Shown here in pieces: positions 1 through 46,404 of a stretch of DNA of 46,404 bases (the first letter of the stretch is position 1; each line of letters opens with the position of its first letter). The DNA is from an uncultured Anaerolineae bacterium (GTDB taxonomy: Bacteria; Chloroflexota; Anaerolineae; JACIWP01): positions 1 to 46,404 of the forward strand of contig CALIBQ010000048.1 of the NCBI GenBank assembly GCA_938049385.1, read 5' to 3'. Below the pieces are notes generated by a model that was not told the origin of the DNA, did not search any database, and saw only the letters and a list, made by a program, of their open reading frames with translations. A program made the position numbers and the translations under genes.

Positions 1-713
1 ACGACGGCAGTTGTCCATCCAAGCAAAACAGCGCTCCACAATCCACCGTTGCCTATAGCTAGGCCCCACGGTAATCGGTCGGCCCCGCTTGGGCTTGACC
101 CGTTTGTGTCGCTCAAAGGTGGGAATGACTGGCTTGATCCCTCGCTGGTGCAATTCCCTTCGAAACTCCCGGCTGTCATACGCTCTATCTGCCACCAGCT
201 CTTTCGGCCGGCTCTTGGGACGTCCTCGCCGTTGGGGAACCCGGATGCTATCCAGAGTCCGCTGCGCCAAGGTGATCTCATGAGGTTGCGCACTGTCCAC
301 ATGCAGCCCCAGGGGCACTCCATGGCCGTCCACGACCACCATTACCTTAGACCCTTTGCCCACTTTGGTGATGCCGACGCCAGTTCCCCCTTTTTCGCCG
401 GCACGAAGCTGCCATCCATAAACGCTCGGGACCATTCCAGCTTCTGTGCGGCGTCCAGTTGGCTGAGCAAGGTCTGCCAAATCCTCTCCCACGTGCCATC
501 GTACATCCATTGGTGGAGACGTCGCCAGCAGGTGGTCGGTGAGCCATACTCCCGGGGCACGTCAGCCCAAGCACACCCTGTCTTGAGGACGTACAGGATA
601 CCGTTGAGAATCTTTCGATCGTCCGCGCGGGGACGTCCTCTCCCGGGTTTCTGTTTTGGGATAAGTGGTTCAATGATTTGCCATTGTGCATCTGTAAGTT
701 CATGTCTGCTCAT
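1..713 (-). CDS. IS5-family DDE transposase, two frames joined by probable -1 frameshift, C-terminus outside window
   Basis: This is the DDE transposase that catalyses cut-and-paste movement of the element. Frame A (713 down to 342) begins MSRHELTDAQW, has the DUF4096-like N-terminal region, and carries the first catalytic Asp in the motif FMDGSFV. It stops soon after. The continuation is in the -1 frame and reads GKGSKVMVVVDGHG, then LVADRAYDS with the second Asp, then RWIVERCFAWMDNCRR with the catalytic Glu region, and runs off the window. All three catalytic residues are therefore present across the two frames. The change of frame falls at a run of five A then five G on the coding strand (386-395), where the heptamer A AAG GGG allows -1 slippage. 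About 237 residues are visible, and members are usually 250-280. Programmed frameshifting is known in several IS5 subgroups; a decayed copy with a one-base lesion is the alternative. Confidence 0.85.
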
Positions 714-760
714 GCTACTAGTATAGCATAAGTTTCGATGTTTTTGAAATAGCTTCTAAA
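1..760 (-). mobile_element. IS5-family insertion sequence, partial (cut by window start)
   Basis: The transposase is read leftward and runs off the left edge, so only the promoter-proximal end of the element is present. The element boundary lies somewhere between the transposase start (713) and the host hairpin that begins at 765. The other terminal repeat is outside the window, so inverted repeats and target duplication cannot be verified and the right boundary is approximate. The stretch 714-760 is AT-richer than the host and carries a possible minus-strand -10 (TATACT, near 719-724) for the transposase. Insertion just beyond a host hairpin would leave the neighbouring gene intact. Confidence 0.75.
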
Positions 761-764
761 CATA

Positions 765-794
765 CAGCCTCCCGCAGGAATCTGCGGGAGGCTG
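765..794 (-). terminator. Hairpin terminator downstream of the membrane-protein gene
   Basis: A perfect 13-bp stem (765-777 with 782-794) encloses a 4-base loop. On the minus strand it follows the stop of the gene ending at 803 by 8 bases and is followed by TATGTTT, a moderately U-rich tail. It fits a rho-independent terminator of the sigma/anti-sigma operon, now sitting next to the insertion sequence. Confidence 0.7.
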
Positions 795-802
795 TCGAAC
801 TT

Positions 803-1873
803 TCAAAACTCGACCATCTCCGGGCTTTCCAGCCCCTCACCCCCTGGCGACACGCTGTCCGTCCCCAACCCCACCTCTTTGAGCCATAGCTCCCGGTAAG
901 TCAGCGTCCACACCGCCGAGATAAAGGTCTGGTACAGGCCGGTGAGGAAGAGGAGCGGCAGGCCGATGATCGCCATCCCGACGGGCACCCCGATGAGCAG
1001 GGCCGGCCACACCGTACGAGTGGCCTGGTACAGGAGGAAAGCCGGCGCGCCGCCCATCACCGCCGCCAGCACAAACAGGACGACGAAAATCGGCAAGAGC
1101 ACCAGCCCCCAGCCGATGCCGATGGCCAGGAGCAGGAGCCAGATGACCGCCACGTTGGAGAAATGCTCCTTCAGCATGCGGTAGGCTTCCGCGATGGATT
1201 CCAGCGTCCCCCTGCCGCTGAGCGCCGCCTGCCGATACGCGAGCTGGGAGATGACGCCGAGGACGATGCCGGCCACCACCAGCACCGCCACAAAGAAAAG
1301 CATCATCAGCACCGTCAGCCCGATGCCGACCACCTTGGCACTGACGGTATCCACCAGCAGTAACAGCAGGGGGGACAGCCCGATGGCGATCAGCAGGATA
1401 GCCAACAGCGCGAACGGCACCCCCAGGACGAGGTCAATCAGGAACATATACCACGCCGGCTTGGTCCAACCCAGCCGGAACCCCTCGCCCACGCTCACCG
1501 TCCCCTGCGTTTCCTCCACATGTGCCACCATGCGGATCAGCGCGTTCTGGGAGAAATAGCGCACCACCAAGCTGACCAGGAGCCAAAGGAACAGCAGTAC
1601 CGCCGCAACGATCAGCACCTTGCCCAGCGCGTTCAGCGAGACCCCCAGGTCGCCAGAGAAAGTTTCCCACAGGTATTGGAGCCAGCGGGTGAAGGAATCC
1701 TGAGCGGAAGGGTCCCAGCCGCGAAAATCCAACTGCCGGCCGCTGAAGCTGTACCCGCGGAAGCCGCTGGCCGGATTGCCGGATACCAGCGCCAACAGGA
1801 TGCCGAACAGCCACAGCGAGCGGCGTGTCCAGGTGATCTTGAGCGCGCGCTTCAATATCTCGGTATAATTCAT
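803..1873 (-). CDS. Polytopic membrane protein, third gene of an ECF sigma operon
   Basis: A 356-residue integral membrane protein that I do not recognise as a named family. It starts MNYTEILKRALKITW, then has a hydrophobic segment at about 19-32, a Gly/Ser/Arg-rich extracytoplasmic stretch, and about six further membrane segments between residues 86 and 335. The last 20 residues are acidic and polar. Proteins beginning with this kind of amphipathic helix followed by WLFG occur as uncharacterised membrane proteins in Chloroflexota. The start is supported by GGGAGGA upstream of the ATG. It lies 19 bases after the anti-sigma gene and reads the same way, so it is probably co-transcribed with the sigma factor. 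It could be a target of the sigma factor or a sensor that works with the anti-sigma factor; neither is shown by the sequence. Confidence 0.8.
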   Translation of the reverse strand: MNYTEILKRALKITWTRRSLWLFGILLALVSGNPASGFRGYSFSGRQLDFRGWDPSAQDSFTRWLQYLWETFSGDLGVSLNALGKVLIVAAVLLFLWLLVSLVVRYFSQNALIRMVAHVEETQGTVSVGEGFRLGWTKPAWYMFLIDLVLGVPFALLAILLIAIGLSPLLLLLVDTVSAKVVGIGLTVLMMLFFVAVLVVAGIVLGVISQLAYRQAALSGRGTLESIAEAYRMLKEHFSNVAVIWLLLLAIGIGWGLVLLPIFVVLFVLAAVMGGAPAFLLYQATRTVWPALLIGVPVGMAIIGLPLLFLTGLYQTFISAVWTLTYRELWLKEVGLGTDSVSPGGEGLESPEMVEF

Positions 1874-1892
1874 GCGGGTGTCCTCCCTTCAA

Positions 1893-2528
1893 TTATAACT
1901 GCCGGCGTGCCATCTGCACACCGAGCCAGCTCCAGACTCCCAGACAAACCACCCCCAACAGTGAGACGAACACTACCGTCGGCATCAGGAAGCTCATCAG
2001 CCAGTCCCAGAACGAGGCCGGCAGAACGCCGGTGATGCCCAGCGCCTGACATCCTATGTTCGCCAGCTCCCGGATGGTGCCAAACCAGCCAGGTGCGTTC
2101 AGCGAGGGGAATATGCCGGCCAGCCAGTTCAGCCAGGCGCTCGCCGGCGCGAACAGGCCGGCCACCATCGCCGCCAGGCCGAACGCCAGGGTAACGATAG
2201 CGGCCGCCTCTACCAGCGCGCCCCACATCACCAGCCCGGCCGGGAAGGCCCATGTCGCCCAGGAGGGCCGGCGGAGAGGGTATGCGGCCGGCCGATGGGG
2301 GAGCATCTGGATGAGCGCACGAGAGAATACCTGCGCCCGTTCGACCGCTGTCCCTGGCGCTTCCCAAACACGCAGGGTGCGGGAAAGAAGGCGCAGTTCC
2401 GCCAGCCGGCGCGCACATTCCGCGCATCCGCGTACGTGTTCCTCTATCAGCAGGCGCCGGCGGCCCTCCAGCTCCCCATCAGCGAAGGCCGTCAGCAGGG
2501 CAGAAACCTCATCATGGTTCACTCGCAT
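1893..2528 (-). CDS. Zinc-finger (zf-HC2) anti-sigma factor, membrane-bound
   Basis: A 211-residue anti-sigma factor that would hold the ECF sigma factor encoded just upstream at the membrane. The N-terminus has the ZAS/zf-HC2 signature H-x3-C-x2-C (His31, Cys35, Cys38, in HVRGCAEC), preceded by the usual helix with ADGEL. Residues 75 onward carry about three hydrophobic segments, including one at the very C-terminus. Start choice: the ATG at 2528 has a strong AAGGAGGA upstream and overlaps the sigma gene by 17 bases, typical of translational coupling of a sigma/anti-sigma pair. An in-frame upstream ATG at 2606 would embed the start deep within the sigma gene and add a basic, unconserved extension, so I reject it. 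Confidence 0.88.
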   Translation of the reverse strand: MRVNHDEVSALLTAFADGELEGRRRLLIEEHVRGCAECARRLAELRLLSRTLRVWEAPGTAVERAQVFSRALIQMLPHRPAAYPLRRPSWATWAFPAGLVMWGALVEAAAIVTLAFGLAAMVAGLFAPASAWLNWLAGIFPSLNAPGWFGTIRELANIGCQALGITGVLPASFWDWLMSFLMPTVVFVSLLGVVCLGVWSWLGVQMARRQL

Positions 2529-3123
2529 CCTCCTCCTTGCCGCCAGGGGCATGTACCGGAATCTCCAACAGCGGCGCCAGCCTTTCCCGCAGGAGCCGGC
2601 GCGCATAATGCAGACGCGACATCACCGTACCCATAGGAATGCCCAGCGTCTCGGAGATTTCCCGATAGGACAGGCCCTCGTACTCCCGCAGGATGAGGGC
2701 AATGCGGCACTGCGCCGGCAGGGACAGCACCGCCTGACGCACAAGCTGACGCATTTCCTCCTGTTCTATGCGGTGCAGGGGCGCTTCCGCGGCAGGCGGG
2801 GCTGGCAGGATCCCCTCGTCCAGCGGCTGTTCGGGGTTCTGCCGGCGCAGATAATCCAAGGTCGTATTGGTCACGATGCGCCCTAGCCAGACCCGAAAAC
2901 TGCAGTCGCCGCGAAACTGCGGAAGCTTCCGCCAGGCCTTGATGAAGGCCTCCTGCGCCAGGTCTTCCGCCATCTGTGAGTTGCCCGTCATGCGGTACGC
3001 CACACCGATGGCAAAGGAACAGTAACGCTCGGCCAGGGCCCCGAAGGCCGCTTTATCGCCGGCGCGACTGCGAGCCAGCAGTATCGCTTCGCCGTCCGGT
3101 TCTTGATGCGTGTCCTGGGCCAT
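2512..3123 (-). CDS. ECF RNA polymerase sigma factor (RpoE-like)
   Basis: A 203-residue group 4 sigma factor. Region 2 spans about residues 25-95, with the -10 recognition helix around AEDLAQEAFIKAWRKLPQF. Region 4 spans about 130-185, with the helix-turn-helix LSYREISETLGIPMGTVMSRL. There is no sigma-3 domain, as expected of ECF factors. The gene overlaps a zinc-finger anti-sigma gene, which gives the regulatory partner, and a membrane protein gene follows. The inducing signal is unknown. The ATG at 3123 has only a weak purine-rich ribosome site (GAGAG). No clear -35/-10 or GGAAC-type autoregulatory promoter was seen in the 96 bases upstream. Confidence 0.92.
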   Translation of the reverse strand: MAQDTHQEPDGEAILLARSRAGDKAAFGALAERYCSFAIGVAYRMTGNSQMAEDLAQEAFIKAWRKLPQFRGDCSFRVWLGRIVTNTTLDYLRRQNPEQPLDEGILPAPPAAEAPLHRIEQEEMRQLVRQAVLSLPAQCRIALILREYEGLSYREISETLGIPMGTVMSRLHYARRLLRERLAPLLEIPVHAPGGKEEDASEP

Positions 3124-3219
3124 CCTGTTCTCTCATTGGATAGACGCCCCCATCGGCGCGTGTATTCGGTATAAGATTAGTGGAGATTGGCGGCGGATGA
3201 AGCAGTGGATGGACGACAG

Positions 3220-3600
3220 TCAGGGATTGGATTCGCCGGCAGGCGCCGCGATGCTTTCCTCTTGGTCGGCGTCCCCCGTCAAACACTGGGTGGAGCGGCT
3301 CTCCTGCAGTTCCTGCAAGGCACGTTCATAGCGGCGCAGGAGCCCTTTACTCCCCTCCCGCAGGCCGAGCACGGCGCGCTGAGAGCACACATCACACCCC
3401 AGCGTAGCCTTATAACTGCTCATGTCGCACTGCAGACAGCCGCACAGGCGGATCATCATGAGGGAGAATGCCAGGCCGGCCGGGCTGGATTCGCCCTGCG
3501 CCAGCACATCATCCACCAGGGCTTTCCAGCGCTCATCCAGCAGACTGCGAAGCCCCCGCACACAGGAATGGGGGAATAAAATCTGACTGCGTGGATACAT
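3220..3600 (-). CDS. Small conserved protein with paired Cys motifs, function unknown
   Basis: A 126-residue soluble protein beginning MYPRSQILFPHSCVRGLR. The conserved-looking core is RLCGCLQC...LGCDVCSQR, giving Cys-x-Cys-x2-Cys and Cys-x2-Cys clusters about 16 residues apart (near residues 53-75), which suggests a structural zinc site or a small metal centre. A charged helix (LLRRYERALQELQE) follows and the C-terminus is low complexity. The ATG at 3600 is chosen because a near-consensus promoter lies at 3646-3674, so an in-frame extension back to 3834 would start upstream of the promoter. A GAGGTGGGG stretch lies before the start. Proteins with a similar Cys core and a terminal LLxRYxxA helix appear familiar from Anaerolineae, but I cannot name a family. 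Confidence 0.65.
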   Translation of the reverse strand: MYPRSQILFPHSCVRGLRSLLDERWKALVDDVLAQGESSPAGLAFSLMMIRLCGCLQCDMSSYKATLGCDVCSQRAVLGLREGSKGLLRRYERALQELQESRSTQCLTGDADQEESIAAPAGESNP

Positions 3601-3645
3601 TGTCCGCGGCCCCACCTCGCTGGAAATATGCCTGCCTTGCCAGGC

Positions 3646-3674
3646 ATAGTACACAGCCGGCGCGGCGTTGTCAA
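3646..3674 (-). promoter_or_regulatory. Sigma70-type promoter for the Cys-rich protein gene
   Basis: On the minus strand TTGACA (3669-3674) is separated by exactly 17 bases from TACTAT (3646-3651). The predicted transcript would start near 3639, about 40 bases before the ATG at 3600. This supports the shorter start of that gene. Confidence 0.75.
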
Positions 3675-3751
3675 ATTTTGGACTGCCTGGGTATTTCGGC
3701 AGTCTCACCCTTGGTATTGGTGCCGCTCTGCGCTCCCCGCCAGGCACTGAA

Positions 3752-3805
3752 CCGCCCGTCTCAGCGGGCAAAAGCCCCGTCGAGGGCGGATGAAAGCCCG
3801 CGGGG
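3752..3805. repeat. REP-like palindromic hairpin cluster
   Basis: CCGCCC (3752-3757) pairs with GGGCGG (3784-3789) around an inner GGGC-AAAA-GCCC hairpin. A further CCCCG/CGGGG pair (3775-3779 with 3801-3805) could compete. On the minus strand the unit resembles the tandem GCGGGCTTT..., GGGGCTTTTGCCC hairpins that are dispersed between genes in many G+C-rich bacteria. Only one copy is obvious in this window, so its repeat status is inferred. Confidence 0.45.
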
Positions 3806-3860
3806 ATTCTCCCTTTTCCGCCCAGACGTTCCACATCCGGGCGAAACCAGGCCGCGATAT

Positions 3861-3889
3861 TTGACGTTTCGCATCTTTACTGGTAAGAT
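3861..3889 (+). promoter_or_regulatory. Sigma70-type promoter of the glycosyltransferase operon leader
   Basis: TTGACG (3861-3866), a 17-base spacer and TAAGAT (3884-3889). Transcription should begin at about 3896-3898, only some 20 bases before a strong intrinsic terminator hairpin. The first gene of the operon starts at 4013. Confidence 0.75.
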
Positions 3890-3897
3890 ATCACTGC

Positions 3898-3984
3898 ATG
3901 AACAATTGGGTCAAAGTGGCCCCCTCTTGGACTGGGTTTCCAGCAGGGGGCTTTTTAGGCTTTACGGCCGGCCCAACGCACTGA
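3898..3984 (+). CDS. Putative 28-residue leaderless leader peptide
   Basis: An ATG lies at the predicted transcription start (3898) and opens a 28-codon frame beginning MNNWVKVAPSW and ending TAGPTH before a TGA at 3982-3984. There is no room for a Shine-Dalgarno site, so translation would be leaderless. The frame runs straight through both arms of the terminator at 3919-3956, so a translating ribosome would physically open the hairpin. Two Trp codons fall within the first 11. It may be a chance frame; its position between promoter and terminator is the only support. Confidence 0.3.
   Translation: MNNWVKVAPSWTGFPAGGFLGFTAGPTH
3919..3956 (+). terminator. Intrinsic terminator or attenuator before the glycosyltransferase operon
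   Basis: GCCCCCT (3919-3925) pairs with AGGGGGC (3945-3951). An inner CTGG/CCAG pair closes a GTTT loop, and five T follow at 3952-3956. It is a textbook rho-independent terminator. No rightward gene precedes it, so it should act on the transcript from the promoter at 3861-3889. Confidence 0.8.
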
Positions 3985-4012
3985 TTCATTCGACGGGAGT
4001 TTACCATCGCCA

Positions 4013-5137
4013 ATGCGCATCGGCATTGATGCTCGGTTGCTGTACTACAGCCCCGGCGGCATCGCAGAATACACCAAACGCCTAGTTCAGGCGCTGGCCC
4101 ACCTGGACGGGGACGAGGAATTTGTCATTCTTTACAGCCGCAAAGACGCAAGGCATAACCTGGTCACAGACAACCCTCGCTTCAAGCGCGGTATTCTCTG
4201 GACACCCAGCCATCACCGCCTGGAAAGCTGGCTCCTTTCGCTGGAACTGAGCCGCTTCCGGCTTGACGTCATGCACAGCCCCGACTTCATCCCGCCACAC
4301 TCCACCGCCTTCCGCACCGTCATCACCGTGCATGACCTGGCCTTCCTGCTGTATCCGCACTTTCTCACCAAGGAGAGCGCGCGCTACTACGGCCAGATCG
4401 ATCAGGCGGTGCAGCGTGCCAACCATATTATCACGGTCTCGGAAAGCACCAAACGCGACACGATGCGGCTGTTGGGCGTGCCGGAGCGCAAGATCAGCGT
4501 GATTTACGAGGCGGCGAATCCGCTGTTCCGCCCTGTGCCGAGGGAGGAAGCGCGGCGCGCCCTGGAAGACGCCGGCTATTCCCTCCCGCCGGCCTACATC
4601 CTCTTCGTCAGCACCATCGAGCCGCGCAAAAACGTGCCGGCCCTGCTGAAGGCCCTGCGCAACCTCCGCGACCGCTACCGCCTGCCGCATAAACTGGTGC
4701 TGGCCGGCCGCAAAGGCTGGCTCTTCGATGACGTCTTCACCCTCACCAACCAGCTCCGGCTGGAGGAGGACTGCATTTTCCTCGGACATGTGCCGGTCGA
4801 GCACCTGCTGTACCTGTATAACGCCGCCGATGTGCTGGTGCATCCGGCCTTTTATGAAGGGTTCGGCCTGCCCCCGCTGGAAGCCATGTCCTGCGGCACC
4901 CCGGTCATCGTCTCCAACGTCTCCGCCATGCCCGAAATCGTCGGGGACGCCGGCCTGCTCATTGACCCCCACGATGTGGAAGACCTGACCGTCGCTATCT
5001 GGCGCGCCCTGACGGACGAGAATCTGCGCGCGCAAATGCGCGAGCGCGGTCTGGCGCGAGCCAAGCTTTTCTCCTGGGAAAAGGCCGCCGAACAAACCCT
5101 GGCTGTATACCGCCAGGTCGCCGGCCAGGCCGGATAG
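4013..5137 (+). CDS. Glycosyltransferase family 4 (GT-B fold)
   Basis: A 374-residue retaining GT-B glycosyltransferase of the GT4 (Glycos_transf_1) type. The N-terminal acceptor domain starts MRIGIDARLLYYSPGGIAEY, with the Gly-Gly loop that binds the donor. The linker region has FVSTIEPRKNVPALLKAL. The C-terminal domain holds the EX7E motif in EGFGLPPLE, followed by AMSCGTPVIVSN. It transfers a nucleotide-activated sugar to a lipid-linked or glycan acceptor at the cytoplasmic face; the sugar cannot be deduced. It is the first gene of a three-gene glycosyltransferase run, 28 bases before the next. Expression probably depends on read-through of the terminator at 3919-3956. The similarity in style is to mannosyl- and rhamnosyl-transferases of exopolysaccharide loci. 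Confidence 0.92.
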   Translation: MRIGIDARLLYYSPGGIAEYTKRLVQALAHLDGDEEFVILYSRKDARHNLVTDNPRFKRGILWTPSHHRLESWLLSLELSRFRLDVMHSPDFIPPHSTAFRTVITVHDLAFLLYPHFLTKESARYYGQIDQAVQRANHIITVSESTKRDTMRLLGVPERKISVIYEAANPLFRPVPREEARRALEDAGYSLPPAYILFVSTIEPRKNVPALLKALRNLRDRYRLPHKLVLAGRKGWLFDDVFTLTNQLRLEEDCIFLGHVPVEHLLYLYNAADVLVHPAFYEGFGLPPLEAMSCGTPVIVSNVSAMPEIVGDAGLLIDPHDVEDLTVAIWRALTDENLRAQMRERGLARAKLFSWEKAAEQTLAVYRQVAGQAG

Positions 5138-5165
5138 GCCGGCCGCCGGCCGGGTTGGACGCCCA

Positions 5166-6437
5166 ATGACGACGCCAGCTCCTACCCAAAAACCCTACCG
5201 CCTCCTGATGCTGACATCTCAGCTCCCGTATCCGCCGCACCAGGGTGCCACCATCCGCAGTTTCAACATCCTGCGGCACTTGGCCGGCCGGGCGGAGATT
5301 GACCTCCTGTCGTTCGTGACCCGGCCGGAGGAAATGGAGGCGGCCGACCCCCTGTGGGAGCTGTGCCGGCGCATTACATGGGACGTCACGCCTCGGCGCT
5401 CGCTCCTTCAGCGCGCCCTCACCACCTTTCTCTCGCCCCAACCGGATATGGCCCTGCGCTTCGCCTCGGCGCGCTTCGCCGGCCTGGTGCAGGAAGCACT
5501 GCACAGCGAAGCGTACCACGCGGTGCTGGGCGTGGGCATTGACGTCGGACGCTATCTCCTGCAGGTTGCCGGCTGGCGCCGGCAGGCCGTACCCAGGGGC
5601 CGCCGGCCTGTCCTCATCTTCGATGACCTGAACGCCGAATATCTGCTCCAACAGCGCGCGTTCGAGACCGACCTGCGCCAGTGCTACCGGCCGCGGCGCG
5701 CCGCCGGCGCCCTCTATTCTCTCATCCAGTGGCGTAAACTGCGGCGCTTCGAAGCGCGCGTCTGCCAGGCGGTGGATCATGTGATCGCGGTCTCTGAGGC
5801 AGACCGCCTGGCGCTCCAGCGGCTGGTGCCCGGCCTAAATCCCATCGTGATCCCCAACGGCGTGGACCTTAACCATTATTCGCCATCTCTTGACCTGCCG
5901 CCGGCGGATCTCTCTCGGCCGGCGCTGGTCTTCACCGGCAAAATGGATTTCCGTCCCAATGTAGACGCCGCCATCTGGTTCGCCGAGCAGGTCCTGCCGC
6001 GCATCCGGGCGGAGTTCCCCGGCGCGGCCTTCGCCATCGTGGGGCGCGATCCTCATCCCCTGGTACGCCGGCTCTCCCAACTGCCCGGCGTCCTGGTCAC
6101 CGGCTATGTGCCGGACGACCGGCCCTACTTCTCCGCCGCCGATGTGTACGTGGTGCCCCTGCGGGTGGGCGGCGGCACCCGGCTGAAAGTCCTCAGCGCC
6201 ATGGCCATGGGGAAGGCCATCGTCTCCACCTCGCTGGGCTGTGAGGGGTTAGGAGTCAAGCACGGGCAGGAGGTCCTGCTGGGGGACACACCGGAGGACT
6301 TCGCCGGCCATACTATTCAACTGTTGCGGGACGCCGGCCTGCGGCAGGAGCTGGGCCGGCACGCCCGCCGGTTTGTGGAAGCGCATTATGCCTGGTCAGC
6401 CCTTGTGCCCCGCCTCGAACAGCTCTATGCCGAATGA
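5166..6437 (+). CDS. Glycosyltransferase family 4, exopolysaccharide type
   Basis: A 423-residue GT4-type enzyme. The N-terminus LLMLTSQLPYPPHQGATIRSF resembles the sugar transferases found in exosortase/PEP-CTERM polysaccharide loci (TIGR03087-like). The middle has DHVIAVSEADR and VIPNGVDLNHYSP, the usual hinge motifs. The C-terminal donor domain has FTGKMDFRPNVDA, VPLRVGGGTRLKVLSAMAMGK and IVSTSLGCEGL. It would add a sugar to a surface-polysaccharide precursor. It sits 28 bases after the first transferase and overlaps the third by 11 bases, so the three are one operon. No signal or membrane segment is present. The donor sugar is unknown. Confidence 0.9.
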   Translation: MTTPAPTQKPYRLLMLTSQLPYPPHQGATIRSFNILRHLAGRAEIDLLSFVTRPEEMEAADPLWELCRRITWDVTPRRSLLQRALTTFLSPQPDMALRFASARFAGLVQEALHSEAYHAVLGVGIDVGRYLLQVAGWRRQAVPRGRRPVLIFDDLNAEYLLQQRAFETDLRQCYRPRRAAGALYSLIQWRKLRRFEARVCQAVDHVIAVSEADRLALQRLVPGLNPIVIPNGVDLNHYSPSLDLPPADLSRPALVFTGKMDFRPNVDAAIWFAEQVLPRIRAEFPGAAFAIVGRDPHPLVRRLSQLPGVLVTGYVPDDRPYFSAADVYVVPLRVGGGTRLKVLSAMAMGKAIVSTSLGCEGLGVKHGQEVLLGDTPEDFAGHTIQLLRDAGLRQELGRHARRFVEAHYAWSALVPRLEQLYAE

Positions 6438-7629
6438 CGTCCGTTCCCGCCCAGCGGCGCGAGAGCGCGGGCGCGCGGCCCTCCTGTGGCTCTTCCGCCG
6501 GCTCTCCGCTCCCCTCTTGGGCAGACAGCGCCCGCCCTCTTCCGTCCGGCGCGTCCTCATCATCCGCCCGGATCATCTTGGTGATGTGCTGTTCACCACG
6601 CCGGCGCTGGAGCGGTGGCGGGAGGCGGCCGCCGGCCGCATCGCGACGACCCTGTCCGTCGGGCCGTGGGCCAGGGATATCGCCGAGCATGGGCCGCCAG
6701 TCGAAGACATCGAGGTATTCCCTTACCCCGGCTTTACACGCGCCCCCAAAGGCGCGCCCTGGGCACCCTATATCCTGCTGTGGCGGGAGGCGAAGCGTCT
6801 GCGGCGCCGGCACTTCGACCTGGCGGTCATCCTGCGCTTCGACCACTGGTGGGCCGGCCTGTTGTGCTACCTGGCCGGCATCCCCCTGCGTCTGGGTTAT
6901 GACACCATACCCTTACGCTGTTTCCTGACGCACGCCGTCCCATACGCCGGCATTCAGCACGAGGTCCAGCGCAACCTGACGCTCATCGAACACGCGCTGG
7001 CACTGGCCGGCCTCACCCTTAGCCCGCCGACGGAATTTCCGCGGCTCATTTTCCAGCTTGCAGAGGAAGATCGGGAGGCTGTGCGGCGTCTGCTTGCCGG
7101 CCGCGGGCTGGATACCGGCCGGCCGCGGGTCGTCCTGCACCCCAGCGCCGGCGCGGCGGTCAAAGAATGGCCGGCGGAGCGCTTCGCCGAGGTCGGGGAC
7201 GCGCTGGCGAAGCAGTTCGACGCCCACATCCTGATCACCGGGGCGCGCGCAGACATCAGCCAGGCGTGGAAGGTCGCGGCGCTGATGCGGGAAGAGGCTG
7301 TAGTGATCGCCGGCCGCACCACTCTCGGTCAGCTTGCCGCCCTGCTGGCGGAAAGCGACCTGGTCATCGGCGCCGACAGCGGCCCAATGCATCTAGCGGT
7401 AGCGGTGGGGACGCCGACGGTGCACCTGTTCGGGCCGGCGGACCCGGCCCTGTTCGGCCCCTGGAGCGAGCGGCCGGCGGACCATATCGTCATCCGCGCC
7501 GGCTGTCCCTGCGCCCCCTGCAACCGCCTGGATTTCCCGCCGGAGGAGCTTCCCCGCCACCGGTGCATGGAGACCATCTCCACCGCTGAGGTGCTCCGCG
7601 CCGCCGCAGAACAGCTTGGGCGCCAGTAA
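6427..7629 (+). CDS. Glycosyltransferase family 9 (heptosyltransferase-like)
   Basis: A 400-residue GT9 protein related to ADP-heptose:LPS heptosyltransferases. Motifs are VLIIRPDHLGDVLFTTPAL near residue 45, VVLHPSAGAAVKEWPAERF for the donor site near 240, and DLVIGADSGPMHLAVAVGTP with LFGPADP near 310-340. A Cys-rich stretch, GCPCAPCNR, lies near residue 360 and is common in GT9 sequences. Start: the ATG at 6427 overlaps the end of the preceding gene; a longer frame from 6373 would overlap by 65 bases. The ribosome site is weak, consistent with coupling. In diderm bacteria the family builds LPS inner core. In a probably monoderm lineage the real acceptor is more likely another surface glycan. 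A PfkB protein similar to the heptose-phosphate kinase HldE lies at 42311-43336. Confidence 0.88.
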   Translation: MPNDVRSRPAARERGRAALLWLFRRLSAPLLGRQRPPSSVRRVLIIRPDHLGDVLFTTPALERWREAAAGRIATTLSVGPWARDIAEHGPPVEDIEVFPYPGFTRAPKGAPWAPYILLWREAKRLRRRHFDLAVILRFDHWWAGLLCYLAGIPLRLGYDTIPLRCFLTHAVPYAGIQHEVQRNLTLIEHALALAGLTLSPPTEFPRLIFQLAEEDREAVRRLLAGRGLDTGRPRVVLHPSAGAAVKEWPAERFAEVGDALAKQFDAHILITGARADISQAWKVAALMREEAVVIAGRTTLGQLAALLAESDLVIGADSGPMHLAVAVGTPTVHLFGPADPALFGPWSERPADHIVIRAGCPCAPCNRLDFPPEELPRHRCMETISTAEVLRAAAEQLGRQ

Positions 7630-7650
7630 GGGCACAGCGCCGCTGTGCCC
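7630..7650. terminator. Hairpin between convergent genes
   Basis: GGGCACAG (7630-7637) pairs with CTGTGCCC (7643-7650) immediately after the GT9 stop codon, and CCTTTAA follows. The convergent gene ends at 7654, so the hairpin can serve both transcripts. Confidence 0.65.
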
Positions 7651-7653
7651 CCT

Positions 7654-8034
7654 TTAATGGCGATGATGCCTGCGGTCCTCGTCGAACACCAGCAGACTGA
7701 GCAGGATGCTGACCACGCTGACGATGATGCCGCCAATGAAGGCGGAGGTGAAGTCCGCCACATTGAAGCCCAACCCGAGCCAGCCGGCGACCGCCGAGGC
7801 CAGCCACAGCATCAGGGCGTTGATGACCAGCGTGAACAGGCCCAGTGTCAGGATGATGAGCGGGCAGGTCAGGAGCGTCAACACCGGTCTGATGAGGGCA
7901 TTCACCAGCCCGAAGATGAGAGCCACGCCGGCCAGCACCAGCCATCCCCCCTCGTAGGTGATGCCCGGCACCAGTTCGGCGGCCGCCCACAGCGCCACCG
8001 CGTTGATGACCCAGCGCAAAATCAGCTTCCGCAT
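7654..8034 (-). CDS. PF04020-type four-helix membrane protein (phage-holin-4-like)
   Basis: A 126-residue membrane protein of the Phage_holin_4_2 / YvlD family. It starts MRKLILRWVINAVALW and has four closely spaced membrane segments. The family-typical phrases are GGWLVLAGVALIFGLVNALIRP and LTCPLIILTLGLFTLVINALM. The C-terminus is a charged, His-rich tail (DEDRRHHRH). Despite the Pfam name, most members are chromosomal proteins of unknown role, some tied to envelope stress; there is no phage context here. The ATG at 8034 has AAAGGA upstream, and the in-frame ATG at 8067 has no ribosome site. It follows the aminopeptidase gene by 42 bases and is probably in its operon. Confidence 0.85.
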   Translation of the reverse strand: MRKLILRWVINAVALWAAAELVPGITYEGGWLVLAGVALIFGLVNALIRPVLTLLTCPLIILTLGLFTLVINALMLWLASAVAGWLGLGFNVADFTSAFIGGIIVSVVSILLSLLVFDEDRRHHRH

Positions 8035-8076
8035 GACCGCTGTCCTTTCATTGTGGAATACGTGCACTGCCGCACA

Positions 8077-9192
8077 TCACGCGCCGGGCGTGAAGGTGAA
8101 ATCACCGTCCTTATAGATCAGCTCGCCATCCAACCATATCTCGCCGCCCTGCCGCAAATCGCAGACCATGTCCCAGTGGATGGCGGAATTGTTCTTCCCA
8201 CCCGATTCCGGGTAACTGCGTCCCAGGGCCAGGTGACAGGTGCCGGCGATCTTCTCGTCGAACAGCGTCTCGCCGGTGAACTGGCGGATGCCCTTATTGG
8301 TGCCGATGGCAAACTCCCCGACATAGCGCGCGCCGGCATCGGTATCCAGCATCTGCCGCAGAAATTCCTCCCCTTTATCGGCATGCGCCTCGACCACGCG
8401 GCCGTTCTCGAAGCGCAGTCGGACGTTTTCCACGCGCCGGCCGGCGTATGTGGCCGGATAGGTGAAGCGGATGGTGCCGTTCACGCTGTCCTCGATGGGG
8501 CTGGTGAAGATTTCGCCGTCCGGGAAGTTTTCCTTGCCGTCGCAGTTGATGAACGGCCGGCCCTCGATGCGCATCTCCAAATCGGTATCCTCAGCGCGCA
8601 CCCGCAGTGTCCGCTTGTCCGCCAGGTAATGGACCCAGGCCTGCTGGAAGGCGGAGAGCCTTTGCCAGTAGGCGATCGGGTCATCCAGGTCGGGCAGGCA
8701 GGCCCCGAAGACGAAGTTCTTGTACTCCTCCTGGGACATCTCCGCGTCCTGGGCGTATGCCGGCGTGGGGAACAGGGACAGCACCCACTGCAGTTCGCCG
8801 GCGGCGGCGCGTTCCATCAGCCGGCGCATGATAGGTTCGCTGGCCTGCGAGCGCAGTACCTGGCGGGCCGGCGGCACATTGGTCAGCGCACGGGTATTGG
8901 CCGCCCCCAGGATATTGATGAACTTGTCATAGCGCTCCACCGCCATTTCCAGGACCGGCGGTATAAAGCGCAACTGCTCCTCGCTGGCATGGTACATGAA
9001 GTACTCCTCCAGCGCCGGCAGGGTGACCTGCAGGCTGGGATGTCCGCCGCGCCCCAGGACCCGGCGGTACACCGCCTCCAGCATGGGGCCGGCCAGGATC
9101 GTGCCCATGATGAACACCAGGTCGTTCGGCTGAACGTTCACGGAATATTCGACCAGGACCTGAGCGATTTTCTCAATGCGCGGGTCTTGCAT
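8077..9192 (-). CDS. Aminopeptidase, M29 family (aminopeptidase T / AmpS type)
   Basis: A 371-residue cytoplasmic metallo-aminopeptidase that removes N-terminal residues from peptides. The family length is about 370-415. Features visible: the N-terminal PNDLVFIMG strand region, the GEIFTSPIEDSVNG segment with the first Glu ligand (near 230), VGEFAIGTN with the second Glu (near 295), and the terminal metal-binding IHWDMV (His-x-Asp, near 345). M29 enzymes use two divalent metals and are often thermostable. The ATG at 9192 is preceded by AAAGGAG. The GNAT gene ends 27 bases upstream, so the two are probably co-transcribed. It would degrade peptides brought in by the ABC importer at 14562-24325; that link is inference. 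Confidence 0.92.
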   Translation of the reverse strand: MQDPRIEKIAQVLVEYSVNVQPNDLVFIMGTILAGPMLEAVYRRVLGRGGHPSLQVTLPALEEYFMYHASEEQLRFIPPVLEMAVERYDKFINILGAANTRALTNVPPARQVLRSQASEPIMRRLMERAAAGELQWVLSLFPTPAYAQDAEMSQEEYKNFVFGACLPDLDDPIAYWQRLSAFQQAWVHYLADKRTLRVRAEDTDLEMRIEGRPFINCDGKENFPDGEIFTSPIEDSVNGTIRFTYPATYAGRRVENVRLRFENGRVVEAHADKGEEFLRQMLDTDAGARYVGEFAIGTNKGIRQFTGETLFDEKIAGTCHLALGRSYPESGGKNNSAIHWDMVCDLRQGGEIWLDGELIYKDGDFTFTPGA

Positions 9193-9219
9193 GGGGTATG
9201 CTCCTTTGCTGGATGGGGA

Positions 9220-10221
9220 TTATAATTTGCGGCGCATAGTGATCAGGGTGCGGCGCTCCTGAAAGCCGTACGCCTTCAGCGCAGTGATGCCCTCCTCGTG
9301 ACTGGCAGGATGCTCGCTTTCCACGCGGGTCTTTCTGCCCGGCCGGATATATTCCAGGGAGCGCGCCACCAGCGTCTCTTCCACCTGGCCGCGCACGTCC
9401 GGCGCCGCCACCATCGTCAGGCGCCAGGCATCGAAGCCTTGGGGACGGGTTTCCACCAGCGCCACCAGCCGGCCGCCGGCGAACAGCCCCTCTGTCCTTG
9501 GCCCGCCGCCCAGCAGAAAAGCCGATATTACCTCGGCAGCGCGCCGGCCCCATGAAGGCGGCCGGGCTGTCTGGGGAATGTTGCGGACCCACCGTTCTAC
9601 GGCGCTGACGGCCGTCAACTGCAGGGCGTGCCGGGAGCGCCAGTCGCCGGCCCCCAGCCGGCGCAGGGTGTAGTTCGCCGGCACCGATGCCGGCGGCAGG
9701 AGGTCGGCCGGCCCCACACGGTACAGCTCCACGCTGGCGTACAGGCTCTCGAACCCCAGCGACTCATACAGGTGCAGGGCCGGCATGTTGTCGTGCCGCA
9801 CCTGCAGGAGCACCCATTCCCCGCCCCGCTCGCTCGCCAGCGCGATGGCCGCTTCCATCAGCCGGCGGCCGATGCCGCGCCCGCGGAAATCCCGGTGCAC
9901 CGCCACGTTGGATATCTGCCAGCGGGAAGAGCCGCTCCCCGTGCGGGTTAGTGTCACATTGCCGACAATGCGCCCATCCTCCTCCCACACGAAGCCGGTG
10001 AAGGAGTCCTGAAAATCGGCGCTGAGCCGGCTGAGCGTCCACCAGACCGGTCCCATAGCGGCCATGGCGCGCAGTTCGCGCACGGCCGCGAACCCCGGCT
10101 CGCCCATCTCGGCCGCAAACGCTTCCTCGATGAGGTCCGCGACCTGATAGAGGTCTCTGCCCGGGTCCAGCAGGCGCAGGCCGTTCGTTCGTGTCAGGCG
10201 AGAGGTTGCCATACTGGTCAT
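9220..10221 (-). CDS. GNAT-family N-acetyltransferase with C-terminal extension
   Basis: A 333-residue acetyltransferase. The GNAT core lies in the first 170 residues: IVGNVTLTRTG (beta 4), ISNVAVHRDFRGRGIGRRLM (the acetyl-CoA pyrophosphate loop R-G-x-G-x-G/R) and NMPALHLYESLGFE (motif B). The rest is a second, less obvious domain of about 150 residues that could be a degenerate GNAT domain, as in tandem GNAT proteins. The substrate is unknown. Two ATGs nine bases apart (10221 and 10212) are possible; the first has AGGA 7 bases upstream. A promoter with TGGACA-N17-TACAAT is at 10276-10304. It heads the run GNAT, M29 aminopeptidase, PF04020 protein. Confidence 0.85.
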   Translation of the reverse strand: MTSMATSRLTRTNGLRLLDPGRDLYQVADLIEEAFAAEMGEPGFAAVRELRAMAAMGPVWWTLSRLSADFQDSFTGFVWEEDGRIVGNVTLTRTGSGSSRWQISNVAVHRDFRGRGIGRRLMEAAIALASERGGEWVLLQVRHDNMPALHLYESLGFESLYASVELYRVGPADLLPPASVPANYTLRRLGAGDWRSRHALQLTAVSAVERWVRNIPQTARPPSWGRRAAEVISAFLLGGGPRTEGLFAGGRLVALVETRPQGFDAWRLTMVAAPDVRGQVEETLVARSLEYIRPGRKTRVESEHPASHEEGITALKAYGFQERRTLITMRRKL

Positions 10222-10275
10222 GCCGGCATCCTGGGCCGGCGAAGTTGCCGCCGGCCTCCCCGATTCACAGCGTTT

Positions 10276-10304
10276 ATTGTAATGGAAATCCGCCGCCCTG
10301 TCCA
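10276..10304 (-). promoter_or_regulatory. Sigma70-type promoter for the GNAT/aminopeptidase operon
   Basis: On the minus strand TGGACA (10299-10304), a 17-base spacer and TACAAT (10276-10281). The start site is expected near 10270, about 50 bases before the ATG. Confidence 0.6.
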
Positions 10305-10369
10305 GCCAGGCATGAGGGCCGGCGCGATGCACAGGTCCTGCCGCAGTCGCCTCCCCCAATATTCCACCC

Positions 10370-10380
10370 TGTGCTATAAT
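10370..10380 (+). promoter_or_regulatory. Extended -10 promoter for the M20 amidohydrolase gene
   Basis: TGTGCTATAAT contains a perfect -10 with the TGn extension. No good -35 is seen 16-18 bases upstream. Transcription would start near 10387, giving a 5' leader of about 48 bases with GGAGGTG before the ATG at 10435. Confidence 0.6.
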
Positions 10381-10434
10381 ATGCCCAACGAACCTACCGT
10401 CCGCTATCTCTTACTACCAGATGGAGGTGTTGCC

Positions 10435-11610
10435 ATGGACTCGCTCCAAACGCAGGTGCTGAGCGCCATTGATGAGGAACGCGGCGCTCTGGTCCGGCTG
10501 GCCGATGACCTGCGCGACCATCCCGAGGTTGGTTATCAGGAACACTATGCCGCGGCGCGGCTCACCGCCTTTCTGCGGGAGCGCGGCTTTCAGGTGCAGT
10601 TCCCTTACGGCGGGGTGGACACCGCCTTCCGCGCCCAGGTGGGTGCTGACCGGCCAACCATTGCGCTGATCGCCGAGTATGATGCCCTGCCGGAGATCGG
10701 CCATGGATGCGGGCACAATCTCATCGCCGGCAGTGCGGTCGGCGCCGCCCTCGGCGCGGCCGCCGTCATATCCCAGTTGGAAGGCTCCGTGGCCGTCATC
10801 GGCACGCCGGCGGAGGAAATCCTCTATCAGACCCCTGGTAAGGTCCTTCTCCTGCGCGCCGGCGCCTTCTCCGACATCGACGCCGCCCTCGAGTTCCATC
10901 CCTGGACCGCCACCGGACTGCTGAGCAAAGACCGCGCCCTGGTCAGCCTGAACATCTCGTTCCACGGCCGGCCGGCGCACGCCGCCGCGGACCCCTGGAA
11001 CGGCATCAACGCCCTCGACGGCGTGCTCCTTACCTTCAACGCTATCAATGCCCTGCGCCAGCACATCAAGCCGGAGGCGCGCATCCACGGTAACATCACC
11101 CACGGAGGCGAGGTGCCCAACGTCATTCACGCCTTCGCCGCCGCACAAATCATCGTGCGCGCCGAGGACCGCCGCTATTTGTTCGAGGAGCTCTTGCCGA
11201 AGGTGGAGAACTGCGCCCGCGGCGCATCCATCGCCACCGGCGCGCAGGTGGAGATTGTCCGCACATCGGAGATTGACAGCACGCTCAATAATTCGGTGCT
11301 GGCCGGCCTGCTGGAGCAGGCCGCCAGGGACTGCGGCGTGCCCTTCGGAGAGCCGGTGGAATTGGGCGCTTCCACCGACTTCGGCAATCTCAGCCGCGCT
11401 GTGCCGGCCGCCGGCTTCATGGTGGACATCGGACTGCCCCCCGGCACACCCTGGCACTCGCGCGATGTGGCCCAGGCGGCCGGCGGGCCGGGCGGCCACC
11501 GCGCCATGCTGGACGCCGCGCGCATTATGGCGTTGGCCGTAGTAGAACTGCTCCGCCGGCCGGAGCTTGTCCAACAGGCGCATGCCGCCTTTCAATCCGC
11601 GAGCAAGTAA
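10435..11610 (+). CDS. M20 family amidohydrolase (M20D, AbgB/IAA-amino-acid hydrolase-like)
   Basis: A 391-residue cytoplasmic zinc or manganese amidohydrolase that cleaves N-acyl or amino-acyl conjugates. The metal-binding motifs are HGCGHNL (90-96), GTPAEE (123-128) and EFHPW. The dimerisation domain follows with HAAADPWNGINALDG, and NITHGGEVPNVIHAFA is the typical inter-domain segment. The C-terminal WHSRDVAQAAGGPGGHRAM closes the catalytic domain. Length is normal for the family. The start has GGAGGTG upstream; an in-frame ATG at 10282 would precede the promoter and is rejected. Substrate could be p-aminobenzoyl-glutamate, acyl amino acids or dipeptides; the sequence does not decide. Confidence 0.9.
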   Translation: MDSLQTQVLSAIDEERGALVRLADDLRDHPEVGYQEHYAAARLTAFLRERGFQVQFPYGGVDTAFRAQVGADRPTIALIAEYDALPEIGHGCGHNLIAGSAVGAALGAAAVISQLEGSVAVIGTPAEEILYQTPGKVLLLRAGAFSDIDAALEFHPWTATGLLSKDRALVSLNISFHGRPAHAAADPWNGINALDGVLLTFNAINALRQHIKPEARIHGNITHGGEVPNVIHAFAAAQIIVRAEDRRYLFEELLPKVENCARGASIATGAQVEIVRTSEIDSTLNNSVLAGLLEQAARDCGVPFGEPVELGASTDFGNLSRAVPAAGFMVDIGLPPGTPWHSRDVAQAAGGPGGHRAMLDAARIMALAVVELLRRPELVQQAHAAFQSASK

Positions 11611-11616
11611 CGCAAA

Positions 11617-11648
11617 CGGCGGCGGGGCATTCCCTGCTCCCGCCGCCG
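11617..11648. terminator. G+C-rich hairpin between convergent genes
   Basis: CGGCGGCGGG (11617-11626) pairs with CCCGCCGCCG (11639-11648) around a 12-base loop, in the gap between the convergent M20 and subtilase genes. Neither side has a long T run (TTTG on the minus side), so it may be a weak or bidirectional terminator. Confidence 0.55.
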
Positions 11649-11673
11649 GATATGTACTGCGAGTCTCATCATC

Positions 11674-14331
11674 TCATGGCGATTTCAACGGGTTCACCGC
11701 CACCACGACCACCGCGTCCGCATGCCGGTTGATCAGCCCACTGCCGGCGAAATAGACATCACTCCCCGGCAGGAAGCGCACGTCCGTTCCGCGCAGGCCG
11801 TTGCGGGTCGGGCGCAGGGCCTTGAAGCGCAGGGTTGCCAGCCGCACCGCGGCGCCCTGCGCCAGCCGGCCCCGCAGTTCCCGGCCGAGGGCCACGGAAA
11901 TCACCCCCCGCCGACCGTCCACCTGGTTCTGCAGGACCACGGGCAAATCCCCGCCCACCTCGGCGCCGGCCGCCGGCTGAAGGATATCCGGGTCATAGCT
12001 GAGGGCAAATTCTGCTGCGTCTACAACACCGCCGGCGGTATCCAGCAGTACGTTCAGCTCCACAATCTCGCCGGCGCGCACCAACTGCCGCTCCGGCGCC
12101 AGCCACACCCGCATACTGCGCTGGAGTGGAAGCGAGGCCGCCGTCGGAGTGCCGGCCACTACCACCGGCCCCTCTAAGGCATAATTGGAGGCCAGCAGGG
12201 AAAAGTCCGCCGCGGTGATGCGGCCATCGTCGTTGAAATCGGCGCGCGCATCCCAGCCGGCATCGCCGCGCTGAGTGGCATAGGCAGTGGCAAGGATGGA
12301 AAAGTCCACGCCGGAAACCCGGTCATCCCCGCTGGCATCCCCTTCTAATAGGGTACCCATCTCCACCGTGCCAACGGCCGGCAGGGTGACGCCGCGCCGG
12401 AGGTTGCTCAGCGAATGTCGGCCCTTCACCAGCATATCAAAGGTCCCCGAAGGGGGTGAAAGCAGTGCAAAGCGGCCGGTCTCATCGGTGGTCACGTCAA
12501 AGGAACGCACCACACTGCCGGCGGCATCCAGCAGTTGGACCGTGAGCGTATAGCCGCTCCAGCGAGCGCTGGGAGGGACGCCGTGTCCCTGCAGGCGCAC
12601 CGAGCCGATGAACCACGGTGCCTGCACCACCACGCTGGCATCCTGCCGAGCCGCCACCAGCTCCTGTCCATAGTAGAATGCCTGGGACATGGGGTCAAAG
12701 GAAATGCGGGTGCCGTCGGGCGTCAGTGTCTGCGCCACGGCGCGGAAGCGCACGGTGAAGAGGATAATGTCGCCCCGGGGTGCCGGCTGGGAATAAGATG
12801 CCAGAGCGTCGAACAAGACCATGCCGGCGGCATTATCGGCCTGGGCGCGCACGAGGATGGGCAGTGCCTCTCCCGGTATAATGGTGTTCGCCGGCTGGCC
12901 GCTCGCATCCACCACCTGCAGGACCGCCGGGTCGAAATGCAGGATCACATGGGCGGATTCCACCGGCAGGAATTGGCTGGAGAGCACCACGTTCACGCGG
13001 AAAACCGTATCCTGGGCCACCGCGCTGCTCGCCGGCTCCAGGCGCAGAGTCGTCTCTGCCGCCCGCACCAGCGCCTGGAACGCGTCCACCCGCCCCCAGC
13101 CGTACTCCGGGTCCCACCCCGGCGCGCCTTTATCCTGTGCCGTGCTGGTGATAATCTCTGCCACCTGGAGATTGGACAGCAATAGGTTCGCCGAACGCAG
13201 TAGCCCTGCGATGCCGGCGACATGCGGCGCGGCGAAAGAGGTGCCCTGACCCCAAGCATAGCCCCGATTCACGCCGTCACCGAAGATGGAAAGTATCAGC
13301 CGACTTCCCTCGCTGTTGCCGCCCGGTGCCGCCACATCCACATAATCGCCGACTGTGGAGTAATAGGCATGCTCGTCGCTGGCGCCCACCGCGGCCACGG
13401 CGATCACGTCCGGAAACGCCGCGGGGTATATAGGACTGTTATCCAGGTGATACGTGTTGCCGGCCGCCGCCACAACCACCACGTCATGCGAGAGGGCATA
13501 ATCTACCGCATCTGCCATCAAGTTAGAGGGGAAAAACGACCCTAAGCTGAGATTAATGACATCCGCGCCCTGATCCACCGCCCAGATGACGCCGGCGGCC
13601 ACATCGCTGGTGTAACCCGTGCCGTAAGCATCCAGAACCTTGACCGGCATGAGACGGGCATTCCAGGCCACGCCGGCGATACCCTGCCCGTTGTTGCCCA
13701 CCGCGCCGGCAAGGCCAGCGCAGAAGGTGCCGTGCCCTTCATCATCGCTAGGGTCGGGGTCCCCATTCACGAAATCGTAGCCGGCCGCCAGCTTTCCCGC
13801 CAACTCCGGATGTCCCGGGTCAATGCCCGTATCCACAATGGCGATGACTACATCCGGTGAACCGACGCTGATATCCCAGGCCGGGATCGCGCCGACCTGG
13901 GGCATGTTCCACTGGTCGTCGAAATAAGGGTCATTCGGGATATCCAGCGCCTGTACCACGACGTCCGGCTCGGCATAGCGGACTGCCGGCAGTGCTCCCA
14001 GCTCGCCGGCTAGCGCCTCTTCTTTGCCCGGCGGCACAGAGACCACCACCGCGTTCAGGGCCGGCATGCGCCGCAGAACGGTCCAACCGCGGTTGGCCAG
14101 CAGGGCCCGCTGTTCCGCCTGGGTCACGCCGGGCTGAAAGCCGATCACCAGCCGGCCCGACGGGACCGCGCGCGCCGTCTCCCCGGGCACGCCGGCCAGC
14201 GGGAGCGTCGGCCAATTCCCAGAAGGCCCTTCTGCCCGCACCAGGGGAACGCAGACAAAGCCAACTACCAGCGCGCACCCGAGCGCCGCTATCCAGGCTA
14301 TGCGGTTCCAACGTCTGCGGCCGGGATACAT
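11674..14331 (-). CDS. Secreted subtilisin-like serine protease (S8) with cohesin-like and dockerin domains
   Basis: An 885-residue exported protease. Order: signal peptide (1-33, RRRWNR then a hydrophobic core ending VRAEG); fervidolysin-like I9 propeptide (about 55-130, LVIGFQPGVTQAEQRALL); S8 catalytic domain (about 135-425) with Asp167 in VDTGID, His200 in GHGTFCAG, Asn292 in AAAGN and Ser365 in GTSFAAPHVAG; first cohesin-like domain (about 430-560, HFDPAVLQVVD); CnaB/PEGA-like beta domain (about 575-650); dockerin type I (about 660-718) with two Ca-binding repeats, GDASGDDRVSGVDFS and ADFNDDGRITAADFS; and a second cohesin-like domain (about 740-880, LSYDPDILQ). The catalytic set is complete. 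The ATG at 14331 is preceded by GAGGAGG; an ATG at 14415 lies upstream of the -10 and is rejected. It probably digests extracellular protein to feed the adjacent peptide importer. Having both dockerin and cohesin modules in one chain is unusual. Confidence 0.92.
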   Translation of the reverse strand: MYPGRRRWNRIAWIAALGCALVVGFVCVPLVRAEGPSGNWPTLPLAGVPGETARAVPSGRLVIGFQPGVTQAEQRALLANRGWTVLRRMPALNAVVVSVPPGKEEALAGELGALPAVRYAEPDVVVQALDIPNDPYFDDQWNMPQVGAIPAWDISVGSPDVVIAIVDTGIDPGHPELAGKLAAGYDFVNGDPDPSDDEGHGTFCAGLAGAVGNNGQGIAGVAWNARLMPVKVLDAYGTGYTSDVAAGVIWAVDQGADVINLSLGSFFPSNLMADAVDYALSHDVVVVAAAGNTYHLDNSPIYPAAFPDVIAVAAVGASDEHAYYSTVGDYVDVAAPGGNSEGSRLILSIFGDGVNRGYAWGQGTSFAAPHVAGIAGLLRSANLLLSNLQVAEIITSTAQDKGAPGWDPEYGWGRVDAFQALVRAAETTLRLEPASSAVAQDTVFRVNVVLSSQFLPVESAHVILHFDPAVLQVVDASGQPANTIIPGEALPILVRAQADNAAGMVLFDALASYSQPAPRGDIILFTVRFRAVAQTLTPDGTRISFDPMSQAFYYGQELVAARQDASVVVQAPWFIGSVRLQGHGVPPSARWSGYTLTVQLLDAAGSVVRSFDVTTDETGRFALLSPPSGTFDMLVKGRHSLSNLRRGVTLPAVGTVEMGTLLEGDASGDDRVSGVDFSILATAYATQRGDAGWDARADFNDDGRITAADFSLLASNYALEGPVVVAGTPTAASLPLQRSMRVWLAPERQLVRAGEIVELNVLLDTAGGVVDAAEFALSYDPDILQPAAGAEVGGDLPVVLQNQVDGRRGVISVALGRELRGRLAQGAAVRLATLRFKALRPTRNGLRGTDVRFLPGSDVYFAGSGLINRHADAVVVVAVNPLKSP

Positions 14332-14391
14332 GGTCTGCCTCCTCGAAAGCCCGGACCCATCGGCTGACCGCCGGCTATCTCCCCTATCTTG

Positions 14392-14402
14392 ATTATACCA
14401 CA
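14392..14402 (-). promoter_or_regulatory. Extended -10 promoter for the subtilase gene
   Basis: On the minus strand TGTGGTATAAT (14402 to 14392), a perfect -10 with a TGn extension and no clear -35. It lies 60 bases before the ATG at 14331. The region 14416-14500 further upstream is unusually AT-rich for this window and may contribute an UP-like element. Confidence 0.6.
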
Positions 14403-14561
14403 GCGGCCGTATCACAGAACATACAAATTATTCATTATTATTGTTTTTAATCTTTCGCTTTATTCATATAACACCATTGGGCGCAGAATGTGACACCCTT
14501 CGCTCATTTACTATGACGCAGATGCGCGGCTGACGATATGGGGTGAAAACAGGGGCTTACA

Positions 14562-16250
14562 TCACTGGTAGTGCCACCAAGGGGCATCCCAGAGGGGGCC
14601 AGCGAAGGGGCTGGGGCTTGCGCCGGCGATATGCGGCCTCAGCCAGAGTTGTTCGTGTGGAGCAAAGAGGGGCACGACCGGCAGTTCGTCCAGCAGAAGG
14701 CGCGTCCACTCGCCGTATAAGCGCGCTCGCGCCTGTGGGTCGCAGGCGGGAACGCCGGCCGCCTGCTGAAGGAGCTCGTCCGATTCAGAATTCTCCCAGC
14801 CGACGAAGTTAAACCCACTGCCGGCGCGCGTCTCTGCGGATAACCAGAACATCCGCTGGTCGGGGTCCAAGGGGAAGGGCCAGCTCAGCACCGCTATATC
14901 GAAATCACGGCGGAAAAGCTGGTCCAGGAATACCCCCCATTCCACATAATGCACCTCGCTCTCCATCCCGACACTGCGGAAGGCTTGGGCCACCAGTGCC
15001 GCCGCGGCCATGCGCAGGGGGTTCTCGCCGTTCGTAACCACGTTCAGCACCAGCGGCTGTTCGTCGTGGTCGCGCAGGCCGTCGCCGTCGGCATCCCCCC
15101 AGCCGGCGGCGGTCAGCAGGCTCTCCGCCTGGTGCAGATCGAATGCCGGCAGGCCCTCCGGCGCGGTTCGCATCGCCCAATGGGCCGGCAAAAGCGTGCC
15201 TCCCAGCAGGGTTGCCCCCATGGGGCTGGCCTGCCGAGCGATGGAGGCGCGATCCAGCGCCATCGCCAGGGCCTTGCGGACGTTGACATCTTTCAGCGGC
15301 CGGCGCGCCAAGTTGTAGTACACCAGCATGTACTCCCCGCCCGGGTAACCCAGCACCTGCCGGTCCGCCGCATTTGGGATATGCGTCAGACTGCCGGCGG
15401 GGAAGCGCGCCGCGTCCAGATCGCCGGCCTCCCATGCCTCCCGGAGCGCCGCGGGCGTTTCAAAGGGATAGTACCGGAACTCCTCGATCCCTGCCGGCCG
15501 GCGGTATCCTGCGAACGGGCGCAGGAGCACTTCGCCGCTTTCCCGCGCTTCCACCAGCACCATCGGGCCGGTGCCGGGGATTTCGGACGGCGTTTCCCCC
15601 GCCTGCCGGGCGGCAGTGACGGAGGCCGGCAGTATCGGCACCTGGCCCAGGCTGTACAGTACCGAGCAGTCCGGCTGATTCAGCCGCACCTCGACCACCT
15701 CGGAGGAAACCTGCCGCACCTCGGCCACATTCAGCAGGCCGGCGCGCCACAGGCTGTGCGAGGCCGGCGAGGCGAAATAGCGGAGCGCGGCCGCCGCATC
15801 TTCGGCGCGGAAGGGCGTGCCGTCGTGCCAGAGCACATCCGAGCGGATGGTGAAGCGAATGGTCAAACTGTCGGCAGAGACTTCCCAGGCGCTGGCCAAC
15901 CCGGGGACAAGCATGCCGTTGCTCGGGTCAACCCCCAGCAGGCTTTCCCACACCAGCGGCCACCAGCTCATAATGCCGCCGCCATCCTGGTCCCGCCAGG
16001 GCCAGACCTGCGGCATGGGCTGTACCTCCCCGTAGCGCACCGTCAGCGGCGGTGCCGGCGTAGATGTGGAAGCCGGCGCATGTGCGGACGCTGATGGTGA
16101 CGCCAGGTAAGGCGTGGGGGTGGAGGATGGTGGAACAGCAGAGGGAACTGCCGGCGAGCCGGCGCGACAGCCGGCCAGCAGGCTGATCAGCATAAACAGT
16201 CCGGCGATATATGCGAAGCGCCGCACCGAGCGGGAGATGGGACGGTGCAT
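14562..16250 (-). CDS. Family-5 solute-binding lipoprotein (peptide ABC transporter), third copy
   Basis: A 562-residue SBP_bac_5 lipoprotein that binds peptides or similar ligands outside the membrane. The signal peptide ends in the lipobox LLAGC (near residue 28), followed by a Pro/Ser/Thr-rich linker. The mature part has WESLLGVDPSNGMLVPGLASAWE (written here only as the family N-terminal region), VRKALAMALDRASIARQ, and DIAVLSWPFPLDPDQRMFWL near the C-terminus. Start: the ATG at 16250 has AGGATGAG 9-12 bases upstream; the in-frame GTG at 16256 would be only 3 bases from it. It lies downstream of a strong terminator (16279-16305), so it may be expressed less than, or separately from, the permease operon. 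It differs considerably from the other two binding proteins here. Confidence 0.9.
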   Translation of the reverse strand: MHRPISRSVRRFAYIAGLFMLISLLAGCRAGSPAVPSAVPPSSTPTPYLASPSASAHAPASTSTPAPPLTVRYGEVQPMPQVWPWRDQDGGGIMSWWPLVWESLLGVDPSNGMLVPGLASAWEVSADSLTIRFTIRSDVLWHDGTPFRAEDAAAALRYFASPASHSLWRAGLLNVAEVRQVSSEVVEVRLNQPDCSVLYSLGQVPILPASVTAARQAGETPSEIPGTGPMVLVEARESGEVLLRPFAGYRRPAGIEEFRYYPFETPAALREAWEAGDLDAARFPAGSLTHIPNAADRQVLGYPGGEYMLVYYNLARRPLKDVNVRKALAMALDRASIARQASPMGATLLGGTLLPAHWAMRTAPEGLPAFDLHQAESLLTAAGWGDADGDGLRDHDEQPLVLNVVTNGENPLRMAAAALVAQAFRSVGMESEVHYVEWGVFLDQLFRRDFDIAVLSWPFPLDPDQRMFWLSAETRAGSGFNFVGWENSESDELLQQAAGVPACDPQARARLYGEWTRLLLDELPVVPLFAPHEQLWLRPHIAGASPSPFAGPLWDAPWWHYQ

Positions 16251-16278
16251 GGGCACTCATCCTGCGTCCGCAAAGTAA

Positions 16279-16305
16279 GCGCCTCCCCGATTGTTGGGGA
16301 GGCGC
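16279..16305 (-). terminator. Terminator after the OppC-type permease gene
   Basis: GCGCCTCCCC (16279-16288) pairs with GGGGAGGCGC (16296-16305) around a 7-base loop. On the minus strand it follows the permease stop by 23 bases and is followed by TTACTTTGC. It separates the ABC operon from the third binding-protein gene. Confidence 0.75.
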
Positions 16306-16328
16306 GTCACTGTTCGGGTCATAAAGCA

Positions 16329-17294
16329 TTACTGGCCGCGCAGACGCGGATCGAAGGCATCGCGCAGACCGTCGCCCAGGAAGTTAAAGGCCAGGATGGT
16401 CAGGGTGAGGGCCACGGCCGGCGCCAGCAGAAGATGCGGATACGACCGCAGTCCCACATACCCTTCGGAAATCATGATGCCCCAGCTCGGGCGAGGGGCA
16501 TTCACCCCCAGTCCCAGGAAGCTCAGGAAAGCCTCTGTAGAGATGTAGCCGGGGATGGCCAGTGTCTCCGCCACGATGCAGGGACCCAGGGCGTTAGGGA
16601 ACAGATGGCGGAAGATGATGCGCATGTCGCTGGCACCGATGGAGCGCGCCGCCTCGATAAACTCCTTGCGTTTGAGCGACAGCACCTGGCCGCGCATGAT
16701 GCGCGCCATGCCCAGCCAGTTCAACATGCCAATAGCAATGAAGATGAAGAACATGCCGCCCATTTTGTTGTCAATGGCCACCAGGGTTTGCAGGAAGGGG
16801 CCTCCGACGCCCGTGCGGGCCACCGCCTTGAAGTACACCTGGAGCAGGATGACGAAGATGAGGATGGGCATGGCGTACAGGAAATCCACGAAGCGCATCA
16901 TCAGGTTGTCCACACGCGTGCTCGAATAGCCGGAGATGAGGCCGTAGGTCATGCCGATGAGCAGGCTGACGAAGGCACCCACGAACCCGACGGCCAGGGA
17001 CACCTGTGCGCCGTAAATGGTGCGGCTGAGGATATCGCGCCCCAGGAAGTCCGCACCCAGGAGATATTTCGGCCCCGGCAGGGCGTAGTTATCCACCAGG
17101 TTGCCCTTGTCATAGGGATAGGGAGCGATATACTTGGCAAAGACAGCGATAAAGATCAGGATGATGATGAAGATGCCGCTGGCAACCGCCAGCCGGTTCT
17201 TCAGAAGCGCGCGCCAGGCATCGCCCCAAGGACTGCGTTCCTTGCGGTTGGCAAACTGTAACTGGTTGGCAGTAGTTGTCTTGACCGTGCTCAT
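16329..17294 (-). CDS. ABC peptide/nickel transporter permease, OppC/DppC type
   Basis: A 321-residue inner-membrane permease of the BPD_transp_1 family. An N-terminal OppC_N segment (RSPWGDAWRALLKNRLAVAS) precedes the first membrane helix. A periplasmic loop has LLGADFLGRDILSR, the classical DppC signature. The EAA loop that contacts the ATPase is EAARSIGASDMRIIFRHLFPN (residues about 222-242). About six membrane helices are visible. The ATG at 17294 has GGAGGGAAC upstream. It pairs with the OppB-type gene 61 bases upstream to form the translocation pore. Confidence 0.95.
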   Translation of the reverse strand: MSTVKTTTANQLQFANRKERSPWGDAWRALLKNRLAVASGIFIIILIFIAVFAKYIAPYPYDKGNLVDNYALPGPKYLLGADFLGRDILSRTIYGAQVSLAVGFVGAFVSLLIGMTYGLISGYSSTRVDNLMMRFVDFLYAMPILIFVILLQVYFKAVARTGVGGPFLQTLVAIDNKMGGMFFIFIAIGMLNWLGMARIMRGQVLSLKRKEFIEAARSIGASDMRIIFRHLFPNALGPCIVAETLAIPGYISTEAFLSFLGLGVNAPRPSWGIMISEGYVGLRSYPHLLLAPAVALTLTILAFNFLGDGLRDAFDPRLRGQ

Positions 17295-17355
17295 GTTCCC
17301 TCCACATGCATATCAGGTAACCGCCGGCCCCGCCGGCCGGCGGCCTCATTCCCTA

Positions 17356-18327
17356 TTAATCAAAGCGGATGCGCGGATCCAACCAGGCGTACACAATATC
17401 CACCAGCAGGTTGGCGATGACGATGGCAACTCCATAGAGCAGAGTGGTTCCCAGAATGATGGGGTAATCCCGGTTGCCGATGCTGGTGACGAAGTGCTTG
17501 CCCAGGCCGGGGATGGCGAAAATCTGCTCCACCACGAAGGTACCCGTGAGCACTGCGGCGAACATGGGTCCCAGGATGGTCACCACCGGGATCATGCTGT
17601 TCTTGAGCGCATGGCGGAAGATGACCAACCGCTCCGCCAAGCCCTTGGCGCGTGCGGTGCGGATGTAATCTTCACGGATGACCTGCAGGAGGCTGGCGCG
17701 CGTCAGGCGGGCGATGCTGGCGGAGAGGCCGGTGCCCAGGGTGAAGGCCGGCAGAATCGCATGCCGCCAGAACGTGATGTCCGGCTTCGGCAGAAAGCCC
17801 AGGAAATAAGGCGGCTGGGCGCCCCAGCGCGATACGGGGAACCACTGTAACTTCAGCGCGAAAATCCAAATCAACAGCGGCCCCATCACGATGGCAGGGA
17901 TGGACACTCCCACGATAGCGAAAAAGGTTGCCAGGTAATCCACTATAGTGTTCTGGCGTAGAGCGGCGATAATGCCCAGGGGGATGCCGATGCCGATAGC
18001 GATAAGCATGGCCAGCATGCCCAACTGCGCGGAGACCGGCAGGCCTTCCGCGATGATATCATTCACCGTGCGGTTGCGGTAGCGGAAGGAAGGCCCAAGG
18101 TCACCTCGTACCACGTTCCATAAATAGTCCACAAACTGCTTCCAGAGCGGGTCGTTCAGGTGATACTTGGCCTCCAGGTTTTTCACCACCGAGGGAGGTA
18201 ACTGCTTCTCGCCGGCGAAATCAAAGGGTCCCCCAGGCAGGAAGCGCACCAGGATGAACACCACCAGCGTCACGAAAAACAGTACTGGAATCCCCCACAG
18301 CAGTCGTCGAATGATATATTTGGCCAC
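17356..18327 (-). CDS. ABC peptide/nickel transporter permease, OppB/DppB type
   Basis: A 323-residue permease. It begins with the family-typical first helix (YIIRRLLWGIPVLFFVTLVVF) and LVRFLPGGP, then a long periplasmic region with DPLWKQFVDYLWNVVRGDLG. The EAA loop is IRTARAKGLAERLVIFRHALKN (near 215-235), followed by the membrane core and the terminal VYAWLDPRIRF signature. The start codon is GTG at 18327, supported by AAGGAGG 7 bases upstream. It forms the heterodimeric channel with the OppC-type subunit. Two large hairpins separate it from the upstream binding-protein gene. Confidence 0.95.
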   Translation of the reverse strand: MAKYIIRRLLWGIPVLFFVTLVVFILVRFLPGGPFDFAGEKQLPPSVVKNLEAKYHLNDPLWKQFVDYLWNVVRGDLGPSFRYRNRTVNDIIAEGLPVSAQLGMLAMLIAIGIGIPLGIIAALRQNTIVDYLATFFAIVGVSIPAIVMGPLLIWIFALKLQWFPVSRWGAQPPYFLGFLPKPDITFWRHAILPAFTLGTGLSASIARLTRASLLQVIREDYIRTARAKGLAERLVIFRHALKNSMIPVVTILGPMFAAVLTGTFVVEQIFAIPGLGKHFVTSIGNRDYPIILGTTLLYGVAIVIANLLVDIVYAWLDPRIRFD

Positions 18328-18393
18328 TCCAGTGCCTCCTTACACTGTTCTTTACTTGAATGTATCAACCACTCGCCTATGCTTTTCTTGCAA

Positions 18394-18487
18394 TGCCCGT
18401 CTGCCCTGCCGGCAGGCGGGCATTCCAGGGAAAGCATGCATCATGAGATGCCAGGTGACAGTCGCCTGGCCGGCGACTGTCACCTGG
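18394..18487. repeat. Two large palindromes between binding-protein and permease genes
   Basis: The first is TGCCCGTCTGCC (18394-18405) with GGCAGGCGGGCA (18411-18422), 12 bp with one G-T pair. The second is a perfect 16-bp inverted repeat (18451-18466 with 18472-18487) around a 5-base loop. Neither is followed by a T run on the minus strand. Such hairpins after a binding-protein gene are known (for example in malE-malF) to stabilise upstream mRNA and reduce downstream expression; that role is inferred here. A weak TTGATA-N17-GTGTAA is also present before the permease gene. Confidence 0.65.
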
Positions 18488-18501
18488 ATCACGCGCCTGA
18501 A

Positions 18502-20316
18502 TTACTTGCCCAGCGCGGCCTTCTTGGCTGCCCAGTCAATCTTCCAGTTGAAGAAGTCCTGACCGCCCAGGCCGAAGTAGTTGCGCTGGAGCCACGGCTT
18601 GGTCAGGTTGACCGTGGTGTAGTAGTAGATCGGGGCGATAGCGGCCTCCTCATCCACCAGGATCTGCTCCGCACGCTTGTACAGCGCCTTGCGCTCTGCC
18701 GGATCCTGGGAGACTTCCGCCTTTTCCACGATCTCCGCAAACTCGCGGTTGTTCCAGCGGATGTCGTTGCGCTTGTCAGGGTGGAAGACCTCGTTCAGCC
18801 AGTTGTTGGCATCCGGATAGTCCGCGCACCAGCCAAGGCGCCAGACATGCGGCATCTGCTCCACCGGCGTCTTCTTGCTGATGGTGTTGAGGTAGACCTT
18901 CCACTCCTGGTTCTCGATCTTGACGCTGATGCCCAGGGCTTCCTTCCACATGGCGGCGATGGCCTCAGCGATCTTCTTGTGGCCTTCGCTGGTGTTGTGC
19001 ATCAGGATGATCTCGGGGAAGCCCTTGCCATCGGGATAGCCGGCCTCAGCCATCCATTCCTTGGCCTTCTGCAAACCCAGGGTATAGTCCAGCGCCCACG
19101 GAGCAATGTCCGGGTCCTGAGCCGCAGAGCCGAACATGCCGATGGTGGTGAAGGTGTTGGCCGGGAGCTGGCCGCCCTTCAGCACGTTCTCGATCAGCGA
19201 CTTGCGGTCGATGGCGGCGGACAGGGCACGGCGCACCAGCTTGTTGTCCACCGGCGGCTTGTCGGTGGTGAAGCCGTAGTAGTAGGTGCAGGGGTACGGA
19301 CCGATGTGGAGTTCTTTGCTCAGCACCGGGTCGGCCTTGATGCGGTCCATATCCTCCAGCGGCGGCGCGGTGGTGTCGAGCTCGTTGTTCTCGTACATGG
19401 CCATGGCCGTGGAGGCCTCGACCACCATGACGCCGTAGATCTTCTCGATCTGGACGTTGGCGGCGTCATAGTAGAGCGGGTTCTTGAGCAGGACCAGGTG
19501 GCTGTCATGCACCCACTCGGCCAGCATGTACGGGCCGTTGGTGACGATGAAGCCGGGCTCGATCCAGCGCTCGCCGTGGGCCTCGATGGCATCCTTGGGC
19601 ATGGGCCGGGCGACCCACATGCCGGCGATGCCGGGGAAGTAGCCGGCGGGATGCTCGAGCGTGATCTCGACGGTGTAGTCATCTACCGCCTTGACGCCCA
19701 CGCCGTCAATGAGCGCCTGCAGTTCTTCCTCGCTCAGCGCCTCGGTGTCAGCGGTGTTCAGCGCCTCGCCGCCCTTGATGATGTAGAGCACGTAGGCATA
19801 GCCGGAGGCCGTGCGCGGGTCGAGGGTGCGCTTGATGCCGTAAACGACATCATGAGCGGTCACCGGGCCGATCTCTTCCACCTGCTTGGTGCCGGGGTTG
19901 TACTTGACCCACTTGGCATCCTGGCGCATCTTGAAGGTGTAGACGTCGCCGGCCTCGTTGGTCGTCCACTCGGTCGCCAGCTCACCCTTGACGTTGCCCT
20001 CCGGGTCAAACGCCGTCAGGCCCAGGAACAGGCTCTCGATGACGTCCACCGAGGTGGTGTCCTCAGCCAGGGCCGGGTCAAGCGTGGGCGGCTCGGTGCC
20101 AAAGTTCCAGTTGAGGGTGATCAGCTCTTCCTCGGGCTTCGGGGTGGGCGTGACCACCACTTCCTTCTCGACCGCGACGGTCTTTTCTTTCTCGACCACC
20201 ACCGTCTCCTTGACCACCTTCTCCACCACCTGCGGGGTGGCGGGCGCGCAGGCGGCCAGGATCAGGCTGGTGACGATCACTGCGGCCAGCAAAAGGGCCC
20301 ACTTCTTGCTAAGCAT
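18502..20316 (-). CDS. Family-5 solute-binding lipoprotein (peptide ABC transporter), second copy
   Basis: A 604-residue SBP_bac_5 lipoprotein. The signal peptide ends in LAAC (about residues 20-23). It is followed by a spacer of alternating Val, Glu and Lys (about residues 28-55) and PTPKPEEE, a feature common in lipoproteins of Chloroflexota. The binding domain shows EPPTLDPALAEDTTSVDVIE, the family N-terminal motif, VRRALSAAIDRKSLIENV in the middle, and LGWCADYPDANNWLNEVF near the C-terminus. The ATG at 20316 has GGGAGGAGA upstream. It is preceded by the OppF-type gene and followed by the two permease genes, so it should be the main binding protein of this importer. Confidence 0.93.
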   Translation of the reverse strand: MLSKKWALLLAAVIVTSLILAACAPATPQVVEKVVKETVVVEKEKTVAVEKEVVVTPTPKPEEELITLNWNFGTEPPTLDPALAEDTTSVDVIESLFLGLTAFDPEGNVKGELATEWTTNEAGDVYTFKMRQDAKWVKYNPGTKQVEEIGPVTAHDVVYGIKRTLDPRTASGYAYVLYIIKGGEALNTADTEALSEEELQALIDGVGVKAVDDYTVEITLEHPAGYFPGIAGMWVARPMPKDAIEAHGERWIEPGFIVTNGPYMLAEWVHDSHLVLLKNPLYYDAANVQIEKIYGVMVVEASTAMAMYENNELDTTAPPLEDMDRIKADPVLSKELHIGPYPCTYYYGFTTDKPPVDNKLVRRALSAAIDRKSLIENVLKGGQLPANTFTTIGMFGSAAQDPDIAPWALDYTLGLQKAKEWMAEAGYPDGKGFPEIILMHNTSEGHKKIAEAIAAMWKEALGISVKIENQEWKVYLNTISKKTPVEQMPHVWRLGWCADYPDANNWLNEVFHPDKRNDIRWNNREFAEIVEKAEVSQDPAERKALYKRAEQILVDEEAAIAPIYYYTTVNLTKPWLQRNYFGLGGQDFFNWKIDWAAKKAALGK

Positions 20317-20391
20317 GGTACATCTCCTCCCTTACATCTGAAGTTACGAAGGCTGCCGAACTGGACGGACGGGGTGCGAGCTTCCCCTTCC

Positions 20392-20423
20392 TCAGGACTG
20401 CTTCACTCGCCGCATCACCTCCT
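20392..20423 (-). other. Strong Shine-Dalgarno with a 7-codon frame in the leader of the binding-protein gene
   Basis: On the minus strand AAAGGAGGTG is followed after 2 bases by ATG (20415) and a frame M-R-R-V-K-Q-S ending in TGA at 20392. The spacing is too short for efficient initiation. It lies 76 bases before the binding-protein start, in a 194-base gap that otherwise shows no gene. It may be a leader element, a ribosome stand-by site or chance. Confidence 0.25.
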
Positions 20424-20510
20424 TTCCGGAAAGCCTTCATCAAGGCCCCACAAGGTGCCAGGGGGACGATCCACATTCCGAGTGTAAAGTTTCGCTTCGA
20501 CTGTGCCGGC

Positions 20511-21515
20511 CTAGTGCCCGACACGCCAGCAGGCGACCCAATGCTCGCCGCCGACGTCGACAAAGGCCGGCTCCTCCTCTCGACAGATATCCATCACCTC
20601 CGGACAGCGCGTGCAGAAGTTGCATCCCTTCGGCGGATTGGCTGGGCTGGGCACGTCTCCCTTCAGAATGATGCGCTGGCGCTTCTCCTCGATCACCGGG
20701 TCGGGGATAGGCACCGCCGAAAGGAGCGCCTTGGAGTATGGGTGAAGCGGGTTCTCGTACAGCTCGTCCCGGTCCGCCAGCTCCATGATCTTGCCCAGGT
20801 ACATCACCGCCACGCGATTGGAGATGTGCCGCACTACCGACAGGTCATGGGCGATGAAGAGATAGGTCAAGCCGAACTGGTCCTGCAGTTCTTCCAGCAG
20901 GTTGATGATCTGCGCTTGAATGGAGACGTCCAGGGCCGAGATAGGTTCATCGCAGACGATGAAGGATGGATTGACCGCCAGGGCGCGCGCGATGCCGATG
21001 CGCTGGCGTTGGCCGCCCGAGAATTCATGCGGATAGCGGTTGACGAAATACGGGTTGAGACCCACCACCTGGAGCAGTTCTTGGACCCGCTCGCGGCGCT
21101 CTTTGCCCGTTGCGATGTTGTGTACTTCCAGGGGCTCCCCGATGATATTGCCCACGGTCATGCGCGGGTTCAGGGATGCATAAGGGTCTTGGAAAATCAT
21201 CTGCATTTTGCGGCGCATGCGGCGCAGTTGCTCGCCCTTCAACTGCACCAGGTTGACGCCCTCGAACCAGACGTCGCCGGCCGTGGGGCGGTACAACTGC
21301 AGGATGGCGCGCCCGGTGGTGGATTTGCCGCATCCACTCTCCCCCACCAACCCCAGCGTCTCGCCGCGGCGGATGAAGAAGCTGATGCCGTCCACGGCTT
21401 TGATGGTGCCCACCTGCCGCTGGATGATAATGCCCTGGGTGATGGGGAAATACATCTTCAGGTTTTCGACCCGCACCAGGATATCGTTCTTGCCCGTCTC
21501 GTTGGTTCCTGTCAT
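20511..21515 (-). CDS. ABC peptide transporter ATPase, OppF/DppF type
   Basis: A 334-residue ATP-binding subunit. Walker A is GESGCGKST, the signature is [16 protein letters not shown], Walker B is [12 protein letters not shown] and the switch His is in FIAHDLSVV. The C-terminal oligo_HPY domain carries [12 protein letters not shown], part of the four-Cys motif that binds an iron-sulfur cluster in some OppD/OppF proteins. Start: the ATG at 21515 has GGAGA upstream; the in-frame ATG at 21527 has none. It works with the OppD-type ATPase 46 bases upstream to drive peptide uptake. The next gene in the operon is a binding protein. Confidence 0.95.
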
Positions 21516-21561
21516 TGCCGTCTCCATATATCGTCACACGCGAAACGTGATGGCCTGCCTG

Positions 21562-22548
<987 letters not shown>

Positions 22549-22654
22549 GCATTCCTCCAATGACAACGGTGGTCCGGCGTTCCTCGGCCGATATGATTAC
22601 CTGCCAGTGGGCATGCCCTCCCCGTGCGCCCACCCGACAGGTCGTTTCCAGCGT

Positions 22655-24325
22655 TCAGCGAGCACCCTCAATATAGGCGTTGCTCACATCATACTCCCCT
22701 TGCGGGGTAATCACCAGCCCCTTGACATAGGGCTTGACCAGCTCATACTGCACCCCATGATACAGGGGGATCCATGGCGCGTCCTGCACGATGATGGCCT
22801 CGGCCTGGCGGTAGAGCGCGAAGCGCTTCTCCTCGTCCTGCTCCACCCGCGCCCCTTCCAGCAGGGCATCTACCTCTGGATTGCTGTAGCCCGTGCTGTT
22901 GCCCTCGCTGGCGCTGTGAAAATGGATATCCAGGAAGTTCTGCGGGTCGGGATAATCGGCGCTCCAGCCCAGGAAGAACATCTGGTAGGCGCCTTGATTC
23001 ACGTCCCGCAGGAAATCCGGCCACTCGACCTGCTGGATCTCGACCTCGACTCCCAGGGCATCGGCGTACATGGCGGCCAGGGCTTCGGCCACCCGACTGC
23101 CGCCGGCGCTGGTGGCGAAGACGATGGGCGGCAGGCCGGCCGGCCCGCCGTATCGCGACTGCGCCAGCAGTTGGCGCGCCCTCTCCGGGTCATACTCCAG
23201 CCTGGGCACGTCGGGGTTGTAGCCGGGCAGACCGGGGGGCATTATCCCCCACGCCGGCACCACACTGCGCTTGAACATCACCTGGGCCAGCTTCTCGCGG
23301 TCAGTGGCATACACAAATGCCCGCCGCACATTCACATCGTCGAACGGTTCCAAGCGGGTGTTAAAGGCCACGTACTGCACCGTCAGCTGGGGGACGGTGA
23401 CCAGCTCGGCGTGTAGGGGATTGCTCGGGTCCAGCACGCGCTCCAGGTCCTCAATCCCTACCGGGGCAACGTCAAGCTCGTCATTTTCGTACATGGTCGT
23501 GGGGTCGCCGGCGGAGAGGTTGAAAGAAAGCTGAGTGATGCCAGGCGTACCGCGGAAATAGGTGGTGCTGGCTGACAGCACGATCTCGTCATCCGTGCGC
23601 TTGGACAGCCGGTACGGCCCACTGCCGTTGGGCCGCTTGGTCCAATTCGCGTTGAGGACATCCCTGCTGTCCACCACCGCGGCGGAAGGATAGGTCAATT
23701 TGGCCAGAAAATATGCTTTCGGAGCATCAATTGTCAGGCGTAAGGTGCGCTCGCCCAGCACCTCGACGCCCTGGATTTCATCAGCCACGCCGGCCATGCG
23801 CTCCATCGCGCCCACAATATCCCCCAGATATAATGCCGCAACGGGCGAGCCTGTGCGAGGATCACAGGCCCGCTCCAGAGAAAATTTCACATCCTCCGCC
23901 CGGATGGCCCGCCCATCTTGAAAGCGGGCATCGGGTCTCAGATAAAAGGTGTACCGCGTCCCGGTTGCATCTACCTCCCAGCGTTCTGCCAGCTCTGGCT
24001 GGATTTCAAGTTGTGCATCCAGGCTGACCAGGCCGGCGAAGATCTTGTTCACATAGGAAGCGGATATCGAATCCTCGACCAGCGCCGGGTCGAGTGTAAC
24101 AGGATCGCCCCCTACCAGCCTCAATGTACCACCGGTGGGCCGGATTGGTTTGCCAGCTTCCACCGTCACGGTTGGCAAGGGGAGAAATTCGGGGCCAACA
24201 TCTGTGTCCGATGTGCTCCGCCACCAGATCAATCCCAGGCCGGCGATGCAGAGGACACAGAGACAAATACCCACCCCGGCCAGTATGGCAATGATCCAGC
24301 CCCTGCCCCCCGTGTTTCGATTCAT
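22655..24325 (-). CDS. Family-5 solute-binding protein with N-terminal membrane anchor, first copy
   Basis: A 556-residue SBP_bac_5 protein. Instead of a clean lipobox it has an N-terminal hydrophobic segment (about 10-34, containing CLCVLC) that would either anchor it or be cleaved. The binding domain has GGDPVTLDPALVEDSISASY, VRRAFVYATDREKLAQV and LGWSADYPDPQNFLDIHF, closely parallel to the second copy. The mRNA is probably leaderless: TTGACA and TAGTAT stand 17 bases apart at 24332-24360, six bases separate the -10 from the A of the ATG, and there is no Shine-Dalgarno site. It is the first gene of the ABC operon. Confidence 0.9.
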   Translation of the reverse strand: MNRNTGGRGWIIAILAGVGICLCVLCIAGLGLIWWRSTSDTDVGPEFLPLPTVTVEAGKPIRPTGGTLRLVGGDPVTLDPALVEDSISASYVNKIFAGLVSLDAQLEIQPELAERWEVDATGTRYTFYLRPDARFQDGRAIRAEDVKFSLERACDPRTGSPVAALYLGDIVGAMERMAGVADEIQGVEVLGERTLRLTIDAPKAYFLAKLTYPSAAVVDSRDVLNANWTKRPNGSGPYRLSKRTDDEIVLSASTTYFRGTPGITQLSFNLSAGDPTTMYENDELDVAPVGIEDLERVLDPSNPLHAELVTVPQLTVQYVAFNTRLEPFDDVNVRRAFVYATDREKLAQVMFKRSVVPAWGIMPPGLPGYNPDVPRLEYDPERARQLLAQSRYGGPAGLPPIVFATSAGGSRVAEALAAMYADALGVEVEIQQVEWPDFLRDVNQGAYQMFFLGWSADYPDPQNFLDIHFHSASEGNSTGYSNPEVDALLEGARVEQDEEKRFALYRQAEAIIVQDAPWIPLYHGVQYELVKPYVKGLVITPQGEYDVSNAYIEGAR

Positions 24326-24331
24326 AATTTT

Positions 24332-24360
24332 ATACTATCACAGAGAAGTTTCTTTGTCAA
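24332..24360 (-). promoter_or_regulatory. Promoter of the peptide ABC operon, leaderless start predicted
   Basis: On the minus strand TTGACA (24355-24360), a 17-base spacer and TAGTAT (24332-24337). The six bases AAAATT separate the -10 from the ATG at 24325, so transcription should begin at or next to the start codon. Confidence 0.7.
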
Positions 24361-24403
24361 ACATTTCGGGCTGTTCTGCACCTTCGCCGGCCTCACCGCG
24401 TCA

Positions 24404-24838
24404 CTAACTTGCCCCGCGGCGGTGAAGCAGTAAGGGGTCCAGCGCCGGCGAAAGGCCGTTCCAGACAGCCCGCTGACTGCGCTCCGTCAGCAGGACCGCG
24501 CGCCCGCTCAGCGCGTCCGCATAGTCCACCGGGATAGGACCCCCGATGCTCGGATACGGGAGATCAGCAGTGGTGTACATGCTCAGCAGTAGGCCGGCCA
24601 CCACCACGCACAGGCCCAGCAAGCAGACCCAAGTATGCATATCCAGGAAATAGGCCCAGCCGGGGGTCGCGCGCGACCTGCTCCTGGCCGGCCCCGCCAG
24701 GATGCCGGCATGAATCTCCCGCCAGGCCTGCGCCGGCGCCTGCTGGCGCCGCGCCCAGCCGGCCAGCCCACTGCGATACCACTGATCCACATCCTGCGCA
24801 TCCGAGCTACCAGAGGGGATCAGCCAATCCATTCCCAT
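24404..24838 (-). CDS. Single-TM protein downstream of ECF sigma factor, putative anti-sigma factor
   Basis: A 144-residue protein with a soluble N-terminal part of about 70 residues, one membrane helix (HTWVCLLGLCVVVAGLLL, about residues 68-86) and an extracytoplasmic part of about 50 residues. The architecture, the 19-base overlap with the sigma gene and the order match anti-sigma factors, but no zinc-finger H-x3-C-x2-C is present and the N-terminal part is not recognisable. The ATG at 24838 is preceded by AAGGGAAG; alternatives are 24856 and 24832. It might instead be a membrane protein of unrelated function. Confidence 0.6.
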   Translation of the reverse strand: MGMDWLIPSGSSDAQDVDQWYRSGLAGWARRQQAPAQAWREIHAGILAGPARSRSRATPGWAYFLDMHTWVCLLGLCVVVAGLLLSMYTTADLPYPSIGGPIPVDYADALSGRAVLLTERSQRAVWNGLSPALDPLLLHRRGAS

Positions 24839-25464
24839 GCCAGCTTCCCTTCCCATGCCAGTCCCTCGGATGCGAGCAGTTCCTTCAGCCGGCGGCGGGC
24901 ATAATGCAAACGAGATTTCACCGTGCCCACCGGACAATCGAGTATCTCCGCGATCTCTTCCACGCTGAACTCGTTCAGGTAATACAACACGACCACGACC
25001 CGATGGTCGAAGCTCAGCATATCCAGTGCCCTGGTCACTATTTCATGGAGCTCCTCCTGCTCCACCGTGAGCGGCGGCGAGGGATGAGCCGGCGGCTCCA
25101 CCAGACGGCGGAGAATCTGGAACTGCCGATGGTCCTTGTTCAGCCGTTGATAGCTCAGGTTCACGGTGACCCGGTACAGCCAGGGCGCTAGGGTATGCTC
25201 GCCGTGCAGTTTGTCAATATGCGCGTGCACGCGCAGGAAGCACTCCTGCAGGATGTCCTCTGCCGCCGCCGCATCGCGCGTGATGGCCAGCGCGGTGCGG
25301 TAGACGCGGTGCCGGTATTTCTCGTACAGGGCGCTGAATGCCCGGATATTGCCGCTCTGGATCTGGGCGATCAGCCGGCTGTCCGACAGCTCATCCATGA
25401 GAATCGCTTCGTTCCTGATATGAGCATGAGATTCACTGGGCGACAAATCGGGCGCGGCCGGCAT
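24820..25464 (-). CDS. ECF RNA polymerase sigma factor
   Basis: A sigma factor of about 214 residues (192 if the ATG at 25398 is used). Region 2 runs from LIAQIQSGNIRAFSALYEKY through AEDILQECFLRVHAHIDKL. Region 4 has VVLYYLNEFSVEEIAEILDC and PVGTVKSRLHYARRRLKELL. The start is uncertain: 25464 has a G-run upstream, 25398 a distant AGGA and a better fit to family starts, and an in-frame TTG at 25494 is also open. A GATATT/TTGAAC promoter-like pair is upstream. The target genes are unknown; the LysM gene upstream and the ABC operon downstream have ordinary sigma70-like promoters. Confidence 0.9.
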   Translation of the reverse strand: MPAAPDLSPSESHAHIRNEAILMDELSDSRLIAQIQSGNIRAFSALYEKYRHRVYRTALAITRDAAAAEDILQECFLRVHAHIDKLHGEHTLAPWLYRVTVNLSYQRLNKDHRQFQILRRLVEPPAHPSPPLTVEQEELHEIVTRALDMLSFDHRVVVVLYYLNEFSVEEIAEILDCPVGTVKSRLHYARRRLKELLASEGLAWEGKLAWEWIG

Positions 25465-25507
25465 GGCATCCGGCCCCCGATGCACACTATGCAACCTCTG
25501 TCAATAT

Positions 25508-25536
25508 AATATCATAATTCCCCCAATTTGGTTCAA
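25508..25536 (-). promoter_or_regulatory. Weak promoter candidate for the second ECF sigma gene
   Basis: On the minus strand TTGAAC (25531-25536), a 17-base spacer and GATATT (25508-25513), in an AT-rich patch directly upstream of the sigma gene. The -10 is poor, so this is only a candidate. Confidence 0.35.
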
Positions 25537-25565
25537 TTTGCTTTTGCGAGATCCCTGAGGATAAC

Positions 25566-25592
25566 AAAAAGCCCGTCCATTGCTGGACGGGC
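25566..25592 (-). terminator. Intrinsic terminator of the LysM gene
   Basis: GCCCGTCCA (25571-25579) pairs with TGGACGGGC (25584-25592) around a TTGC loop. On the minus strand five T follow (25566-25570). It lies 24 bases after the stop of the LysM gene. Confidence 0.9.
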
Positions 25593-25616
25593 CAAGCGCG
25601 GTGGATCAATCTCCCA

Positions 25617-26465
25617 TCAAGGGATGCGCAGGGTCTGTCCCACGTAAATCCAGTTGGGGTTGGTCAGTCCGTTGGCCTGGGCAATGGCCTCGGGAGTCGT
25701 CCCGTACATGGAAGCGATCATCAGCAGGGTCTCGCCGGGTTTGACCACATGCACCCGACCACCGGACGGCGCCGGCGCCGCACCACCGCCGGACGTCGTC
25801 GGGATGACTAGCTTCTGCCCCACATAGATGAAATTTGGGTTGCTGAGACCGTTGGCACGCACGATATCATCCACGGTGACCCCGAATTTGCTGGCAATCA
25901 GCCCCAGGTCGTCGCCGGCCTGCACGATGTACTCCACCTGCCCCCCTGCGACCGGCGCCGTGACGCCAGCGCCCTTCGGAATCTTCACCTGCATGCCGGC
26001 CTGAATCTGGTCGGGGGACGGCAGGGATGGGTTCAGCGCCATGATGGCCTCTACCGTTGTGCCGTAGCGCGCCGCCAGGGAATACAACGTGTCGCCCCAT
26101 TCAATCGTGTAGAGGATCCATTCCTCGCCACCGGCCGGCTGTGGAGCCGCTGGCGTCGCCGCCGGCGTAGCCGCGGGGGTCACCTCAATCACTACCGGGG
26201 TGGGCGTGGGAGCCGCGCCGGCCTCTCCTGCCGCTCCCGTAGGCTGTGGTGCCGCCGTCGTCGGGCTGGTGGTAACCACAGTCGGGCTGACCACCTGCGT
26301 GACCGCAGGGGGCGGCGTGACGGTCTCCAGAACCGGTTCACTCACCGCGGCGGTCGGCGTGGCCTTGGCTTCCGGTTTGGGACGCGTGCACCCGCCGGCA
26401 CTGACCAGTATCAGGATCACTACCAGCGCCATCACTCCCAGGGAGAAAATGACCTTTTTGCTCAC
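25617..26465 (-). CDS. Secreted or membrane-anchored protein with three LysM domains
   Basis: A 282-residue exported protein. The N-terminal segment KKVIFSLGVMALVVILILVS ends in AGGC, a possible lipobox (Cys near residue 26). A Pro/Thr/Ala-rich linker covers about residues 30-125. Three LysM repeats follow, each about 45 residues: one beginning WILYTIEWGDTLYSLAARYG, one beginning EYIVQAGDDLGLIASKFG and one beginning VHVVKPGETLLMIASMYG. LysM domains bind peptidoglycan or other GlcNAc polymers. No catalytic domain is present, so it could tether or scaffold at the wall. The start is GTG at 26465 with AAGGAGG upstream; the ATG at 26573 overlaps the -35 of a good promoter and is rejected. Confidence 0.9.
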   Translation of the reverse strand: MSKKVIFSLGVMALVVILILVSAGGCTRPKPEAKATPTAAVSEPVLETVTPPPAVTQVVSPTVVTTSPTTAAPQPTGAAGEAGAAPTPTPVVIEVTPAATPAATPAAPQPAGGEEWILYTIEWGDTLYSLAARYGTTVEAIMALNPSLPSPDQIQAGMQVKIPKGAGVTAPVAGGQVEYIVQAGDDLGLIASKFGVTVDDIVRANGLSNPNFIYVGQKLVIPTTSGGGAAPAPSGGRVHVVKPGETLLMIASMYGTTPEAIAQANGLTNPNWIYVGQTLRIP

Positions 26466-26544
26466 AGGATGCCTCCTTCTTCGTGGTAGGTCGGCCTGTT
26501 TTCCGGCGGTCCGGGTGCCGGCCAGGCCTCCGCAACCTACCCTG

Positions 26545-26573
26545 ATGATAGCATAGGCATCCCCCAGCGTCAA
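26545..26573 (-). promoter_or_regulatory. Sigma70-type promoter of the LysM gene
   Basis: On the minus strand TTGACG (26568-26573), a 17-base spacer and TATCAT (26545-26550), with TGC directly before the -10 as an extension. The leader to the GTG at 26465 is about 75 bases. Confidence 0.75.
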
Positions 26574-26618
26574 GTATGCCGCCGCATCCTAAACATAAAA
26601 TAACGTAAAAATATTGGG

Positions 26619-27806
26619 TTAGCCCGAGATGACGCCCAGCTCGCGCCCCACCTTATGGAAGGCCTCCAGGCCGCGATCCAGGTCTTCTTTCGTGTGGGAG
26701 GCCGTGTTCATCACCCGGATGCGGGCCTTGCCGCGCGGCACGGTGGGGAAGCCCAGCGCCATAGCGAAGACGCCTTCCTCAAACAGCCGGCGGGAAAATT
26801 CCATCGCCAGCGGCGCCTCACCCAGCATGACCGGCACAATAGGCGTCTGCGAAGCACCGATGTCAAAGCCCATGCGCTTCATCTCGGACTTAAAGTAGTT
26901 GGCGTTGGCCCACAGCCGGTCTACCAGTTCGGTGGATTCCTCCAGCAGGTCCACAGCGGCGATGCAGGCGGCGGTGTCCGCCGGCGTGACGGCGCTGGAG
27001 AACAGGAAGGGGCGCGCCTTCTGGCGCAGGAAGTCCACGATGACCTTCTTGCCGGCGATCACCCCGCCCACCACACCGAAGGCCTTGGACAAGGTGCCGA
27101 TCTCAATGTCGAACCTGCCGTGCAGACCGAAGTGGTCCACGATGCCGCGGCCGCCGCGCCCCAGCACTCCCTCGCCGTGCGCGTCGTCCACCATGGTAAT
27201 GAGGCCGTACTTCTCTGCCACCTCGTACAGCTTGTCCAGCGGAGCGATGTCGCCGTCCATGCTGAACACGCCGTCGGTCACCAGGAGACCGCGGCGGTAA
27301 TTGGGCAGATGCTCCTTGATCTTTTCCTCCAGGTCCTCCGGGTCACAGTGCTTGTAGACTACGATTTTGGCGCGCGACAGCCGGCATCCGTCAATGATGC
27401 TGGCGTGGTTCAGCTCGTCGGAGAAGATGACATCCTCCGGCCCCACCAGGGGCGGGATGGCGGCCTGGTTGGCGCAGAAGCCGGACTGGACGTAGAGCGC
27501 GGCCTCGACCCCTTTGAAGCGGGCCAGCCGTTCTTCCAGCTCCAGGTGCAGGCGCTGGGTGCCGGCGATGGAGCGCACCGCGGCCGGGCCGGCGCCCCAC
27601 TCTTCGATGGCTTTGATGGCCGCTTCCTTCAGCCTCGGATGCGTGGCCAGACCCAGGTAGTTGTTGGTGCAGAAGTTGAGCACCTTGCGCCCGTCCACCA
27701 CCATCCAGGCGCCGGGCGGGGTGTCCATCCGGCGGATCGTGATGAGCAGGCCCTCATTCCGCAAACGTTCCATTTCCTCGCGGATGAAATCGAGTTTATC
27801 GCCCAT
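26619..27806 (-). CDS. kbl: Glycine C-acetyltransferase (2-amino-3-ketobutyrate CoA ligase)
   Basis: A 395-residue PLP enzyme of the alpha-oxoamine synthase family, cytoplasmic. It converts 2-amino-3-ketobutyrate and CoA to glycine and acetyl-CoA. Motifs: [20 protein letters not shown] near the N-terminus, [31 protein letters not shown], the PLP-stacking region [11 protein letters not shown], and the PLP lysine in [12 protein letters not shown] (near residue 240). Length matches Kbl. The ATG at 27806 has GGGAGGA upstream. The gene 29 bases upstream encodes threonine dehydrogenase, which makes its substrate. Other family members (BioF, HemA) are unlikely given this partner. Confidence 0.96.
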
Positions 27807-27835
27807 AGCATTCCTCCCTTTCGGCAACAGCCTGT

Positions 27836-28813
27836 TCACAGTTGGCCCTGCTGATAGCGGGTCTGCAGGGCGTTCAGCATATCCACCGTCATGGCCGGCA
27901 GGTCATAGGCCGGCCGCCAGCCCCAATCGGTGCGCGCCACGCTATCATCAATGGAACGCGGCCAGGAATCGGCGATGGCCTGTCGGAAGTCGGGTTGGAA
28001 CTCACACACGAAGTCCGGGATGTGCTTCTGAATCTCGCGGGCCAGCTCGCCGGCGGAGAAGCTCATGGCGGTGATGTTGTAGTCCGCGTGGCGCGTCAGC
28101 CGGCGGAAATCCGCTTCCATCAGCTCGATGGCCGCCCGGACGGCATCGGGCATGTACATCATCGGAAGCACCGTGTCCTCCCGAACGAAGCAGGTGTAGC
28201 GGCGGTACTTCACCGCGTCGTAAAAGATGGCTACAGCGTAATCCGTCGTGCCGCCGCCTGGCGGCGTCTTATGGCTGATGATACCTGGATAGCGCAGTCC
28301 GCGCACATCTACGCCGAACTTTTGTACATAGTAATTGCCCAGCAGTTCGCCGGCGACCTTGGTAATCCCGTACATGGTGGTCGGGCTCAGGATGGTCTCC
28401 TGCGGCGTGTTCTCCTTCGGTGTGCTGGGGCCAAAGACCGCCATCGAGCTGGGGCAGAACACCCGCGTCAGGGAGCGGGTGCGCGCTACCTCCAGCACAT
28501 TATACAACCCATTCATGTTCACGCGCCAGGCTACGTCGGGTTTTTGTTCGCCGACGGCCGACAGCACGGCGGCCAGGTGGAAGATGGTATCAATCTGGAA
28601 CTGCTCCACCACTTCTTCGAGGGCCTGGCGGTCCGTCACGTCGAGGTATACGAAGGGACCGGAGTCCCGCACGTCATCGGGTGGAGGGGTACGATGGCCG
28701 GCGGCCACCACATGCTCATTCCCGTAGCGTTCCCGCAGGGCCATGGTCAGTTCCGAGCCAATCTGCCCACAGGCGCCGGTCACCAGGATGTTGCGCATCG
28801 GTCGAGAGGACAT
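27836..28813 (-). CDS. tdh: L-threonine 3-dehydrogenase, SDR type
   Basis: A 325-residue NAD-dependent dehydrogenase of the extended SDR superfamily, oxidising L-threonine to 2-amino-3-ketobutyrate. The NAD-binding motif is [11 protein letters not shown] (about 11-21), the catalytic Tyr and Lys are in [10 protein letters not shown] (near 147-151), and [20 protein letters not shown] is a hallmark of SDR-type threonine dehydrogenases as distinct from UDP-sugar epimerases. The start at 28813 has AAAGGAG; an ATG 15 bases downstream (28798) is possible. A promoter (TTGCAC-N17-TATAAT) is at 28859-28887. With kbl directly downstream, the operon converts threonine to glycine and acetyl-CoA. Confidence 0.93.
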
Positions 28814-28858
28814 GGTTCACTCCTTTGGGAGTTCGATCGGTTAGGATGATGTATGCGC

Positions 28859-28887
28859 ATTATAGCGCGCCAGCGCCGTATGTGCAA
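28859..28887 (-). promoter_or_regulatory. Promoter of the tdh-kbl operon
   Basis: On the minus strand TTGCAC (28882-28887), a 17-base spacer and a perfect TATAAT (28859-28864). The leader to the ATG is about 40 bases. Confidence 0.7.
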
Positions 28888-28920
28888 CTTTTACAGGCCA
28901 GACCATCATACCACTCTGCG

Positions 28921-29000
28921 AGGCTTGCCGGCGCAGGCTTCGCGAAGTCGGCGCCGGCCCGCCGGTTCAACTGCCGGGTGATGAGTTTTTCAACACCCTC
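28921..29000. repeat. Structured intergenic repeat, copy A
   Basis: GCCGGCGC (28927-28934) and GCGCCGGC (28951-28958) form an 8-bp stem around AGGCTTCGCGAAGTCG, whose centre TTCGCGAA is itself palindromic. Similar sequence continues after the stem (TTCAACTGCC and GATGAG, then CAAC(A/G)CCC) in copy B at 31013-31217. In copy B the stem differs at paired positions (GCCTGCGC with GCGCAGGC), so pairing is preserved. It lies between the tdh promoter and the tRNA promoter. Function unknown. Confidence 0.7.
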
Positions 29001-29011
29001 ACACTCGGTTT

Positions 29012-29040
29012 TTGACATTTGCCCGACAAGCCGGTATAAT
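29012..29040 (+). promoter_or_regulatory. Consensus promoter of the Met tRNA pair
   Basis: TTGACA (29012-29017), a 17-base spacer and TATAAT (29035-29040): a perfect sigma70 consensus, the strongest promoter in the window. The first tRNA begins 16 bases downstream. Confidence 0.9.
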
Positions 29041-29055
29041 AAAAGTGAAAAGCGA

Positions 29056-29127
29056 TGCGGGGTGGAGCAGTGGCAGCTCGTTGGGCTCATAACCCAAAGG
29101 TCGTTGGTTCGAATCCAACCCCCGCTA
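29056..29127 (+). tRNA. Initiator tRNA-fMet (CAT anticodon)
   Basis: A 72-base cloverleaf with anticodon CAT at 29088-29090. Initiator hallmarks: positions 1 and 72 do not pair (T opposite T), the anticodon stem has three consecutive G-C pairs (TTGGG/CCCAA), and the D stem has A11-T24 (GAGC/GCTC). The T stem is GTTGG/CCAAC. The discriminator is A and the next bases are CCT, so the 3' CCA is not fully encoded and must be added. Confidence 0.93.
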
Positions 29128-29133
29128 CCTGAA

Positions 29134-29209
29134 GGCGGCGTAGCTCAGTTGGCAGAGCAAACGGCTCATAATCGTTGGGTCACTGGTTCGAGTCCAGTCG
29201 CCGCCACCA
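29134..29209 (+). tRNA. Elongator tRNA-Met (CAT anticodon)
   Basis: The acceptor stem GGCGGCG (29134-29140) pairs with CGCCGCC (29199-29205). The D stem is GCTC/GAGC, the anticodon CAT is at 29167-29169 and the T stem is ACTGG/CCAGT. The discriminator A is followed by an encoded CCA (29207-29209). It starts 6 bases after the initiator tRNA. A CAT anticodon could also belong to lysidine-modified tRNA-Ile2, but the acceptor and D-arm sequence resemble elongator Met. Confidence 0.88.
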
Positions 29210-29210
29210 G

Positions 29211-29253
29211 ACAACAAGGGGCCATTTCCCAGGTGGAGATGGCCTCTTGTTGT
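29211..29253. terminator. Long hairpin after the tRNA pair, shared with convergent plsC
   Basis: A 15-bp stem with G-T pairs (29211-29225 with 29239-29253) and a 13-base loop directly follows the second tRNA; TTTC follows. The acyltransferase gene ends 15 bases further at 29268 in the opposite direction, so it may act for both. Confidence 0.65.
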
Positions 29254-29267
29254 TTCAGCAGTGCGCT

Positions 29268-29978
29268 TCACGAGGGCGTGCCGGCCGCATCCTCCGGCAC
29301 CTTATCCCGGTAGACGCCGCGATATTCGGGCGGCAGGAGCCGGGCGATGCGCAGCATGATGTCCTCGGTCATGGCATCGATCTGCCGGCTCTGATTCCCC
29401 TCCTGCAGAGGTGGAAGCTTGAAGGGCTTTCCCACCCGCACCACGATCTCCGCCCGCCGCAAATGCCTCAGCTCGCGAAAGACCTTTTCCTGGCCATAGG
29501 CTACTACCGGCACCAGTGCGGCACCCGTCCTCAGCGCCAGCAGGGCCGCTCCGCCCTTGCCGTGCTGTAACCCTCCTGTCTTACTGCGCGTGCCCTCCGG
29601 CGCGATGCCCACGATGGCACCCTGCTCCAACAGTCGCTGGACCTTGCGCAGGGCGCCGATATCCGCCTCGCCGCGCCGGATGAACACAGCGTTGATGGAT
29701 TTGAAGAGCCGGCCCACAATGGGATGCGCTTCCCACTTTTCCGCCGCCAGCACCGTCGTGCGCACCGGCAGGACGCAGAAAATGACCGGTGGGTCCAGCC
29801 AGTGCAGGTGATTGGTTACCAGGATAAGGGGACCGCGGCGCGGCAGGTTCTCCAGCCCCTCCACCCGCAGACGCGCCAGCAGGGTGATCAACAAGCGGAT
29901 GGTCCACTGCAGGAAGCGGTAGTACAGGTTTCTACGGGTAAAGTGATACGAGTACTGGGTCGAGAGAACGCCGGCCAT
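29268..29978 (-). CDS. 1-acyl-sn-glycerol-3-phosphate acyltransferase (PlsC-like)
   Basis: A 236-residue membrane-associated acyltransferase that makes phosphatidic acid from lysophosphatidic acid. The catalytic NHx4D box is NHLHWLD (near residue 56), followed by FIRRGEAD and the substrate motif PEGTRSKTGGL (near 125). A hydrophobic segment (FLQWTIRLLITLLARL) precedes the catalytic domain. Start: the ATG at 29978 has GGAG 5 bases upstream; the ATG at 29990 overlaps the upstream stop codon as TAATG and is the alternative. Either way it is translationally linked to the homocysteine methyltransferase gene, an odd pairing without a known pathway link. Confidence 0.9.
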   Translation of the reverse strand: MAGVLSTQYSYHFTRRNLYYRFLQWTIRLLITLLARLRVEGLENLPRRGPLILVTNHLHWLDPPVIFCVLPVRTTVLAAEKWEAHPIVGRLFKSINAVFIRRGEADIGALRKVQRLLEQGAIVGIAPEGTRSKTGGLQHGKGGAALLALRTGAALVPVVAYGQEKVFRELRHLRRAEIVVRVGKPFKLPPLQEGNQSRQIDAMTEDIMLRIARLLPPEYRGVYRDKVPEDAAGTPS

Positions 29979-29989
29979 GTCCTCTCCCA

Positions 29990-30883
29990 TTACTCTGAAC
30001 CGGGCACAGCACTGCTCTGCAGGGCGCGGGCAACGGCGGCGATGTGCGCCGGCGTGCTTCCACAGCACCCGCCGATGATCTGCGCGCCATATGCGCGGAA
30101 TTTCAGCGCAAATTCGGCGAACTGCGCCGGCGTAACATCATACACCACGCGGTCGCCGTCCAGGCGCGGCAGGCCGGCATTGGGCTTGATCCACAACCGC
30201 GCTTTCGGGTTGGCCTCCCTCAGCCGGCGGAACGCCTCCAGATTTTCTTCCAGCGAGCGGCCGCAGTTCGCCCCGATGGCCGTCAGGCCCAGCGGCCACA
30301 GCGTCTCCATCAACTGCTCCGGGGTAACGCCCATCATGGTGCGCCCGCGGGTATCAAAGCTCATGGTCACCACCACCGGCAGGTCCGCCCCTTCCAGGGC
30401 GCCCAGGGCCGCCGCGCGTGCCTCTTCCAAATCGCTCATGGTCTCGATGACCAGCAGGTCCACGCCGGCATCCGCCAGAATGCCGGCCTGCTCCGCATAG
30501 GCGCGGCGCGCTTCGTCGAAGGTCAGGCTTCCCAGAGGCACCATCAGTTCGCCGGTGGGGCCCATATCGCCGGCCACCCAGGCGCCAAAGGGTTCCGCGG
30601 CGCGCCGGGCGATCTCCACAGCGGCCCGGTTGAAGCGCTCCAGCTCCGATTCCTTCTTCATGCGCGCCAGCTTGAGCCGGTTGCCGCCGAAGGTGTTGGT
30701 CAGGATAATCTGTGCGCCGGCCTCCAGGTAGGCGCGATGCATGGCCTCGATTTTGGTCGGCTCCAGCACGTTCCATTCTTCGGGAGCCATGCCGGCGGGC
30801 AGGCCGGCGGCCTGCAGAAGCGTGCCGGCGGCTCCATCGGCGATAAGGATGCGTCCATCCTGAAGGGCTTCTTGGAATCTCAC
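29990..30883 (-). CDS. Homocysteine S-methyltransferase family protein
   Basis: A 297-residue zinc-dependent methyltransferase of the MetH-N/BHMT type. It transfers a methyl group to homocysteine, or acts in related corrinoid or S-methyl systems. The TIM-barrel start is LIADGAAGTLLQAAGL; TNTFGGNRLKL follows. The zinc cysteines are in IGANCG (near 206) and GGCCGSTP (near 275). The start is GTG at 30883 with GAGGAGA upstream. The protein lacks the folate, B12 and activation domains of full MetH. It could use S-methylmethionine, betaine or a partner corrinoid protein; none is encoded nearby. A good promoter lies at 30972-31000. Confidence 0.9.
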   Translation of the reverse strand: MRFQEALQDGRILIADGAAGTLLQAAGLPAGMAPEEWNVLEPTKIEAMHRAYLEAGAQIILTNTFGGNRLKLARMKKESELERFNRAAVEIARRAAEPFGAWVAGDMGPTGELMVPLGSLTFDEARRAYAEQAGILADAGVDLLVIETMSDLEEARAAALGALEGADLPVVVTMSFDTRGRTMMGVTPEQLMETLWPLGLTAIGANCGRSLEENLEAFRRLREANPKARLWIKPNAGLPRLDGDRVVYDVTPAQFAEFALKFRAYGAQIIGGCCGSTPAHIAAVARALQSSAVPGSE

Positions 30884-30971
30884 GGCCGTTATCTCCTCAC
30901 TGCGTGGTACCTGTCCGTGGCTTATATATAATAACCCCAGGAGAAAGCCTCGGGCGCGTCAGGTGTGCCGC

Positions 30972-31000
30972 ATTCTAGCACACGGCGGCGAATCGGTCAA
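30972..31000 (-). promoter_or_regulatory. Promoter of the homocysteine methyltransferase gene
   Basis: On the minus strand TTGACC (30995-31000), a 17-base spacer and TAGAAT (30972-30977) with TGTGC immediately before it. It would give a leader of about 80 bases. Confidence 0.7.
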
Positions 31001-31005
31001 TGGAA

Positions 31006-31217
31006 AGAGCCGAGGGCGTTGAAAAGGTCCAAACATACAATCTATGGAAGCGGCCTGGCGGCTGAAGCCACGGCAGCAACTGCGCAGCCTGCCTGCGCAG
31101 GTTTCGCGAAGTCGGCGCAGGCCGACTTTGCAGGCACACAGCCGCAGTTTCAACTGCCAGGCGATGAGCCAATACCCGCTTTTCCAACGCCCCCAGAGCC
31201 GTGAGGCGTTGCAAAGG
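31006..31217. repeat. Structured intergenic repeat, copy B, with flanking repeats
   Basis: The core stem is GCCTGCGC (31091-31098) with GCGCAGGC (31115-31122) around AGGTTTCGCGAAGTCG. The unit is bounded by an inverted pair (GGGCGTTGAAAAGG at 31014-31027 and GCTTTTCCAACGCCC at 31178-31192). It is also flanked by imperfect direct repeats of about 22 bases, each beginning AGAGCCG and ending GCGTTG(A/C)AAAGG (31006-31027 and 31195-31217). It shares its core and the downstream TTCAACTGCC segment with copy A at 28921-29000. No transposase is inside, so a MITE-like or structural-RNA element is possible. Confidence 0.65.
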
Positions 31218-31237
31218 CCTTGGCTCTCAAGCTCGCT

Positions 31238-32077
31238 TCAGACAACCGTCTCTAGGTCAAGGACGCTCCCCGCCGGCCAGGCATGTACCATCTGCGGTCC
31301 CAGGGCCTGCATCAGGTGAAATATGGCCCGCTCCCCCGTGCAGTGGTTCGGGTAGACCGCCTTCAGCGCCGGCATCTCCTTCAGCCGCCGGTTTACCCGC
31401 TCCAGATGCGCGGCGTCGGCGCTGACCAAATGGGTGCCGCCGAAGATGGCCAGCACCGGGCGCCCGAACACCCGCGCCACATGGTTCAGGGTATTGAGCA
31501 AGCCGGCATGACAGCACCCGCAGACCAGCACCAATCCTGCCCCTGTCTCCAGCACCAGGGACATATCATCGCGATACGGGTCCGGCACACAGCCGGCCTC
31601 GCCGCGCACCACATGATTGGGACTGCGTCCCTCCGGCTCGCTCCGTCCGATGATCTCGCCGGTGGTCCAGATGCCGGGCAGTACCTCCTGCGGCTCGGCG
31701 CTCAGGCGCAGGTCGGCCTGCCGGCGAAGCTCCGCCAGCGCCATCTTCATCCCGATGGCGCGCAGATTCCCCTCCTTTTGGGAAAATCGTTCGGTCATGA
31801 TGCCGGGATGGGCATATAGGGGCAGGCCCGGCTGGCGCTCCAGGAACGCCCCCAGCCCGCCCGTGTGGTCATGATGGCCGTGGCTGATAACGAGGGCGCG
31901 GATGGTCTCCGGCGCGATGCCGGCGGCTTCCAAGTTGTGCAGAAAGACCGCCGCACTGGCGCCGGTATCCATCAGCACCCGCCCATCCCGCGACTCCACC
32001 AGCACCGCCAGCCCGTGCTCTCCCCAGAACGAGGAAAGCGGCAGTACGGCATTGTCCACCAGACATGTGAGTTTCAT
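31238..32077 (-). CDS. MBL-fold metallo-hydrolase (dihydropterin/RFA-P-synthase-like branch)
   Basis: A 279-residue metallo-beta-lactamase-fold protein. The N-terminus MKLTCLVDNAVLP with WGEHGLAVLVE is typical of the branch annotated as 7,8-dihydropterin-6-methyl-(ribofuranosyl)aminobenzene phosphate synthase-like. The metal motif is SHGHHDHTGG (near residue 63-72); further ligands are in CGCCHAG (near 192) and GGTHLV, and NHCTGE near the end. Substrate unknown. The ATG at 32077 has GGGAGAAAG upstream. It follows the CNNM gene by 51 bases and may be its operon partner. Many members have unknown roles, so the archaeal-style name should not be taken literally. Confidence 0.85.
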   Translation of the reverse strand: MKLTCLVDNAVLPLSSFWGEHGLAVLVESRDGRVLMDTGASAAVFLHNLEAAGIAPETIRALVISHGHHDHTGGLGAFLERQPGLPLYAHPGIMTERFSQKEGNLRAIGMKMALAELRRQADLRLSAEPQEVLPGIWTTGEIIGRSEPEGRSPNHVVRGEAGCVPDPYRDDMSLVLETGAGLVLVCGCCHAGLLNTLNHVARVFGRPVLAIFGGTHLVSADAAHLERVNRRLKEMPALKAVYPNHCTGERAIFHLMQALGPQMVHAWPAGSVLDLETVV

Positions 32078-32128
32078 GGCAGGATTCTTTCTCCCTAGTA
32101 TGCTTGCCATGCACATCGGATGCGGGTG

Positions 32129-33496
32129 CTACCTGTCCACCGGATTGGCCGGGTCCGCCGGCCCATGGCCGCCGGCGCGCGTCGTGATCTCCACCGTCTC
32201 AATGCGCAGTCCATCCATCTCTACGATCTTGAACTCGATGTCCTGATAGCGCAGGACCTGCCCTTCCGCCGGAATGGCCTGCAGTTGATACAGGATGAAG
32301 CCGGCCAGCGTCTCGTAATCCTCGGATTCCGGCAGGTTCAGCCCCAGGTCCTCGTTGATCTCCTCGATGCGGCGCTGGGCGCTGACGCGGAAGGTGTGGG
32401 AACTCAGAGGCTCCAGCGCCGGCTCACTGACCGCCCATTCCTCACTGATCTCCCCCATGATCTCCTCGGTCAGCATCTCCAGGGTGACGATGCCGGCGGT
32501 GCCGCCGTACTCATCCAGCACCACCGCCATCTGGATATGCCGCTCGCGCATCTCGGAGAACAGCGTCCCCACCTTGCGCGTCTCCGGGATGCAGAAGGCC
32601 GGCCGGATGAGCGGCTCGATGGAGCTGTGACGGTCCACCTCACCCAGCGCCACCGCCGCCAGGAGGTCCTTCATGGCGATGATGCCAACGATATTGTCCA
32701 GACTGCCCTCGTAGACCGGGAAGCGGGCATGCCGGCTGTCCACGAACAGGCGCAGTACCTCTTCCAGGGCGGCACCTTTCTCCACCGCCTGGATCTCGGT
32801 GCGGGGGATCATGACCTCCCGAACGGGCCGGTCGCCGAAGCGCAGAACCCGCTGGACCATATCCTCCAGCTCCGCCCCCAGCAGGCCCTCGCGCTGGCTT
32901 TCCTCGATGACCATGCGCAGTTCCTCCACGGTCATGGCCATGCGGTGGCCGGCCGGCAGGCCGGCGCCCAGCCACTTTAGCACCGCATGGGCGGAGGAAT
33001 CCAGGAGCACAATAAAGGGGCGGAAGATGCGGAAGAAAATGTCCATCAGCGGCGCAAAGGCCAGCGAGGTGCGCTCCGCATAGCGCAGGGCCACCCCCTT
33101 GGGGACCTGTTCCCCCAACACGATGTGCAGATAGGTGATGAGCGCGAACGCCAGCACAGTGCCGGCCGTATTGGCTACCGCCGTGCTCCAGCGTCCCACC
33201 AGGGCGCGCAGGGGCGGTTCGACAATGGCCGCCATGGTGCTTTCCCCCACCCATCCCAGCGCCAGGCTGGCCATAGTGATGCCCAGTTGAGAGGCGGCAA
33301 TAAAGCGGTCCGGGTTACCCAACAGCCGGCCCACGAGCTGTGCCGCGCGATTGTCCTCCGCCGAGAGCTGGGCGATGCGGGTGCGGCGCACCGCCACCAG
33401 CGCAAACTCCATGGCCGTGAAGTAACCGTTCGCCAGGATCAACAGGAAAATTACCAGCAGTCGCAGAAACACCGCCGGCAGTGTAAGCGTTTCCAT
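32129..33496 (-). CDS. CNNM/CBS-pair membrane protein (CorC/HlyC family)
   Basis: A 455-residue protein with an N-terminal CNNM membrane domain (about 1-190, containing FTAMEFALVAVRRTRIAQL and a conserved GxT/S-rich ASQLGITMASLALGW), two CBS domains (about 205-325, beginning VREVMIPRTEIQAVEKG and IVGIIAMKDLLAAV), and a C-terminal CorC_HlyC domain (about 340-435). Members take part in magnesium/cobalt export or divalent cation homeostasis; the old hemolysin name is misleading. The ATG at 33496 has GAGGAG upstream. It is divergent from the O-antigen-ligase gene. Confidence 0.92.
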   Translation of the reverse strand: METLTLPAVFLRLLVIFLLILANGYFTAMEFALVAVRRTRIAQLSAEDNRAAQLVGRLLGNPDRFIAASQLGITMASLALGWVGESTMAAIVEPPLRALVGRWSTAVANTAGTVLAFALITYLHIVLGEQVPKGVALRYAERTSLAFAPLMDIFFRIFRPFIVLLDSSAHAVLKWLGAGLPAGHRMAMTVEELRMVIEESQREGLLGAELEDMVQRVLRFGDRPVREVMIPRTEIQAVEKGAALEEVLRLFVDSRHARFPVYEGSLDNIVGIIAMKDLLAAVALGEVDRHSSIEPLIRPAFCIPETRKVGTLFSEMRERHIQMAVVLDEYGGTAGIVTLEMLTEEIMGEISEEWAVSEPALEPLSSHTFRVSAQRRIEEINEDLGLNLPESEDYETLAGFILYQLQAIPAEGQVLRYQDIEFKIVEMDGLRIETVEITTRAGGHGPADPANPVDR

Positions 33497-33535
33497 CGCA
33501 AACTCTCCTCGTCCCACCTATCAACCTCTGCCGGC

Positions 33536-33544
33536 ATTATAGCA
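33536..33544 (-). promoter_or_regulatory. Extended -10 promoter of the CNNM gene
   Basis: On the minus strand TGCTATAAT (33544 to 33536): a perfect -10 with TGn extension and no recognisable -35. It lies 40 bases before the ATG. Confidence 0.5.
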
Positions 33545-33600
33545 TATTCCCCCTCCTCCTGGGGCATTTTCCATGCGTTCCGGTGCAGGGCCGCTCCCAT

Positions 33601-33629
33601 TTGATTTTTCCCCTTACTTGGGGTAAGAT
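33601..33629 (+). promoter_or_regulatory. Promoter of the surface-polysaccharide operon
   Basis: TTGATT (33601-33606), a 17-base spacer and TAAGAT (33624-33629). The spacer contains the palindrome CCCC-TTACTT-GGGG (33610-33623), a possible operator. The first gene starts at 33659. The -10 hexamer is identical to that of the glycosyltransferase operon at 3884. Confidence 0.65.
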
Positions 33630-33658
33630 TTCCTTATCCGAAGCTGGGGAATGAGGAT

Positions 33659-36600
33659 ATGAGGCAGAGCTATATCGGCAGGTTCTGCGAGCGCCTGCTG
33701 GAAGCCGGCTGGCTTTTGGCACTGATCACTGCACCGCTGTTCTTCAACGTTTATTCCGATCGCGTTTTCGAACCGGATAAGATCAGCCTGGTGCGCTCCA
33801 TCGCGCTGGTCATGGCCGCCGCCTGGCTGGTCAAGACCTTTGACGGCCTCCTGCATGCCGGCCGCCCTACCGTATCAGAAGGAGAGGCGGCCGAGCCGTC
33901 GGGGCTGGCCGGCCTCTGGGTCCGTCTGCGCGCCACACCCCTGGCCCTGCCAACCCTTTTCCTGATCCTCGCCTACATCATCAGCACCATCTTTTCCGTG
34001 GTGCCATACGTCAGCCTCTGGGGTTCCTACCAGCGCCTGCAGGGCACCTACTCGACCTTTTCCTACATCTTCATCTTCCTGATGGTACTGGCGAACCTGC
34101 GCCGGCGCGAGCAGGTGGACCGCTTCATCAACACCATCGTACTGACCAGCCTGCCCATCGCCATCTACGGCATCCTCCAGCACTACCAGCGCGACCCCCT
34201 GCCCTGGGGCGGCGATGTTACGGCTCGCGTCGCCTCCAACATGGGCAACGCCATCTTTGTCGCCGCCTACCTTATCATGGCCTTTTTCCTGACCCTGGAG
34301 CGGCTGATCCGCTCCTTCTCTTTGCTGATGGATGAGGAAAAGGGTACCCTGGCGCACGCGGTGCAGACCGGCACCTACACGGCCGTGCTGGTGGCCCAGC
34401 TCCTGACCATTTTCTTCACCCAGAGCCGCGGCCCATGGCTGGGGCTGTTGGCTGGCCTCTACGTCTTCGTCCTGCTGGGCCTTATTGCCCTGCGCCAGCG
34501 CCACCCCGACACCTCCCCCATCCGGCCGGACGAGGTTGCCCGTGCCGCCGGCACTGCGCTGGTCACCCTGCCGGTGGGCGGCCTGCCGGCCTTCGGCCTG
34601 CTGGCCATCATGCGCCGCGGCCAGCGCTGGCTCTGGCTGAGCTGGCTGCTGCAGGCCCTGTTCGGCATTGCTTTCCTGATCGTCTTCAACCTGCCCCACT
34701 CGCCGCTGACACCGCTCCGCTCTTGGCCCTACATCGGCCGGCTGGGGCAGGTCTTCGAGATGGAAAGCGGCACAGGCAAGGTGCGCACCCTCATCTGGGA
34801 AGGGGTAGTGGACCTGCTCCAGCGGGATGCCGGCCGCACCATCATCGGCTACGGGCCGGAGTCCATGTGGGTCGCCTATAACCCGGTCTATCCGCCGGAG
34901 CTGGCCCATTACGAGGCGCGCAATGCCTCGCCCGACCGGTCTCACAACGAGACCTTCGACGCGCTGGTCACGACCGGGGTCATCGGCTTCCTGGCCTATA
35001 TCCTCCTGTTCGGCAGTATCTTTTACTATGGGATGAGATGGCTGGGTCTGCTGGAGGGGCCGGCCCAGCGCCGGCTGTTCATCGGCGCCAGCGCCGCCGG
35101 CGCGCTGGCCGGCGTGCTCTTCCCCTGGCTTGTGGAGCGGAGCTGGCGGTTGGCCGGCGTAGGACTGGCCGCCGGCTTCATCCTGGGCATCATCGCTTAC
35201 CTTACCTGGGCGGCCGCCGTACCGCGGCCCCGCGCGCGGGGCGAGACACTGCCGGCCGGCCAGCGCATCCTGCTCACTGCCCTGCTGGCGGCCATCGTCG
35301 GGCACTTCGTGGAAATTCATTTCGGCATCGCCATTGCTTCCACGCGCGTCCATTTCTGGGCGCTGGCCGGCCTGCTGGTCGCCCTGTACCTGCACCGCAT
35401 CCCGCTGGAGGCCTCCGCGCCGGCGCCAGCCCCTGCGCCGGCGAGCGCGAAGCGCAAAGGCGGCAAACAGCCGCCGGCCCGGCCGGCCGCGCCCCCATCT
35501 ACCGGCCTGATATATGTCATCGCCTTCTCGCTTATCTCGGCCCTGGTCCTGGTCATCTGCGGCTACGATTACATCACCAACCAGGCCGGCGACCGCACTG
35601 CCCTGGCCATTATCGCCCGCTCCCTGACGGCCATCGTGCGCGGGCCGGCACAGTTCGAGAGCTCCTACGGCATCCTGGGGTTGTTCGTGCTGACCTGGCT
35701 GGTGGGCGGCATGTTGAGCGCGGCCGGCGGCCTGGCCCTGCATCAGGGCCCCTCGCGGGAGCCGTCGGCGCGCTGGCTGACCTATGCGCTGGTATACATC
35801 GCCATCACCGTGATTATCTGTGTCCCGCTGACCCTGTGGCATGCCGGCCGGCTCATCCCGTACGCGGCGGACCCGGCCTATCACATCGTCGTGCCCTATA
35901 CCGCCGTCTTCTTGGTCATGTTCCTGCTGGCCATCACCCTGCTGTTCGAGACAAGTGAACCCCTGCCGCGCCCTGGGTGGGGCAAATACAGCGCCGCGTC
36001 GGCGCTGGCCGGCCTGGTGCTCTTCCCCTTGGCATTCCTGGCCCTGGTCAACACCAATATGAACGTCATCCAGGCGGATGTCTACTTCAAGCTGGGCAAG
36101 CGGGCCGAATCGCTCCAGCAGTGGGATGCCGGCATCTCCTATTACCAGAAAGCGATTGACCTGACGCCCCGGCAGGATTACTATTACCTCTTCCTGGGAC
36201 GGGCACAGCTTCAGAAAGCCGAAACCCTGGCAGACCCTGCGGCACGCGAAAGGCTCATCGCGCAGAGCCTTGACGCCTTGCAAACGGCCCAGCGGCTGAA
36301 TCCGCTGAACACCGATCATACGGCCAACCTCGGCCGGCTGTACCGCCTGTGGGCACAAATGACGGATGACCCGGCCAAGCGCCAGGAACGTTTCGAGCAG
36401 TCGCTCCGCTATTACGAACAGGCCACCCAGCTCAGCCCGCACAACGCCGGCCTCTTCAACGAATGGGGCCTGGTGTACTACTACATGGGCCGCTATGACG
36501 AGGCCATGCAGAAATACCAGCAGTCGTTGGCGCTCGATTCGGAATTCAGCCAGACCTATCTGCTGATGGGAGATGTCTACCTCGCCTGGGAGCAGTGGGA

Positions 36601-36910
36601 CAACGCTGTGGAAGCCTACCGCCAGGCGCTGGTGCTGGAACCGAACCTGGTGCAGGCGCACAGCGCCCTGGGGTATGCCTACGCACGGATAGGACGCATC
36701 CAGGAAGCCATTCAGGAGAACCTGTACGTCGTGAGCATAGCCCCGGAGGACTACATCAGCCTGCGCAACCTGGCCCTGCTCTTCCAGCAGATCGGGGATA
36801 TCACCCGCTCCCTGGAGTATGCCGAGCGCGCCCTGCCGCTGGCGCCGGCCCAGGAGCGGGACCCCTTGCAACAGCTTATCCAGCAGTTGCGCCAGTCGTT
36901 GGGAGGCTGA
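33659..36910 (+). CDS. O-antigen ligase/polymerase-like membrane protein fused to TPR domain
   Basis: A 1083-residue protein. Residues 1 to about 570 and 610-800 hold roughly 14 or more membrane segments. The Wzy_C/WaaL-type periplasmic loop contains the short motif [16 protein letters not shown] (near 428-443), which is characteristic of O-antigen ligases and polymerases. A Pro/Ala-rich charged linker lies near 585-615. The C-terminal 300 residues are tetratricopeptide repeats (examples: [52 protein letters not shown]), at least five units. The enzyme would polymerise or ligate a lipid-linked glycan at the outer face, with TPRs binding partners. The ATG at 33659 has GGGGA 9 bases upstream. 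It heads a run with a WecA-like transferase. Confidence 0.9.
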
Positions 36911-36912
36911 CC

Positions 36913-37956
36913 ATGTCCTCCATCAAGCTATACATGCTGATCTTCCTGACCGCGCTGGTGGTCGCCGCCGGCGGTACGCCGCTCATGCGCCGGCTGGCCC
37001 CGCGCTTGGGCTTCATGGACCAGCCCTCCGCCCGCAAGGTGCACACCATCCCCATCCCGCGGCTGGGCGGCGTGGCCATTTACCTGGCGTTCGTCATCGC
37101 CCTGCTGGTTTTCGAGGACCCCTATAACATCAGCCAACTGCTGAGCATCATTTTGGGTGCCACGCTGGCCTCATTCCTGGGATTGTGGGATGACCGCCGG
37201 CCCCTGCCGGCATGGGCCAAGCTTATCGGCCAGGCGATCGCCGCCGGCATCCTGGTGCTCTCGGACGTGCGCATCTCCCTCTTCCCCTGGCCGGCGGTGA
37301 ACGTGCTGGCTACACTCCTCTGGGTGGTGGGCATTACCAACGCCCTGAACCTGATGGACAACATGGATGGGCTGGCCGCCGGCGTGGCCGCCATCGCCGC
37401 CGGCTTTTTCCTCCTGCTGGCGGCCGGCAGTGGCCAGTACCTGGTCGGCGCCCTGGCCGCGGCGCTCCTCGGCGCCTGCATCGGCTTCCTGTTCTACAAC
37501 CTCAACCCAGCGCAGATTTTCATGGGCGACTCCGGGAGCCTCTTCATCGGCTTCATGCTGGCCGCCGTGGGCATCAAACTGCGCTTCCCGCAGAACATCA
37601 CCGCCGTCACCTGGATGATACCGGTGCTGGTGCTGGGGCTTCCCATCTTCGACACGGGGTTAGTCATCATCTCCCGTCTGCGGCGCGGCGTCAACCCGCT
37701 GACCACCCCGGGGAAAGACCACGTATCGCACCGACTGGTGGCGCGCGGCATGACCCATCGCGAGGCAGTGCTGACGCTGTACCTCGCCGGCGGACTGCTG
37801 GGCGCGCTGGCCATGTTCATCGTCAACGCTGACCGGCTGGAATCGTATATCATCGGTGCGGCCGCCGCCGGCATCGCCCTGTATTTCCTGCGCGAGCTGG
37901 AATGGCGCGCGCCAGCCAGACAGGAGGTTGCTCATGAGCGCGAAACACAACGATAG
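36913..37956 (+). CDS. MraY/WecA-like undecaprenyl-phosphate sugar-1-phosphate transferase
   Basis: A 347-residue polytopic enzyme (PF00953) that starts lipid-linked glycan synthesis by moving a GlcNAc- or HexNAc-1-phosphate from UDP-sugar to undecaprenyl phosphate. Motifs: [20 protein letters not shown] near the N-terminus, [12 protein letters not shown] (the Asp-Asp site), [15 protein letters not shown], and [12 protein letters not shown], plus [20 protein letters not shown] with the His loop typical of WecA/TagO. It starts 2 bases after the O-antigen-ligase gene with GGGAGG upstream, and overlaps the cyclophilin gene. The C-terminus is hydrophilic and follows about ten membrane helices. 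TagO-like or WecA-like roles cannot be told apart by sequence alone. Confidence 0.93.
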
Positions 37957-38497
37957 CCGCCGCTGGTGGTGGCTGGCCGCCGTACTGGCGCTGGTGCTCA
38001 TCGCCGCCGGCCTGCTGGTGATCTGGCACCCCTGGCCCAAGCCGGCGCCGGCCCGCTACCTCGCCACCATTGAGACGGACAAAGGCAGTATCGTCATCGA
38101 GCTGTACGGCGATATCGCCCCGAAGACGGTGGAGAATTTCGTCAAGCTGGCCCGCCAGGGCTTTTACGATGGGCTGCCCTTCCATCGGGTGGTGCCGGGC
38201 TTCGTCATCCAAGGCGGCGACCCCAAGGGCGATGGCACTGGCGGCCCGGGCTATACCATTGAGGCGGAGATCAGCAGTCTCACCCACATCACCGGCACGG
38301 TGGCCATGGCCCGCCGGCCCGACGAGGTCAACCCCGAACGGCGCTCCAGCGGAAGCCAGTTCTACATCTGCCTGGCGCCTCAGCCGCATCTGGACGGGCA
38401 GTACACCATTTTCGGACAGGTCGTCGAGGGCATGGACACCGTCCTGCGCATCACGCCGGGGGATGTGATGCGGCGGGTGACCATTCGGGAGAAGTGA
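37934..38497 (+). CDS. Membrane-anchored cyclophilin-type peptidyl-prolyl isomerase
   Basis: A 187-residue protein with one N-terminal membrane helix ([20 protein letters not shown], about 10-30) and a cyclophilin domain (about 42-187). Motifs: [35 protein letters not shown] (catalytic Arg), [16 protein letters not shown] and [12 protein letters not shown]. It would speed prolyl isomerisation of exported proteins at the outer face of the membrane. The ATG at 37934 has AGGAGG and overlaps the preceding gene by 23 bases, so it is translationally coupled to the WecA-like gene. Confidence 0.93.
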
Positions 38498-38567
38498 GCC
38501 GGCGCATCCCGCGCGGCCGGCAGGGGTTACAATTTACAGGCACAGCAGTCTTGTAGGAGGGCGGGAG

Positions 38568-38834
38568 GTGGCTCACCGTATTCTATCCAGGGCGGTGCAG
38601 GTCCTGGTGTTGACTGCTGTCATATATCTGGTGCTGGGGCTGGGGTTCCATTTCGCCTGGAAGAGTGCGCTGGAGGCCTGCCAACAGGCGCGGGAGGCCG
38701 CCGGCGAGTTCGTCGAGCCGGAAGTGTTCTGGTGGCCCATCGGCCTGGTGTTCGACGTGCTGTACTGGCCAGTGTATGCCTGGGCAAATTTCTACCACGA
38801 CGGCACGCCGCTCGCCACACCCTGCACCCATTAG
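38568..38834 (+). CDS. Small membrane protein, unknown function
   Basis: An 88-residue protein with two hydrophobic segments (about 8-30, VQVLVLTAVIYLVLGLGFHF, and about 55-75, WWPIGLVFDVLYWPVYAW). The start is GTG at 38568 with AGGAGG upstream. A TACAAT at 38528-38533 could be a -10, but no -35 is seen. I know no family for it. It lies 70 bases after the cyclophilin gene and might be read from the same transcript. Good ribosome site and membrane-like composition support a real gene. Confidence 0.6.
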   Translation: MAHRILSRAVQVLVLTAVIYLVLGLGFHFAWKSALEACQQAREAAGEFVEPEVFWWPIGLVFDVLYWPVYAWANFYHDGTPLATPCTH

Positions 38835-38864
38835 CCAGACGCTGAAGCGCCTGGTTCGGTGTGC

Positions 38865-38962
38865 GAAGCCCCGGGGGCTTCCTCCTGCGCCGGTTCCCCT
38901 CCCTGCGTGCGGGGAGGGGCCAGGGGTGGGGCTTCTCCCCTCCCCGCGTGCGGGGAAAGGGG
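38865..38962. repeat. Tandem G/C-rich hairpin repeats (REP-like)
   Basis: GAAGCCCC/GGGGCTTC (38865-38881) is a perfect palindrome. Then two similar units of about 40 bases follow. The first has CCCCTCCC/GGGAGGGG (38896-38903 with 38912-38919). The second begins CCCCTCCCCGC and ends GCGGGGAAAGGGG (38937-38962). Both share the loop CGTG core. Their style matches dispersed intergenic hairpin families in G+C-rich genomes. They may end transcription after the small membrane protein gene. Confidence 0.7.
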
Positions 38963-39018
38963 CCTCCCATCGCCAGTGATAAAGTCTGACATCTCGAGAT
39001 GAGGATAGCTATTCGACC

Positions 39019-39654
39019 ATGAATGATTGTGCGAACCCATCGGCGCTCCATAATGGCGCCGAAGGACATAAGAGCCGCATCTCCTTGCGGGGCTGGTGGG
39101 CCGGCATCAACTGGCGGCAGGTCCTGCCGCGCCTGTTCATGTTCCTCTTCGCCGTTGGCATCACCCTGGCCATCATCATGTACCGAGATACGCTGGGGCA
39201 GTTCTCCCGCTACGGCCTGCTGGGCATCTTCATCATCAATGTGCTGGGCAACGCCACGCTGGTCATGCCGGCGCCGACCATCGCCTTCGTCTTCGCCTTC
39301 GGGAGCACCATGCCGGCCTGGCAGGTAGGGCTGGCCGCCGGCCTGGGCAGTACCCTGGGCGAGATCGTCGGCTATATGACCGGCTACGCCGGCAGTGCCA
39401 TCGTCGAGGACCGGGCACGCTACGAGCGCGTGCGCGCCTATATGAACCGCTACGGCCCCTTTGCGATATTCGTGCTGGCGTTCATCCCCAACCCGATCTT
39501 TGACCTGGCCGGCATTGCCGCCGGCACGCTGAAAATGCCCCTGTGGGAATTCCTGCTCCCCTGCTGGGCCGGCAAAACCCTTAAGATGCTGGCTGTGGCC
39601 TATGCCGGCGCCGGCTCCATCACCTTCCTCACCTCTCTTTTCCAATCTTTCTGA
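39019..39654 (+). CDS. VTT-domain (DedA/SNARE-associated) membrane protein
   Basis: A 211-residue polytopic protein of the DedA/YqaA/TVP38 (VTT) superfamily. The N-terminal 25 residues are polar. The domain includes GNATLVMPAPTIAFVFAFG, a re-entrant region with GLGSTLGEIVGYMTGYAG (conserved Glu and Gly), and FAIFVLAFIPNPIFDLAGIA with the family Pro/Asp. The C-terminus is hydrophobic. Bacterial members act in lipid carrier recycling or membrane homeostasis. No Shine-Dalgarno sequence is evident before the ATG. It is not obviously in an operon with the RNase Z gene, which has its own extended -10. Confidence 0.85.
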   Translation: MNDCANPSALHNGAEGHKSRISLRGWWAGINWRQVLPRLFMFLFAVGITLAIIMYRDTLGQFSRYGLLGIFIINVLGNATLVMPAPTIAFVFAFGSTMPAWQVGLAAGLGSTLGEIVGYMTGYAGSAIVEDRARYERVRAYMNRYGPFAIFVLAFIPNPIFDLAGIAAGTLKMPLWEFLLPCWAGKTLKMLAVAYAGAGSITFLTSLFQSF

Positions 39655-39701
39655 CCGCTCCCGGCGGTAGCCGGCCGGAAATTCGCTCCCTGCTCCCTGC
39701 C

Positions 39702-39712
39702 TGTGGTATAAT
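39702..39712 (+). promoter_or_regulatory. Extended -10 promoter for the RNase Z gene
   Basis: TGTGGTATAAT, identical to the subtilase -10 region. No convincing -35 is seen. It lies 39 bases before the ATG at 39752, preceded by an AAAGG ribosome site. Confidence 0.6.
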
Positions 39713-39751
39713 GCCCCCGTCCAACCACAGAACACTAGCAAAGGTCACAGC

Positions 39752-40735
39752 ATGTTCGAACTGGTCTTTCTCGGCACATCGGCATCCGCTCCCTCTGTCC
39801 GCAGAGGGCTTTCCTCCGCTGTGGTGCTCTACAAGGAATACCGCTTCATGATTGACTGCGGCGAGGGCACCCAGCGCCAGCTTCTCCAGAGCGGCCTCGG
39901 CTTCAAACGATTGGATAAAATTCTGCTGACCCATGGGCACCTGGACCATATCCTGGGGTTGGGCGGGTTGGCCTCGACCTTTGCGCGCTGGGAGATGATC
40001 CCGCGGCTGGAGATTTACGGCGGCGCCTGGGCGCTGGAGCGGGTGCGGGCGCTGATGCAGGTGGTCTTCGGGGCCGGCATTCCCCCTATTGAGATCGCCT
40101 ATGTGGAAATCCGCCCCGGCGTTATCATGGCTGACGAGCACTTCGAACTTATCGCCTTTCCGGTGATGCATCGCGAGAGCGGAAGCTTGGGCTACACCTT
40201 CCAGGAGCGGCCCAAGCGGCGCTTCTTGAACGACAAGGCGGAAGCACTGGGCGTGCCGGCCGGCCCCGAACGCCGTCGGCTGGTGCAGGGCGAACCCATC
40301 ACCTTGGCCGACGGCCGCGTGGTGACACCGGACGAGGTCCTGGGGCCGGAAGAACCGGGCGCCAAGCTGGTCTTCGTCGGGGACGCCGGCGAGGTGGAGA
40401 GCCTAGTGGAGCCGGCGCGCGGCGCGGACGTTCTGGTCATCGAGGCAACCTATCTGGAAGAGGAGCGCGAGATGGCCCGCCACTTCGGCCACATCACGGC
40501 GCGGCAGGCCGCCGAGCTGGCGGCGGCCGCCGGCGTGCGGGAGCTCATCCTGACGCATATCTCGCGCCGCTACACTGCCCAACAGGTGCTGGAAGAGGCG
40601 CGCCCCATCTTCCCCGCCGTGCGTGTGGCACGCGATTTTGACGGCTTCCGCATCACACGGGACAAACCCATCACCCTGGTGCGCTATCCCCTGACCGCCG
40701 GCGAGGAGCCAGAAGAATCCAAAACCCCATCATAG
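39752..40735 (+). CDS. rnz: Ribonuclease Z (tRNA 3' processing endonuclease)
   Basis: A 327-residue MBL-fold RNase Z that removes the 3' trailer of tRNA precursors, which is needed where CCA is not encoded, as in the initiator tRNA of this window. Motifs: [17 protein letters not shown] at the N-terminus, [12 protein letters not shown], the metal box [11 protein letters not shown] (near residue 65-71), FVGDAGEV (near 210) and [20 protein letters not shown] with the catalytic His (near 250). The exosite segment is at about 150-205. It has the length of the short RNase Z form. It starts a co-directional run with a C26 hydrolase and MurI. Confidence 0.95.
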
Positions 40736-40753
40736 GGAGGAACATCCAGAGTT

Positions 40754-41482
40754 ATGCCCCATCCTGTTATCGGCATCCCATGCGCCCAGATTGAGCTGAA
40801 TGCGAACCGTCTGCCAGTGATGGGGGTTCAGCGGACCTACATCGAGGCATTACAGCGCGCTGGCGCGGCACCGCTGTTGGTCCCTGTGGGCTTGCAGGAA
40901 GAAGCATTGAAGGAACTAATGGCGCGGTTGGACGGCCTGCTGTTGGCCGGCGGCGAAGACGTGGACCCACAGTTCTATGGGGCGGTTCGCCACCATAACA
41001 CAACGCACACCGACCCCCTGCGCGACGAGACGGAAATCATGCTGACCCGCTGGATGGTGGCGCAGGACCGCCCGGTGCTGGCCATCTGCCGGGGCCATCA
41101 GCTCCTGAACGTGGCACTGGGAGGAACCCTGATCCAGGATATCCCCTCCGAACTGGTGCCGGCTTGCGACCATCCCCGCTTTTACCCGTCCCATGCCCTG
41201 GACGAGCTGGCGCATGAGGTGCGGCTGGCGGCGGACAGCCGGCTCTTCGCCATCCTCGGGGAGGAATCCCTGTGGGTGAACTCGCGCCATCATCAGGCGG
41301 TGAAAGAGCTGGGCGATGGTTTGTCTGCCGCGGCCTGGGCACCGGATGGTGTGATCGAGGGAATGGAACTGCCCGGCCGGCGGTTTGTGGTGGGCGTGCA
41401 GTGGCACCCGGAGAACCTGCTGGATGCCGTGCCGGCCATGCGCCGGCTGTTCGAGGCCTTCGTCGCGGAGGCGGCCCGATGA
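40754..41482 (+). CDS. Gamma-glutamyl hydrolase family protein (peptidase C26, PuuD-like)
   Basis: A 242-residue class-I glutamine-amidotransferase-like hydrolase that cleaves gamma-glutamyl bonds, for example of gamma-glutamyl-GABA. The nucleophile is Cys in LAICRGHQLLNVALGG (near 113-115), and the His-Glu pair is in VQWHPENL (near 218-220). The GGEDVDPQFYG segment is the family marker. The start has GGAGG about 13 bases upstream, slightly long. It overlaps murI by 4 bases (ATGA), so the two are translationally coupled. That partner suggests recycling of gamma-glutamyl peptides rather than putrescine use, but this is inference. Confidence 0.9.
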   Translation: MPHPVIGIPCAQIELNANRLPVMGVQRTYIEALQRAGAAPLLVPVGLQEEALKELMARLDGLLLAGGEDVDPQFYGAVRHHNTTHTDPLRDETEIMLTRWMVAQDRPVLAICRGHQLLNVALGGTLIQDIPSELVPACDHPRFYPSHALDELAHEVRLAADSRLFAILGEESLWVNSRHHQAVKELGDGLSAAAWAPDGVIEGMELPGRRFVVGVQWHPENLLDAVPAMRRLFEAFVAEAAR

Positions 41483-42276
41483 GTGACGGCCGGCCCATCG
41501 CCCTGTTCGATTCGGGCGTGGGAGGGTTGTCCGTCTGGCGCGCCGTGCGGGAGCTTCTGCCGCAGGAAGCGCTGGTCTACCTGGGAGACACGGCCCATAT
41601 CCCTTACGGCCGGCGCTCCCATGCCGAGATCGAAAGCTTTGCCCATGAGATCGTGCGCTTTTTCGTGGAAGAGCTGGATGCGAAGGCGGTGGTGGTAGCC
41701 TGCAACACCGCCTCAGCGGCCAGCCTCCAGAGCCTGCGAGCGCGGTACACCGTTCCCATCGTGGGGATGGAGCCGGCGGTGAAGCCAGCCGCCGAGCGCA
41801 CCCGCCGGCGGCGCGTGGGCGTTATCGCCACCCAGGCCACCATCCAGGCCACGGTCTTTGCCCGGCTGGTGGAGCGCTTCGCCAATGGGGTCGAGGTCTG
41901 GACGCAGGCCTGCCCGGGCCTCGTGGAAGCGGTGGAGGAAGGCCGGCTGGAGGACGCCGGCACCATCGCCCTCCTGCGGGAATACCTTTCCCCGATGCTG
42001 GAAGCCGGCATTGACGAGCTGGTGCTGGGATGCACCCATTATCCCTTTTTGATGCCGGCCCTGCGCCAGGTGGTCGGGCCAGACGTGGATATCATTGACC
42101 CGGCGCCGGCGGTGGCGCGCCAGGTCGGGCGGGTGCTGGATATGTACGGCCTGCGCGCCGGCCCGGGATCCCTCGAGAACACGCGCTTTTTCTGCACCGG
42201 GGATGTGCACCGCTTTCGCCAGACCGCGGAGCGGCTGGTCGGGCCGATTGACGAGGTACGTCAATTGGTCTGGTAG
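41479..42276 (+). CDS. murI: Glutamate racemase
   Basis: A 265-residue cofactor-independent racemase that supplies D-glutamate for peptidoglycan. Motifs: ALFDSGVGGLSVWRAV (about 8-22), VVACNTASAAS with the first catalytic Cys (near 73), VWTQACPGLVEAVEEG, and LGCTHYPFLMPAL with the second catalytic Cys (near 183). Length is typical. The ATG at 41479 overlaps the stop of the C26 gene as ATGA, with GGAGG upstream. It indicates a D-Glu-containing peptidoglycan in this organism. Confidence 0.96.
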   Translation: MSDGRPIALFDSGVGGLSVWRAVRELLPQEALVYLGDTAHIPYGRRSHAEIESFAHEIVRFFVEELDAKAVVVACNTASAASLQSLRARYTVPIVGMEPAVKPAAERTRRRRVGVIATQATIQATVFARLVERFANGVEVWTQACPGLVEAVEEGRLEDAGTIALLREYLSPMLEAGIDELVLGCTHYPFLMPALRQVVGPDVDIIDPAPAVARQVGRVLDMYGLRAGPGSLENTRFFCTGDVHRFRQTAERLVGPIDEVRQLVW

Positions 42277-42278
42277 AA

Positions 42279-42304
42279 CGGCCGGCTGGGGTTGGCGCCG
42301 GCCG
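42279..42304. terminator. Hairpin between convergent murI and PfkB gene
   Basis: CGGCCGGC (42279-42286) pairs with GCCGGCCG (42297-42304) in the 34-base gap between the convergent genes. No T run. It is a candidate bidirectional terminator, although GCCGGC is so frequent in this genome that chance is possible. Confidence 0.4.
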
Positions 42305-42310
42305 GCTGAT

Positions 42311-43336
42311 TCACCAGTGCTCGATGGCCCAGCACAGCTCCCGCTGGGTGGTGGTGGCATTGCCCAGCTTGCGCACCACTAGGCCGGCGGCGTAGTTGGC
42401 CAGGCGCAGGGCGTAGGCAAACGGAAGCTTAGCGGCCAGCGCCATGGTCAGCACAGCGATGACCGTGTCGCCGGCCCCTGTTACATCATAGACCTCACTG
42501 CGGTTGACCGCCGGCAGGATGACAAAGCCCTCGCTCCGGCTCAGGCCGGCCATCCCCTGCGGCCCCCGCGTGATGACCACCGCCTGTGCCTGCAGGCCGT
42601 CCAGCAGGTCCTGACAGGCGGCCTCGATCTGCGAATGGGTCACCAGCTCCCGCCCCAGCGTCGCCTCCGCTTCAGCCTGATTGCATTTCACCAGGTCAAA
42701 CCCTTTGTAGCGGGATAAATTGCCCTGGGAATCCACTGTGGTCAGGAGGCCATGGGCGCGCGCAATTTCCAGCACTGTCTGGGCCATGCCGTCGGACATG
42801 ACGCTGGTGCGGTAATCGGAGACCAGCAGAGCCTCGGCACGCGAGGCCAGACTGCGAAGGTGAGAGACCAGCGCCTCCTGCACGGCTGGGTCCAGCGGCC
42901 GGCGGTCCACCCGGTCAATGCGCGCCAACTGCTGGGGGAAGCGCAGACTGCCGCGCGAGATGATGCGGGTTTTGGTGGTAGTGGGACGCGAGGGGTCCAC
43001 CACGACGCCGGCGGGGTCAATACCGGCGTCTCGCAGTTCCTGCAGGAGCTGGCGGCCGGCTTCATCATCTCCGACCACCCCCACCTGCACGGCGATGCCC
43101 TGCAGAGCAATGATATTGCTGGCCGGGTTGGCGCCGCCGCCGGGCCGGTAAAACTTGCGCTCGAACTCCAGCACCGGGATGGGTGCCTCGCGGGAAAGGC
43201 GGGTGGCCTGCCCCTCGATGTATTCATCCAGGAAAAGGTCGCCGATGACGACGATGCGGCGCCAGGACAGGCGCGGCACAACGGCGATCAGGTCGGCCGG
43301 CGCAATCCCGCTCGTCGCTCCTGTACGCTGACTCAT
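42311..43336 (-). CDS. PfkB-family sugar kinase, HldE/RfaE kinase-domain-like
   Basis: A 341-residue ribokinase-fold kinase. The sequence resembles the kinase domain of HldE (D-beta-D-heptose-7-phosphate kinase): IVVIGDLFLDEYIEGQATRL, REAPIPVLEFERKFYRPGG with GGANPASNI, TTKTRIISRGSLRFPQQLARID, LLVSDYRTSVMSDGM, and the anion-hole motif YDVTGAGDTVIAVL (catalytic Asp near 293). The cytidylyl/adenylyltransferase domain of bifunctional HldE is absent, so this is a separate kinase. A promoter (TTGTCA-N17-TATAAT) is at 43370-43398. It could make heptose-1,7-bisphosphate for ADP-heptose used by the GT9 enzyme at 6427-7629, but the intermediate phosphatase and isomerase genes are not here. Confidence 0.85.
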   Translation of the reverse strand: MSQRTGATSGIAPADLIAVVPRLSWRRIVVIGDLFLDEYIEGQATRLSREAPIPVLEFERKFYRPGGGANPASNIIALQGIAVQVGVVGDDEAGRQLLQELRDAGIDPAGVVVDPSRPTTTKTRIISRGSLRFPQQLARIDRVDRRPLDPAVQEALVSHLRSLASRAEALLVSDYRTSVMSDGMAQTVLEIARAHGLLTTVDSQGNLSRYKGFDLVKCNQAEAEATLGRELVTHSQIEAACQDLLDGLQAQAVVITRGPQGMAGLSRSEGFVILPAVNRSEVYDVTGAGDTVIAVLTMALAAKLPFAYALRLANYAAGLVVRKLGNATTTQRELCWAIEHW

Positions 43337-43369
43337 CTATGCACCCGTCTGATTGCGGAATCTGGTGGG

Positions 43370-43398
43370 ATTATACGTCCCGCCGGCGAAGATGACAA
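43370..43398 (-). promoter_or_regulatory. Promoter of the PfkB gene
   Basis: On the minus strand TTGTCA (43393-43398), a 17-base spacer and TATAAT (43370-43375), 34 bases before the ATG. Confidence 0.75.
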
Positions 43399-43437
43399 GC
43401 GCTCGGGGCCAGAACACACCCATTTGAGACAAGCGTG

Positions 43438-43476
43438 GTACTGCCGGCGCGCCTTATGACCCTGCGCCGGCAGTAC
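43438..43476. repeat. Perfect 13-bp inverted repeat
   Basis: GTACTGCCGGCGC (43438-43450) and GCGCCGGCAGTAC (43464-43476) around a 13-base spacer, 30 bases beyond the stop of the threonine aldolase gene. Without a T run it may be a weak terminator or a protein-binding palindrome. Confidence 0.6.
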
Positions 43477-43506
43477 CCAAGACATCAACGAAGGGTGTGA
43501 TGCGCG

Positions 43507-44562
43507 CTACACCTGCCCCAAAACAGCCCGGAACGCCCGTACTGCTTGCTCGACCTTTTCCGGGGTGATCCAGTAGTGGGTAACCAGGCGGAATTCCCGC
43601 TCCTTCATCCAGCCGATCCGGACCCGATACTCGGATTCCAGGCGCGAGACCAGCTCCTGGGGCTCCAGGGGGACAGATTCGCTGAGCTGGAAGTAGACGA
43701 TATTGGTCTGCACGGTGTCGAGGTCAATGATGACCCCGGGCAGGCCGGCCAGCGTCTCGGCCAGGATGCGCGCATGCCGGTGGTCTTCCGCCAGGCGGTC
43801 CACCATTTCTTCCAGAGCAACAATGCCGGCGGCGGCAATGACACCCACCTGGCGCATCCCGCCACCCAGCGCCTTGCGCCAGCGCCGGGCATGGTAAATG
43901 AACTCCTCCGTCCCGCACAACATGCTCCCCACCGGAGCGCACAATCCTTTGCTCAGGCAGAACATCACGCTGTCCACATACCGCGTGAACTCCGTGATGG
44001 GACAGCCCAACGCCACAGCGGCGTTGAAGATGCGGGCGCCGTCCAGGTGTACGGCCAGGCCGTGCCGGTCAGCCATCTCCCGGACCTGGGCGAAGTATAC
44101 AGGGGGGATGGCAACCCCGCCACAGCTATTCTGCGTGTTTTCCAGGAAGATGGCACGGGTGCGGGGGAAATGCGGATTATCGGGCCGGATGGCGGCCTCG
44201 ATGGCGGACAGCGGCAGGGTGCCGTCCGGCAGGTTGGGGACCGGATGCATGGCGATGCTCCCCAGGGTGGAAGCGCCGCCGGCCTCCCAGATGTAGGTAT
44301 GGCACTTATCGCCCAGGATGATCTCATCGCCGCGGTTACAGTGCACCAACGCGGCGATGAGATTCCCCATGGTGCCGCTGGGGACAAAGAGCGCGGCCTC
44401 CATGCCGGCGCGTTCCGCCGCCATCCTCTCCAGGCGCTTGACCGTGGGGTCGTCCCCCCAGACATCGTCGCCCACTTCCGCCGAGGCCATGGCGGCGCGC
44501 ATGGCCGGCGTGGGCCAGGTCACAGTATCAGAGCGCAGATCCACCGAATCCATCACGTTCAT
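43507..44562 (-). CDS. ltaE: Low-specificity L-threonine aldolase
   Basis: A 351-residue PLP enzyme of the beta-eliminating lyase family, splitting L-threonine or L-allo-threonine to glycine and acetaldehyde. Motifs: DLRSDTVTWPTPAMRAAMAS at the N-terminus, GDDVWGDDPTVKRLE, FVPSGTMGNLIA, HLDGARIFNAAVALG (PLP-contacting Asp), and the PLP Lys in MFCLSKGLCAPVGSML (near residue 205). Length is typical. The ATG at 44562 has AGGAGG upstream. It offers a second threonine-to-glycine route besides Tdh/Kbl in the same window. Confidence 0.95.
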   Translation of the reverse strand: MNVMDSVDLRSDTVTWPTPAMRAAMASAEVGDDVWGDDPTVKRLERMAAERAGMEAALFVPSGTMGNLIAALVHCNRGDEIILGDKCHTYIWEAGGASTLGSIAMHPVPNLPDGTLPLSAIEAAIRPDNPHFPRTRAIFLENTQNSCGGVAIPPVYFAQVREMADRHGLAVHLDGARIFNAAVALGCPITEFTRYVDSVMFCLSKGLCAPVGSMLCGTEEFIYHARRWRKALGGGMRQVGVIAAAGIVALEEMVDRLAEDHRHARILAETLAGLPGVIIDLDTVQTNIVYFQLSESVPLEPQELVSRLESEYRVRIGWMKEREFRLVTHYWITPEKVEQAVRAFRAVLGQV

Positions 44563-44596
44563 CGAGTGCCTCCTAACCCTTTCGCAGTAGTACTGG

Positions 44597-44624
44597 ATTG
44601 TACTGCACCAAAAAGCCGGCTCAA
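44597..44624 (-). promoter_or_regulatory. Promoter candidate of the threonine aldolase gene
   Basis: On the minus strand TTGAGC (44619-44624), a 16-base spacer and TACAAT (44597-44602). It overlaps the stop of the upstream gene. The GCAGTA/TACTGC pair around it could form a small hairpin. Confidence 0.5.
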
Positions 44625-46404
44625 CCCCGCCGGCGCCGCCGCAACCACCACCCGATCGCGCCCAGGGCGCCGGCCGCCAATGTCCCTAGGCTCACTGCGG
44701 CCCCTGCGCGCAGGCTCACCGGCACATACCGGAACACCACCGTATGCCCGCCGGCCGGCAGGCGCACGGCGCGGAACAACCCATTTGCCCGCAGGATGGG
44801 CGTCTCTTGCCCATCCACATAGGCCCGCCAGCCCGGGTAATAGGTATCGCTCAGCACCAGATAGGCCGGCTCTTCCGAACGGGTGCGGAGGACCACCTCT
44901 TCCGGCGCGTAGCGCACGATTTCCGCCGGCACCCAGCCGGCCCAGCCAAAATCCTCTGCTGGAGCGTCATGCAACAGCACTAGCGAACCGGGGTCAAAGC
45001 CCTCCCCCCGCATGATGTCCAGCGCCTCCTCGTCGCTCGAGACGGCCAGCGCCCTCCCCACCAGGTAGGCGCGCGGCAGGTTGTCCAGATTGCGGTACAC
45101 CTTGACATCGCCAGAGTGCACCAGCCGGAACCGCCCCCTATCGGAGACCACCAGGCTCCGATGCGCGCCGGTCCGGCTGTCAATCAGGGAGATGCCACGC
45201 ACCACCAGCCGGCAACCTGCCGGCCCGACCCAGCGCACCCACAGTTCTGCCGGCCGGAACGCGCCGCCCAGCGGCAAGCGCGCCGCATAATCCGCCCCGC
45301 CGTCCCCCCACTGCCGGCCCACCCTCGCCTGGGTATGCGCCGTGCCAGCGGTGTAGCGCCCTTCGGCGGTCTCCCGGCCGGCACGCACCGGCAGGACGTG
45401 CCAGGTACCCCCTGCATCCTGCCAGCGCAGTTCCGCCACCGACGTGCCGTCCGACACGCCGGCACATCCTTCCAGATATGAGATAAGGCCGATTTGCGTA
45501 GCGGTAAAGCGGTAGGGATTCTCGACCGCGACCTCCGTCTGGCCGCCGGCGCCCAGCGCCGCCCCGAACTGCAGGTCGTAAAAGACGTTATCCATCCAGA
45601 TATCCCACACCTTATCGGTGATGACGTACTCCACGTTGAGCAGGGCCAGCAAGCGCGCCGGCGGCACCTGCTTGAGCTGTTCGCGCAAGCGCCCATCCGG
45701 CAGGATGTCCTCCGGCGGCAGGAACAGCGACTGCATGGCCACATACCGCTTGAGAGGAAGCACGCCGCCATCGTAGCCGTCCACCGCCGCGATGCGGTAC
45801 AGCAGGGGCAGATTGGGCGCGATGACCTCTTTCTGCTTGGCCGCCACCACCAGGTCATACACGGCTTTTTCCGGCAGCCGGCCGCGCCAGTTGGCGTACA
45901 TATCCGCCAGGTCGCCCGGGTCATACTGGATGCCCGATATGCTCAGGAAACGGAAGGTCGGCGCGCCGCGTCCCCAATGGGCGGTATCATCCCCCAGTGT
46001 GCTTTCGGCCGCCGGCACATCGCGTTCATCGGTCGGCCGGCCGTCCGGCCGAAGGTGCAGGCCGGCGGCCAGCAGGTGCGCCGGCGCGGTGCGCAGGGAG
46101 GCGAAGGCGTCCCAAACGGTAGGTGCCGCCAGGGGCAGGGAGCGGCCGGCGGCGTACAGCTCGACCACCAACAGGCCGGCCAAGGAGATGCCGCGCCAGA
46201 AGCCCGCCCTGCATCGGGTAAGGAAGAGGGCGAGTGCCAGCAGGCCAAGCGTGATGCCCCAGCCGGCCGCCGTGCGCGCGGAAGGGCGCTCCAGCCAGCC
46301 CACAGCCAGGCCGGCACCAACCGCCAGGAACAGCAGGACCACCCCGGCAACGATACAGCCGCGCCGGCGTTGAAGCTTTGCCCATATCGCATTGGGGCGC
46401 GCGC
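44621..46404 (-). CDS. YfhO-like large membrane protein, C-terminal part (5' end outside window)
   Basis: The frame is open to the window edge, giving the last 593 or so residues; a GTG at 46342 is internal, not a start. The visible part has two membrane helices near its beginning, then a long extracytoplasmic region with phrases such as LPLLYRIAAVDGYDGGVLPL and LLALLNVEYVITD. A beta-rich domain with DTYYPGWRAYVDG (a marker of YfhO and related bacterial glycosylation proteins) follows, and a terminal helix before RRRRRG. In Gram-positive bacteria YfhO takes part in lipoteichoic-acid glycosylation. A glycosyltransferase-type function at the outer face is likely but the catalytic N-terminal part is not visible. 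Confidence 0.85.
   Translation of the reverse strand, partial: ARPNAIWAKLQRRRGCIVAGVVLLFLAVGAGLAVGWLERPSARTAAGWGITLGLLALALFLTRCRAGFWRGISLAGLLVVELYAAGRSLPLAAPTVWDAFASLRTAPAHLLAAGLHLRPDGRPTDERDVPAAESTLGDDTAHWGRGAPTFRFLSISGIQYDPGDLADMYANWRGRLPEKAVYDLVVAAKQKEVIAPNLPLLYRIAAVDGYDGGVLPLKRYVAMQSLFLPPEDILPDGRLREQLKQVPPARLLALLNVEYVITDKVWDIWMDNVFYDLQFGAALGAGGQTEVAVENPYRFTATQIGLISYLEGCAGVSDGTSVAELRWQDAGGTWHVLPVRAGRETAEGRYTAGTAHTQARVGRQWGDGGADYAARLPLGGAFRPAELWVRWVGPAGCRLVVRGISLIDSRTGAHRSLVVSDRGRFRLVHSGDVKVYRNLDNLPRAYLVGRALAVSSDEEALDIMRGEGFDPGSLVLLHDAPAEDFGWAGWVPAEIVRYAPEEVVLRTRSEEPAYLVLSDTYYPGWRAYVDGQETPILRANGLFRAVRLPAGGHTVVFRYVPVSLRAGAAVSLGTLAAGALGAIGWWLRRRRRG

Follow-up and report, generated by a model that had tools for sequence, protein, structure and literature searches.

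Positions 3861–4012 of the window, the 46,404-nt stretch of Chloroflexota DNA analyzed here, are probably (at a rough probability of two in three) a single-hexaloop transcription attenuator of the kind targeted by ANTAR proteins, ahead of a glycosyltransferase (GT) operon. At the level of sequence, a promoter, a terminator, a mutually exclusive hairpin, class-wide conservation of these parts, and a kinase/ANTAR pair in the same genome are all in evidence. We infer that the genome's own ANTAR protein binds here, that its binding activates the operon, and that a lone hexaloop suffices; the case for binding comes from the signature of the hairpin and its co-occurrence with ANTAR genes. The closest named relative of the window genome (G000) is Anaerolineae bacterium RSWS7, at 97% identity in the GT protein. 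The features discussed are as follows.

3861–3889, plus strand: sigma-70-type promoter TTGACG-N17-TAAGAT, read from the sequence and by comparison with shuffles.
3898–3984, plus strand: 28-codon ATG frame spanning the hairpins, judged incidental and non-functional (absent in 16 of 27 leaders, peptide unconserved).
3908–3922, plus strand: small alternative hairpin GGG-U-C[AAAGUG]G-CCC, a putative antiterminator, from the class-wide motif.
3913–3918, plus strand: hexaloop AAAGUG (A1 at 3913, G4 at 3916), closed by C3912-G3919, matching the published ANTAR recognition signature.
3919–3951, plus strand: intrinsic terminator hairpin with outer stem GCCCCCT/AGGGGGC and inner helix UUGGA/UCCAG, from the fold and covariation in 38 relatives.
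3952–3956, plus strand: terminator U-tract of five T, read from the sequence.
4013–5137, plus strand: operon gene 1, a family-4 glycosyltransferase (GT4; Pfam Glycos_transf_1), the conserved gene downstream of the leader motif.
5166–6437, plus strand: operon gene 2, a GT4-type glycosyltransferase.
6373–7629, plus strand: operon gene 3, a GT9 (heptosyltransferase-like) frame whose true start probably lies within the frame.

The promoter is as the initial annotation described it, with TTGACG at 3861–3866, a 17-nt spacer, TAAGAT at 3884–3889, and a start site predicted at ~3896–3898. It is one of three in 2 kb, where 0.4 are expected from shuffles, and a promoter of the same type stands 8–50 nt before the stem at 37 of 47 GT-leader terminators versus 5 of 223 terminators elsewhere. 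In two congeners the leader is 90–92% identical to that of the window from ~3856, just upstream of the -35 box. Synteny breaks at 3841–3860, and the congeners' DNA upstream of ~3856 is unrelated, while promoter and operon stay together. Leader DNA in other families of the class is too diverged for alignment, but the order of the parts is unchanged: TTGACG-17-TATgAT is followed by a hairpin with its T-run and then by the start codon of GT4. The GT4 gene is present in many related genomes, and about half of its orthologs are without such a leader. The element has a clustered distribution on the GT tree, where it requires 14 changes (11 of them forced by well-supported branches, against a mean of 23.7 in shuffles), a count that includes some leaders missed by the strict finder.

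Elsewhere in the window, the minus strand at 1896–3123 encodes an ECF sigma factor (Sigma70_r2/r4_2) and a zf-HC2 anti-sigma-like gene, directed away from the GT operon. A minus-strand frame at 342–713 resembles, by eye, the N-terminal part of an IS5-type transposase, and two tandem tRNA-Met genes lie at 29056–29209.

The complete terminator of the initial annotation, with its 7-bp outer stem and five T, is confirmed by sequence, fold, and covariation. The stem pairs GCCCCCT (3919–3925) with AGGGGGC (3945–3951) before the T-run at 3952–3956, and RNAfold gives the hairpin -21.9 kcal/mol; a simple scanner overlooked it because the loop is long. Across the 38 relatives the stem covaries, with 45 doubly changed cells versus 12.8 in shuffles and 92.8% of cells paired, and the covariation is lost when the pairing partner is slid. 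The inner CTGG/CCAG pair that had also been claimed does not hold up, as the helix favored by RNAfold and retained in the congeners is UUGGA/UCCAG and the congeners have CTCG. We applied a generic terminator finder, blind to the hexaloop motif, to 85 orthologous GT loci across the class. It placed 47 strong terminators in 45 of the 85 GT4 leaders, a density ~9 times higher than elsewhere in the same loci (2.13 versus 0.23 per kb). In several relatives only 21–37 nt separate the end of the U-tract from the GT start codon, a gap too short for another promoter. The operon must therefore be transcribed through the terminator, and the terminator is an attenuator. The promoter, the terminator, the assignment of the terminator to the operon leader, and the idea of attenuation were thus right in the initial annotation. 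The alternative it offered, an abortive RNA of about 60 bases, stands insofar as such a short RNA is expected, as the terminated product of the attenuator and not as a separate unit.

The small hairpin at 3908–3922 had gone unnoticed. Most leaders share GGGTCANNGNNGCCC or a variant directly before the terminator stem, and variants with 6–10-nt loops reduce to one form, GGG-(0–4 nt bulge)-C[RNNGNN]G-CCC. This form supersedes an early reading with a 4-bp GGGU/GCCC stem and a 7-nt loop, and it accounts for the 9- and 10-nt variants as well. The GCCC of the small hairpin is the foot of the terminator 5' arm, and in the window G3919–C3922 belong to both structures, so the two are mutually exclusive. 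The strict motif occurs at 32 of the 47 motif-blind GT-leader terminators versus 9 of 223 elsewhere (p=4e-22), and its frequency is 0.6% when the upstream 26 nt are shuffled; the strict search itself requires a purine at loop position 1, G at position 4, and a C-G closing pair. In a fair comparison among hexaloop-sized hairpins at the site, 32 of 36 satisfy the strict definition versus 9 of 74 elsewhere. Within the motif set all 32 loops have G4 and a C-G closing pair, with A at position 1 in 28 of them and G in 4, and the other positions vary. In one group (L095, L096, L110, L112) GGG/CCC has changed jointly to AGG/CCU. The distance from hairpin to terminator is fixed and that from hairpin to promoter varies, which indicates a signal read in RNA and not in DNA.

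In the 28 GT leaders that have both a promoter and a hexaloop, the median distance from the predicted start to the beginning of the hairpin is ~8 nt. A further hexaloop was found upstream in 0 of these 28 (0.5 expected), inside the terminator loop in 2 of 32 (2.1 expected), and downstream, before the ATG, in 2 of 32 (4.5 expected), none of which is above chance; after the start site there is no space for one. The hairpins are weak, with a median of -2.3 versus -21.6 kcal/mol for the terminator, so a binding partner appears to be needed in most leaders. The window and its congeners have G at loop position 6, which lets the naked RNA shift register: all three prefer register-shifted hairpins at -6.4 to -6.8 kcal/mol over the hexaloop form at -2.2 kcal/mol. 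These are GGGUC/GGCCC (-6.4 kcal/mol) and, in the window, also GGGUCA/UGGCCC (-6.8 kcal/mol); they occupy the same CCC and so also block the terminator, but lack the ANTAR shape.

The published ANTAR target signature is a hexanucleotide loop with A1 and G4, a C:G closing pair, and a second hairpin over the terminator (PMC3369931, PMC7496416, PMC8934654). Hexaloop recognition has been demonstrated for EutV by genetics and biochemistry (PMC3369931), the terminal C:G pair closing the loop emerged from SELEX with NasR (PMC7496416), and ANTAR-RNA recognition has been seen in crystal structures (PMC8934654). The GT leaders have the hexanucleotide loop with A1 and G4 (AAAGUG in the window, though RNAfold prefers the shifted register there), the C:G closure (C3912-G3919 in the window), and exclusivity with the intrinsic terminator of the leader. 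They do not have the two tandem hexaloops, and EutV antitermination is reported to need both, visited in turn (PMC8934654). Their glycosyltransferase gene is not a nitrogen gene either, although the genome's ANTAR pair adjoins glnA. By its defining feature the GT leader is thus not a full member of the dual-hexaloop family, yet most likely it works like one. The minimal ANTAR binding motif has been reduced to one hexaloop, and single-hexaloop sites have been proposed as possible, with work on them called for (PMC8934654).

An ANTAR protein is encoded in the window genome and in 39 of the 43 genomes with the motif, and ANTAR (PF03861) occurs in 149 of 212 other GT genomes (p=0.004) and in 205 of all 353 others (p=1e-5); the p-values ignore shared ancestry, and the association is partly phylogenetic. 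The four motif genomes that show no ANTAR gene (G001, G127, G220, G254) are all fragmented MAGs, and G001 is a congener of G000 and G002, both ANTAR-positive. On contig C26 of the window genome, a PdtaS-type kinase (PdtaS-GAF/HisKA_2), a receiver-ANTAR response regulator, and glnA lie side by side. The receiver-ANTAR protein has 198 aa (E=1.9e-25), and its nearest solved structures are 1s8n and EutV 6wsh/6ww6.

Between the ANTAR gene and glnA on this contig lies the glnA leader (L258:6872–6768, minus strand), for which RNAfold, unprompted, gives tandem hexaloops, GC[AAAGAG]GC and GGAC[GCGGCA]GUCC, the second overlapping a terminator. The same arrangement is found in G002 (L259:3328–3224). The window genome thus appears to carry its own internal control, a textbook ANTAR target with dual hexaloops. 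A separate terminator-like hairpin, GGTCGACGCC[ACGGAA]GGGGTCGACC, lies at 9048–9074 on the minus strand of L258, ~60 nt upstream of the PdtaS-type kinase, tipped by an A1/G4 loop and followed by a T-rich tail, and it is also present in G002. Autoregulation of the kinase-ANTAR operon through this hairpin is possible. A covariance model found no second comparable site in the window genome, although the model was tuned to the leaders of GT genes and did not pick up that of glnA either. A scan of 396 genomes took in only 13 candidates from each, which makes its counts lower bounds.

In other genomes the covariance model gave sporadic, weaker matches before ilvB, pyrC (G053), amtB (G149), type-III glutamine synthetase GSIII (G314), and others, with gene names judged from protein starts. 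The regions upstream of ilvB (acetolactate synthase) in L158, L182, L184, and L218 have terminators, often two in tandem, with a hexaloop of the GGGC[RNNGNN]GCCC type over one of them, and tandem-terminator matches occur in G016, G175, and G285. We rejected the ilvB leaders as a conserved second target, as they are found only in some genomes (G016, G175, G285, G034) and not in most. Hexaloop or near-hexaloop hairpins also lie over terminators ahead of nitrogen or biosynthetic genes in L180 (amtB), L186 (type-III glutamine synthetase), L179 (pyrC), and L195 (LysX-like gene). The weaker matches of the model suggest a broader use of the hexaloop attenuator within the class. Genes such as amtB and glutamine synthetase are of the kind that ANTAR controls.

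The same pair of antiterminator and terminator could operate without ANTAR, with another protein or a ligand holding the hairpin, or with the hairpin merely slowing terminator folding to give constant read-through. The promoter, hairpin, and terminator stand whatever the factor, the register-shifted hairpin of the window is stable alone at -6.8 kcal/mol, and four motif genomes show no ANTAR. On the other hand, G4, the purine at position 1 (A in 28/32), and the C-G closure would be pointless for plain competition and match ANTAR SELEX and structures, and the energy gap between hairpin and terminator calls for a partner in most leaders. Searches against Rfam families gave only meaningless weak scores, with no family match. 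We consider operation without ANTAR fairly unlikely.

It is much less probable that the promoter and terminator, which at ~60 nt apart would yield a short transcript, form an independent small-RNA gene that merely lies upstream of the GT gene. In nearly all genomes the strong matches (E<3e-4) sit immediately before the GT ortholog, the U-tract is only 21–37 nt from the ATG in several leaders, and only the arm foot and the hexaloop are kept, with no distinct RNA body. This possibility was rejected by its position relative to the GT gene.

The initial annotation had favored control by leaderless translation, in which ribosomes on the 28-codon frame (ATG at 3898, last codon ending at 3981, TGA at 3982–3984) would melt the terminator. 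The ATG does coincide with the predicted start site, and in the window and the two congeners the frame runs open through both arms. Across the class, only 11 of 27 leaders have a start-proximal ATG with a frame open through the terminator, and their peptides are unrelated outside the genus. The other 16 have no such ATG and keep promoter, hairpin, and terminator, the kind of outcome that the annotation itself had named as refuting its proposal. It had also suggested looking for synonymous change within the frame. Of the 9 substitutions in the two congeners, 8 alter the amino acid; with 76% of all possible changes being nonsynonymous, this shows no conservation beyond chance. The substitutions sit in the loop or linker, and neither the paired RNA bases nor positions 1 and 4 of the hexaloop have changed. 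Nor did the leaders have a conserved leader ORF with control codons, as a leader-peptide attenuator would. We regard translation of the frame as a barely credible explanation.

Least probable of all is recruitment by the small hairpin of a LoaP/RfaH-like NusG paralog that carries polymerase through the terminator: NusG paralogs do regulate operons for glycans and polyketides, LoaP binds a small hairpin in the leader (PMC12691694), and the window genome has a NusG paralog, but LoaP sites are UNCG tetraloops, not hexaloops, with no required overlap with the terminator, and a second NusG is found in only 20 of 43 motif genomes (near-complete G019, G037, and G277 have one NusG), so the paralog was rejected as the factor for lack of association with the motif. 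As a separate observation, NusG paralogs adjoin polysaccharide or nucleotide-sugar genes in G015:C8, G022:C165, and G025:C18 (L152, L155, L156), as expected for RfaH/LoaP-like regulators of this class.

In the ANTAR reading that we prefer, RNA polymerase would start at ~3897. By default the strong terminator at 3919–3951 would fold, and transcription would end in the U-tract at ~3956, leaving an RNA of ~60 nt. A phosphorylated ANTAR response regulator would hold GGG-U-C[AAAGUG]G-CCC (3908–3922), occupying the foot of the terminator 5' arm. The terminator could then not close against the U-tract, and polymerase would continue into the glycosyltransferase operon. We give even odds to the broader proposal that one hexaloop within ~10 nt of the start suffices for ANTAR antitermination during elongation, as a minimal switch kept across the class for a surface-glycan operon. 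If true, this would run counter to the idea that two hexaloops have to be visited in turn by an ANTAR dimer, and it would extend ANTAR control beyond nitrogen metabolism. The EutV structural study left the natural action of single-hexaloop sites open (PMC8934654); dozens of natural single-hexaloop leaders, with a dual-hexaloop control in the same genome, make the question directly testable. The reading also offers a candidate signal for glycan genes in Anaerolineae, where regulation is little known: the kinase-ANTAR-glutamine synthetase system, and perhaps nitrogen status.

Compared with known systems, the LoaP/dfn hairpin is likewise a small leader hairpin before the intrinsic terminator of a biosynthetic operon, but it has a UNCG tetraloop, is bound by a NusG paralog, and is separate from the terminator (PMC12691694). 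Leader-peptide attenuators (trp, his, ilv) share a terminator in the operon leader, whereas the GT leader is without a conserved leader peptide. In the RAT antiterminators of BglG, SacY, and LicT, a protein-stabilized antiterminator lies over the terminator foot, as in the GT leader. RAT elements are longer (~29 nt), with internal loops, and are not known to resemble it in sequence. ANTAR targets (eut/EutV, nasF/NasR, amiE/AmiR; PMC3369931, PMC7496416, PMC8934654) share the A1/G4 six-base-loop hairpin with C:G closure over the terminator 5' arm, and the window genome has an ANTAR response regulator and kinase. The GT leaders differ in having one hexaloop instead of two, starting ~8 nt after the transcription start, and a stem usually broken by a 1–4-nt bulge. 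They also control glycosyltransferase genes and not nitrogen genes, and they occur in Chloroflexota, a phylum without mention in two ANTAR papers searched for it. The glnA leader of the same genome has C-G-closed purine1/G4 hexaloops and a mutually exclusive terminator, as the GT leader does, but it carries two hexaloops in tandem and adjoins the ANTAR gene itself.
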